From the NCBI GenBank assembly GCA_947089855.1, contig CAMUML010000036.1, positions 1 to 47,161 on the forward strand: a stretch of DNA of 47,161 bases, in the 5' to 3' direction. Shown piece by piece: positions 1 through 47,161 of the stretch. This DNA comes from an uncultured Eubacterium sp. (lineage in GTDB: Bacteria > Bacillota > Clostridia > Lachnospirales > Lachnospiraceae). The stretch's first letter is position 1, and every line of letters starts with the position of its first letter. Under the pieces are notes generated by a model, which searched no databases, had not been told where the DNA came from, and was given only the letters and a program-made list of their open reading frames with translations. The position numbers were made by a program, and so were the translations under genes.

Positions 1-2
1 AT

Positions 3-27
3 GGAGTCCATCAGGGCTCCGTTTTTG
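3..27 (+). terminator. Probable rho-independent terminator of a gene outside the window
   Basis: A short hairpin (GGAGTCC, loop ATCA, GGGCTCC with one G-T pair) is followed by GTTTTTG on the plus strand. It would end a plus-strand transcript entering from the left, whose gene is not visible. The stem is short, so this is tentative. Confidence 0.35.
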
Positions 28-74
28 TCTCTACAAGTGGCAAACTCGGGATATAGCACATCCGCAATCAGTTT

Positions 75-167
75 TCAAGAGCCTTTTTTATCTGGCACAT
101 ACTGAAAAATATCCCCTATATCGCAATGGAACAGTTCACATATTTTGCAGACAGCTTCAACAGGTAT
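75..167 (-). pseudogene. C-terminal remnant of an XRE-family regulator
   Basis: The minus strand from 167 to 75 reads IPVEAVCKICELFHCDIGDI followed by FQYVPDKKGS and a stop. This matches the last helix and tail of short Cro/C1-type helix-turn-helix proteins, where the usual pattern is 'ICxALxCxIxDILEFVP'. The intact relative at 2853-3092 has the same layout near its end. Two stop codons (TAA, TAG) lie directly upstream in the same frame, so the N-terminal DNA-binding part is missing and only about 30 codons remain. It is seen as a relic; the parent gene cannot be recovered from this window. It fits the decayed character of the first 3 kb. Confidence 0.5.
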
Positions 168-180
168 CTATTATAAAGAC

Positions 181-594
181 TTATTGCTTGCCAGGCATAG
201 GGATTTGTAGATAATCAATCAGGGCAGTTTCCAAAAGTCGGGAATAGTTTACCTTCTGTTCCTCTGCAATCCTTTTTAGCCATGCTGGAATAGTGATGTT
301 TGTCTTAATGCGTTCATTGTCACGTTTTGCCCTATAAAGGTCAGGATGAATTGTAACCGGCATAACAACCATGCCTTCAATCTCATCTTTCGGGAGTGAG
401 AGCGAGGGCGTAGGGATTTCATCTCCATCTTGTTCTAAACCATATACATGCAGGCTTGCGGCTTCTGCCGCCATTTGTCCCGCATGTGCAAGATTCTCTC
501 CATAGCTAAAACAGCCAGGCAAGTCAGGGAATGAAATGCCATAACTACCATCTTCCCCGGGTTCTAATACTGCAAGATAGGTTATACTTAACAT
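181..594 (-). CDS. hicB: HicB-family antitoxin
   Basis: A 137-residue protein with the two parts expected of HicB antitoxins. Residues about 5-70 form the HicB fold (LAVLEPGEDGSYGISFPDLP, then GCFSYGENLAHA). Residues about 95-135 form a ribbon-helix-helix DNA-binding tail (TNITIPAWLKRIAEEQ and following). By family knowledge it binds and blocks HicA and represses its own operon as a dimer. It lies 44 bp downstream of hicA in the same orientation, with ribosome-binding site AGAAAGGAG before the ATG. The toxin-first order is normal for hicAB. The gene looks intact. Confidence 0.9.
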   Translation of the reverse strand: MLSITYLAVLEPGEDGSYGISFPDLPGCFSYGENLAHAGQMAAEAASLHVYGLEQDGDEIPTPSLSLPKDEIEGMVVMPVTIHPDLYRAKRDNERIKTNITIPAWLKRIAEEQKVNYSRLLETALIDYLQIPMPGKQ

Positions 595-638
595 AGTCTG
601 TTACTCCTTTCTATAAAACCGTTACATGTATGGGGCAG

Positions 639-821
639 TTAAAGCCCCGCCTGTTTTCGTATTTTGTTGAGTGTTCCCGGTGGTATATCCTTTTTGCCAT
701 GTATTGCTACGGTTACTTTTCCGGGTTTTGTGGGGTGTTTAAGCTGCATGTGCGAGCCTTCCTGGTCAACTTCATACCGTCCATCTTTATGAAGTATCTT
801 TAGTATCTCTCGTGCTGTCAT
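639..821 (-). CDS. hicA: HicA-family mRNA interferase toxin
   Basis: A 60-residue protein of standard HicA length with a dsRBD-like fold. It contains the conserved G-S-H segment (GSHMQLKHP, His about residue 24, the usual catalytic histidine) and the typical VAIHGKKDIPPGTLNKIRKQ tail. Family members cleave mRNA independently of the ribosome when not bound by HicB. The start follows AAGGAGG at good spacing. It is the first gene of the hicAB operon and is driven by the promoter at 845-873. It probably helps stabilise the surrounding mobile-element remnant, which is inferred from context. Confidence 0.92.
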   Translation of the reverse strand: MTAREILKILHKDGRYEVDQEGSHMQLKHPTKPGKVTVAIHGKKDIPPGTLNKIRKQAGL

Positions 822-844
822 GTCTAAACCTCCTTACAATATGT

Positions 845-888
845 ATTATACTCCTGTTTTATGCGCATGTCAATAGAATTGCGCATAA
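845..888 (-). promoter_or_regulatory. hicAB promoter overlapped by a perfect inverted repeat
   Basis: On the minus strand TTGACA (868-873) and TATAAT (845-850) are separated by exactly 17 bp, a consensus sigma-A promoter. A perfect 9-bp inverted repeat (TTATGCGCA at 859-867, TGCGCATAA at 880-888) surrounds the -35 box. This is where an autorepressor would sit, and the RHH tail of HicB is the obvious candidate ligand (inference). Confidence 0.75.
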
Positions 889-918
889 ATTATGCGGATA
901 ATTATGAATAGCACTGAC

Positions 919-939
919 AATCACGTCAAAGGACATTGC
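919..939 (+). repeat. 21-bp duplicate of an internal segment of the antirepressor pseudogene
   Basis: The 21 bases here (ATCACGTCAAAGGACATTGC plus A) match 1703-1723 inside the antirepressor reading frame at 20 of 21 positions. In the gene the segment encodes ITSRDIA, the start of the second domain; here it is followed by a stop. It looks like a scar of a rearranged or deleted second copy of that gene. Confidence 0.5.
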
Positions 940-1007
940 AGCTTGAAAAAATTTGAAATTAGGGGTTGACAAATAGTGTACGGGCAATATTTAAGGAGGT
1001 GAGGCTT

Positions 1008-1184
1008 ATTAGTCCGGCAGGTAGACCTAAAATCGAAAACCCCAAAAATGTAAGATTAGAGATAAGACTTACAAAGCAGGAAAATGAACTTTTAACAGAG
1101 TGTGCGGAGAAAATGCAGACTACTAAAACAGAAGTTATAAATAAAGGGGTACGATTGGTAAAAAAAGAATTAGACAACAGATAA
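1008..1184 (+). CDS. Small ribbon-helix-helix (CopG/Arc-like) protein, possible ATT start
   Basis: The coding frame gives SPAGRPKIENPKNVRLEIRL and a basic C-terminus, typical of small RHH proteins with a 'GRPKxxNPKxxRLxIRL' opening. They bind DNA as dimers, often as plasmid or toxin-antitoxin regulators. A strong ribosome-binding site, TAAGGAGGTGA (992-1002), lies just upstream, and the codon at the correct distance is ATT (1008-1010), with no ATG or GTG nearby. A TTG at 966 in the same frame would add 14 residues that look unlike the family and would place the ribosome-binding site inside the gene. So the gene either uses ATT, as infC does, or has lost its start codon. The product would be 58 residues. 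Confidence 0.6.
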   Translation: MSPAGRPKIENPKNVRLEIRLTKQENELLTECAEKMQTTKTEVINKGVRLVKKELDNR

Positions 1185-1187
1185 AGA

Positions 1188-1226
1188 AAAGGCAACTGCC
1201 CGACTACCAATCACACAGTTACCTTT
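1188..1226 (+). terminator. Possible terminator hairpin after the RHH gene
   Basis: AAAGGCAACTG (1188-1198) pairs with CAGTTACCTTT (1216-1226) with one mismatch. The 17-nt loop is long and only a short T run lies in the 3' arm, so termination is uncertain. Confidence 0.3.
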
Positions 1227-1318
1227 ATCAATGACACGCCAAAAGGCGGTACGTAAATACTATATCATGCGTACCTTTATTTGGCAAACCTAAAATTGCG
1301 GAATGGAGGTATTTTTTA

Positions 1319-2283
1319 TTGAACGAGATTCAAAGCCAGATAACGCAAACCCCTATTGAGATTGCTTTAGGCATTGATGCAGAAGGAAAAACCACAGCAA
1401 AGAAGTTGTATGAATTTCTGGAAATGGACAGTACGCATTACGGTAGATGGTATAAATCCAATATTTTAGAAAATCCGTTTGCTATAGAAAATGAGGATTA
1501 TGAGGTTTTAGCCATTGAGGGCGAAAACCCAAAAGGCGGCATACCGACACAGGATTTCAAGCTATCCGCCAACTTTGCAAAGAAGCTTTCCATGCAGGGC
1601 AAGACGGAAAAGGCAGAACAGGCAAGGGACTACTTCATAACTGTTGAGGATAAGCTGAAAGAGGTTGCCAACGGCATAACTCACAACGTCAAACAGCTTA
1701 CGATCACGTCAAGGGACATTGCAATAATGACAGCCCGGAAAACCTGCATGGGAAAGTCATTGCTACTATAGGGGACTGTATAATAGAGCTGGGGCAGATG
1801 GGATTTAATGCAAAAGAGTTCTTCATACTTGACAGCTACATAGGAGCAAATAAGCAGGAGAACCCGCAGTATATCTGCACAGAAAGAGGGTGTGAGTATT
1901 ATTCTGGAAAACTAGAGCCGGAAATAAGAAAAGTATTCCTTGCAGAGATTCAAGACCGTTTCGAGCGTATGAGGAATGTTTTAGACGGAAAGCCAGTGAA
2001 GAAAATGCCAAAAGTTGTTTGTCCAACGGACGTGCCGCAGAAAGAGCCATTAATAAGGCTTTACAAAAATAATGCATGGGGCATCCTGCTGGCAGGCAAT
2101 GAGGTGTATATTTTGAATCCGGGGGATATTGAAACATTGGACCGCTTTATCAGCGAAATGGAAAAGCAGAACATAGGGCAGATACAATGTGTCGTGTCGG
2201 CTTTCCTTAGAAGCATGAAGAGAAGTGAAAGGCTGGAAGAAATTGCGTCATGGGGCGCGAAAGAAAAAGGACAGCAGCCATAA
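1319..2283 (+). pseudogene. Frameshifted phage antirepressor (AntA N-terminus, Rha/KilA-C-like C-terminus)
   Basis: The first frame (1319-1771, TTG start after GGAGG) opens with an AntA-type antirepressor domain: KKLYEFLEMDSTHYGRWYK, then NPFAIENEDYEVL and a QDFKLSANFAKKLSMQGKTE segment. From about residue 128 it reads TSRDIA, the normal beginning of a Rha-like second domain. The sequence then becomes nonsense and stops. The domain continues in another frame from about 1730 (NDSPENLHGKVIATIGDCII, then FFILDSYIGANKQENPQYIC) to 2283. A single frameshift near 1720-1735 therefore splits one gene of about 320 codons. Antirepressors counter phage repressors, so this is a prophage relic. Alternatively the downstream part is translated from the ATG at 1798, but it would lack the domain start. 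Confidence 0.7.
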
Positions 2284-2384
2284 GTTCCCTTATAGCTGCA
2301 CCCATTTTATCATCATTCGCCCACTGCTACTATTTCTATCCACCAGTGCAGCCCTATTTCCCTGGCTACACATAAAAATACATA

Positions 2385-2699
2385 TTAATTTGCCAATTCA
2401 GCCCCATTGTAATTTTTCAGCAAATCCAGCTGTACAAACATCCGCACGGCATCTTGGATGCCTGCAATATAAGAAATATCAGAATAGCGGTCATCCGCAG
2501 ATTTGACACAAGAAATATAATCATTGATCAGCATCTTCTGTTCTGTGGTCAAGTCCAGTGCTTCGTACCGTTTTTCCAGCGCCTTTTCATCTTTGTTGTC
2601 TTTTAAATAAATTTCATCTGTCATAACAAGTTCCTCCCTGCTCCTGTCCATAAACTGGTCAGTACCCATATTTATCAGTTTATTGATTAGTTGTTCCAT
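2385..2699 (-). CDS. Small helical protein, DUF6809-like
   Basis: A 104-residue acidic, helix-rich protein that opens MEQLINKLINMGTDQFMDRS and has an 'LTTEQKMLINDYISCV...AGIQDAVRMFVQL' second half. That layout resembles the DUF6809 group of small proteins often found next to XRE regulators in Lachnospiraceae. I assign this from pattern only. The gene is divergent from the XRE gene at 2853 and shares a 150-bp intergenic region with it, so the XRE protein may control it. No catalytic motif or membrane segment is visible. Confidence 0.6.
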   Translation of the reverse strand: MEQLINKLINMGTDQFMDRSREELVMTDEIYLKDNKDEKALEKRYEALDLTTEQKMLINDYISCVKSADDRYSDISYIAGIQDAVRMFVQLDLLKNYNGAELAN

Positions 2700-2803
2700 A
2701 TGATTTCCTCCTTTAGTTGTGTAAGAAGTCTACTTTAGTTTATTAGATCTTATATTTCTATTCTAATTACCCTACACTATAGATGTCAAACACAATCGCT
2801 CAT

Positions 2804-2834
2804 CAAATTAGGATATAATTCGACAAATAAGGAT
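2804..2834 (+). promoter_or_regulatory. Direct repeats around the -10 box of the XRE gene
   Basis: CAAATTAGGAT (2804-2814) and CAAATAAGGAT (2824-2834) match at 10 of 11 positions and start exactly 20 bp apart, about two helical turns. They bracket the TATAAT at 2814-2819. This is a plausible operator for autoregulation by the encoded XRE protein; the -35 box is weak. Confidence 0.45.
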
Positions 2835-2852
2835 GAAAATCGAGGTGTATTT

Positions 2853-3092
2853 ATGGAAGAACATGATTATGGACGTATCAAGATCAAACTTGCTGAGTTG
2901 ATTGAAGAACGGGGTATCAGCAAAAATAAGCTGGCACACCGGGCTGAAATGCAGCGCACACAGATTAACCAATACTGCAAAAATCAGGTGACAAGGTTAG
3001 ATACGGCTGTTCTAGCCAGAATTTGCTCCGCCTTAAACTGCCGTATTGAAGATTTACTGGAATTTGTACCTCCAGAACAAAACAACAACTAA
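2853..3092 (+). CDS. XRE-family helix-turn-helix regulator
   Basis: A 79-residue protein that is almost entirely a Cro/C1-type DNA-binding domain. Helices 2-3 are GISKNKLAHRAEMQRTQINQ and the end is ICSALNCRIEDLLEFVP, the hallmark of the short YozG/HTH_26-type regulators. It probably represses its own promoter and the divergent gene at 2385-2699. A clear terminator follows directly. The remnant at 75-167 is the tail of a related protein. Confidence 0.85.
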   Translation: MEEHDYGRIKIKLAELIEERGISKNKLAHRAEMQRTQINQYCKNQVTRLDTAVLARICSALNCRIEDLLEFVPPEQNNN

Positions 3093-3133
3093 AAAATACA
3101 GCTATAAGTCCCCTTATAGCTGTATTTTTTAGT
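3093..3133 (+). terminator. Rho-independent terminator, bidirectional
   Basis: AAAAAATACAGCTATAAG and CTTATAGCTGTATTTTTT form a long perfect stem with a TCCC loop. The A and T tracts make it usable from both strands, for the XRE gene and for serS. A near copy of its 3' arm (ATAAGTTCCCTTATAGCTG) lies at 2281-2299, right after the antirepressor pseudogene. Confidence 0.85.
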
Positions 3134-3250
3134 TCCTTTTTCTAAAACATATTTTGTATAAAAAAATCAAAAACCGCTCATCTTTTTTATTCAATAAGCA
3201 ATGGCCAGCCGGATACATACGGCTGGCCAGGTTTGTAAGCAGATACCTGC

Positions 3251-4540
3251 TTATTTTTTCGGCACTATTTTTTGCACCCCACCCATATACGGCTGCAATG
3301 CCTGTGGGATATTTACGCTGCCGTCTTCACAAAGGTTATTTTCCAAAAATGCAATCAGCATCCGCGGCGGCGCAGCTACGGTATTGTTTAACGTATGTGC
3401 AAAATATTTATTTTTATCCTTATCTTTTACACGGATCTTTAACCTGCGCGCCTGCGCATCCCCCAGGTTGGAACAGCTTCCGACTTCAAAATATTTCTTC
3501 TGCCTTGGCGACCATGCTTCCACATCACAGGATTTTACTTTCAGGTCTGCAAGGTCGCCGGAACAGCATTCCAGCGTGCGCACTGGAATATCCAGGCTTC
3601 GAAATAAATCTACGGTATTTTGCCAAAGCTTATGATACCACTCCATTGATTCCTCTGGCTTGCATACAACGATCATTTCCTGCTTCTCAAACTGATGGAT
3701 ACGGTATACACCGCGTTCTTCAATGCCATGCGCCCCTTTTTCTTTCCGGAAGCATGGGGAATAACTGGTCAGCGTATACGGCAGTTTTTCTTCTTCATTG
3801 ATGGTATCAATAAATTTGCCGATCATGGAATGCTCTGAGGTACCGATCAAATATAAGTCCTCGCCTTCAATCTTGTACATCATGGCATCCATTTCTTCAA
3901 AACTCATAACCCCAGTAACCACGCTGCTGCGGATCATAAACGGAGGCACGCAGTAAGTGAACCCCCGGTTTATCATAAAATCCCTTGCATAAGAAATCAC
4001 TGCGGAATGCAGCCGTGCAATATCGCCCATCAAGTAATAAAACCCATTGCCTGCTACCTTGCCTGCCGCATCCAGGTCAATCCCTTCAAACCGCTCCATA
4101 ATCTGCGTATGGTATGGGATTTCAAAATCCGGTACCAATGGGTCGCCGTACTTTTGAATCTCCACATTGCAGGAATCATCCGGCCCAATCGGCACAGATG
4201 GGTCAATGATATTTGGGATTGCCATCATATCCTTTAACACTTTTTCCTGAAGTTCCTTTTCCTGTACTTGCAGTTCCTCCAGCCGTTTTGCATCCGCTGC
4301 TACCTGAGCTTTCACTGTTTCTGCTTCATCTTTTTTCCCTGCTTTCATCAAAGCGCCAATCTGCTTGGAAAGCTGGTTACGGTTGGCCCTTAAAGAATCT
4401 GCCTCCTGCTGCACCTTGCGTGCTTTTGCATCCAATTCAATGACCTCATCTACCAGCGGCAGTTTCTTTTCCTGGAATTTGTTGCGGATATTTTGCTTTA
4501 CAAGTTCCGGATTTTCCCTGACAAATTTAATATCTAGCAT
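3251..4540 (-). CDS. serS: Seryl-tRNA synthetase
   Basis: A 429-residue class II synthetase that charges tRNA-Ser. Residues 1-100 form the N-terminal coiled-coil arm (MLDIKFVRENPELVKQNIRN). The catalytic core shows motif 2 (FRKEKGAHGIEERGVYRIHQ) and motif 3 (GSCSNLGDAQARRLKIRVK). The length is normal. It begins 18 bp after the glyA stop, with GGAGGAAACAT before the ATG, so it is translated from the glyA-serS transcript. This pairing makes serine-glycine interconversion and serine charging neighbours. No T-box leader is present. Confidence 0.97.
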   Translation of the reverse strand: MLDIKFVRENPELVKQNIRNKFQEKKLPLVDEVIELDAKARKVQQEADSLRANRNQLSKQIGALMKAGKKDEAETVKAQVAADAKRLEELQVQEKELQEKVLKDMMAIPNIIDPSVPIGPDDSCNVEIQKYGDPLVPDFEIPYHTQIMERFEGIDLDAAGKVAGNGFYYLMGDIARLHSAVISYARDFMINRGFTYCVPPFMIRSSVVTGVMSFEEMDAMMYKIEGEDLYLIGTSEHSMIGKFIDTINEEEKLPYTLTSYSPCFRKEKGAHGIEERGVYRIHQFEKQEMIVVCKPEESMEWYHKLWQNTVDLFRSLDIPVRTLECCSGDLADLKVKSCDVEAWSPRQKKYFEVGSCSNLGDAQARRLKIRVKDKDKNKYFAHTLNNTVAAPPRMLIAFLENNLCEDGSVNIPQALQPYMGGVQKIVPKK

Positions 4541-4558
4541 ATGTTTCCTCCAACCCGT

Positions 4559-5800
4559 TTATTTTAATGGATACTTTGCCGTCAATTCCTGGGTAATTGC
4601 AAGCGCTTTCTGCGCTGCCGGTTCGCCCTCTTTGATCATCATGGCAATTGCCTGCGCGATCTTGCCCATATCCTGCGTATCCATACCCCTGGATGTTACC
4701 GCTGGGGTGCCAAGGCGGATCCCGCTTGTTACGGTCGGCTTTTGCGGGTCATTTGGGATCGTATTTTTGTTTGCAGTAATATGCGCCATATCAAGCCTTG
4801 CTTCCGCTTCTTTGCCTGTCAGCCCAAAACTAGTCAGATCCACCAGCATCAAATGGTTATCCGTCCCACCGGATACAATCTGGATCCCCTGGTCCAACAG
4901 CCCTTTGCACAACGCCTGCGCATTGTCAATGATCTGCTGCTGGTATACTTGAAAGGATGGATCTAAAGCTTCCTTCAAGCAGACTGCCTTTGCTGCAATC
5001 ACATGCATCAGCGGCCCACCCTGGGTTCCAGGGAATACTGCTTTATTAAACTTATATTTCTTCGCCAGCTCCGCATCTTTGCACAAAATCATGCCGCCCC
5101 TTGGCCCACGCAGCGTCTTATGCGTCGTTGTTGTCACCACATCTGCATATGGAACCGGCGACGGATGCAGCCCTGCTGCCACCAGTCCGGCAATATGCGC
5201 CATATCAACCATTAAATAAGCGCCTGCGGCATCTGCGGCTTCCCGGAACTTCTTAAAATCAATTGTCCGGGCGTAAGCGGACGCACCTGCAATGATCATT
5301 TTTGGCTTACATTCTTTTGCCGTTTCAATCAATTTATCATAATCGATAAAACCTTGTTCATTGACACCATAAGGTACAATCTTAAAATAAGCCCCGGAAA
5401 AATTCACTGGGCTGCCATGTGTCAGATGCCCGCCGTGGTCAAGGTTCATACCCATAACCGTATCCCCTGGCTGCAGCATGGCAAACTGCACCGCCATATT
5501 TGCCTGTGCTCCGGAATGCGGCTGTACATTGGCATATTCACAGCCAAATAACTGTTTTGCGCGCTCCCTTGCCAGTTCCTCCACGACATCCACGCATTCG
5601 CAGCCACCATAATACCGGTGCCCTGGATAGCCTTCTGCATATTTATTTGTCATAATACTGCCCATTGCAGACATCACTGCCGGGCTAACCCAGTTTTCGG
5701 ATGCGATTAACTCAATATGGCTGTTCTGCCTGTCCAATTCTGCGGTAATTGCGTCTGCTGTTTCTACATCAACCGCCCGTATATCTTCCAATGTATACAT
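4559..5800 (-). CDS. glyA: Serine hydroxymethyltransferase
   Basis: A PLP enzyme of fold type I that converts serine and tetrahydrofolate to glycine and 5,10-methylene-THF. The PLP lysine lies in [20 protein letters not shown], and substrate motifs include [11 protein letters not shown] and [14 protein letters not shown] place the start at 5800 ([11 protein letters not shown], 413 residues, typical length) behind AAAGGGG. An in-frame ATG at 5863 would add 21 residues with no family match. It follows secDF by 93 bp and precedes serS by 18 bp on the same strand. Confidence 0.96.
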
Positions 5801-5893
5801 AATATAAATACCCCTTTCTTCTATGCCTGTATAAGTCCGGTTATTCCAAAACTGGCTGTACAAGCCGGCTTTCTGTTACGGTTTTCTACTGCT

Positions 5894-8071
5894 TTATGCA
5901 GTTTTGTTGACTTTCTTTTTTACATCCTTCGACGATGTACGCTGATGGATTTTCATTTCAAACCACAGTTCTGTCGCAATGCAGACAGAGGAATACGTAC
6001 CGCTGATAACGCCAACCATAAGCGGCAGCGCAAACTCACGGATAGATGCAACCCCTAGTATATACAGCAGCAGCACCATTACAAACGTCGTCACAGATGT
6101 ATTGATAGACCTTGACAGCGTCTGCGTGATACTCTTGTTTGCAATTTCGGCCAGCTCGTCTTTTGTTACCCTTGCCTTTGACTTCATATTCTCACGGATA
6201 CGGTCAAATGTAACAATCGTATCGTTAATCGAATACCCAAGGATCGTCAGCATAACCGCTATAAACGTAGAGCCAACGGAAATCCGTACCAATGCGTAGC
6301 AGGTAATCACTACCAGTATATCATGCAGCAGCGCTATAATCGCACTGGAAGCAAACCGGAAGTCATTAAACCGGAACCAGATATAGATTAACATCAGGAC
6401 AACTGCAATAGCCACTGCCCAAATTGCATCCGAAGTCATTTCTTTACTAATGGTTTCACTGACATTCTGGTAAGAAATGGTATTGGCATCCACTGAATAA
6501 TGATCCGTAAAGATCTGCGCGAACTGTTCACGCTCCTGCAAATCCAGGTTGCGGGTCTTAAAAATCACTTCCGTGCTGTCTGCGATTTTCTGCACCTGCA
6601 CTTCCGCCGTCCCCAATGTGCTATTGATCAACGGCACGATTTCTGAATCAATTTCCGCCAATTCATAATTCTTGCCCAAATCTACGGTTGTGGACGTACC
6701 GCCGACAAACTCCAGGCTGTAGTTAAACGCACCTTTGCCGCCTGCCGCATTTACGCCTTCGCCGATAAAACCAGCCGCTATAACCACAATCGATATAAGA
6801 AAGAACACATACCGCTTTGAAATAAAATCGATTACCTTATGCTCTTTGGCTGCACCATAATATTTTACATCTTTAAATCCGATCGCATGGATTGCATACA
6901 TTGAATACCGTGTTACGACCAATGCAGTAAACATAGATAATACAATGCCAATCGCAAGCGTATATGCAAACCCCTTAACCGTACCGGAACCTTTTGCTGC
7001 CAATACCGCTGCCGCAATTAAAGTTGTTACATTACCATCTATAATGGCAGACAATGCCTTCTGATAACCTGCTTTAATAGCTGCCCCTGTAGATTTGCCA
7101 AGTGCCAGTTCTTCTTTGATACGTGCATTGATAACGACATTTGCATCCACCGCCATACCAATGCCCAGGATAATCCCGGCAATTCCAGGAAGGGTCAGTG
7201 TAATTTCAAACAGGTAAATAATTGCCACTACTAACGTAGAATAAGTAAGCAGCCCAAGCGTCGTAGCTACCCCTGCAATCCAGTAAAATGCGATTAAAAA
7301 TACAATAATCAGCCCAAGCCCAATAGCCGCTGCCGTCAACGCGGTAGCAATCGCTTCCTCGCCCAATGACGCACCTACAACTTGTGAGGTCAATTCCTCA
7401 AGCTCCAGCGACAGGGAACCGATCCTGATCTGGGAAGCCAATGTTTCTGCCTCCTGATAGGAATCCATGTTTTCTATCACAGCCCTGCCGCCAGTAATTT
7501 TAGCATCTACCCGCGGGGTGCTGATGACTTCGCCGTCATACTCGATCGGTACAATCTTGCCGATATTATTGCCAGTTAAATCTGCAAATACCTCCGCCGC
7601 TTCATCCGTAAATGTCAGGTCAACAACGGCCATTTTCGACCCACTCCTGTCTACATAGCCAGGCTGGGCATCCACAACGTCATCGCCGGTAAGCACCACA
7701 TTCCCCTCAGGGTCTTTAAACTCCAAGGACCCCGGCGTGCCAAGGTCTTCCAAAATTTCATTGGCTTCGGTTACGCCCGGAATCGCAACATTGATCCGGT
7801 CGCTGCCTTCTTTTGACACAACGGCTTCCGTACTGTAGTCTTCCACACGCTTTTGCAGCTTATAAACGGTATCGCTGATTTCTTCCGCCGTTGCATCGCC
7901 GTCTACAATCTGATATGTGATGCTTACGCCACCTGCCAGGTCAAGCCCTAAAATGATATTCTGATTTTCACCGCGTCCGGTTGGGGATAAAATGATAGAC
8001 GCATAATATCCAAGGCCGAGGATACATATCAGAACAATACACAATATGGTAATGCCTTTTCCTTTCTTCAT
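5894..8071 (-). CDS. secDF: Fused protein translocase subunits SecD-SecF
   Basis: A 725-residue membrane protein that uses the proton motive force to help Sec export on the outer side of the membrane. The SecD half has TM1 (about residues 7-27), a large extracellular P1 region starting LGLDLAGGVSITYQI, and a five-TM bundle with GIILGIGMAVDANVVINARI. The SecF half begins at about residue 415 and has FVGGTSTTVDL and ILGYSINDTIVTFDRIREN. The natural fusion is common in Firmicutes. The gene follows scfB by 86 bp. SCIFF, maturase and secDF neighbourhoods recur in Clostridia. Confidence 0.95.
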   Translation of the reverse strand: MKKGKGITILCIVLICILGLGYYASIILSPTGRGENQNIILGLDLAGGVSITYQIVDGDATAEEISDTVYKLQKRVEDYSTEAVVSKEGSDRINVAIPGVTEANEILEDLGTPGSLEFKDPEGNVVLTGDDVVDAQPGYVDRSGSKMAVVDLTFTDEAAEVFADLTGNNIGKIVPIEYDGEVISTPRVDAKITGGRAVIENMDSYQEAETLASQIRIGSLSLELEELTSQVVGASLGEEAIATALTAAAIGLGLIIVFLIAFYWIAGVATTLGLLTYSTLVVAIIYLFEITLTLPGIAGIILGIGMAVDANVVINARIKEELALGKSTGAAIKAGYQKALSAIIDGNVTTLIAAAVLAAKGSGTVKGFAYTLAIGIVLSMFTALVVTRYSMYAIHAIGFKDVKYYGAAKEHKVIDFISKRYVFFLISIVVIAAGFIGEGVNAAGGKGAFNYSLEFVGGTSTTVDLGKNYELAEIDSEIVPLINSTLGTAEVQVQKIADSTEVIFKTRNLDLQEREQFAQIFTDHYSVDANTISYQNVSETISKEMTSDAIWAVAIAVVLMLIYIWFRFNDFRFASSAIIALLHDILVVITCYALVRISVGSTFIAVMLTILGYSINDTIVTFDRIRENMKSKARVTKDELAEIANKSITQTLSRSINTSVTTFVMVLLLYILGVASIREFALPLMVGVISGTYSSVCIATELWFEMKIHQRTSSKDVKKKVNKTA

Positions 8072-8157
8072 CCTTTCATTCCTTTCCTAATATTGGTTCC
8101 ATTTATTTCATATATGCATTCCTATGCTTAATCCTATGATCTGCTTATTGGATTTTA

Positions 8158-9537
8158 TTATACCTGGCTGTCCAAAGCCTGTGCCGCCTTTAACATAATT
8201 GCACATTCTATCCTTTTTTTCTGCAATACACACCCAATTTCATATGCACCGTTTATATCTCCATGAAAATGGTATGCGTTCGCCGCGCAGCCCCCGCTGC
8301 AGTAAAATTTTGCAAAACAGTCCCGGCATTTTTCCTTAGAATATACATTTACGCCTTGGAACATTTCACGGACTTGCGTATTGGACACGCCATCGGCTAC
8401 ATTCCCCATCAAAAATTTTTCTTCCCCTACAAACTGGTGGCATGGATACAGATCGCCCCACGGCGTAACCGCCAGGTATTCCGTGCCAGATCCGCAGCCA
8501 GCCAGCCGCTTTGCGATACATGGGCCGCCTTCTAAATCTATCATAAAATGAAAGAACGTAAAACCATTCCCAGCTTTTTGCCTGGCCAGCATTTCTTTTG
8601 CCAACGTATCGTATTCTTCCATCAGCTGCGGCAGGTCTTCTTCCTGGATCGCATAATCTGCTGCCTGCGGCGCCACCACCGGTTCTATCGAAATCTGGCG
8701 AAACCCCAAGTCTGCCAAATGCAGCACATCTTTGGAAAAATCCAGGTTATAGTGGGTAAACGTGCCACGGACATAATACTTGTCCTGTTTTCTGCTTTCT
8801 GCAAATTTTAGAAATTTCGGGGCAATCACTTCATAACTGCCCGCACCGCTTGGAAACGGGCGCATCCGGTCATTGACCTTTTGCCTGCCATCCAAACTTA
8901 ATACCACATTTGCCATTTCCCGGTTTGCAAATTCCATTATGGCATCGTCCAGCAATACCCCATTGGTTGTTAACGTAAAACGAAAATTTTTGTTATGGAT
9001 CTTCTCCTGCCTACGCCCATATTCCACCAAATCTTTCACAACCGAAAAATTCAGCGTCGGCTCTCCCCCAAAAAAATCCACTTCCAAGTTCCTGCGGCTG
9101 CCCGAATTGGCAATTAAAAAATCCAACGCTGCCTTGCCGGTTTCAAAACTCATCAGCCCACGGCTGCCCTGGTACCCTCCTTCTTCGGCAAAACAATAAC
9201 GGCAGGCTAAGTTGCAGTCATGTGCAACATGTAGGCAAAGCGCCTTTACAACTGTTGGCCTGTTTTTAAAGTCGTTTATAAAATCCCCATATTTTGCATC
9301 CTGGTATTCATCCAGCGTAAACAGTGCGCCGGAGTCTTTTAATTCCTTTATTTCTGTAAATGCTTCTTGCACTTCCCCTGCCTGGTACCTGCCCTTTAAT
9401 GCTGCCGCAGCTTCTTCAGCTGTATGGCTTTCATATAATGGAAGCACATCATAAACAAGGTCATCTACCAGATGGACTGCGCCGCTGTTCACATCCAGAA
9501 CGATATTATAGCCGTTATTTTTATATTGATGGATCAA
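8158..9537 (-). CDS. scfB: SCIFF peptide radical SAM maturase, thioether-forming
   Basis: A 459-residue radical SAM/SPASM enzyme. Residues 1-90 are a peptide-recognition (RRE-like) domain opening IHQYKNNGYNIVLDVNSGAV. The SAM cluster motif is CNLACRYC (Cys108, Cys112, Cys115), followed by FAEEGGY. The C-terminal SPASM region has CGSGTEYLAVTPWGDLYPCH and a CRDCFAKFYCSGGCAANAY cysteine set for auxiliary FeS clusters. Enzymes of this family crosslink Cys sulfur to Thr alpha-carbons in SCIFF, the ranthipeptide chemistry shown for CteB. The start codon is TTG, 9-10 nt after AAGGGGGA. Its substrate gene lies 421 bp upstream at 9959-10105. Confidence 0.93.
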   Translation of the reverse strand: MIHQYKNNGYNIVLDVNSGAVHLVDDLVYDVLPLYESHTAEEAAAALKGRYQAGEVQEAFTEIKELKDSGALFTLDEYQDAKYGDFINDFKNRPTVVKALCLHVAHDCNLACRYCFAEEGGYQGSRGLMSFETGKAALDFLIANSGSRRNLEVDFFGGEPTLNFSVVKDLVEYGRRQEKIHNKNFRFTLTTNGVLLDDAIMEFANREMANVVLSLDGRQKVNDRMRPFPSGAGSYEVIAPKFLKFAESRKQDKYYVRGTFTHYNLDFSKDVLHLADLGFRQISIEPVVAPQAADYAIQEEDLPQLMEEYDTLAKEMLARQKAGNGFTFFHFMIDLEGGPCIAKRLAGCGSGTEYLAVTPWGDLYPCHQFVGEEKFLMGNVADGVSNTQVREMFQGVNVYSKEKCRDCFAKFYCSGGCAANAYHFHGDINGAYEIGCVLQKKRIECAIMLKAAQALDSQV

Positions 9538-9567
9538 CTATAAAATCCCCCTTCTATCTTCCTTTGT

Positions 9568-9720
9568 GTTACTATTCACAGCCAATTTGTCCTTACAAAC
9601 ATTCTATACTCACGAGCGATAAAGTTTACCATATGATTCAAGATAATGACGCTCGTGAGTCGGCGTTATTTGGCAAACTTTAGTGTTTGCCAGTATAAGT
9701 TATGCGCTGTGAATAGTAAC
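9568..9720 (+). repeat. MITE-like nested inverted repeat between scfA and scfB (contains copy A)
   Basis: Perfect 15-bp inverted ends, GTTACTATTCACAGC (9568-9582) and GCTGTGAATAGTAAC (9706-9720), enclose a 93-bp inner element at 9605-9697. The inner element runs from TATACT to AGTATA and has internal arms CTCACGAGCG and CGCTCGTGAG. The inner part is copy A of the family also seen at 9744, 12476 and 46186. The element has no protein gene. As RNA in the scfA-scfB transcript it would form a large hairpin between peptide and maturase. Confidence 0.75.
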
Positions 9721-9743
9721 TCCTTTTTATCATAAAAACAGTG

Positions 9744-9813
9744 TATACTCACGAGCGATAAAGTTTGCCATATGGTTTGCGTTATTTGGCAAACTTTAGT
9801 GTTTGCCAGTATA
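9744..9813 (+). repeat. Shortened copy B of the ~92-bp palindromic element
   Basis: It starts TATACTCACGAGCGATAAAG and ends GTGTTTGCCAGTATA, like copy A, but lacks about 23 bp in the middle including the CGCTCGTGAG arm. It retains AAAGTTTGCCA paired with TGGCAAACTTT. It sits 46 bp from copy A's inner element, so the scfA-scfB gap holds two copies in the same orientation. Confidence 0.75.
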
Positions 9814-9958
9814 GCTTACGGTTACATAAAACGCACAAATGACCGAACGCTGCGCGAACGGTCTTTGATGCCTGCATACTGCCATACATTTTCTGCTTTC
9901 CTTATTACATTTTTCCAGCGGCTACAGCCTGTCGAAAAAGCAGACGCCCTGCCACACA

Positions 9959-10105
9959 TTACTTGCCGGCATGCTCACAGGTCTGGTTTCCTACTGTACA
10001 AGAAGTCTTGCACGCGGACTGGCAGGATGTCTGGCATTCCCCGCATCCGCCCTTTTTTATCGTATTCTGCAATTTTTTCGTATTTAAAGTTTTAATGTGC
10101 TTCAT
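9959..10105 (-). CDS. scfA: SCIFF ribosomal peptide precursor (six cysteines in forty-five)
   Basis: A 48-residue peptide that opens MKHIKTLNTKKLQNTIKKGG. It has six cysteines at 21, 24, 28, 32, 36 and 43, in the pattern CGECQTSCQSACKTSC, then TVGNQTC. This is the SCIFF signature, a precursor found in nearly all Clostridia and modified by the neighbouring radical SAM enzyme. The Thr residues 26, 34 and 37 are likely thioether acceptors (inference from family chemistry). AAAGGAG lies 6 nt before the ATG. The maturase follows on the same strand after a gap filled with two repeat copies. The mature peptide's function is not known to me. Confidence 0.93.
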   Translation of the reverse strand: MKHIKTLNTKKLQNTIKKGGCGECQTSCQSACKTSCTVGNQTCEHAGK

Positions 10106-10169
10106 TTGTTCTCCTTTCGCTATGGACCCCGTTATTTCAATTTACAGGTACTTATAAAAATGCAGTACT

Positions 10170-10178
10170 AGTATAGCA
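10170..10178 (-). promoter_or_regulatory. Extended -10 promoter of scfA
   Basis: The minus strand reads TGCTATACT, an extended -10 element, about 65 bp upstream of the scfA start codon. The -35 region is poor. It suggests scfA has its own transcript in addition to any read-through from the TIGR04086 gene. Confidence 0.4.
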
Positions 10179-10295
10179 CACCTCCTGCTATAAAGGAAGC
10201 TTTTTTTGTGTTTTTTTCATCTCTTGAGGCCTTTAAGATTATGGTTCACGGGCCAGGAATGCGCATAAACTGCGTGAATAGCAGCCATATGCCTA

Positions 10296-10670
10296 TTAGC
10301 TTATCATACCGCCAGCCATAGCCGAAAGCACACATAATACGGCTGTTGTAAGCATATGTACTACTTGCCCATCCAGCCCGCGGTTTACGGCTAGGTTGCC
10401 AAGGAACAGCACGAAAAAGTAAAAGGCCCCTACGCAAATCCCCCAAAGGTACTTTTTTGTTTTTTTCTTTTTTCCAATAAAAAATCCGCCCACGAAACAT
10501 GATATGATATAAGTTGCAATAATCCCGATACTGACTGCTGCGTCAGTCATTTCTACACGCCCCAATAATGCAGCTAATGCTACAAGCAGGACGCCCGTAA
10601 TCATATACATTACAACCAAATCTACCAGTACTGGCATTGCGCTGTTTTTTTGTACCTCTTTATTATCCAT
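10296..10670 (-). CDS. TIGR04086-family four-TM membrane protein
   Basis: A 124-residue hydrophobic protein with four predicted transmembrane stretches (about residues 14-36, 43-65, 74-93 and 100-121) and a basic cytoplasmic loop GKKKKTKKY between helices 2 and 3. The length, layout and position directly upstream of scfA fit the TIGR04086/YrzE-type family common in Clostridia. No catalytic residue is visible and the function is unknown. The ATG follows GGAGGGG. The link to SCIFF is by conserved position only. Confidence 0.8.
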   Translation of the reverse strand: MDNKEVQKNSAMPVLVDLVVMYMITGVLLVALAALLGRVEMTDAAVSIGIIATYIISCFVGGFFIGKKKKTKKYLWGICVGAFYFFVLFLGNLAVNRGLDGQVVHMLTTAVLCVLSAMAGGMIS

Positions 10671-10833
10671 ATTACGCCCCTCCTTAAGTTTTCACCTGAT
10701 TTCCTGCTGGGCCTATCCTACCGGCCTTCCGCTTGTAATGCCGACTCTTGGCCTTTATCTTCGATCTTTGTCCTGCATTATCTTATGAAGGAAATGCATG
10801 CAATATGAATGGTTTTGGAAAATATTATTCTGA

Positions 10834-11799
10834 TCATTCTGGTTTCTGTGGTTTTTTACTTAACCGTTTGCTAAAATGGAGCATGCCGTTTTGCTGTGTA
10901 CCTTCTTTTTTATCCAACAAAAACCCCAATTTTTCCGCTACCCGTATAGAAGCCAGGTTCTTTGGATGGATAAAACAATGAAGTTCATCGACTTGCAGCT
11001 GGTCTGTGGCATATTCTAATATTGCGCTGCATACTTCTACAGCATACCCTTGGTTTTGATACCCGCTTGCAATGATATAGCCTAACTCCATAAGCACGCC
11101 GTCCTGCGTATCCCTGTGTTCGATGCCTGCCCGGCCGATTAACACCCCGGTATCCTTATCGCAAATTACCCACATGCCATATCCATAATAATAGTACATA
11201 CAATCAATGTAGCTTTTGGTATATTCCGCTTCTTTTTCCCGCTCATACAATGGCTCTATATATGTTGTAATACCTTTCCCTTCATACAATGCGAATAATG
11301 CATCCAAATCCCCCATTGCTATCTCACGTACGCAGGTCCGTTTTGTATATAAAATATTCCAAGGCAAATGGTTTGCCCGTTTGTGTATCCGGTCCAAAAA
11401 CTGGACGCTGATTTCTTCAAACCCCTGCACTACAATATCTGCGGCCACAAACCTGCCGATTTCTTCTTTCTCATAGAAAACTACGGCCAGCCCCTGTTCC
11501 TTTTCTATATCCCGTGGAATTGCTGTACGTTGTTTATATGCATACTCTGCAAACGGTGCGCATTCTGTTACCAGCAATGCATCCGCTTCCAAAACCCCTG
11601 CTTCTTCCAACTGCTCCCGTACCCTTTCATACCTTAGCCGCCAATCAGGCATACTCTGCCGTGCCGCTGCAATTTTTATAATTTGGTACTGCCTCAATTC
11701 CTGTTTTAGCTTTGCTGCCTCTCCCTGCCCAGTATCAGCAATATCCCATACTACTGCACGCAGCGTCAGCTGCGCCCGCACAATGTCTTTTTCTAACAT
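10834..11799 (-). CDS. GNAT acetyltransferase fused to a degenerate HAD-like domain
   Basis: About 321 residues from the ATG at 11799, which follows GGAGGAGG; an ATG at 11835 would add 12 unrelated residues. Residues about 10-150 follow the layout of HAD phosphatases: AVVWDIADTG in place of the DxD motif, then ADALLVTECAPFAEYA, GLAVVFYEKEE and AADIVVQGFEEIS. The nucleophile pattern is broken (WDIAD), so hydrolase activity is unlikely. Residues about 170-310 are a RimJ/RimL-type N-acetyltransferase with ELGYIIASGYQNQGYAVEVC (acetyl-CoA loop) and NLASIRVAEKLGF. The substrate is unknown. It stands alone, divergent from the cyclophilin gene. Confidence 0.8.
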   Translation of the reverse strand: MLEKDIVRAQLTLRAVVWDIADTGQGEAAKLKQELRQYQIIKIAAARQSMPDWRLRYERVREQLEEAGVLEADALLVTECAPFAEYAYKQRTAIPRDIEKEQGLAVVFYEKEEIGRFVAADIVVQGFEEISVQFLDRIHKRANHLPWNILYTKRTCVREIAMGDLDALFALYEGKGITTYIEPLYEREKEAEYTKSYIDCMYYYYGYGMWVICDKDTGVLIGRAGIEHRDTQDGVLMELGYIIASGYQNQGYAVEVCSAILEYATDQLQVDELHCFIHPKNLASIRVAEKLGFLLDKKEGTQQNGMLHFSKRLSKKPQKPE

Positions 11800-11897
11800 A
11801 AATTTCCTCCTCCCATAAAAACATCTGCACACCATTGCACGATTAAAAATTTTTGGCCCCTAAATGCAATTTTTTATACATTTTCCCCTATGCCTTC

Positions 11898-11926
11898 TTT
11901 ACAATCTACGAAAATAGCGTTAAAAT
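11898..11926 (+). promoter_or_regulatory. Promoter of the cyclophilin gene
   Basis: TTTACA (11898-11903) and TAAAAT (11921-11926) are spaced by 17 bp. They lie 24 bp before the ATG, leaving room for the AGAAGGAG ribosome-binding site at about 11935. Confidence 0.55.
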
Positions 11927-11950
11927 TAGATAAGAGAAGGAGAAAAGACC

Positions 11951-12472
11951 ATGACACAAAACCCAATTATTACGATCGAAATGGAAAATGGCGACATCAT
12001 GAAAGCCGAGTTATATCCTGAAATTGCACCGAATACGGTCAATAATTTTATCAGCTTGATCAAAAAAGGCTTTTATGACGGTGTGATCTTTCACCGTGTA
12101 ATCAATGGATTTATGCTGCAGGGCGGCGATCCAGAAGGGACCGGCACTGGCGGCCCAGGCTACTGTATCAGAGGGGAATTTTCCCAAAACGGCTTTGAAA
12201 ACAATCTGGAACACGACCCCGGCGTCCTGTCTATGGCCCGGACAAATATACCGGATTCCGCCGGTTCCCAGTTTTTTATCATGCATAAAAAAGCTCCGCA
12301 TCTAGATGGCGCTTATGCGGCTTTTGGCAGGATTACGGAAGGTATGGATGTCGTAAATAAAATTGCGGAAACCCCTACCGGTTACGATGACCGCCCATTT
12401 GAAACACAGCGGATGAAAAAAGTAACGGTAGATACGTTCGGCAATGATTTTCCGGCTCCGGAAACCTGCTAA
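11951..12472 (+). CDS. Cyclophilin-type peptidyl-prolyl cis-trans isomerase
   Basis: A 173-residue cytoplasmic cyclophilin that speeds cis-trans isomerisation of X-Pro bonds. Active-site residues are in VIFHRVINGFMLQGGDPEGT (the FHR Arg) and SAGSQFFIMHKKAPHLDGAY (the QFF core), with the later FGRITEGMDVV segment. There is no signal peptide. The length matches bacterial PpiB types. It is monocistronic: a repeat element begins 3 bp after the stop. Confidence 0.95.
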   Translation: MTQNPIITIEMENGDIMKAELYPEIAPNTVNNFISLIKKGFYDGVIFHRVINGFMLQGGDPEGTGTGGPGYCIRGEFSQNGFENNLEHDPGVLSMARTNIPDSAGSQFFIMHKKAPHLDGAYAAFGRITEGMDVVNKIAETPTGYDDRPFETQRMKKVTVDTFGNDFPAPETC

Positions 12473-12475
12473 TAT

Positions 12476-12568
12476 TATACTCACGAGCGATAAAGTTTGC
12501 TATATAGCTTGAGACAGTAACGCCCGTGAGCCGGCGTTAATTGGTAAAGCCTACTGCACGCTAGTATA
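12476..12568 (+). repeat. Copy C of the ~92-bp palindromic element
   Basis: It runs from TATACTCACGAGCGATAAAG to AGTATA, 93 bp like copy A's inner element. Arms CTCACGAGCG and CGCCCGTGAG still pair with one G-T. The copy begins 3 bp after the cyclophilin stop and ends 31 bp before cheC, so it may serve as a transcript end for the former. The differing bases in the arms show it has diverged from copies A and B. Confidence 0.75.
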
Positions 12569-12599
12569 ATTTGCAGACCGCACAAGAAAGGAGGAAGGA

Positions 12600-13229
12600 A
12601 TGGCTTATACAAATATTGAAGAATTTAGTTCTATGCACCTTGATGTGTTACGGGAAATCGGTAATATTGGCTCAGGGAATGCGGCTACGGCGCTTGCATC
12701 CTTATTAAATACAGTTGTCGACATTGAGGTTCCAGTTATCAGCCTGATCAGTTATTCCAAAGTAGCAGATTACCTTGGCGGAAAACATACAAAAGCGCTT
12801 GGTATGACCGTAGATTTAGAGGGCGACATTCATGGCTGCATGCTGGAAGTTGTCCATCTCAACTTTGCAGAAAAACTGATCAATACCTTTTATAAAAAAG
12901 AAATCGTAGATCTAGCCAAAATTGATGAAATGGATATTTCTGTCGTCCGTGAAATGAGCAATATTACAACTGCTGCATACGTGAATTCCATTGCAGCCAT
13001 GACGCAGTTATTTATTAACATTAACCCACCGGACAGCTATTGTGATACCGTATCAAACCTGGTTACCATCCCAGCTGAAAAATTATCCAGAAGCTATGAT
13101 GAACCGGTCCTTTATATTGACGAAAAGCTGCATATCGGCGATAATGAAATGAACAGCGGGCTTATCCTTGTTCTAGATTCTTTATCCATCCAGGTCCTTT
13201 TTAAAAAACTGGGGATGCCTTATTTATAA
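12600..13229 (+). CDS. cheC: CheC-type CheY-P phosphatase
   Basis: A 209-residue CheC/CheX/FliY-family protein that dephosphorylates CheY-P in chemotaxis and can partner with CheD. Both active-site helices are present: LREIGNIGSGNAATALASLL (E19, N22) and VREMSNITTAAYVNSIAAM (E118, N121), so both phosphatase sites appear intact. It begins after AAGGAGGAAGGA and is monocistronic, ending in a strong terminator. Other chemotaxis genes here are the receptor at 40311 and the PilZ protein at 29143. Confidence 0.92.
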   Translation: MAYTNIEEFSSMHLDVLREIGNIGSGNAATALASLLNTVVDIEVPVISLISYSKVADYLGGKHTKALGMTVDLEGDIHGCMLEVVHLNFAEKLINTFYKKEIVDLAKIDEMDISVVREMSNITTAAYVNSIAAMTQLFININPPDSYCDTVSNLVTIPAEKLSRSYDEPVLYIDEKLHIGDNEMNSGLILVLDSLSIQVLFKKLGMPYL

Positions 13230-13256
13230 GGTTCATAGAAATGCTATTTGATAACA

Positions 13257-13298
13257 AAAGGCAGGTAAGGTATACCACCCCTTACCTGCCTTCTTTTT
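13257..13298 (+). terminator. Bidirectional rho-independent terminator
   Basis: AAAGGCAGGTAAGG and CCTTACCTGCCTT form a stem of 13 bp, followed by CTTTTT on the plus strand and TTTTG on the minus strand. It ends cheC from the left and the LRR operon, including the 41-codon gene at 13352, from the right. Confidence 0.88.
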
Positions 13299-13351
13299 AT
13301 GGCGCCCGGCAGCGGCAGGACAGCTGCGCTGCATACCTTGCCGCTTTCTAG

Positions 13352-13477
13352 TCAATCATCCGCTGATTCTTCATCTACCACTGCTGCTACGGTACCTGCT
13401 ACCGATGCGGCTACTGAAATTACAACGACTACGACTACCAGTAAGATCATAAGTGCCAAAAAAACGATTATATTCAT
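13352..13477 (-). CDS. 41-residue single-pass membrane peptide
   Basis: An unlisted short gene: ATG at 13477 behind GAAGGAGAGG, stop at 13352. The product opens MNIIVFLALMILLVVVVVVI, one long hydrophobic helix. An Ala/Val-rich stretch follows, then a short acidic tail DEESADD. It lies 33 bp downstream of the second LRR protein and just before the terminator, so it would be the last gene of that operon. I do not recognise a family. The good ribosome-binding site and clean topology argue for a real gene, although simple-sequence codons (GTN/GCN runs) could mimic this. Confidence 0.55.
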   Translation of the reverse strand: MNIIVFLALMILLVVVVVVISVAASVAGTVAAVVDEESADD

Positions 13478-13510
13478 AATACTGCCTCTCCTTCACTGCG
13501 GCCTTTGCCA

Positions 13511-15415
13511 TTATTTTTTTACCACTTTCGCTTTTTTATTCATGCCCGCATCAACCATCCCTTCCCGGTAAGTCGCAACCAGGGCTTTTGTAGGGACGTA
13601 TACCTTTAAAGAAGCCGTAGTCTTTTTAAATGCATAGTTACTGAAATTTACCAGCACCTTAGAATTAATGACAAATCTTGTTAACTTTGTACAATTGTAA
13701 AATGCATAATGTTCAATAGAACGGATATTTTTGCCTAACGTAACCTTTTTAATACTTTGGTTTCCGCGGAACGCATTTGCATTGATGCAGGTTACCGTAT
13801 AAGTACGGCCATCAAATGATATAGAGTTAGGTACAACGACCGTAGAAACATTGGTATCCTCAAGGCCCATCACACGTACCCGCATATCGTTAATACTCGT
13901 TATTTTATAAATAATATTATCAAACGTTACGGTATCGCCTTTTTTATGCGTTACCTGCGTGTCGTCAATTGGCGGCGTCAAGGATACCAGCCAGACCGCA
14001 TTGACGGTAAGGTCGGAATTTACTTTTTTATAGCTTTCCGTTGACCAAGTAAGGTCATACCCTTTACGGATCCAATTCGGCGCAGATGCTTCTGTCCCTT
14101 CTTCTACGCCCGCTACTACCGATTCCGCGCCGGTATATGCATCTTTAAACGTTACGGTGTAGAGCTTTTTCCAAACGGTGCTGACCGTCCTATTCGCATT
14201 GACCACTGTGCTGGAATCAAAATTATCCGTCCAACGCAGGACATACCCTGGGCGTTCCCAGCCAACCGGTGGGTCAACGGTCTGCCCGCTCATTACATTC
14301 CTCGTCGTCGTTTCCCTTGTATAAGTATTGTAAAAGGTTACCGTACATTCTACACTTCTTGTAATATTATTGCTGATCGCATACCGCTCTGCCGCACTGC
14401 CGCTGATGCAAATAATGCATAGGCCATTCCCGCAGTTTTTAAACACTTCCGTGCCGATATTAGCCACTGTAGATGGAATTGTTACATTCCCCAGCCCAAT
14501 GCAGTTACAAAATGCCTGGTCGCCAATACTTTTTACGGTATCCGGAATTTTAATGGACGACAAACCGCCACAGCCATAAAACGCCTGGTTCCTGATCTGC
14601 GTTACATTATCCGGAAATTCTGCCAGCATTCCTATCTGTGTGCCCGACGGGCATAGCAGCAGCACATTGCTCAGGTTGCTTTCCCGGTAGTACAAAATCC
14701 CGCCCTGCACAAAATATAATGGGTTATCGCGGATCTTTACCCCGCCGTTTAAACCGTCCAGGGCGCCGCAGCCCGCAAAGGCACCGCCTTCAATCCAGGT
14801 AACGGTCGGCCCGATCTCCAGGCTGTTTAAAGACGTGCAGTCCATAAACGCTTCATTTTCAATCCTGGTTACACCTGCATTGCTCTGCAGCTTCTCGCCA
14901 AGCGTAATGCCGGTCAGGCCGGTACAGCCATAAAAGGCACGGTACTCAATCTGCTGCGCTGCCAAGTAACCGGTCAGCGTTGCCGATGCAGAGGTTGTCT
15001 GTATCGACCTTAAATTCACACAGTTGCTAAACGCCTCCTGCCCTATATAAGAAACAGAATCCGGAAGCACCAATGTCGTAAGCGAGGTACAGCCATTAAA
15101 CACCCTGCGCAGGATGCCGCGCACTGGAACCTGTACGCCTGGGGCATCCTCCGATTCCTTATAAGTAATCACATCCGGTATACGCAACTCGCCATTTACG
15201 ATCGCACTGGAACGGTAGCTTTCTACATTTGCATAATAGCTTTCCCCTTCCCCGGTAAACGTATAGGTAAGCGAGCTGCCAACCGGCGTATACGTACCTT
15301 CCGGGACAGTAACGGCCTGTGCCCGGTTTACATTCAGCAGCACGCTGGCTGCCAATGCTACTGCAAACAGCACAAAGCTGCGCCAGGCTTGTGCCCCTTT
15401 TCTTTCCCTATCCAT
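13511..15415 (-). CDS. Secreted BspA-like leucine-rich-repeat protein with InlB-type B repeats
   Basis: 634 residues. A signal peptide (residues 1-35) has an AQA site just before VTVPEG. Residues about 95-345 hold LRR_5/BspA repeats such as GCTSLTTLVLPDSVSYIGQE and AFYGCGGLSSIKIPDTVKSI. Residues about 365-485 hold two InlB B-repeat/Flg_new modules (VTFYNTYTRETTTRNVMSGQ and VTFKDAYTGAESVVAGVEEG). The C-terminus (about 540-634) has a second LRR block. There is no LPXTG or membrane anchor, so it is probably released or bound non-covalently. Related proteins bind host or cell-surface ligands. It starts 20 bp after the paralogue at 15436, from which it probably arose by duplication. Confidence 0.9.
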   Translation of the reverse strand: MDRERKGAQAWRSFVLFAVALAASVLLNVNRAQAVTVPEGTYTPVGSSLTYTFTGEGESYYANVESYRSSAIVNGELRIPDVITYKESEDAPGVQVPVRGILRRVFNGCTSLTTLVLPDSVSYIGQEAFSNCVNLRSIQTTSASATLTGYLAAQQIEYRAFYGCTGLTGITLGEKLQSNAGVTRIENEAFMDCTSLNSLEIGPTVTWIEGGAFAGCGALDGLNGGVKIRDNPLYFVQGGILYYRESNLSNVLLLCPSGTQIGMLAEFPDNVTQIRNQAFYGCGGLSSIKIPDTVKSIGDQAFCNCIGLGNVTIPSTVANIGTEVFKNCGNGLCIICISGSAAERYAISNNITRSVECTVTFYNTYTRETTTRNVMSGQTVDPPVGWERPGYVLRWTDNFDSSTVVNANRTVSTVWKKLYTVTFKDAYTGAESVVAGVEEGTEASAPNWIRKGYDLTWSTESYKKVNSDLTVNAVWLVSLTPPIDDTQVTHKKGDTVTFDNIIYKITSINDMRVRVMGLEDTNVSTVVVPNSISFDGRTYTVTCINANAFRGNQSIKKVTLGKNIRSIEHYAFYNCTKLTRFVINSKVLVNFSNYAFKKTTASLKVYVPTKALVATYREGMVDAGMNKKAKVVKK

Positions 15416-15435
15416 CGTCCCTAATCCCCCTATCT

Positions 15436-17538
15436 TTATAACCGCTTGATCGTCGGTTTCTTCACGCCTGCATTTTTCAGCATTGCCTTGAATTTGGATT
15501 TCTGCGATTCATATGTATAAAATACCGCTTTTTCATGGATATTTGCAAACGCTTTATTGTTGATCTTTGTCATGGACTTGGATTTGATCTTGACCTTTTT
15601 CAGTTTTTTGCAGTTAAAAAAGGCTTTTGCACTGATGCTTTTTACATACTTGTTGATGACAAGGCTTTGCACCTTTTCATTCCCATTCAGTGCTTTTACC
15701 GAAATCGCCGTCACTTGGTAGCGGACCCCGCCAATTGATACCGTTTCTGGTATAACCACGTTTGTAACTTCAGCATTTTCCAGGCCGATCAGTTTCACAG
15801 ACGGGTTCTGCGCGTTGGCCGAGTTTACTTTATATAAAAAATTACCCTTTTTTAACTCTGTCCCTTTTTTCTGGGGCTTTACGACATCTGGCCCAATGAC
15901 TTTGCCGGTACTGTTATTGCGCCAAACGGCATGGTACGTGAGGTTATTTACAACTTCTGTTGGAAGCTCGTCATCCCAGGACAACGTATAGCCGGACATC
16001 GACCAATCCGGCGGTACCGGCGCCCCTCCGTCCTCTACCTTTACTACTTCTTTTTTGTCGTTATAGGTATCTATAAATGTAACGTCAAATAATTTCTTCC
16101 ATATCTGGTAAACCCTTGTATCCTGGCGGATACTGGTATAATTGCCGCTCCAGCTCATTTTATACCCGTCGCGCTCCGCCACTTCCGGCGGTACGGCATC
16201 CTTGCCTTCCACTACTTCCTGTGAAGAGACGATTGTAGTATAGGTATTATTCGTATAAAACGCAACCGTATAGGTACGTTCTGTCGTCAGCCCATTATTC
16301 CCGGCATAAATCGCTGCCTGCGAGCCGTTATGGCATAATATGGATGTCCTTGTGCCTGTAAATACACCGCTGCCGATGGAAGTCGTCTTCATCGGTATCG
16401 TAATCTGGCGCAGGTTTTCACACTGTGCAAATGCCTGGTCGCCGATCATCGTTACGCTGCCTGGCACAGTAAATTCAGTCATCGCTTTACAGCCCTGGAA
16501 AGCACGGTTGCCGATCAAAGTAAGCGTATCCGGCATATTCACCTTTTTTAATGCTTCGCAATACTGGAAGGTAGCGTTATTGATCATTTTTATGCCATCC
16601 GGCAGTGTGACTTCTTCTAGGGCACTGCACCCTTTAAACGCTTCTGCGCCCAAAGAAGACAAGCCTGCTGGCAACGTTACTTTTTTTAATTTTTTACACT
16701 CGGAAAACGCACTCTCCCCAACCGTCTTAACCATCGCCGGCAGGTTTATGGTTTCCAAAAACCGGGATCCCCAAAAGGCGCCTTCACCGATTTCCACCAG
16801 TGTCCCCGCAACGGATTCCGGTACTTTATATTCGGTCGCCGAATTGCCGAGCGGATATTGTTCCAACGTATATAAACCAGTCCCTGCCCCTGCTGTATAA
16901 TGGTACAAAGCGCCGTCTACAACCTTATACCGGATATTCCCTTCCGATACCGTAATGCTGTTAAGCGCAACACAGTCCGCCAACGCATTTTTTCCGATTG
17001 AAGTAGTTGTAGAAGCAAATGTTATCGTAGTCAGGTCATGGCAGGCAAAAAATGCCCGGTCGCCGACCGAACGGATCCCAAATACTTTGCCTGTACTGTC
17101 TGTCCCGCCCGCCATTGTAACGGTCTGGATACCAAGGTTGCCGCTGAATGCGTCATCTGCAACTGCCACAACCGCATAATCTACCGACGTGGTATTATTA
17201 TTTGTCGTACCCTGCGACGGCCTCTGCGTCACACCGCCTGGCGTCGTAACCGTCGGCGGGGTCGTGTCTGTCCTGGTCACCGTAATCTTGGTCGGTATCG
17301 CCAGTTCCTTTGCGGTCCCTGTATATCCGGTGATCGTTGCTTCGGTGCCAGTGATGCTGAACCGGAAGCCATTCGTTGTCGTCCTGCCGTCCGTAGACGT
17401 ATCCGTTACTTCTGCATTGCCCCCGGACGGCCTTGCTGCCACCACGTTCTGCAGCCCTCCATATGGTATTATGGCAGCCGACGACAAAGCTACCGCTACT
17501 GCCACTGCCGCCGCCCATATCTTTCTTTTCATTTCCAT
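15436..17538 (-). CDS. Secreted BspA-like leucine-rich-repeat protein, paralogue
   Basis: 700 residues with the same order of modules as the 634-residue neighbour. A signal peptide covers residues 1-35 (KIWAAAVAVAVALSSAAII, cut near VVAA). A Thr-rich linker follows at about 40-125. BspA/LRR_5 repeats lie at about 130-400, for example AFSECKKLKKVTLPAGLSSL. Two InlB-like B repeats lie at about 415-545 (VAFYTNNTYTTIVSSQEVVE; VTFIDTYNDKKEVVKVEDGG). A basic C-terminal LRR block covers about 570-700 and is rich in KKLKKVKIKSKS. The Thr-rich linker and basic tail are the main differences from the paralogue. It lies in an operon with the hypothetical gene upstream and the paralogue downstream. Confidence 0.9.
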   Translation of the reverse strand: MEMKRKIWAAAVAVAVALSSAAIIPYGGLQNVVAARPSGGNAEVTDTSTDGRTTTNGFRFSITGTEATITGYTGTAKELAIPTKITVTRTDTTPPTVTTPGGVTQRPSQGTTNNNTTSVDYAVVAVADDAFSGNLGIQTVTMAGGTDSTGKVFGIRSVGDRAFFACHDLTTITFASTTTSIGKNALADCVALNSITVSEGNIRYKVVDGALYHYTAGAGTGLYTLEQYPLGNSATEYKVPESVAGTLVEIGEGAFWGSRFLETINLPAMVKTVGESAFSECKKLKKVTLPAGLSSLGAEAFKGCSALEEVTLPDGIKMINNATFQYCEALKKVNMPDTLTLIGNRAFQGCKAMTEFTVPGSVTMIGDQAFAQCENLRQITIPMKTTSIGSGVFTGTRTSILCHNGSQAAIYAGNNGLTTERTYTVAFYTNNTYTTIVSSQEVVEGKDAVPPEVAERDGYKMSWSGNYTSIRQDTRVYQIWKKLFDVTFIDTYNDKKEVVKVEDGGAPVPPDWSMSGYTLSWDDELPTEVVNNLTYHAVWRNNSTGKVIGPDVVKPQKKGTELKKGNFLYKVNSANAQNPSVKLIGLENAEVTNVVIPETVSIGGVRYQVTAISVKALNGNEKVQSLVINKYVKSISAKAFFNCKKLKKVKIKSKSMTKINNKAFANIHEKAVFYTYESQKSKFKAMLKNAGVKKPTIKRL

Positions 17539-17615
17539 CCTCCATCTTCTGCTTCACATTTTATGCATGACCATAACTAAAAACCCTGCTATGAAACTGC
17601 GCTCCCCCGCAGCCC

Positions 17616-18311
17616 CTAAACGGAATAGTCAATCCGGTTCCCTTCCAAAGCAAGCCCAAGCTGCTGGGCGAGCTGCATATCCATACCCCCGGCCTGTACG
17701 CCTGCTGCGCCAAACATTGCTGCGGCTTGTGCAGTGCCCGCCGCGCCTGCCCCTGCCTGTGCAGTGCCTGCCGCTTCTTGCGCAGCAGCCGCCTTGGCTG
17801 ACGTACTTTTCCTAGGCATGGACAGATTCGTCCTAAGGATCATATTATTCGTCCGTTTCATCCATTTATCAACCCCTAGGCTGTATTCTGAATCCTTGTC
17901 AAACAGCTTGCTAACCTGGTACCTGCCCGTATCCTGCAGTTCTTTTTTATCCACTTTCAATTTTCCGCTGCTTTGGATTGTAATGCCAATTTCTTTAAAT
18001 TCATCCGCATGTTCCCTTGTAAGCTTCTTTAATTTTGATAAATAACGGTTCGCGTTGCTGTCATCTACCCCTTTTGCAGAATCTACATAGTTATTATACG
18101 TGTTGACAAACGCCTGCACCTTATTCATCAGTTCGCTGCCTTCGCCTTCTTTATAATCATAGCCCCCAAGGTCTTTGACTGCCCGCCGGATTGCCTTGAC
18201 ATCTACGGAAATCAGCTCGTTTGCGCCACGTCCAGACCGTTCGCTTGCATCTGCCCCAAATAAATTTCCTCTATAAAATTGTTTTACATACCTTGCAACT
18301 GTTAAACTCAT
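17616..18311 (-). CDS. Hypothetical helical protein with Ala/Gly-rich tail, first gene of the LRR operon
   Basis: About 231 residues from the ATG at 18311 (MSLTVARYVKQFYRGN), which follows GTAGGGGGAA; an ATG at 18344 would add 11 residues. Residues 1-165 look mostly alpha-helical and charged, with a HADEFKEIGITIQSSGKLKV segment that recalls flagellar or hook-associated coiled coils, but I cannot assign a family. Residues about 170-215 are Ala/Gly/Gln low-complexity. There is no signal peptide or TM segment. It lies 77 bp upstream of the 700-residue LRR gene, and its upstream region carries candidate operators at 18349-18443. Confidence 0.65.
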   Translation of the reverse strand: MSLTVARYVKQFYRGNLFGADASERSGRGANELISVDVKAIRRAVKDLGGYDYKEGEGSELMNKVQAFVNTYNNYVDSAKGVDDSNANRYLSKLKKLTREHADEFKEIGITIQSSGKLKVDKKELQDTGRYQVSKLFDKDSEYSLGVDKWMKRTNNMILRTNLSMPRKSTSAKAAAAQEAAGTAQAGAGAAGTAQAAAMFGAAGVQAGGMDMQLAQQLGLALEGNRIDYSV

Positions 18312-18348
18312 ATGCGTTCCCCCTACCTTTTCTGCAAATTTCACCTAT

Positions 18349-18443
18349 TGTAATATATTTCGTCCAAATATTACATTTTGATAAGGGTATTCTCGCATTT
18401 TTATATTAAGGATCTATTAGAAATCTTAGAAATTTTAGAAATC
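18349..18443 (-). promoter_or_regulatory. Inverted repeat and three tandem 9-mers upstream of the LRR operon
   Basis: TGTAATAT (18349-18356) and ATATTACA (18368-18375) form a perfect 8-bp inverted repeat with an 11-bp spacer. Further upstream, TTAGAAATC, TTAGAAATT and TTAGAAATC are directly adjacent at 18417-18443. Both look like protein-binding sites controlling the operon that starts at 18311. No clear sigma-A promoter was found between them. Confidence 0.4.
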
Positions 18444-18470
18444 ATAACATTTCTGCAATCTCTAGAAGGT

Positions 18471-19193
18471 TTAGAGCACTTTTGATAAAAATTCCTGTGT
18501 CCTTGGATTCTGCGGATGGTTAAATACCTGTTCCGGTGTCCCCTGTTCCATAATATACCCGCCGTCCATAAACAGCACCCTGGTTGCAACTTCCCGCGCA
18601 AAGCCCATTTCATGTGTTACAACCGCCATTGTCATGCCGTCTTGCGCAAGCCCTTTCATGACCTCCAGCACCTCTCCGACCATCTCCGGGTCCAATGCGG
18701 AAGTCGGCTCGTCAAACAGCATCATTTTCGGCTTTAACGCAAGGGAACGCACGATCGCAATACGCTGCTTCTGCCCGCCGGAAAGCTGCCCTGGATAGGA
18801 ACCTGCTTTTTCTTCCAAATTGACCAGCCGCAGCAGGCGCAGCGCTTCTTCCTGTGCTTCCTCTTTTTCCATCAGTTTTAATTCCAGCGGCGCCAGGGTA
18901 ATATTTTCCATAATGGAAAGGTGCGGGAACAGGTTAAAATGCTGGAATACCATGCCCATCTGCCTGCGGATCTGGTTAATGTCGACGCCTTTTGCCATAA
19001 TATCGGTACCGTCAAAAATAATCTGCCCGCTGGTCGGCTGCTCCAATAGGTTCATACAGCGTAAAAACGTGGATTTGCCGGAACCGGATGGCCCAATAAT
19101 TGCCACCTTCTCCCCGGCCTTAATATGTTCCGTTATATTATTTAATACGAGTTGATTTCCAAATTTTTTGGTGAGTTTGTTAACGGCGATCAC
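18471..19193 (-). CDS. Polar amino acid ABC transporter ATP-binding protein
   Basis: 240 residues of the GlnQ/HisP type. Walker A is GPSGSGKST (about residue 35), the Q loop is [13 protein letters not shown], the signature is [15 protein letters not shown], Walker B is [13 protein letters not shown] and the H-loop is AVVTHEMGF. It powers uptake through the permease encoded just upstream. The start is GTG at 19193, which overlaps the permease stop by 14 bp, so translation is coupled. Confidence 0.94.
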
Positions 19194-19908
19194 TTTCTCT
19201 CATCTTCCTTTCTGCTTTATCTAACAGCCATGTAATCAGCATAACGATCGACAGGTAAATAAGCGCTGCTGTCATCAATGGGAGCAGTGCGTTAAATGTA
19301 GTACTCTGGATAATATTTCCGCCCCTGGTCAATTCATTCAGCCCGATATAGCCGCTGATGGATGTCTCCTTAAAAAGCGTAATAACTTCATTGACCAGCG
19401 CCGGCAACGTATTTTTAAACGCCTGCGGCAAAATGATCCTACGCATGACCGTTACATATCCAAGCCCAAGGGACCGCCCGGCTTCCATCTGGCCCCGGTC
19501 AATCGACATAATTCCAGCCCGGACTATCTCTGCTACATAAGCGCCGGAATTGATACCAAACGACAAAATCGCGACAATTACTTTATTGTCCAAGTCTTTC
19601 AGAAAAACGAAATACATCAGCAACAGCTGTACCAGTGTAGGGGTACCGCGGATAACGGTCAGGTATACTTTGGCAATCGTATTGAGTAGGCGCAGCATTA
19701 GGCCCCCTGCCCCATTCAAGCCTTTTTTTCCAATCTGGTCATGGGAAGACCTTACAATTGCAATTAATATGCCAAGCACAAGCCCAAGTACAAGCGCGCC
19801 TAATGTAACCTCAATCGTAATCTTTAACCCGTCTGTAATATACCGCCAACGTTCGTCTTCGATAAAGCAAAAGATCAGTTGTTCTTTCAATTCTTCCAAC
19901 CAGCTCAA
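19180..19908 (-). CDS. Polar amino acid ABC transporter permease
   Basis: 242 residues of the HisM/GlnP family with a TM helix at about 28-52 and four more up to about 235. The EAA cytoplasmic loop is visible ([20 protein letters not shown]), where the ATPase docks. The start is TTG at 19908 behind AAAGGAGGA. It lies downstream of the binding-protein gene with a hairpin between them. The ATPase gene overlaps its end. Confidence 0.93.
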
Positions 19909-19923
19909 TGTTCTCCTCCTTTA

Positions 19924-19955
19924 AAAAAAGAGGGCAGCTTATTTGCCCTCTATTT
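19924..19955 (-). terminator. Intercistronic attenuator between binding protein and permease
   Basis: On the minus strand AGAGGGCA and TGCCCTCT flank a short loop and are followed by TTTTTT, then the permease ribosome-binding site. A full rho-independent terminator within the operon would lower permease and ATPase expression relative to the binding protein, a usual stoichiometry for ABC importers. Confidence 0.75.
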
Positions 19956-19992
19956 TTTATACTGTAACCGAAATATACATTACCGTTTATCT

Positions 19993-20949
19993 TTATTCAT
20001 CTGCTTTAATATATTTATCAAGGATGGACTGGATGGTACCGTCTTCCTTCAGCTGGGCAACTGCGTCATTGACTGCAGCAACCAGGCCGTCATTTTCTTT
20101 GGCAATTGCTGCCGCATAATCTTCTACCGCAAATTCTGTTTCCAGTATTTTCAGCCCTTCTGTGGATTTCACATAAGAAAGCGCTGGCTGGTTGTCGATA
20201 ATAACCGCGTCTACTTTACCCTGTTTTAACGCCATCACTGCATCTGCGCCTTTGTTATACTGGTCAACGCTGTCTTCGCCCAACGATTCTTTTACCAGCG
20301 TATCGCCTGTTGTCCCAAGCTGCACGCCTACTTTTTTCCCATCCAGGTCGTCAATGCCCTGAATATCAGAATCTTCCGTTACAATCACCACCTGGATGCC
20401 AGTAGCATAAGTATCCGTAAAATTAACCGATTTTAACCGGTCCGGGGTTACCGACATTCCAGCCAGGCCCATATCAGCCTTGCCCTGCTGTACGGCAATT
20501 AGGATAGAATCAAACTCCATATCTTCAATTTTCAACTCCAGCCCCAGTTTTGCCGCAATTGCCTCTGCAATTTCTACGTCAATGCCGACGATCTCATTCC
20601 CTTCATAATACTCATACGGTGGGAAATAGGCATTGGTCGCCATTGTTAAGACACCTTCTGATACTGTTGTAAACTCTGTGTTACGCTTGTCCCCGGCTCC
20701 GTCGTCGGCTGCCGTACCTGCTCCAGCTCCATCGTCGGCTGCCGTACCTGCTCCAGCTCCGTCGTCGGCCGCCGTATCTGACCCGGCATCGTCCGGTTTT
20801 GTATCTGCATCCCCATCCGAAATTTCTGCATTTACACCGCTGCCAGCAGAACCTGCCTTGTCATCGGCCTCGCTGCCGCACCCGGCCAGCATCGCTGCCA
20901 TAAGCGTGCCGGCAGCAACCGCAGCGAGAAACTTCCTCATTTTTTTCAT
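19993..20949 (-). CDS. Amino acid ABC transporter substrate-binding lipoprotein
   Basis: 318 residues. A lipoprotein signal ends at MLAGC (Cys24). Residues about 30-90 are an Asp/Gly/Ala-rich spacer containing a tandem repeat. The SBP_bac_3 domain follows at about 95-315, with LTMATNAYFPPYEYYEGNEI, GIDVEIAEAIAAKLGLELKI and DMGLAGMSVTPDRLKSVNFT, typical of polar amino acid binders. The unusually long acidic spacer may hold the domain away from the membrane across the wall. Its promoter and structured leader are at 21020-21091. Confidence 0.93.
   Translation of the reverse strand: MKKMRKFLAAVAAGTLMAAMLAGCGSEADDKAGSAGSGVNAEISDGDADTKPDDAGSDTAADDGAGAGTAADDGAGAGTAADDGAGDKRNTEFTTVSEGVLTMATNAYFPPYEYYEGNEIVGIDVEIAEAIAAKLGLELKIEDMEFDSILIAVQQGKADMGLAGMSVTPDRLKSVNFTDTYATGIQVVIVTEDSDIQGIDDLDGKKVGVQLGTTGDTLVKESLGEDSVDQYNKGADAVMALKQGKVDAVIIDNQPALSYVKSTEGLKILETEFAVEDYAAAIAKENDGLVAAVNDAVAQLKEDGTIQSILDKYIKADE
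20701..20780 (-). repeat. 30-bp in-frame tandem repeat in the binding-protein linker
   Basis: Two full and one two-thirds copies of a 30-bp unit (20701, 20731, 20761) differ at only a few positions. Each encodes a ten-residue AGAGTAADDG unit. The period is a multiple of three, so copy number could change without breaking the frame. Confidence 0.8.
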
Positions 20950-21019
20950 TGATTAACCTCCTTTGATCATCCTCTTTTATACGTAAACAGCACTGCCTGC
21001 AAATCCCCACAGCACAGTA

Positions 21020-21059
21020 CTAGTACTGCGCATCCGTCAGCCCCAGAGCGCAGTACTAG
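21020..21059 (-). promoter_or_regulatory. Hairpin in the leader of the amino acid transporter operon
   Basis: CTAGTACTGCG and CGCAGTACTAG form a perfect 11-bp stem with an 18-nt loop, between the promoter and the binding-protein start. No U tract follows, so it is not a simple terminator. It may be an operator in DNA or a stabilising or regulatory stem in RNA. Confidence 0.5.
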
Positions 21060-21062
21060 CTC

Positions 21063-21091
21063 ATTATACATAACTATTTATAAAAATGCAA
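21063..21091 (-). promoter_or_regulatory. Promoter of the amino acid ABC transporter operon
   Basis: On the minus strand TTGCAT (21086-21091) and TATAAT (21063-21068) are separated by 17 bp. It lies directly after the kinase stop codon at 21094, so the transporter operon is transcribed separately, with a leader of about 105 nt. Confidence 0.7.
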
Positions 21092-21093
21092 TA

Positions 21094-23643
21094 TTATTTA
21101 AAATACTTCTGAAAAGTACGCATACACTCACGGATATCCAACGGCTTGGTCAAATGGTCGTCCATGCCGCTTTCAAAACACCGCTGCGCATCATCCGCAA
21201 ACGCATCCGCCGTCATAGCAATAATTGGCAGGCTGCTATCCGCGCGGCCAAGCGCACGGATTGCCCGGGTCGCATCATACCCATTCATCACAGGCATACG
21301 TACATCCATTAAAATTGCATCGTAAAAACCAATTTCTGACGCCTGGAATTTGTCTACACACTCTTGTCCATTTTCTGCCCATTCCAGGATCAGGCCGACT
21401 CCAGAAAAGATCTCATTGGCAATCTCCCAATTGATCTCAATATCTTCCGCTAAAAGGACATGCTTCCCTTCAAAATAAATTTCTTCGCTGTCAGGCTGCG
21501 TTTTTTCATCTTCCCCCTGTGCATACTGCCTCAATCGTGTAAATAGCGTGGATTTAAACAACGGCTTGGATATAAAGCCTTCGATCTTTGCATCGGAAAC
21601 CTGGGCTTCCAGCTCGCTCCAGTCGTAGGCGGAAATCAGGAATATTGGAATATCATTTCCAACCCTGTGGTGAATTTCCTGTATGGTCTGAATGCCATCC
21701 ATATTCGGCATTTTCCAGTCGATCAATACAAAATGATAATCTTCGTTCCGGTTATGGTGTGCTTCGATCATATCTACCACCTGCCTGCCGTCCTGTGTCC
21801 AATCGGCGTGGGCGCCAAGCGCTTCCAGATTGGCAACCGCGCTAAGGCAAAGCATCTCATTGTCGTCCACCACTAATATATTCCAGTCCGGCAGCACCAT
21901 TTCGTCTTCCGCTTCACCCGCTTTCTGCAGATCTAACGTGATATGGAATACGCTCCCTTTCCCCTGTTCACTCTTTAGGCCGATACTGCCGCCCATCATA
22001 CTGACAATACTTTTGGTGATCGACATCCCAAGCCCTGTGCCGACTGTTTTTTGTACTTTTTCATTCGCTTCATCCCTGGAAAATGTATCGAATATCTTTT
22101 TTTGGAATTCCTCGGACATCCCGATCCCGTTATCTTCCACTATAAAATGCGTTTGTATGTACCCTTCCCCTTTTGGAGACGGCTCCTGGTACAGATGCAC
22201 GTCAATCCTGCCTTTTTCCGGCGTAAATTTGACCGCATTTGAAAGCAGGTTTAACAAGACCTGATTTAAGCGCACGGCATCGCAGTATACATTTTCCTCC
22301 TCAATATCCCGGATAAAAATATCAAAATACTGGCTGCGTTCTTTCACCTGCGGCTGCATAATATTCACAATATCATCCATTGTTTCACGTAAAGACATCT
22401 GTGAAATATTCAGCGTCATTTTTCCACTTTCTATTTTTGACATATCCAGCACATCGTTAATCAGGCCGAGCAGATGTTTGCTGGAAAGGCGTACTTTCTG
22501 CAGGCAGTCTTCCACACGTGCGGCATCCGCCAAATTATGCAGTGCAATCTCTGTCATTCCGATAATCGCATTCATCGGGGTCCGTATATCATGGCTCATG
22601 CTGGACAAAAACTCGCTCTTTGCCCTACTGGCACGGACTGCTGCGCATTCTTTTTTATCCAGCTCTTTCATCTGTTGTATAGAAAGCCGGTAATACAGGA
22701 TAAAAATAACCAGCATCATTATAAAAATAACCACCGCAGAACTGATCATAATCATCAGCCTTATGACGTCCAGTTCCCCCAGCCTTTGGTTCAACGCCCC
22801 GCTTGGCATAACAGAAATCACATACCACTCCATATCGTCTGAAATAGGGGCGCAAAACATATTCCTGCGTTCGCCCTCCGCTAAAATAAGCGTTGCATAT
22901 GTTTTATTTTCCTGGATAGCCTCCTTTAGTTCCTTTTCATAATCATCCGCTGTTTTTCCGTCCAGCTCCTCTACAATCCGATGCAGGCGTGCAAAATAAT
23001 TGCCTCCAAATTCCTCATTGCTGCGGATCACAAACGTTCCATCTTCCGCAATGACGTGTGAATGGACCAACGCATTTTCTTCATTTAAAAAAAGCGCATC
23101 TTTTAAATACTGCATAGACACCCCTGCTACCAAAGCAACGCTCTTCTTGCCACTTTTTAAAGGGTATGCCGCAGATTTTGCCAACATCAGGTACTGTTCC
23201 CCATTCCGGTCCGCCGCCATTGCGATCCCCTGTCCATTTTCCGCTAAACTGTCTAAAAGGGAATGATAACTGACAATATCCAAATCCTTGCCTACGATTT
23301 TTTCTTCCACTCCATTTTCTGAATAAAGGGCCAGATAGGAAAACCCGCGGACTTCCGCACTAACGGAAAGTTCCGCAAACATCCGATCCCCGTAAACAAC
23401 ATCCTCTGGGCTGCTGCGCTGTATAATGCCCTGCACCTGGTCCAGCCGCAAAGCCATAATGGAGTCAAATTTTTGCTGGATTTGGCGGCTCACTTCCGCC
23501 ATATAAATTTCACTGATTTCCTTTACCGAATGTTCTGTCTGTGTCCGCATATAAGCAATCGCCCATCCAAATACAACAATACATATTGCAACAGCGCTAA
23601 TAATGCTGCCCAGGAAAAAATTTTTAATCCTCTTATTTAACAT
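21094..23643 (-). CDS. Hybrid sensor histidine kinase with two receiver domains
   Basis: 849 residues. TM1 is at about 11-32, an extracellular Cache-like sensor covers 33-290, and TM2 is at about 294-318. The HisKA box is FLSSMSHDIRTPMNAIIGMT with phospho-His351. HATPase_c covers about 450-585 (VLLNLLSNAVKFTPEKGRID, GTGLGMSITKSIV). The first receiver covers about 600-715 (ILVVDDN, LIDWKMPNMDG). The second covers about 730-849 (VLLAEDIEINWEIANEI, AILMDVRMPVMNGYDATRAI, ending DDHLTKPLDIRECM). There is no Hpt domain or DNA-binding output in the chain or next door. It ends 3 bp before the transporter promoter. The signal is unknown. Confidence 0.92.
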   Translation of the reverse strand: MLNKRIKNFFLGSIISAVAICIVVFGWAIAYMRTQTEHSVKEISEIYMAEVSRQIQQKFDSIMALRLDQVQGIIQRSSPEDVVYGDRMFAELSVSAEVRGFSYLALYSENGVEEKIVGKDLDIVSYHSLLDSLAENGQGIAMAADRNGEQYLMLAKSAAYPLKSGKKSVALVAGVSMQYLKDALFLNEENALVHSHVIAEDGTFVIRSNEEFGGNYFARLHRIVEELDGKTADDYEKELKEAIQENKTYATLILAEGERRNMFCAPISDDMEWYVISVMPSGALNQRLGELDVIRLMIMISSAVVIFIMMLVIFILYYRLSIQQMKELDKKECAAVRASRAKSEFLSSMSHDIRTPMNAIIGMTEIALHNLADAARVEDCLQKVRLSSKHLLGLINDVLDMSKIESGKMTLNISQMSLRETMDDIVNIMQPQVKERSQYFDIFIRDIEEENVYCDAVRLNQVLLNLLSNAVKFTPEKGRIDVHLYQEPSPKGEGYIQTHFIVEDNGIGMSEEFQKKIFDTFSRDEANEKVQKTVGTGLGMSITKSIVSMMGGSIGLKSEQGKGSVFHITLDLQKAGEAEDEMVLPDWNILVVDDNEMLCLSAVANLEALGAHADWTQDGRQVVDMIEAHHNRNEDYHFVLIDWKMPNMDGIQTIQEIHHRVGNDIPIFLISAYDWSELEAQVSDAKIEGFISKPLFKSTLFTRLRQYAQGEDEKTQPDSEEIYFEGKHVLLAEDIEINWEIANEIFSGVGLILEWAENGQECVDKFQASEIGFYDAILMDVRMPVMNGYDATRAIRALGRADSSLPIIAMTADAFADDAQRCFESGMDDHLTKPLDIRECMRTFQKYFK

Positions 23644-23780
23644 TATCGCCCCCTCCTTAACTATCCCTTTCTATCTTGAGTTGGCCGTCTGCCATCCGTT
23701 TCTTCTCAATTTTTACCTGTTCTACCCGCTTTTTCAATTCCATCCATGCAACTCCATAATAAAGTACATGCATCCAATTG

Positions 23781-24881
23781 TCAACGCTGTTGCAGCCCTG
23801 CATTCCGCATATAAGGCTTAACTAGGTACCTGCTGTATTCTAAGTGCTTCCCTGCATATTTGGCCGGATCCCAAACATGGTCTTTTTCTATCTCTGACCT
23901 TTTAATATGAAAATAATCGTAGCAGACTTTGTTTCCCGGCAGAAGCGTTGCATCCCATGTGCAGTCAATGTGGCGGCCTCCGCTTTCAGACGCTACATAA
24001 TTCCAGGTATGGCTGCCTCCTCCAGCCGTCCCGCATATGGCAATCGAAACAACCCCTGCTTTTTGGGCAATTAAATTAAAGGCAGCCGTATATCCTTGGC
24101 AGATTGCCTTTTTCTTTACCAAAGCGCCATATGCTGTTAATGAGTCCGAATATCCCTCTATATCTGTTAGTTTATAATCATAACGGCATTGTTTGGCAAG
24201 GTAATCGTGGGCTGCTTTTAATTTATCCACGATTGCCATGCCCTTTTTTAATTTTTGCTCCACAAAATCTTCCGCCTTTTCCTCTGCCTGCCCCATTTTG
24301 GAATCCTGCTGCGCCTTTGTCAGTTCGCTGCTCCTATGGTAGCCATAAGTACCATTGCGGTTTTTCCATACTACTGTGTTGTAATTATACTCAGGATGCT
24401 GCTGCAGCATCAGCATAAAAATCGGATAATACGAGGTACTGCTGTAATATTTTGTCGTATAGTCGCAATCCCGCAGCGCACACAACGCTGCCCGGTAAGC
24501 TGCTTTCGTACTATCAAGCCGTTGTACTGCTACCAAGGAATTTTTTTTGAACCGGAATACGTAATCCGCCTGCCTGCTAGATGTCTGCACCTGGTACGTG
24601 CATCCGCCCGTATAAAGCATCTGCTGGTTTTGCGCTGCTTTTTCCAGCTGTTGGTACAGCTGCTTTACCGTATATTCTACAGAAGTTGTAAATGCCGCTT
24701 CCATCTTGCCCTCTGCGATCGCCTGTTCAAAACAGGCGCATATTTCCGATAGGTCAAACGATGCATCTTGTGCAGGCACAGCCATACACCCCGATAAAAA
24801 CATCAGGAACATGCCCAAAATACATACCGCCAGATACTTTCCTGCCCTGCACCCCCATAAGTGCCACCCTCTCCTGTCCAT
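23781..24881 (-). CDS. Transglutaminase-like cysteine-protease-fold lipoprotein
   Basis: 366 residues with a lipoprotein-type signal (MFLMFLSGC, Cys32). The transglutaminase-like core shows the full triad: Cys261 in KKKAICQGYTAAFNLIAQKA, His291 in GGGSHTWNYV and Asp306 in HIDCTWD. The N-terminal half has no recognised domain. Such proteins act outside the cell as peptidases or amide-bond transferases on peptidoglycan or surface proteins; the substrate cannot be told. It lies between the kinase and secA without clear operon ties. Confidence 0.85.
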   Translation of the reverse strand: MDRRGWHLWGCRAGKYLAVCILGMFLMFLSGCMAVPAQDASFDLSEICACFEQAIAEGKMEAAFTTSVEYTVKQLYQQLEKAAQNQQMLYTGGCTYQVQTSSRQADYVFRFKKNSLVAVQRLDSTKAAYRAALCALRDCDYTTKYYSSTSYYPIFMLMLQQHPEYNYNTVVWKNRNGTYGYHRSSELTKAQQDSKMGQAEEKAEDFVEQKLKKGMAIVDKLKAAHDYLAKQCRYDYKLTDIEGYSDSLTAYGALVKKKAICQGYTAAFNLIAQKAGVVSIAICGTAGGGSHTWNYVASESGGRHIDCTWDATLLPGNKVCYDYFHIKRSEIEKDHVWDPAKYAGKHLEYSRYLVKPYMRNAGLQQR

Positions 24882-25010
24882 ATACTACACCCGCCTGTAA
24901 CGTGCCAGCTGCCAGCAAATACCCAAAATTATGCATTACCTGTCCGCTGACAGAAAAGGCAGGGTTACAGCCCCTCCATTTCTTTTGCTTTCTGTAACTC
25001 TGCCTTAATT

Positions 25011-27584
25011 TTAAACCACTTTATTCATACAACAATGCTTATATTTTTTCCCGCTTCCACAAGGGCATGGGTCATTTGGGTATACTTTCTTTTTCGACCG
25101 TGTCTTTGGTTTATTGGCAGCGGAATCGTCTTTATTTGTCCCAGTCACTTTTGCAACTTCTTCCCGTTCTACTTTTTCTTCGATCCGGACATGGTATAAC
25201 AGCCGCAGCGTATCTTCCCGCATATTCTGCGTCATAGCATCGAACATTTCAAAGCCCATCAGCTTGTACTCAACCAGCGGGTCCCTTTGGCCATATGCCT
25301 GTAGGCCAATGCCCTGGCGCAGCTGGTCCATATCGTCCAGATGGGCCATCCATTTACGGTCAATCACTTTTAGCAAAATGACACGCTCCAGCTCACGGAT
25401 TGCTTCCGGCTCCGGAAATTCTGCTTCTTTTTCTTCATACAGCTTGACCGCCTGCTCTTTCAGTTTATGCCTGACCTCTTTGCTGTCTTTGCAGTCTTCC
25501 ATATTTTCAGCCGTTAACGGCTCTAATGGGATTACCGGCAGCAGCAGCTGGTTTAATTCGTTAAAGTCCCACTCTTCCCTACTGACATCATCGGATAAGC
25601 AGGTGTCTACCGTAGCTTCCACAAAATCCACGATCATTTTATAAATAGAATCGCGCATACTTTCGCCATTTAAAACTTTCATGCGCTCTTCATATACGAT
25701 CTCCCTTTGGTCATTCATTACCTGGTCATATTCCAGCAGGTTTTTACGGATGCCAAAGTTGTTGCCTTCAATCTTCTTTTGCGCTTTTTCTATCGCATTG
25801 GTCAGCATTTTATGCTGGATTTCTTCACCTTCTGCTACTCCAAGCGCATTAAATACATCCATCAGCTTTTCGGAGCCAAACAAACGCATCAGGTCGTCTT
25901 CCAGTGAAATATAAAATTTTGACTCGCCTGGATCGCCCTGACGTCCGGAACGGCCGCGCAGCTGGTTGTCAATACGCCTGGACTCATGGCGCTCTGTACC
26001 GATTATTTTCAGCCCGCCTGCTTTGCGCGACTCATCGTCCAGTTTAATATCCGTACCACGCCCCGCCATATTCGTAGCGATCGTAACAGTGCCATGTTCG
26101 CCGGCATGGCTAACGATTTCTGCCTCCTGCTCATGGAATTTTGCATTTAATACCTGATGCTTGATTCCCCTGCGGCTTAACATTTTATCCAACAGTTCCG
26201 AAATTTCAATCGTAACGGTACCAACCAGTACCGGCTGCCCCTTTTGATGGCTGGCTTCCACATCGTCACAAACCGCGTTGAATTTCTCTTTCATTGTTTT
26301 ATACACGGCATCCTGATGGTCTTCACGGATAACCGGCATATTGGTTGGGATTTCTATAACATCCATCCCATAAATATCACGGAACTCCTGTTCTTCTGTC
26401 AATGCGGTACCCGTCATGCCAGCCTTCTTTTCAAATTTATTAAAGAAATTCTGGAACGTAATGGTTGCAAGCGTGCGGCTTTCCCTTTTGACCTTTACAT
26501 GCTCTTTTGCTTCGATCGCCTGGTGCAAACCGTCAGAATAGCGGCGGCCTGGCATAATACGCCCGGTAAACTCATCGACAATAAGCACCTCGTCATCTTT
26601 CACTACATAATCCTTATCGCGGAACATCAGGTTATGCGCCCGCAGGGCCAGAATAATATTGTGCTGGATTTCCAAGTTTTCTGCGTCCGCAAGGTTTTCA
26701 ATCTTAAAAAATTGTTCTACTTTTTTGACACCTTCTGCGGTTAGGTTTACTACCTTGTCCTTTTCATTTACAATAAAATCACCATCTTCCTGCGCTTCCA
26801 CGCCCATGATGGCATCCATTTTTGTATATTCCCCGTTGCCTTCCCCACGCTTCATCTGTTTGGCCAAGATGTCGCAGGCTTCGTAGAGCTTGGTAGATTT
26901 CCCGCTTTGCCCGGAAATAATAAGCGGTGTACGCGCTTCGTCAATTAAAATGGAGTCGACCTCGTCCACAATTGCAAAATGGAGCCCGCGCTGGACAAGC
27001 TGCTCTTTATAAATGACCATATTATCCCTCAGGTAATCAAACCCGAGCTCATTGTTTGTCACATAGGTTATATCGCATGCATATGCCTCACGGCGTTCAT
27101 CATTATCCATGCTGTTTAAAATACATCCGACCTTCAACCCCAAAAATTCATGGATCTGGCCCATTTCATCTGCATCACGCTGTGCCAGGTAATCATTGAC
27201 TGTCACGATATGGACACCTTTGCCCTCCAGGGCATTCAAATAAGAAGGCATCGTTGCTACCAGCGTTTTACCTTCCCCTGTCTTCATTTCCGCAATCCTG
27301 CCTTGGTGCAGGACAATGCCGCCCATCAGCTGTACCCGGTACGGCTCCATGCCAAGCACGCGCACAGAAGCTTCCCTTACCACAGCAAACGCTTCCGGCA
27401 AAATATCATCCATTGTTTCGCCGTCATTTAACCGCTTTTTAAATTCCGATGTTTTTTCCCTTAATTGCTCATCCGACATTGCCTGCATAGTAGGGCGCAG
27501 GTCTTCGATTTTATCTACAAGCGGTTTGATCCTTTTTAACTCACGTTCACTGTGGGTACCAAATATTTTTTCAAATGCTCCCAT
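25011..27584 (-). CDS. secA: Preprotein translocase ATPase SecA
   Basis: 857 residues. It is the motor of Sec export at the inner membrane face. Nucleotide-binding domain 1 has the Walker [21 protein letters not shown] and the DEAD-like [19 protein letters not shown]. Domain 2 has [11 protein letters not shown] and [20 protein letters not shown]. The C-terminus carries the zinc-binding [13 protein letters not shown] that contacts SecB or lipids. The ATG follows ATAGGAGA. The promoter is at 27650-27678. The upstream region is shared with the divergent repeat-array transcript. Confidence 0.97.
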
Positions 27585-27649
27585 ATAATCTCCTATCGTT
27601 ATCGTATACTGATCCTTTGCAACAGTCTATTTATCACAAAATCGCCTTT

Positions 27650-27678
27650 ATTATAGCACTACTTGCTATATGAGACAA
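27650..27678 (-). promoter_or_regulatory. secA promoter
   Basis: On the minus strand TTGTCT (27673-27678) and TATAAT (27650-27655) are spaced by 17 bp, 66 bp before the secA start codon. Confidence 0.7.
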
Positions 27679-27847
27679 TAGCGAATGGCATGAACTATTT
27701 GTGAATATTTTATAAACTGCTGCTATAAATTCAAAAATTTGGAATTATTAGAAAAGTTTGAATTTTATATAATTATCAGATAATTTATGTATTTCCAAAT
27801 CATGTTCTGATTAAATATATTTTTTTTATTTTTTTTCAAATTAATTG

Positions 27848-27876
27848 TTGACAATTCTATTTTTGTTTGATATTAT
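27848..27876 (+). promoter_or_regulatory. Strong promoter of the divergent repeat-array transcript
   Basis: TTGACA (27848-27853) and TATTAT (27871-27876) are spaced by exactly 17 bp. Directly upstream is a run of T and A tracts (27815-27847), resembling an UP element of highly expressed stable-RNA genes. No protein gene of normal size follows. The first transcribed bases would be a CAACA-rich, unstructured stretch starting at about 27883. Confidence 0.75.
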
Positions 27877-27882
27877 TACTTC

Positions 27883-29133
27883 AACAAAAACAACACAGCA
27901 ACACAACAGCAACACTTGACCAGCCGTTGACAGCTTAATCAGTGAACTGTGAAAGGGGTGAGTCCACCAAAATATATGTGATACATCCCATAATTTTTAG
28001 AAACGAGGTATTGACCAATGATTTGATGATTTGTTGATAATGCTGGATAGCTGTTATCCAAAATTTATCAAAAATAAGTGAAAGGGGCATGGAGCTCCAG
28101 ACAGAACAGGTTTAGCCTGGTTCTTAATTTAGAAGAATCTGACGAAAGCGGGGTACAGTCCAATGGGAGCGGAAACTTGAACCTAATTTCCATCCGAAAT
28201 TTACAGAAAGCAGGTACAGTCCAATGGGATGTTTTATCTAACCTTTGTTTTGATTCATGACTCTAAAGAAAGCAGGTACCGTCCAATGGGATAGAAGAAA
28301 GAAAGCCTATATTTAGTTTCGTATAATTAACGAAAGAGGTACAATCCAATGGGAACGAAATCTTGAATCTATGTTTGCATTATAATTTATAGAAAGCAGG
28401 TACAATCCAATGGGCTTTATATTTTAAACCTCTCATTAATTTAAAAACGGAAAGAAAGCAGGTATAATCCAATGGGAACCATATTTTAAAACTTATGTTT
28501 GATGTGAAAATCTAACGAAAGCAGGTACCGTCCAATGGTATAAAAATATTAGGATTATAAATTTGGAAATATCTGGTTTAGAACAATTGGCTTTCGTCCA
28601 ATGCGGACAGAAAACTTGGGAAGCGAAGATAAGCTGAAAGTGAAGATAAAACCTTCTTCTTGGTTTAACATTGATGTTTCCATCAATACTATCCGATACT
28701 CAAATAAAACGCAGCTTAAGGATAAGGAAACCGTACTGATGTCGGCATAAACGTTAAATTCAACTAAGATGGCAAAGGGCACTGGCTTTTCAAAACAATC
28801 CAGCAAAAAGGGAGGGCACTCCAATGCATGGTTTACACAAGAGAGAAGTTTTCAGCTTAGTTACATAATTCATAAGATACCGTGAAAGGAGCCTCGGTAG
28901 TGGTCAGAGATTCAGTCGAGTACATTCATATATGGATTCAGATCAAACGTATTCAAGGAAAACAAAAATGGATTATGAATGGGCTAAACTGAAGGCATCT
29001 ATCATAGAAAGCACCTACATTTCATCCTCTTTTAGATATTCGTTGTAAAATTGTAATAGAAAGGCATGGTATAGGCCAATGGATATATCAGTCTAAAAGG
29101 CGCCAGCAAATGCATCTGCATAGTTGGCGCCTT
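27883..29133 (+). ncRNA. Putative ~1.25-kb repeat-array RNA, family not recognised
   Basis: Between secA and the PilZ gene lie 1.55 kb with no convincing protein. From the promoter at 27848 to the hairpin at 29097-29133, the plus strand carries recurring 'GAAAG-n-GGTA-n-TCCAATGG' motifs. There are seven regular copies at 28144-28538 and diverged copies at 27951, 28000, 28080, 28598, 28821, 28883, 29007 and 29059. The 62-bp period is not a multiple of three and each frame is broken within one or two units, so the array cannot encode one repeated protein. Alternatives are a chain of tiny translated frames, a protein-sponge RNA, a DNA-level binding array, or a decayed repetitive gene. It is A+T-rich compared with its neighbours. 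Transcription is inferred from promoter and hairpin only. Confidence 0.5.
28144..28578 (+). repeat. Seven-unit imperfect tandem repeat, period 60-64 bp
   Basis: Units begin at 28144, 28206, 28268, 28332, 28392, 28454 and 28517. The 23-25 bp core is GAAAGCAGGTAC, two variable bases, then TCCAATGGGA. The 37-40 bp between cores are diverged but still alignable, with a shared TTGAA/TTTAA/TCTAA about 12-15 bp after the core and AT-rich ends, so they are not CRISPR spacers. CCAATGG positions are 28160, 28221, 28283, 28346, 28407, 28469 and 28532, which is steps of 61, 62, 63, 61, 62 and 63. Confidence 0.9.
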
Positions 29134-29136
29134 AAT
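29095..29136. terminator. Hairpin ending both the repeat-array RNA and the PilZ transcript
   Basis: AAGGCGCCA (29097-29105) and TGGCGCCTT (29125-29133) are perfectly complementary and enclose a second stem, ATGCA/TGCAT. On the minus strand it is followed by CTTTTAG, just after the PilZ stop; on the plus strand by AATTATT. It lies between convergent transcripts, where a shared terminator is expected. Confidence 0.75.
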
Positions 29137-29142
29137 TATTGG

Positions 29143-29775
29143 CTATTCTTGTTTTTCCCGTAATTTGTCAGCCATATAATAGCCAAGGTTTTCTTCTGCA
29201 TTCGCTATGCGGCAGCCATAAAAAAAACCGCCGTCCTTTAGCTCCTTAACCCAGACCATCCGGGCTTCCACCCGTATCTCTTCATCCTCTTCCCGATTTT
29301 CATCTATAATCTGGATATATAAATGCTTCAACTCCTGTGCCTCAATTTTAACCGGGCTTTGAAACCCTATCCCGTTGACACATAAATCATGCACGAGAAT
29401 ATCCAGCCCTGCCGGCGTATTGCTCACTTTCAGCTTGCCTGGCAAATTTAATACTACCCGTTCCACTTTACGGCGGTTGACCCTTACACTGTTTTTCGGG
29501 GCTGCCAGCGCATGGTACTGCTTTCCATCCACCGTCCTGCGCTGGATCCTGCAATTTGTCCACGCTTTTGGCATATCCTGGCCATCTTCATAGATCGTAA
29601 TGATTTGCACATTTGGACTAGAAAAATCAACTACCTGGCCATCGTGGCGGATAAGGTCTAACAAGACTACATCCGAACGTACCCCAGCCACCTGCGCGTT
29701 TACATCTACAAGCAGCGTCTTATGCTTACAGCGGATTATCACTTTTTGGCCTTTTTTTAACTCTGATATTTTCAA
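29143..29775 (-). CDS. PilZ-domain protein with YcgR-like N-terminus
   Basis: 210 residues. Residues 1-90 form a YcgR-type beta-rich domain (MKISELKKGQKVIIRCKHKT). Residues about 97-205 are a PilZ domain with the Arg motif VNRRKVERV and VHDLCVNGIGF at the second c-di-GMP motif, which is normally (D/N)xSxxG. Here Cys replaces Ser; Asp and Gly are kept. Related proteins act as c-di-GMP brakes on the flagellar motor. Binding is likely but should not be assumed with the substitution. The ATG follows GGAGGTGG. It has its own promoter at 29821-29849. Confidence 0.85.
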   Translation of the reverse strand: MKISELKKGQKVIIRCKHKTLLVDVNAQVAGVRSDVVLLDLIRHDGQVVDFSSPNVQIITIYEDGQDMPKAWTNCRIQRRTVDGKQYHALAAPKNSVRVNRRKVERVVLNLPGKLKVSNTPAGLDILVHDLCVNGIGFQSPVKIEAQELKHLYIQIIDENREEDEEIRVEARMVWVKELKDGGFFYGCRIANAEENLGYYMADKLREKQE

Positions 29776-29820
29776 ACTTCCACCTCCGAAAATTTGCTTT
29801 AAGATTTATGATTATCCTCT

Positions 29821-29849
29821 ATTATGCAATAAAATACGAAATTTAGCAA
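29821..29849 (-). promoter_or_regulatory. Promoter of the PilZ gene
   Basis: On the minus strand TTGCTA (29844-29849) and CATAAT (29821-29826) are spaced by 17 bp, directly after the symporter stop at 29856. Confidence 0.5.
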
Positions 29850-29855
29850 GCCATA

Positions 29856-31403
29856 CTATTTCCCGGATTTCGGCAGCGCCGTCTTTTTCTCCACCAGGAC
29901 CTTTTCTTCCAGGCAGGAAAAAATCCCATCTACTTCCCGCCGGTCCATTTTCGGCGTTACCAGGCTGACCACCGGGACTACAACCAGCCCAAGCACCATC
30001 GCAATTGCCCCAGCATTGATTGGGGAAGCAATATAGGACAGGAATAAATTGGATACGGTAATGCCGACCCCGCAGATAAAGCTCGCCCATACTGCCGCAC
30101 GTGTTACGCCTTTCCAATAAAGCCCATACAGGAACGGCGCCAAAAATGCGCCTGCCAACGCGCCCCAGGAAATCCCCATTAACTGTGCAATAAACTGTGC
30201 GATGGATTTCGGCGGAAACAGCGCCAGGATAACCGAACATGCAATAAAAAATACCAGCAGGATACGCATGCAAAGCAGCTGTTTTTTATCGCTCATATTT
30301 TTAATAAAGTTATCTTTTAAAAAGTCCAGCGTTAATGTCGAGCTTGAAGTCAATACCAAAGAAGATAAGGTTGACATAGAAGCCGATAACACTAATACTA
30401 TCACTACCCCTACCAAAATATCTGGCAACGTAGAAAGCATAGAAGGGATAATTGCATCAAAAATAACGCTTCCATCTTCTTTGTGGATCGCGGCAGTATC
30501 AAACAGCCGTCCAAAACCGCCCAAAAAATAACAGCCGCCGGAAACAACAACTGCAAAAAATGTAGAAATAACCGTCCCAGACTGGATGGATTTTTCATCT
30601 TTGATCGCATAAAATTTATGTATCATCTGTGGCAGGCCCCACGTTCCAAGCGAGGTCAAGATAATCACCCCAAGCAGGTTCAAAGGGTCTGGCCCAAAAA
30701 AGGAAGTAAATGCCCCTTTCTGCCCAAGTGTAACCGCTACATCGCTGTCCAGTTCAGAAAGTGTATGTACTGCCTGCAAAAAACCGCCTTGCCCGTTTAG
30801 CACAGCTCCGATTACTGCCACAATACCTGCCAGCATAATAATCCCCTGAATAAAGTCATTAATTGCCGTCGCCATATAGCCGCCTAAAAGGACATACACA
30901 CAAGTCAGCGCTGCCATCACGATGACACAAACCTCATACGGGATGTCAAATGCCATGCCAAAAAGCCTCGACAGCCCATTGTATACCGAAGCGGTATAAG
31001 GAATTAAAAATAAAAAGGCAATCCCAGAAGATGCAACCCGCAGCGCATTGCTTTGATACCGTTTTCCAAAATAATCTGGCATCGTCGACGCATTTAGATG
31101 GTTGCTCATAATGCGGGTACGCCTGCCCAATATTACCCAGGCCAAAAGGGAACCGATCAATGCATTGCCAATACCGATCCAGGTAGATGCAAGGCCGTAT
31201 TTATAGCCAAACTGCCCGGCATACCCTACAAAAACAACTGCGGAAAAATACGAAGTACCATAAGCAAACGCCGTCAGCCACGGCCCTACGCTCCGGCCGC
31301 CTAGTACAAAATCATTTACGTTTGCCGCATGTTTTCTGGAATAGAACCCAACCCCAACCATAACGGCAAAAAACAAAATCAAAAAAGTTATTTTAATGGC
31401 CAC
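29856..31403 (-). CDS. Sodium:solute symporter family protein
   Basis: 515 residues with about 13 predicted TM helices, of the SSS (PutP-like) family that couples Na+ entry to uptake of an organic solute. Family features are DFVLGGRSVGPWLTAFAYGT near residue 35 and GVVIVLVLSASMSTLSSLVL with the Ser/Thr Na+-site helix at about 330-350. It overlaps the amidohydrolase gene by 11 bp and is the last gene of the paaK-ior operon. An aryl acid or aromatic amino acid is a reasonable guess for the substrate, from context only. Confidence 0.88.
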   Translation of the reverse strand: MAIKITFLILFFAVMVGVGFYSRKHAANVNDFVLGGRSVGPWLTAFAYGTSYFSAVVFVGYAGQFGYKYGLASTWIGIGNALIGSLLAWVILGRRTRIMSNHLNASTMPDYFGKRYQSNALRVASSGIAFLFLIPYTASVYNGLSRLFGMAFDIPYEVCVIVMAALTCVYVLLGGYMATAINDFIQGIIMLAGIVAVIGAVLNGQGGFLQAVHTLSELDSDVAVTLGQKGAFTSFFGPDPLNLLGVIILTSLGTWGLPQMIHKFYAIKDEKSIQSGTVISTFFAVVVSGGCYFLGGFGRLFDTAAIHKEDGSVIFDAIIPSMLSTLPDILVGVVIVLVLSASMSTLSSLVLTSSSTLTLDFLKDNFIKNMSDKKQLLCMRILLVFFIACSVILALFPPKSIAQFIAQLMGISWGALAGAFLAPFLYGLYWKGVTRAAVWASFICGVGITVSNLFLSYIASPINAGAIAMVLGLVVVPVVSLVTPKMDRREVDGIFSCLEEKVLVEKKTALPKSGK

Positions 31404-32226
31404 TGCTTTCCTCCCCTTCCTGGATCCCTAAAAGCCTATATGCATTCTGCCACAGGATTTTATCTAAATCTTCCTTGGAAACAGGCAGTTTTTGCAGATA
31501 GCCCAACGATTCTTTTTGCCCGCTCCAAGGGCTGTCTGTAGCAAACAGCACGTTGCCAGCCCCATGTTTTTTAAGGATACGCAAAAATGTTTCGTCTTTG
31601 ATAAACCCAAAGGTATACGCCGTATCCAGATAAACCTCCCTGCCTGCCAACCGTTCCTCTACTTCTTCCCACAGGCCAAAACCGCCAAAATGTGCAAGCA
31701 CCATATTTTTCGGCGCTACCTCCCGCACCACATTGCAGATACGGTCAACGTCACAGTGTACGTGCTGCGGGAACCCAATATCTACCCCGGCATGGATAAC
31801 GCTGACAAGGCCCAATTCAGATGCATAATCTAAGATACGCATATATTTTATATCATCAAAATAGGTCATTTGGTAATCCGGATGGAGCTTAATGCCTTTT
31901 AAACCCAGCTTTTGCACGGTACGCAGCTGTTCTTTATAATCCGGGGAATCCGGATGGATACCGCCAAATGACAGTAGGCGCGGATGCTTCCCGCTGTATG
32001 TTTCATTTAGTTTAGCAGCAAAGGTATTTATCGTATGGAACTGCTGTGGCGCCGTAACGACCGGAAGTACAATCGACAGGCCAACCCCTGCTTCTTTCAT
32101 GGATGCAACCAGCCCGCCTTCTGTCCCATCGGCAAAAGCCTTTACTTGCGCAATGTTTTCCAATTTCGCAATGGTCTTTGCTGCAATCTTCTCCGGAAAC
32201 ATATGTGTGTGGAAATCTACAATCAT
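31393..32226 (-). CDS. Amidohydrolase-2 family metal-dependent hydrolase or decarboxylase
   Basis: About 277 residues from the ATG at 32226 (MIVDFHTHMFPEKIAAKTI), behind GAGAGG; an upstream ATG at 32286 would add 20 unrelated residues. TIM-barrel metal ligands are visible: HTH at residues 6-8, KLHPDYQ, VIHAG, LAHFGG and the final FATDSPW aspartate. The family includes gamma-resorcylate and ACMS decarboxylases and related aryl-acid enzymes. It overlaps the symporter gene and follows the ACT gene. Its place suggests work on an aryl-acid intermediate or product (inference). Confidence 0.85.
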   Translation of the reverse strand: MIVDFHTHMFPEKIAAKTIAKLENIAQVKAFADGTEGGLVASMKEAGVGLSIVLPVVTAPQQFHTINTFAAKLNETYSGKHPRLLSFGGIHPDSPDYKEQLRTVQKLGLKGIKLHPDYQMTYFDDIKYMRILDYASELGLVSVIHAGVDIGFPQHVHCDVDRICNVVREVAPKNMVLAHFGGFGLWEEVEERLAGREVYLDTAYTFGFIKDETFLRILKKHGAGNVLFATDSPWSGQKESLGYLQKLPVSKEDLDKILWQNAYRLLGIQEGEESSGH

Positions 32227-32286
32227 ATCCAAACCTCTCTTCTTTTTCCATAGGAAAGCATGGGATGCGCAGCAAAAGGCCCCCAA

Positions 32287-32308
32287 GCCGCAGCACCCCT
32301 GCTGCGGC
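32287..32308 (-). other. GC-rich hairpin between the ACT and amidohydrolase genes
   Basis: GCCGCAGCA and TGCTGCGGC form a perfect 9-bp stem with a four-base loop in the 111-bp gap. No proper U tract follows on the minus strand, so it may be a partial attenuator or an mRNA processing or stability element. Confidence 0.5.
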
Positions 32309-32337
32309 CAGGCAGTTTTTTACGCATTCCTATAAAA

Positions 32338-32772
32338 TTAATGGAAAATATTTTGGATGTCTTCCTGGCTATAAAGTGCAACATCTTTACTTTTTAAAAG
32401 CTGTGCGGCTTCATCCCCATTGGAAATTTTGCAGATAATAGACGCTTCCCCTTCTTTATTGGACAACGCATACATATACTCTACATTCAGCCCCGCTTTG
32501 CAGACATGGCTTAAGATTTCCTGTAGGCTGCCTACCTGATGGGATAATTTTACTGCCAGCACATCCGTCAGCATAGCGGCAAACCCCTGTTTTTTCAGAG
32601 CAGCCTGCCCAGCCTGCGGGTTTGTCGTAATCATCCGCAGCAATCCATATTCGCTTGTATCCGCCAGGCTTAGGGAAATAATGCTGACCTGTTCAGCCTT
32701 TAATACATCCAAAACTTCTTCCAAACGGCCTTCCTGGTTTTCAATAAATACTGATAACTGTTTAATAAACAT
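32338..32772 (-). CDS. ACT-domain protein of the paaK-ior operon
   Basis: 144 residues with two tandem ACT domains: residues 1-65 (IKQLSVFIENQEGRLEEVLD) and 68-140 (VKLSHQVGSLQEILSHVCKA, LNVEYMYALSNKEGEASIIC). ACT pairs of this length are often found beside phenylacetate-CoA ligase and indolepyruvate oxidoreductase genes, where they may sense an amino acid or an aryl ligand. The ATG at 32772 follows GGAGGG; an ATG at 32784 would add four residues. No catalytic domain is attached. Confidence 0.85.
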   Translation of the reverse strand: MFIKQLSVFIENQEGRLEEVLDVLKAEQVSIISLSLADTSEYGLLRMITTNPQAGQAALKKQGFAAMLTDVLAVKLSHQVGSLQEILSHVCKAGLNVEYMYALSNKEGEASIICKISNGDEAAQLLKSKDVALYSQEDIQNIFH

Positions 32773-32859
32773 AATGCCCTCCATTCTGCTGCTTTATGCA
32801 GCATTGTACCATTTCATACAGCAATTCTCCTGATAGAACATCCGCCCATACTGGCACTA

Positions 32860-34158
32860 TTAAACCAATTCCCTCTTGTCGATAACGTGTACTGCTTTCC
32901 CCATACTGCGCTCCAGCGTTTTCGGGGCAACCAGCTTGACTTTAGCCGCCAGGCCAATGGCATTTTGAATCGTATGTGCAATCTTTTTCGTCAGGCTTTC
33001 CAGTTCTTTAATTTCGTCTGAGAAGAACCGCTCTTCCACTTCTACCTGGATTTCCAGCGTATCCAAATTGTTCTTGCGGTCTACGATCATCATATAATGC
33101 GGGGTAATGCCGCTCATTTCCAACAAGGCTGCTTCTATCTGCGATGGAAATACATTGACGCCACGGATAATCAGCATATCATCAGACCGGCCTTTAAAGC
33201 GGCTGATGCGCGCCAGTGTCCTGCCGCATTCGCATTTATCATAGGAAATGCTTGTCAGGTCTTTCGTCCGGTAGCGCAGCAGCGGCAAACCCTCTTTGGT
33301 CAGTGTAGTAAATACCAGTTCGCCTGTCTCCCCTTCCGGCAACGGTTCGAGTGTATCCGGATGGATAATTTCCGGCAGGAAATGGTCTTCGTATACATGG
33401 AGCCCTTTGTGGTATTGGCAGTCACAGGCAACACCCGGGCCCATCACTTCCGATAGCCCATAAATATCAAATGCATGGATATGCAGCTTTTCTTCTATTT
33501 GCTTACGCATATTTTCTGTCCAAGGCTCTGCACCGCATACAGCAGCTTTTAGCTTGATATTTGGAATATCGCCCGCTTCCTCCAGCACTTCTGCAATATG
33601 CAGCAGATAAGAAGGCGTACAGGCAATCGCGGTTACACCAAAATCTTTCATCATGGTCGTCAACTTCTTTGTATTTCCAGTTGACATTGGTACGACCATT
33701 GCCCCCAGTTTTTCGGCTCCGCCGTGTGCCCCCAGGCCACCGGTAAACAGCCCATAGCCATAGGCAACCTGGATAATATCGTCCCGTGTAACACCTGCCT
33801 GCGATAAAGCCCTTGCGACGCATTCACTCCAAATTTCCAGATCCCTGCGTGTGTAGCCTACCACAGTCGCTTTCCCCGTAGTCCCCGAAGATGCATGAAT
33901 GCGGACAATTTCCGAACGCGGAGCTGCAAACAGGCCAAACGGATAGGTATCACGCAGGTCAGCTTTGGTTGTAAACGGCAGTTTTTTTAGATCTTCGATG
34001 CCATTAATATCGCCTGGTTCAACGCCAAGCTGCTGCATCTTTTTCCGGTAAAATTCCACATTGTGGTATACCCGGTCCACGGTTTTTACTAGGCGCCTGC
34101 CCTGCAGGAATTCCAGTTCATCCCTGCTCATGCACTCCTTTGTTTCATTCCAAATCAT
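32860..34158 (-). CDS. paaK: Phenylacetate-CoA ligase (first paralogue)
   Basis: 432 residues of the AMP-forming PaaK family, which makes aryl-CoA from an aryl acid, ATP and CoA. The P-loop-like motif is [20 protein letters not shown], with [31 protein letters not shown] and the C-terminal [17 protein letters not shown] and [10 protein letters not shown]. The lysine at GKA near the end is the likely adenylation residue. Next to iorAB the ligase can act on arylacetates from aromatic amino acids, or run towards ATP formation from aryl-CoA; the direction is not settled by sequence. Confidence 0.93.
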
Positions 34159-34231
34159 TTCGTTAAGCCTCCTTATTTTTCATTTACCACCCACCGGCCG
34201 TTTTTACCATCCCTGCATCCTGCCTGGTTAC

Positions 34232-34266
34232 CCGAAACAGTTCCGATGACCCTTGAACTGTTTCGG
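34232..34266 (-). other. Perfect 12-bp hairpin between iorB and paaK
   Basis: CCGAAACAGTTC and GAACTGTTTCGG enclose an 11-nt loop, starting immediately after the iorB stop codon. No U tract follows, so it is more likely an RNA stability or processing element than a terminator; the operon seems to continue through it. Confidence 0.6.
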
Positions 34267-34833
34267 TTATCCTTCATAGCCGGTCAAAAATGCCTTCTGG
34301 TTTATTGCTACCGTCTTTTGCGGCACCGTTTTTTCGATCACATCCAGCCATGCCTCTTTGGAAAAATCCATATGCCGGGCTGCAACGCCGAGTACAATCA
34401 CATTAAATACTTTGGCATTGCCCATTTTTTTTGCTTCTTCCATCGCATTGATCTTATAAACGGTATGTTCCTTTTCCAGCCCTTCTATAATCTGTGCAGG
34501 GTACTGTGCCGCACCTGTCACTACCGTAATCGGTTCAATCCGCTGTTCGTTTACAATAAGTACGCCGTTTTTTTTCAGAAAATGTGCATAACGCAGCGCC
34601 TCCAACTGTTCAAATGCAATCAGGACATCCGCCTGGCCTTCTTCTACAATGGGTTCCGCAACCTTTTCGCCATAGCGCACAAACGTTACGACACTTCCGC
34701 CCCTCTGGGCCATGCCATGCACTTCGGACAATTTTACATCATATCCTGCCGCCAGGGTAATGCCGCCTAAAATCCTGCTGGTCAGGAGCGTCCCCTGCCC
34801 GCCTACTCCTACTATCATTATATTTTTTGTCAT
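34267..34833 (-). CDS. iorB: Indolepyruvate:ferredoxin oxidoreductase, beta (gamma-type) subunit
   Basis: 188 residues of the POR gamma-type domain: MIVGVGGQGTLLTSRILGGI, then LSEVHGMAQRGGSVVTFVRY and ADVLIAFEQLEALRY. With IorA it oxidatively decarboxylates aryl pyruvates (from Trp, Phe, Tyr) to aryl-CoA, CO2 and reduced ferredoxin. It follows iorA by 54 bp. The length is normal. Confidence 0.94.
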   Translation of the reverse strand: MTKNIMIVGVGGQGTLLTSRILGGITLAAGYDVKLSEVHGMAQRGGSVVTFVRYGEKVAEPIVEEGQADVLIAFEQLEALRYAHFLKKNGVLIVNEQRIEPITVVTGAAQYPAQIIEGLEKEHTVYKINAMEEAKKMGNAKVFNVIVLGVAARHMDFSKEAWLDVIEKTVPQKTVAINQKAFLTGYEG

Positions 34834-34887
34834 TTTCTGCTCCCTTTCATCCTTCCCGTTTTTCAGCCCATACTTTAGGCAGCCCTC

Positions 34888-36645
34888 TTATGCCTTTACA
34901 CGCTCAATCGCACCAAATTTACACAGCTGTTCACAAAGCCCGCATCCGTTGCACATCGTATCATCAATCGCAATTGCCCCATCCGGTTTCTTTGTCAATG
35001 CCGGGCAGCCTGGTTTTAAACACATCCCGCATTTTTTACAGGCATCCGCCACTGGCCTGCATTTATATGGAAATACATTCCCTTTCAGCAGCACGCACGG
35101 TGATTTTGTAATAATTACAGATACTGCTTCCCTTGCCGTCTCTTCCTTTATGGCTTTTTCCAGCTCTTTCAAATCAAAAGCATCGACTTCTATGACATGC
35201 GCAATGCCCATAGCACGGCACAGCCCTGCAAGGTTAATCGCCGGTACTATATCCCCTTTCAATGTCTTTCCAGTCGCCGCATGGTCTTGATGGCCTGTCA
35301 TGCCCGTCGTAGAATTATCCAGGATAATAACGGTCCCTGTTGCCTGGTTATAGGCCATATTCATCAGAGAATTGACCCCTGTATGCAAAAATGTGGAATC
35401 ACCTATAACCGCCACCCAATTTTTAATATATTCTTTTCCCCTTGCTTTTTCCATCCCATGCAAGGTAGAAATGCTGGCGCCCATACAGATCGTTGTGTCT
35501 ATTACATTTAACGGGGCTACCGCACCAAGCGTATAGCAGCCAATATCGCCTGCTGCATGCACCCCTAATTTGTTTAATACAGAAAAAACACTTCTATGCG
35601 GGCAGCCCGGGCACAAGATCGGAGGCCTTGCCGGTACTTTTGCCGGTGCTTTCCCTTCTATGTTTTCGTGCAGGATTTTTTCCCGCAGCAAATTCGCAGA
35701 GTATTCGCCCTGCCGGGTAAAAAGCGCTTTCCCTTCTGTTTGGATCCCCCACGACTTTACCTGTTCTTCAATAACTGGCTCAAGTTCTTCAAATATATAA
35801 AGCCGATCTACTTTAGAAGCGAATTCTTCAATCAATTTTCTTGGAAGCGGATGCACCATGCCCAGTTTTAACACAGAAGCATCCGGACAGGCTTCTTTGA
35901 CATACTGGTATGGGATGCCGCTTGTAATAAATCCAATCGACAGATCCTTATATTCTGCCCGGTTAACCGCAAAACTGCTGCCGTCCAGCGCCATTGCTTC
36001 CATCCTCTGTTCTACATATACATGGCGGCCAATCGCATTTGCAGGCATCATTACATATTTCGAAGGGTTCCTATTATACTCTTTTACCGGTACTTCCTCA
36101 CGCGGTTCCAGCGTTACCGCCCCCTGCGAATGGGCAAGGCGTGTCGTAGTACGGACAATGACCGGAGTATCGTATTTTTCACTCAGTTCATATGCAAATT
36201 TAACAAAATCTTTTGCTTCCTGGCTGTCCGAAGGCTCCAAAACCGGAACAAGTGCAGCCCTTGCCACACATCTGGTATCCTGTTCATTCTGTGAGCTGTA
36301 CAGCCCTGGGTCATCTGCAGCCACTAAGACAAGCCCGCCTCCTACCCCGCTATAGGAAACCGTATATAACGGATCGCTTGCCACATTGACGCCTACATGC
36401 TTCATAGATGCCATTGCACGTACCCCGCTAATAGACGCACCAATGGCAACTTCCGTTGCAACCTTTTCATTCGGCGACCATTCTGCATAAATCTCATCAT
36501 ACAAGGCAATATGTTCACTGATTTCCGTACTCGGCGTTCCTGGGTAGGCTGCAGATACCTTTACCCCTGCTTCGTATGCCCCCCTGGCTATCGCTTCATT
36601 TCCAAGCATTATTTTTCTATCTATCTGTATATCCTGTCTACTCAT
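34888..36645 (-). CDS. iorA: Indolepyruvate:ferredoxin oxidoreductase, alpha subunit
   Basis: 585 residues. The N-terminal pyrimidine-binding domain opens with IMLGNEAIARGAYEAGVKVS and AAYPGTPSTEISEH. The TPP domain at about 350-500 has CPGCPHRSVF, GDIGCYTLG, GDSTFLHTG and NSLMNMAYNQATGTVIILDN. The C-terminal 2[4Fe-4S] ferredoxin-like domain has CKKCGMCLKPGCPALT and CNGCGLCEQLC, about residues 530-580. Its ATG overlaps the paaK stop at 36642-36645 (ATGA), giving tight coupling to the upstream ligase. Confidence 0.96.
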   Translation of the reverse strand: MSRQDIQIDRKIMLGNEAIARGAYEAGVKVSAAYPGTPSTEISEHIALYDEIYAEWSPNEKVATEVAIGASISGVRAMASMKHVGVNVASDPLYTVSYSGVGGGLVLVAADDPGLYSSQNEQDTRCVARAALVPVLEPSDSQEAKDFVKFAYELSEKYDTPVIVRTTTRLAHSQGAVTLEPREEVPVKEYNRNPSKYVMMPANAIGRHVYVEQRMEAMALDGSSFAVNRAEYKDLSIGFITSGIPYQYVKEACPDASVLKLGMVHPLPRKLIEEFASKVDRLYIFEELEPVIEEQVKSWGIQTEGKALFTRQGEYSANLLREKILHENIEGKAPAKVPARPPILCPGCPHRSVFSVLNKLGVHAAGDIGCYTLGAVAPLNVIDTTICMGASISTLHGMEKARGKEYIKNWVAVIGDSTFLHTGVNSLMNMAYNQATGTVIILDNSTTGMTGHQDHAATGKTLKGDIVPAINLAGLCRAMGIAHVIEVDAFDLKELEKAIKEETAREAVSVIITKSPCVLLKGNVFPYKCRPVADACKKCGMCLKPGCPALTKKPDGAIAIDDTMCNGCGLCEQLCKFGAIERVKA

Positions 36646-37946
36646 AAGTTTTCCTTCCTTAAATCTTTAACCCTTTGTGCCTTTCCTTCAAACCGCTGCA
36701 GCGTATTTGGGGATTCCAGGCGGATTTTTGCATCCAGCCCCAGGACTATGCGCAGCTTGTATTTTATTTTCTTTTCCAATTCTTCCAGTTGTTTATAAAC
36801 ATCCACCGGCTGTACGAGTTCTACCCGGATTTCCAGTTTATCGGTATGGTTTTGCCTGGTTACAATAATCTCATAATGTGGCCCGATCTCATCAATGCCA
36901 AGCAGCACTTCTTCAATCTGGCTTGGGAACACGTTTACGCCGCGGATCTTGAGCATATCGTCAGTACGCCCGTCCAGGTTTTCCATACGCACAGTAGTAC
37001 GCCCGCATTTGCATGGCTCATAGATCAGCCTTGTAACATCTTTGGTACGGTAACGTATCAACGGCAGCGCTTCCTTATAAATACAGGTAATAACAAGCTC
37101 GCCTTTTTCCCCTGGCGGCAGCACCTCGCCTGTTTTCGGATCAATGATTTCCGGGATAAAAAAGTCTTCATTTACGTGCATCCCGCATAATTGCTCACAT
37201 TCCCCGGATACGCCTGGGCCCATTAACTCACTCATCCCGTAATTTGAGGTTACCAGCATATCCTCGCCCCAAAGTTTATGCATTTCTGCACGCATTGCCT
37301 CTGTCAGCAGCTCGCTGCCGACCAAGCCAATTTTTACATGCAGGTCTTTCTTCGGGTCAATACCTATATTCTGTGCAACTTCTGCAATACGTAGCGCATA
37401 AGAAGGGGTTGCAACAAGCAATGTGGTCCCAAAATCTTTCATAAACATGATCTGCTTTTCGGTATTTCCAGTTGATGACGGTACAATGGCAGCACCCATA
37501 TTTTCCAGTCCGAAATGCAGCCCGAGCGCCCCGGTAAACATCCCATATCCAAAACAGATCTGTGCAATATCTTTGCTCGTTGCGCCTCCCATCGCTGCAA
37601 TCCTGGAAACACATTCCGTCCAGATTTCCAGATCCTTTTTCGTATATCCTACTACAGTTGGCTTTCCTGTCGTACCGCTGGACGCGTGGATACGTACCAG
37701 GTTGTCTTTTGGCACAGCAAACAAGCCAAACGGATAGTTGTCGCGCATATCCTGTTTGGTAACAAACGGCAAGTTTTTCAAGTCTTCCAGTGATTGGATA
37801 TGTTCCGGCTTTACCCCGGCTTCATCCATTTTGCGGCGGTATGGGGCTACTTTTTCATAAACCCGATGTACCGTTTGCTGGAGCCGGGTAAGCTGGATGG
37901 CTTCTATGTCACTTCTTTCCAGTGTTTCTTCTTTTGCCCAAATCAT
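36642..37946 (-). CDS. paaK: Phenylacetate-CoA ligase (second paralogue, first gene of operon)
   Basis: 434 residues from the ATG at 37946 (MIWAKEETLERSDIEAIQLT) behind AAGGAG; the frame stays open upstream to 38087 but that part is the structured leader. It has the same family motifs as the other copy: [38 protein letters not shown] and [17 protein letters not shown]. The two ligases are clearly diverged, which suggests different aryl acids or duties. It is coupled to iorA by a 4-bp overlap. Confidence 0.94.
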   Translation of the reverse strand: MIWAKEETLERSDIEAIQLTRLQQTVHRVYEKVAPYRRKMDEAGVKPEHIQSLEDLKNLPFVTKQDMRDNYPFGLFAVPKDNLVRIHASSGTTGKPTVVGYTKKDLEIWTECVSRIAAMGGATSKDIAQICFGYGMFTGALGLHFGLENMGAAIVPSSTGNTEKQIMFMKDFGTTLLVATPSYALRIAEVAQNIGIDPKKDLHVKIGLVGSELLTEAMRAEMHKLWGEDMLVTSNYGMSELMGPGVSGECEQLCGMHVNEDFFIPEIIDPKTGEVLPPGEKGELVITCIYKEALPLIRYRTKDVTRLIYEPCKCGRTTVRMENLDGRTDDMLKIRGVNVFPSQIEEVLLGIDEIGPHYEIIVTRQNHTDKLEIRVELVQPVDVYKQLEELEKKIKYKLRIVLGLDAKIRLESPNTLQRFEGKAQRVKDLRKENL

Positions 37947-37977
37947 GGTTTTGTTCTCCTTATGTTTGATGTCCAGC

Positions 37978-38118
37978 AGCCCACAGGCATGCGTTTGGAA
38001 CCGCTGTTTCCATGCACCGGGCGAAGCTGGGCTTTTTGTTATCCTGTCCGAAACCCTGCGGAGCCATTTCCAAAAATAGGGCGGCAATCATGCAATGCCG
38101 CTTTTGGGGACTCCGCAG
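37978..38118 (-). ncRNA. Structured 5' leader of the paaK-ior operon, candidate cis-regulatory RNA
   Basis: The leader of about 170 nt has an outer stem CTGCGGAG (38056-38063) with CTCCGCAG (38111-38118). Inside are CCAAAA/TTTTGG (38070-38075, 38102-38107) and GCGGCA/TGCCGC (38081-38086, 38096-38101). A second domain is closed by AGCCCA (37978-37983) and TGGGCT (38028-38033). No known riboswitch signature was recognised. The second domain ends 31 nt before the start codon, so control of translation is possible (inference). Confidence 0.5.
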
Positions 38119-38126
38119 AGGAATCC

Positions 38127-38135
38127 ATTATAACA
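38127..38135 (-). promoter_or_regulatory. Extended -10 promoter of the paaK-ior operon
   Basis: The minus strand reads TGTTATAAT, an extended -10 element, directly before the structured leader; the -35 region is weak. Confidence 0.5.
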
Positions 38136-38178
38136 TAATTTTATACTGTATTCCACTAAAATCTGTGGTTTTTGTATT

Positions 38179-38961
38179 CTATAGCATCCTTTTCCTGCGC
38201 CCCTTCCAATCTGGCAGTATCTGCCCTACAAAATCATAAAAAGCCTTTGAATGGTCCGGATACACAAAATGCGAAAATTCATGCACTACTACATATTCCA
38301 CACATTCCAAAGGCTGTTCTATCAGCAGGCTGTTATAAGTTATTTTCTGTTTCTTAGGGATGCAGGAACCCCAACGGGAACTCATTTTACGGATTCTAAT
38401 CTCTGGATAGGCAATTCCAAGTGTTTGGAAATATGGATAAAACTGCCTGCTTACCCGCCCGCATAAAATACCTGCCTGGATCTTTTGCCAAGCATCATAT
38501 AACTGCTGCTTAGAAGCAGTATCTTCTGTGTCGGCCGCATATAAAAACAGTTTCCCATCCTGCCTAAAAACAGCTTCCCCCTGCCTATTTCTGGAAAAAT
38601 CGGTTATCCTGCCGTCTTGTGCCTGGGCAATCCAATCTGGAACTTGGCGGATGTCGGCCCTGCCAACCAGCAGCGGCAGAGGAAAGCCAAGGTATTTTAC
38701 CGTTTCTCCGGATACAAATTGGGGCTGTACGTTGTCCATCTGCGCCATTTTGCCGCATACTTTTTGGATAAACGGAATATTCCTGCGTACAAAGTCATCA
38801 ATAACGTCTTCCGGTACCGGCGGCGCTGCTGAGACCACTACTTGTTTTCCTGTTTTTACCCGTAGGTTCATGTTCTTTACTTGTTTACGGATCAACGTAT
38901 AACGGATTTCCTGGCCCCCTTGATGGATACAGCGTTGCTGCGGCGGTATTTCATATTTCAT
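38179..38961 (-). CDS. YgjP-like (M48/SprT-type) metallopeptidase
   Basis: 260 residues with the zinc motif HEFSH in YVVVHEFSHFVYPDHSKAFY and an RKMSSRWGSCIPKKQKITYN segment, both standard for the YgjP/DUF45 family. No signal peptide or TM helix is present. The biological substrate is not known. It overlaps the Dabb gene by 11 bp, so the two are probably co-translated. Confidence 0.88.
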   Translation of the reverse strand: MKYEIPPQQRCIHQGGQEIRYTLIRKQVKNMNLRVKTGKQVVVSAAPPVPEDVIDDFVRRNIPFIQKVCGKMAQMDNVQPQFVSGETVKYLGFPLPLLVGRADIRQVPDWIAQAQDGRITDFSRNRQGEAVFRQDGKLFLYAADTEDTASKQQLYDAWQKIQAGILCGRVSRQFYPYFQTLGIAYPEIRIRKMSSRWGSCIPKKQKITYNSLLIEQPLECVEYVVVHEFSHFVYPDHSKAFYDFVGQILPDWKGRRKRML

Positions 38962-39253
38962 AATCCATGCAGACCCTCGCTTTTGTAAAAGGCCGTACCT
39001 TGCTGTCTGCTACTTTCACATGCTCAGGATGTACGGCATATCCATGCAGGGAAGCTTCGTCTTCCAAGGAACAGTCCAGCATCATATCTGCATTCGACGT
39101 ATCCAGGCCATGAATATGTACCTTAATTGCAAGCAGGCCAGGGATTTTTCCCTGTAAACCTTCCAAGCCTTCTTTTGCTTCCGTTTTGATCGTTTCTTTT
39201 TCCTGTGGCGTGTACCCATCTTTTAACTGCCATAAAATAATATGCTTTACCAT
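38951..39253 (-). CDS. Dabb (stress-responsive alpha/beta-barrel) protein
   Basis: 100 residues from the ATG at 39253 (MVKHIILWQLKDGYTPQEKE), behind GGGGAGGC; an upstream ATG at 39322 would add 23 residues without match. It is a small dimeric ferredoxin-like fold with the N-terminal VKHIILWQLK strand and MMLDCSLEDEASLHGYAVHP. Function is unknown in most members. It overlaps the YgjP gene. Confidence 0.88.
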   Translation of the reverse strand: MVKHIILWQLKDGYTPQEKETIKTEAKEGLEGLQGKIPGLLAIKVHIHGLDTSNADMMLDCSLEDEASLHGYAVHPEHVKVADSKVRPFTKARVCMDYEI

Positions 39254-39416
39254 ACTTGTTGCCTCCCCTTCCATTTTCTGTGTTTTCTTTGAATATTTCG
39301 ACTGCCCCTGGCATTTCCCCATCTATTGCAAATACACCAAAGCCCCTGCTGCCTATTATCTTATCACAGTATCGGGAAAATTTCTACTAAAAAGAAAAGG
39401 GGATTTTTTGCCTGTG

Positions 39417-40058
<642 letters not shown>

Positions 40059-40236
40059 CTAAAACAGGAGCTGCCTTTTGTCCTTCGTATATTACCTTTT
40101 TGAAACAGAATACATTATGGCACATTTTGGGATTACACCCTATCATTGGCTCATGCCATAAACTCAATTTTGTACAATTTATTTAAAAAAATAGCAAAAA
40201 AATCATGCAAAATCACCATATTATGCGATCTATTTC

Positions 40237-40264
40237 TTGACTTTAATTAAGAAAAGTGTATAAT
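40237..40264 (+). promoter_or_regulatory. Promoter of the chemoreceptor gene
   Basis: TTGACT (40237-40242) and TATAAT (40259-40264) are spaced by 16 bp, 46 bp before the ATG. This is a sigma-A pattern rather than the sigma-28 pattern of many chemotaxis genes. Confidence 0.65.
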
Positions 40265-40310
40265 AAAATAATCTATACATTTAGAAAATCTGAAAGGCGG
40301 TTTTAAATTT

Positions 40311-42131
40311 ATGAAAGAACAGGCAACTGCCCGGGCACAGGGTACAAAAGGTTTTAAGAGCCTAACAGTTATGCTAATTTCCATTATTTTTATTATGATT
40401 GCTATCCCTACGATCGGGCTTGCATGCCTGGGGATCTATTATTTACGCCAGTCGATGAATGAATCCTTTGAATTATATGAAGAATCCATGAATGACGGCT
40501 ATTCAATGGAGATTAAGTCCCAGGTACAGGGTGCGATGGCAGTCGTACAAAGCTGCTATGACCTATCCCAAAGCGGCGATATTTCCGAACAGGAAGCCCA
40601 GAAAATGGCTGCCGAAACTGTGCGTTACATGCGCTACCGGGATGACGCATCCGGATATATCTGGATAGACGGTGAAGATTATACGCTGGTCATGCACCCA
40701 ATCTTAACGGAACAGGAAGGCACCAACCGCTATGACCTGACGGATAAGAACGGTGTAAAAGTCACACAAAGCATCGTATCGGCAGCAAAAGCCGGAGGCG
40801 GATACGAAGAATTCTACTTTACAAAAGCAGACGGCAAAACCGTCGCCCCGAAAATTGCCTATACGGAAATGTTTGAGCCTTGGGGCTGGGCAATTGCCAC
40901 AGGAAATTATGTGGATGAAATGAACGAAAAAATTGACGGCATGAAAGTACATATCGAAACCGAATTTTCACAAATGCTTATGATATACGGCATCGCAGCT
41001 GTTGCAATGCTGATTGCTGCATTAGCAGTATCCACTTATGGCGGAACGCGGATTACCAAAGGCATTAAGCTGGTGGAAGGCAACCTGCACCAAGCGGCAA
41101 TGGGGGATTTAAGCTTTACCGTCAACCAGAAATTGCTGCTACGCGCTGATGAACTCGGGGCAATGGCACGTTCCCTGGAAAATGTCCGCCAGTCGCTGGC
41201 AAGCATGCTTGGCAGCGTGATCCAGACCGGTGAATCTTTAAACCAGAGCAGCGAGAAATTCAGCCAAAAGTTTGACCATATTTCTGAAAGTATCAAAAAC
41301 ACCAACCAAGCCATCGAAGACCTTGCCCAAGGCGCTACCAGCCAAGCTAATGAAACGGAAATCGTCAATGATAAGATCAAAGAACTGGGCGGTGTAATTG
41401 AAATCGAAAAGAATGGCGTCAATAAACTGGAAGAAACGGTATCCGATATGACAAAGCATACGGCAATCGCATCAAAAAGTATCCAGGAGCTGGACAGCAT
41501 TACCAAAACTACAATTGAAACCATTGAGATTGTATCCGAACAAACAACGAAAAACAACGATTCTGCTGCCAATATCAACAAAGCGGTAGAAATCATCAAA
41601 GGGCTGGCAGCCCAAACGAACCTGCTGTCATTAAATGCAAGCATAGAAGCTGCCAGGGCAGGGGATGCCGGCAGGGGCTTTGCTGTCGTTGCCGAAGAAA
41701 TCCGCAACCTTTCGGAAGAATCTTCCGGCAATGCCCAGGAAATTGAAAGCATTGTAAAAGAACTGATCAATAATGTAGAGATTTCTGTCAGCAAAATGGA
41801 CGAAGTAACCTGCAACGTACAAAAACAGCAGAAGTGCTTAGGCGAAACACGGGAAGCATTCGAACATCTGCACAATGAAGTATCGCTTGTAGAAGAAGTT
41901 ACAAAGGAAATCGGCGGACAGACCGAGATTTTGAATTCGCTCAAACAAATCGTAACCGATTCCGTCAACAACCTGGCCAGTGTCGTGGAACAAAACGCCG
42001 CCTCTACCGAGGAAACCAGCGCCAGCATGACGCTGCTGTCACAGACGATCAGCGAATGTTCCGATGATACGCAAGGGCTGGTAGAATTAAGCCGCAGGCA
42101 GAATCAGGAAGCAAGCAATTTCCAGCTGTAA
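40311..42131 (+). CDS. Methyl-accepting chemotaxis protein with sCache sensor
   Basis: 606 residues. TM1 is at about 18-45. An extracellular single-Cache sensor covers about 50-215 ([37 protein letters not shown]). TM2 is at about 222-242, followed by HAMP and then a signalling hairpin with the tip [20 protein letters not shown] and [20 protein letters not shown]. There is no C-terminal CheR pentapeptide. sCache_2-type domains often bind small carboxylates. It converges on the response regulator with 7 bp between stops and a small AGCTGT/ACAGCT hairpin there. Confidence 0.94.
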
Positions 42132-42138
42132 AACAGCT

Positions 42139-42813
42139 TTACCCTTTGGGGGGTTCTTTCAGCTTAAACCCAATCCCCCATACTGCCTCAATATAATCCT
42201 TCCCGCTTTCTGACCGCAGCTTTCCACGCAGGTGGCTGATATGCACATTCAGCGAACTTTCGGTACAATCCGGCGTATCTTGGCTGATCCGTTCTAGCAT
42301 AGCCGAACGTGTAACTACCTGGCTGGCATTCTGCATCAGCAGTTTTAAAATTGCAAATTCTGTCCGGGTCAGCCTTACTGGCTGCCCGGATACAAACAAT
42401 TCATGCGTCTTTGTATTCATCTTTAACTCTTCATAAGTTAAAAACTCTTTTGTTTCCCTGGGCCCCTGGCTGCGCAGCTGGACCGTAATTCTTGCCAAAA
42501 GCTCCTGGATGTCAAATGGCTTGGTCAAATAGTCGCAGGCGCCGCTTAAAAGCACATTCACTTTGTCCGACACATCCACTTTTGCACTAATGACAATAAT
42601 TGGGATACCAGTGACCTGTTCCAGCACTTCTTCGCCTGACAGCCCTGGAAGCATCAGATCCAGCAGGATCAATTCTGGCCTGCTGTGCCTTAACAGCAGC
42701 AGCGCCTCTGTACCAGAATAGGCACGCAATACATGGTACCCTTCTTTCTTTAAAACTTTTTCCAGCATATCGCCAATATATACATCGTCATCTATGATTG
42801 CAATCGTGTTCAT
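42139..42813 (-). CDS. OmpR-family response regulator
   Basis: 224 residues. The receiver (1-115) has IAIIDDD, phospho-Asp52 in LILLDLMLPGLSG and LTKPF; the switch position is VISAK. The winged-helix domain (about 125-220) has LTRTEFAILKLLMQNASQVV and ESSLNVHISHLRGKLRSE. No kinase gene is adjacent, so the cognate sensor is elsewhere. The gene begins 9 bp after the fbp stop and is probably co-transcribed, an unusual pairing. Confidence 0.93.
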   Translation of the reverse strand: MNTIAIIDDDVYIGDMLEKVLKKEGYHVLRAYSGTEALLLLRHSRPELILLDLMLPGLSGEEVLEQVTGIPIIVISAKVDVSDKVNVLLSGACDYLTKPFDIQELLARITVQLRSQGPRETKEFLTYEELKMNTKTHELFVSGQPVRLTRTEFAILKLLMQNASQVVTRSAMLERISQDTPDCTESSLNVHISHLRGKLRSESGKDYIEAVWGIGFKLKEPPKG

Positions 42814-42822
42814 ATGCGCCCC

Positions 42823-44721
42823 TTATAAATTCCCCTGCCCGATGGTACCTTCCCGATACGCATACAGCAGCTTTTTCAGCCCTTCAATATCAGCCAGGAT
42901 TTTCTTTCCGTTATCGGTATGTTTTACCATCAGCCTCTCTTTTTCTGTTTCCACCAGTTCGCTTTCTGATTCAATATCTTTATTTTCACGCAGCGCAGAA
43001 TACACGCTTTCAAACGGCTGGTGGGCTTTGATACGCATACCATGCGAATTGTAAATAAGCGTATATCCAGCCAGCCCTGTTGTCTTATGGTAGCTGCGGC
43101 AGAACCCGCCGTCTATCACGATCAATTTGCCGTTCGCACGCACTGGCTGCTCCCCTTTTCCGGTCCTCACCGGCGTATGTCCATTAATAATATGCGACAT
43201 AGAAGAATACAGCCCAAACTCGCGCAATATCATATTACATGTTTTTTCTGTCTTATAAAATTTATAATAAGGGTCCGATTCTTCATGCCAAACAGACTGG
43301 TCCGCTATATAGCTGCGCTCAAACGTTTTAATAATACGCCCACACAGCGGAGATTTTTTCCCGCACCACAAATACCACATAAAATCCAGGTCATTTTCAT
43401 TTTGCCTATATCCAGATAAAAATGCGCGCCTGCTTGCCTTTTCCGCATAATCCAGGTAAGCCCGCCCCTTATACATCTTCCCGTCAATGCAGATGCCTTC
43501 AAAATTCCCTTCTTCATCCAGCGGGATACACCCATGATACAACAAGTTCCCATTAAATGTTTTATACATACCGCCCTTTTTATACAAAAACTCGATATGC
43601 TCATGCAGCCGGCCACTGTTCATAAAAGCCATGCACAATTCATCCATAATTTCTTCTTCTTCATCCGAAAGGCGGTATGCATCGTTGCGGTCTACCGTTG
43701 GGAATTCCGTTTCGGTCAACTCATACACGTTCCCTTCCAGTTCAATCGTATGGTTGTCCCAATTAATCCGGTGCAGCAGCCTTCTGTCGTCCATTTCATA
43801 CTCTGGATGCCTGGCAATGATCTGCCCTTCCAGCTTAAACAGCATTACGGTGATTTCTTTCACTGCAGCTTTCATCGGGTCAACACCCGGATACAGCTTT
43901 TCCGCAAACAGCGTAAGCCTGCGCAGGCTGATTCCATAGCTATTTTCCAAAATTTCTGTATTGTCGTACCGCAGGTTATTCCGTACTACATTCGCAATAC
44001 TAGCCTTATTTCCAGATGCAGCGCCCATCCACAAAATATCATGGTTGCCCCATTCAATATCCAACGAATGATAGGTCATTAAAAGGTCCAAAATCTGATC
44101 CGCACATGCACCCCGGTCAAAAATATCCCCCACAATATGCAGACGGTCCACCGCCAGCCGTTTAATCAATGCAGCAAGCGCTACAATAAATTCATCCGCC
44201 GTATCCAGTGCAATGATCGTCTCCAGTACCTTGCGGTGGTAGACAACCTGGTTATCATCCTCGTCTTTTTGCACATGCAGCAGCTCGTCAATAATATACG
44301 CAAACTCCTCCGGCATTGCCTTACGCACTTTCGAACGCGTATACTTAGAGGAAAGCGTTTTGGCTATTTCGATCAGCTCTGATAAAATTTCGCGGTACCA
44401 TTCTTCTAGGTTAATTACTTCTTTTTTAATCAGCTCCAGCTTTTCCCTTGGATAATAAATTAATGTGCAGATCTGTTCCCGCTCCGCATCCGACAGCGTA
44501 GCTTCAAACAGCATATCCACTTTTTCACGGACCACACCGGAACAATTATTTAAAATATGGTAAAACGCTTCATATTCCCCATGCAGGTCGCTCATAAAAT
44601 GCTCCGTGCCTTTTGGCAAGTTTAAAATTGCGTTCAAATTAATAATTTCCCGGCAAACCGCCTGGACAGTCGGATACTTTTCCGAAAGCAGCGCCAAATA
44701 TTTTTCCTGGTCAAATTCCAT
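42823..44721 (-). CDS. fbp: Fructose-1,6-bisphosphatase, class III
   Basis: 632 residues of the Firmicutes-type FBPase that produces fructose 6-phosphate in gluconeogenesis. Calcineurin-type metal motifs are GTEHFMSDLHGEYEAFYHIL, HIVGDIFDRGACAD and WGNHDILWMG, with a later INGHTPVRTGKGEQP. The length is near the family norm. It is the first gene of a unit with the response regulator. An extended -10 promoter (TGATATAAT on the minus strand, 44806-44814) lies 85 bp upstream. Confidence 0.96.
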   Translation of the reverse strand: MEFDQEKYLALLSEKYPTVQAVCREIINLNAILNLPKGTEHFMSDLHGEYEAFYHILNNCSGVVREKVDMLFEATLSDAEREQICTLIYYPREKLELIKKEVINLEEWYREILSELIEIAKTLSSKYTRSKVRKAMPEEFAYIIDELLHVQKDEDDNQVVYHRKVLETIIALDTADEFIVALAALIKRLAVDRLHIVGDIFDRGACADQILDLLMTYHSLDIEWGNHDILWMGAASGNKASIANVVRNNLRYDNTEILENSYGISLRRLTLFAEKLYPGVDPMKAAVKEITVMLFKLEGQIIARHPEYEMDDRRLLHRINWDNHTIELEGNVYELTETEFPTVDRNDAYRLSDEEEEIMDELCMAFMNSGRLHEHIEFLYKKGGMYKTFNGNLLYHGCIPLDEEGNFEGICIDGKMYKGRAYLDYAEKASRRAFLSGYRQNENDLDFMWYLWCGKKSPLCGRIIKTFERSYIADQSVWHEESDPYYKFYKTEKTCNMILREFGLYSSMSHIINGHTPVRTGKGEQPVRANGKLIVIDGGFCRSYHKTTGLAGYTLIYNSHGMRIKAHQPFESVYSALRENKDIESESELVETEKERLMVKHTDNGKKILADIEGLKKLLYAYREGTIGQGNL

Positions 44722-44805
44722 AATGCCCTCCCTCTTATAACATAGTTGGCCAAACCCTTCTCCGGCCCCATTTTACGTCCTTTGGATAAATGGTAGATAT
44801 TTCAA

Positions 44806-44814
44806 ATTATATCA
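44806..44814 (-). promoter_or_regulatory. Probable fbp promoter (extended -10)
   Basis: The minus strand reads TGATATAAT with a poor -35 hexamer. The rest of the 309-bp gap 44722-45030 is AT-rich and holds only this and the terminator of the coat gene; no further gene was found. Confidence 0.4.
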
Positions 44815-44994
44815 TATATTTTGCAGAATAAAAACAAAAAATAGAGGAATGGAAAAAATCACAGCATTATGATAAAATCTGTTCAGTGATCTACGTAAAG
44901 CCAGATTTATGTGCCAAATAGCCTGATATTATATTATAAAATTATGTTTGCAGATTGTCTGGATTATGTAGCCCCTCCCATAAGGAACTGTCGC

Positions 44995-45020
44995 AAAAAG
45001 GGCAGCTTCCGCTGCCCTTG
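44995..45020 (-). terminator. Rho-independent terminator of the coat protein gene
   Basis: AAGGGCAGC and GCTGCCCTT with a four-base loop are followed on the minus strand by TTTTTG, 11 bp after the stop codon at 45031. Confidence 0.85.
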
Positions 45021-45030
45021 CTTCCCAAAA

Positions 45031-45489
45031 TTATGCCATTCCATTTACTGTCTTATATTTATACAGCATTTCAGCATGGTTTTGTTCCTCAATCTGTATA
45101 TCAGCCAGCAATTTACGCAAGCTTGGTTCAGAAAATTTAAATACATTGCTGTTGTATTCCGAAGAAACCATCTTTTCTGTCCCAATACAGTCCGTAGCAA
45201 GGAAACAGTCGGTCTTCTTATCTTCATTTTCTGTCATTGCGCTGTAAGTTGCTGGCGGATCGTACATTTTACCGCTTCTATCGTTGCAGTTGCAGGTTGG
45301 CACACTGCCGGAAAGTACTTTGCCGAGCGACTGGTAGTGTTCTTTTTCTTCTTTTTCCAAGCTGTTAAACAAGTCTTTTAATACCGTATCTTTTGCTTCG
45401 CTCCCATATCTTTGGTACTTTTCAATACAGCTTTGCTCCTGTGTCTGCAGATCTTGAATCGCGGTGGTTTCTTTTTCTGTTAAAATCAT
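45031..45489 (-). CDS. CotF-like ferritin-fold spore coat protein
   Basis: 152 residues, with two long helical pairs separated by a linker that holds CNCND. The pattern TEKETTAIQDLQTQEQSCIE, KYQRYGSEAKDTVLKDLFNS and the end IQIEEQNHAEMLYKYKTVNG resembles the coat F/ferritin-like family of spore-formers. The Glu/His metal residues of true ferritins (E..EE-H and EEQNH) are partly present. It is monocistronic. It supports a spore-forming host. Confidence 0.75.
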   Translation of the reverse strand: MILTEKETTAIQDLQTQEQSCIEKYQRYGSEAKDTVLKDLFNSLEKEEKEHYQSLGKVLSGSVPTCNCNDRSGKMYDPPATYSAMTENEDKKTDCFLATDCIGTEKMVSSEYNSNVFKFSEPSLRKLLADIQIEEQNHAEMLYKYKTVNGMA

Positions 45490-45733
45490 GATCCTGTACC
45501 TCTTTCTTAAATAGTTAACTGTTGAATACAGAATCTAGTATGGGAAAGTATGGGCTATTTTATACAGGTATATCTTATAAATTTTAGAACCCCGGAACCC
45601 TCTTATCCATCCAGCGCCACCTGCCATTTGTACCCGCAGGATTCCTTTTCATCCAGCTCCCGGTTTTTTCTTTTACCAGATGGCTTTCCGAAACGGCCTG
45701 TGCAATGCCCTCTGGCAAATTGGCAATAAAGCA

Positions 45734-46168
45734 TTATTGGTTTAAAACATTTCCGAACAGTATCTCCAACGTTTTGGGGTCTTTTTCCCCCTCAAAAAAC
45801 TTGTCTAACACCCTTTGAAATACTTCATATTCCGGTTTTGCCAATGCAAATAACGTCATGGAAGACTTCAGCTTCAGATTATCCGGCCAGCCCATCACAG
45901 CCGCCGCATCATTGGAATCCACCTCCAGTAACGCCGCTGCAATTTCCACTAGGTTATTTCTAAGCGTAGCATCTTCCATATACGCTTTTGCTTCTTCCAT
46001 GTCCCGTATCGCATAATACTTAGCTGTTTCACTATAACCAAGCCCTGCGATTTGAGGAAAAATAAACCACATCCAATGGCTCCGCTTCTGTCCAGACTTT
46101 ATTTCCCGCAAGGCTATTTGAAAATATGTCTGTTGTGCATCCCAAAACCGCCTTAAACCTTCCTCCAT
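45734..46168 (-). CDS. DUF1810 family protein
   Basis: 144 residues from the ATG at 46168 (MEEGLRRFWDAQQTYFQIAL). It has the family core SGQKRSHWMWFIFPQIAGLG, YAIRDMEEAKAYMED, DAAAVMGWPDNLKLKSSMTL and FALAKPEYEVFQRVLDKFF. The function is unknown. The frame is open upstream to 46303, but that part lies in a repeat element and is not family sequence. After the TAA at 45734 the same frame stays open for about 48 codons (GIAQAVSESHLVKEKTG and onward), with no good start; this may be a remnant of a downstream gene. Confidence 0.88.
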   Translation of the reverse strand: MEEGLRRFWDAQQTYFQIALREIKSGQKRSHWMWFIFPQIAGLGYSETAKYYAIRDMEEAKAYMEDATLRNNLVEIAAALLEVDSNDAAAVMGWPDNLKLKSSMTLFALAKPEYEVFQRVLDKFFEGEKDPKTLEILFGNVLNQ

Positions 46169-46185
46169 CTTCCATCCCTGCCTTC

Positions 46186-46277
46186 TATACTCGCAAAAAC
46201 TAAGATTTGCCAAATTTATCGCCCGTATATACCCGTGAACGCCAATGTATCTGGAAAACTTTTCCCCCGCGGGTATA
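46186..46277 (-). repeat. Copy D of the ~92-bp palindromic element, inverted and diverged
   Basis: Read on the minus strand it runs from TATACCCGCG to GCGAGTATA and contains TTTGGCAAATCTTAG, aligned with TTTGGCAAACTTTAG of copy A. It keeps the same length (92 bp) and terminal TATAC/GTATA, but many internal bases differ. It lies 17 bp upstream of the DUF1810 start codon. A further decayed fragment may lie at about 46360-46400. Confidence 0.6.
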
Positions 46278-46413
46278 GTACTCATCCAAAATTTAATCAA
46301 CATAGCCCGACCGGCTAAAAATTGTGATACCGCAATAGCGCAAACCAGGCTATGCAGAACTCTAAATTTTTGCCAGATCTATCGCCATAATAAAAGCTAT
46401 GGATTGATAAGCT

Positions 46414-46589
46414 TTAATACTTCTGAATAAAAAACCGGATTGTTTCCTGTAGATCTTCACTAAATTCATCAAGATCTTCAAAGCAGATTACGCCCTCTTT
46501 TCATCCAACTTCCAAAACTTTTCTGAAGGGCTGCCATCCCCGCTTAATAATTCTATGTTATCAAATTCATTAAAATCATTATAATGCAT
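46414..46589 (-). pseudogene. Small frameshifted gene of unknown function
   Basis: From the ATG at 46589 the minus strand reads MHYNDFNEFDNIELLSGDGS, then PSEKFWKLDEKRA and a stop. A shift near 46490 continues protein-like sequence, GVICFEDLDEFSEDLQETIR, then FFIQKY and a stop at 46414. The acidic composition is alike on both sides, suggesting one broken gene of about 58 codons. No family is recognised. Confidence 0.35.
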
Positions 46590-46627
46590 TAAATAATTTA
46601 ATAAATTTGTTTATCAATCAATGCAGT

Positions 46628-47161
46628 TTATACGAAAGCTGCATTTACTTTGAATGGATGTAACACCACACCCTCTATCCCATTCGCATATGCTGCTGGG
46701 AATACTTTTTTTAATATCTGATAAGAAGCGTTGATGTCAGCGTTTATCTGTGTACCATGATTACTGTAAAATAATCCTCTATGTACACGCCGCCTCTTAT
46801 TGTAATTTTTTTTCACTGGTTCTTCCTTATCCAAAAAACTTGTTCCAGATGTATAGGATTCTTCGGTTAAAACAACATGGATTCCTGCTTCCTGTGCTTT
46901 ATACTGTATCATTTCTATCAAACGCTGTGTTGGGATTCCAGCAAAACTTTGGTTCACATTCCTGCCTAACCCTGCTTCCCTTTTCCAGTCCTTGTTATAT
47001 CCAATCACAATCGTATGGATATCCCTGTCCACACAGTCCTTTACAATCTTCCGGCCTGCCTTGTGCATATAGTCATCCATTTTCCGGTTCCTTTTTGCAG
47101 CCATCCGCGCCATCCGCTTTGTAAAATCCATGCCGTTCATCCGTTTTGCTGTCTCCCTGTA
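46628..47161 (-). CDS. TnpB/IS605 OrfB-like protein, 3' part (cut by window edge)
   Basis: The last 177 codons are in the window; the frame is open to the edge and the gene continues beyond. Visible parts are the basic helical stretch MARMAAKRNRKMDDYMHKAG, the GRNVNQSFAGIPTQRLIEMI segment, RuvC-II Glu in IHVVLTEESYTSG, and RuvC-III Asp in INADINASYQILKK. The usual four-cysteine zinc finger between these is absent and replaced by SFLDKEEPVKKNYNKRRRVH and RGLFYSNHGT, as in a known cysteine-less subgroup of OrfB proteins. RuvC-I lies outside the window. A hairpin (ATGCAG/CTGCAT, 46621-46644) spans the stop codon. No tnpA is seen. Confidence 0.8.
   Translation of the reverse strand, partial: YRETAKRMNGMDFTKRMARMAAKRNRKMDDYMHKAGRKIVKDCVDRDIHTIVIGYNKDWKREAGLGRNVNQSFAGIPTQRLIEMIQYKAQEAGIHVVLTEESYTSGTSFLDKEEPVKKNYNKRRRVHRGLFYSNHGTQINADINASYQILKKVFPAAYANGIEGVVLHPFKVNAAFV

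Follow-up and report, generated by a model that had tools for sequence, protein, structure and literature searches.

A predicted RNA gene of serial Shine-Dalgarno boxes and mini-ORFs beside secA in Lachnospiraceae, with related RNAs in other Clostridia

Which gene, if any, lies between secA and pilZ in the 47,161-nucleotide stretch of DNA from an uncultured Eubacterium sp. that was analysed here as a whole (the window)? Pfam assigns secA to positions 25011-27584 on the minus strand and a PilZ gene to 29143-29775; between the two come, from left to right, a promoter, a CAACA-rich transcript start, a repeat stretch of about 1.2 kb and a hairpin, and pilZ is convergent. A preliminary description had seen no normal protein gene in this region. 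This holds on the plus strand, where the longest open reading frame (ORF) seen in the repeat array has 49 codons (28601-28750) and follows a degenerate repeat unit. A minus-strand ORF of 89 amino acids (28555-28824) overlaps part of the array. As judged from sequence, positions 27848-29133 are a stand-alone predicted transcription unit, an undescribed RNA gene adjoining secA.

The sigma-A type promoter TTGACA-N17-TATTAT is present exactly as previously proposed at 27848-27876 on the plus strand. Its boxes and spacing are identical in 13 of 13 genomes, namely the window and 12 congeners (an extra 14th row, lacking the promoter, is what remains of the 3′ part of the broken G006 locus). A promoter scan of the region found 9 promoter-like sites against 6.9 expected, and therefore only the best match, the array promoter with 11 of 12 positions, and its conservation carry weight. 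An A/T-rich stretch lies upstream, and a CAACA-rich transcript start with the inferred start site follows (27881-27917), and each of the 13 genomes keeps TCAACAAA behind its -10 box; both features had been correctly read from the sequence before. The terminator hairpin (29097-29133) lies immediately 3′ of the last stop codon and covaries across species, which bears out the proposed hairpin end, though its U-tract is poor (CCTTAATTATT). It was flagged neither by a consensus scan nor by a separate terminator search.

About 15 motif copies had been claimed along this length. The sequence GGTANNNTCCAATGG, with up to one mismatch, has 8 matches in the window, all in the array, where 0.28 are expected, and 8 were reached in 0 of 100 shuffles. 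The array is thus real, but about 12 units can be counted by eye and 15 requires doubtful copies. With three mismatches there are 41 matches against 40.65 by chance, and the weakest copies are therefore indistinguishable from noise. Seven strict copies are spaced 61-63 nt apart, TRF gives a 62-bp period, and the copies are 62-85% like the reference over 34 nt. Motif matches beyond the locus, at 13 loci, resemble coding sequence or chance by eye. The window also contains a 30-bp tandem repeat of 2.8 copies (20696-20780) within an ORF at 19993-20949.

Most units consist of a Shine-Dalgarno (SD)-like box, GAAAGnGRGGUAnnnUCCA, followed in the window genus by AUG and usually an ORF of 2-5 codons (peptides of mini-ORFs are written here without the stop that ends them). 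The earlier view of a purely noncoding RNA is not supported: the repeat combines an SD box with either a tiny ORF or a stop in frame, and the array closes with a mini-ORF that directly adjoins the terminator. All units are on the plus strand. Unit 1 (27951-27969) carries the 16S-tail complement GAAAGGGGTGAGTCCACCA without a start codon and forms the strongest 16S-tail duplex in the secA-pilZ gap (-24.7 kcal/mol). Unit 2 (28000-28026) has an SD box and ATGATTTGA, encoding MI; together they form a module (27951-28029) that is common to other genera (alignment A4; match of model R2 with E 3e-11, the window row being within the model). A degenerate unit 3 without a start codon (28080-28099), identified by eye, has a 16S-tail duplex of -17.9 kcal/mol. 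Next come units in which the SD box precedes MGAET (28144-28180), MGCFI (28206-28241), MG (28268-28294), MGTKS (28332-28366), MGFIF (28392-28427), MGTIF (28454-28489) and MV (28517-28543), and a degenerate unit (28580-28750) that retains GTCCAATG, has lost its SD box and leads into the 49-codon ORF. The following SD box and 14-codon ORF, MHGLHKREVFSLVT (28805-28868), are kept in frame at 13-15 codons in 13 of 13 genomes; this ORF ends in TGA, TAA or TAG across the 13 genomes, and its 3′ half is also part of the stem of a conserved core domain (28842-28999). The last unit (29059-29096) combines GAAAGGCATGGTATAGGCCA with MDISV, an ORF of 5-6 codons of the form M[DE].. in 13 of 13 genomes. Number and spacing of units differ between species, and ORFs read on from CCAATG in congeners include MKTEV, MGTTI and MERII.

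Are the boxes and stops placed as translation would have them? Paired with the 16S tail GGCUGGAUCACCUCCUUUCU, taken from congener G005, 10 window units have a mean SD duplex of -11.0 kcal/mol, compared with -11.5 for 29 window ORFs taken as genes (best SD among candidate starts) and -2.3 for 1000 random 22-mers. Within the genus, reading from 88 of 111 array ATGs meets a stop within 6 codons, compared with 51 and 19 for the two other frames; six candidate units, four of them real, are left out of this count. Among other ATGs of the same transcripts, the control, the figure is 92 of 243. For array ATGs of the window alone it is 9 of 10 (binomial p 0.001), with related units counted as independent in these frame tests. 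Counted per genome, frame 1 equals or beats frame 0 in G008, G006 and G001.

In other genera, 80 units from 23 loci (three doubtful places included) have ATG where the start is expected in 28 cases, TTG in 6 and something else, including CCA, AAG, AAA, ACA, CCG and ATC, in 46; translation of every unit is therefore not general. Of the 34 units with a start, 27 have a stop within 5 codons in the frame set by the SD box, as against 11 and 7 in the two other frames; for the 46 start-less units the counts are 40 as against 11 and 17, and 33 of these 46 have the stop exactly three codons on. Start-less units with a frame-set stop imply either initiation at odd triplets or a UAA that is part of an RNA motif. 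The SD strength of -12.1 kcal/mol in other genera is partly circular, because the regular expression selecting these units demands a G-rich box. Since the alternation of GACC and GUCC departs from the 16S tail, pairing with 16S rRNA beyond the SD core is claimed for unit 1 only.

The array is conserved in close relatives. A DNA search of 60 relatives found it in 12 of 12 congeners (G001-G012), in the genus of Eubacterium plexicaudatum, with one weak match in another genus (G018). As far as the contigs extend, secA, array and pilZ keep the same arrangement and direction, with a convergent pilZ in each of the 12 congeners; in G010, G006 and G001 the contig stops within the locus or one of its flanks. 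In GTDB genomes a degenerate core pattern matched 11 contigs, from E. plexicaudatum ASF492, a cultured strain and member of the Altered Schaedler Flora, and from ten uncultured assemblies labelled Eubacterium, Eubacteriaceae or Lachnospiraceae; this pattern had no match in IMG/VR. NCBI places E. plexicaudatum in Clostridia, Eubacteriaceae, and labels two congener records Lachnospiraceae; the family surveyed here is presumably GTDB Lachnospiraceae. In G018, what looks by eye like the start region of rnr (L080, 4980-5030) shows a likeness to the array's last unit (AATAGAAAGGCATGGTGTAGCAAATGGACA) that is probably fortuitous.

The best-conserved part in the 13 genomes is the core of about 160 nt near the 3′ end, which is predicted to fold into a single long stem with 97.9% of cells paired, against at most 48.7% in slid controls. 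Outside the core, the notion of a large structured RNA in the preliminary description finds weak support. The terminator hairpin covaries; in the core most pairs are invariant, and its covariation score, equalled in 33 of 500 shuffles, does not stand out clearly from them. Inter-unit hairpins and core covariation are weakly supported. A coding function of the core domain (MDSDQ..., VVRDS...) was rejected, as the reading frames are broken in several genomes.

Related arrays occur in the family both next to secA and at other sites. The survey of shorter relatives took in 21 further genera: 19 from a two-unit pattern and two from the pattern GAAAGNGRGGTANNNNCCRATG. The latter pattern matches the window, congener G011 and the two further genera, which makes 4 of 299 family genomes; in these two genera a promoter-like start followed by three units and, at a hairpin, a last ORF (MEIVV, MDSIV) were recognised by eye. 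The two-unit pattern occurs in 46 of 397 family genomes and 41 of 334 genera, against 8 genomes for the reversed control, some of the 46 being chance, coding or other tandem repeats (e.g. G204, G332, G321, G020). Of 30 loci extracted, 22 from the 19 genera were examined; 18 of these have a last mini-ORF directly before a hairpin, and in L100 and L103 it lies further on; a promoter was visible only at loci whose first unit was in view. Most internal units elsewhere in the family lack a start codon and retain the in-frame stop. Three loci outside the genus (L101, L103, L114) are divergent from secA, and the secA site is therefore shared, not obligatory.

Alignment A4, which covers units 1 and 2, connects the window to other genera. 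Under strict filters, the model R2 derived from it finds matches in 26 of the 246 genomes searched in the order and in 18 of the 291 searched in the class, the window included; weaker matches include some that are chance by eye (L142, L149, L173, L175). In other families, a 5′ mini-ORF encodes MR, MRK or MFR and a 3′ ORF encodes LDIKxEQ[KE], in the form LDIK[SIN]EQ[KE]. An all-codon pattern for LDIKxEQ[KE] with its stop was found in 13 of 391 class genomes, in 9 genera, against 1 for the reversed control. SD box, ORF and hairpin are present in 12 of these 13 matches, L180 being the one without, and nine of the 12 loci show a 5′ unit; the other three, L183, L184 and L189, were viewed at the 3′ end only. 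The LDIK codons could be conserved by the terminator arm alone, because the end of this ORF also forms that arm; GAT and GAA are invariant there.

In the window the stop of the last mini-ORF abuts the terminator hairpin, and at nearly all inspected loci the last unit has a start and a mini-ORF whose stop reaches or enters the 5′ foot of the terminator. Such an ORF next to a terminator, no more than 1 kb from a unit pair, was found at 36 of 70 loci, where L106 and L143 are doubtful, L102 and L128 are one locus and a few extra rows are spurious; the same search among the 12 congeners found it in 9. Strong unrelated cases of an ORF at a terminator (hairpin of -17 kcal/mol or better) number 2 in 344 kb of strand. 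Among loci chosen for encoding MDSIV with its stop, 7 loci of 6 genera differ in wobble bases and stops. As exceptions, the last ORF extends 10 codons into the hairpin in genus g177 and, by eye, 13 codons in L144, and L106 and L119 have no clear last ORF. The g177 loci L130, L131 and L135 lie near a tRNA-Leu(CAG) gene, and their last ORF begins TTGGGATCG and stops only inside the terminator. In L097, a second promoter-like site and SD box stand in tandem 3′ of the first terminator, with another last ORF, MDNPV, at a hairpin.

We know of no described RNA with this architecture. Rfam 15, with families such as CRISPR repeats, 6S and riboswitches, gave 0 matches at gathering score in the window and in 6 and 8 further loci; loosening the cutoff to E 5 added nothing but matches that fall far short of gathering scores, so the impression that no known class fits is upheld. 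No account of the RNA was found in open-licence literature, preprints lying outside this scope, an absence that is weak evidence. OLE, ROOL, GOLLD and raiA are long bacterial RNAs without a host gene, none of which matched at gathering score. CsrB/CsrC and RsmX/Y/Z are stand-alone sponge RNAs with a repeated short motif; the array is alike in its repetition, but its motif is an SD with a frame-set stop. Minigenes (lambda bar, the E-peptide of 23S rRNA) share the unit layout of SD, AUG, 2 to 5 codons and stop, but the known ones are single, whereas the array is serial and conserved. Leader peptides of attenuators have an SD, a short ORF and a stop beside a terminator hairpin. The array likewise has a short-ORF stop close to its terminator, but its units are serial and no co-oriented gene follows in the window, the next gene, pilZ, being convergent. 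An SD that has no part in translation stabilises its transcript, with 30S binding as the presumed cause, as described for STAB-SD in a cryIII reporter, for ermC and for ompA (PMC7509114). In other genera 46 of 80 units have an SD and no start codon after it; in the window genus most units have one. The cases cited are parts of an mRNA (PMC7509114), whereas the array RNA consists of many units throughout, carries tiny ORFs and serves no gene downstream.

What might such an RNA do? We give roughly even credence to the reading, drawn from sequence features, that it engages ribosomes repeatedly without making protein, as a ribosome decoy or translation sensor. The SD boxes would pair with the 3′ tail of 16S rRNA and recruit 30S subunits or 70S ribosomes at many points, and ribosomes would be released almost at once at the frame-set stops, which would leave the RNA ribosome-covered yet without a protein product. 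It could thereby divert initiating ribosomes, as a decoy, or sense how far ribosomes are available; 30S binding could stabilise it, as in STAB-SD elements, and the last ribosome could affect its 3′ end. The earlier label 'sponge-like' may be right in spirit. More tentatively, and with somewhat less confidence, we propose a widespread undescribed class of Clostridia RNAs acting on the translation machinery, in which serial SD/mini-ORF units may bind, test or hold ribosomes and a final terminator-fused mini-ORF may let translation decide the fate of the 3′ end. The related RNAs in other Clostridia suggest an undescribed way to handle or sense ribosomes. If ribosomes load on the units, many Clostridia carry an RNA gene devoted to ribosome engagement, with no protein made. 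Such a system would be a testable one for the buffering of free ribosomes or the sensing of initiation capacity, and would account for unannotated intergenic regions, one of them in E. plexicaudatum ASF492.

The start-less units, which retain box and stop at a rigid distance (exactly three codons in the 33 units above), also fit a purely structural noncoding RNA, in which GGAGGUAC[AG]G[AU]CCAnnn...UAA would bind a protein or RNA and the likeness to SD and stop would be incidental. Conservation of the core domain in 13 genomes and the shared module of units 1 and 2 point the same way. We nevertheless consider this reading unlikely, as the stops move by whole codons and use TAA, TAG and TGA, and across genera and families the start, the peptide pattern and the stop of the last ORF are all preserved. 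Decidedly unlikely is the idea that the tiny peptides are the product, as formyl-Met penta- or nonapeptides acting on the ribosome or as signals: MDSIV, MDISV, MEITV, MEIVV and LDIKSEQK do recur, but internal peptides vary and are often absent, and last peptides differ widely among genera (MYDPG, MKLQEIH, MGNEF). The strong start-less SD boxes in weakly folding, A-rich surroundings would suit an RNA that soaks up C-rich small RNAs directed against SD sites, the boxes serving as bait, comparable to the reported RoxS sponge of B. subtilis; this leaves the in-frame stops and the last ORF unexplained and appears quite improbable.

The 62-bp period could reflect a DNA-level tandem repeat, CRISPR-like or a protein-binding array, without RNA function. 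This is very improbable, as strand-specific promoter, frame constraint and terminator are all conserved, unit number and spacing vary between species, the copies are not near-identical, and no CRISPR or other Rfam family matched at gathering score. A CsrB/RsmZ-like sponge for CsrA is scarcely credible and fails as a general function: several units contain GGA and CsrA was found in 14 of 30 bearers (genomes with the RNA or its pattern, some of them incomplete drafts), but window units with CAGGT have no GGA in the box, and CsrA (PF02599) was not found in 16 of the 30, including the single-contig G267 and G354 and the window's own draft genome.

A hairpin relay, in which post-stop ACCC pairs with the next GGGGU, was dropped as a main claim. 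Relay hairpins look convincing at single units, an inspection that included five of the six units left out of the 111-unit count, but cognate pairs barely beat non-cognate ones: -3.94 against -3.36 in other genera (19 of 5000 shuffles) and -6.24 against -5.69 in the genus (47 of 5000), while in the window alone they are no better (4297 of 5000). Three doubtful units and pairs outside the length range were omitted from this pairing test.

The LDIK-type RNAs may be homologous to the window RNA, on the basis of one unit motif and the layout, or could be a separate family. Those at L170-L190, from other Clostridia families, are about 200-550 nt long, and several carry ACACGRCGGTG. A viral origin of the array was rejected, as one IMG/VR contig carries a short form (L127) and none the core pattern. 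L113 and L127 are short forms from two different sources, each adjoining a convergent gene that reads, by eye, like gpmI.
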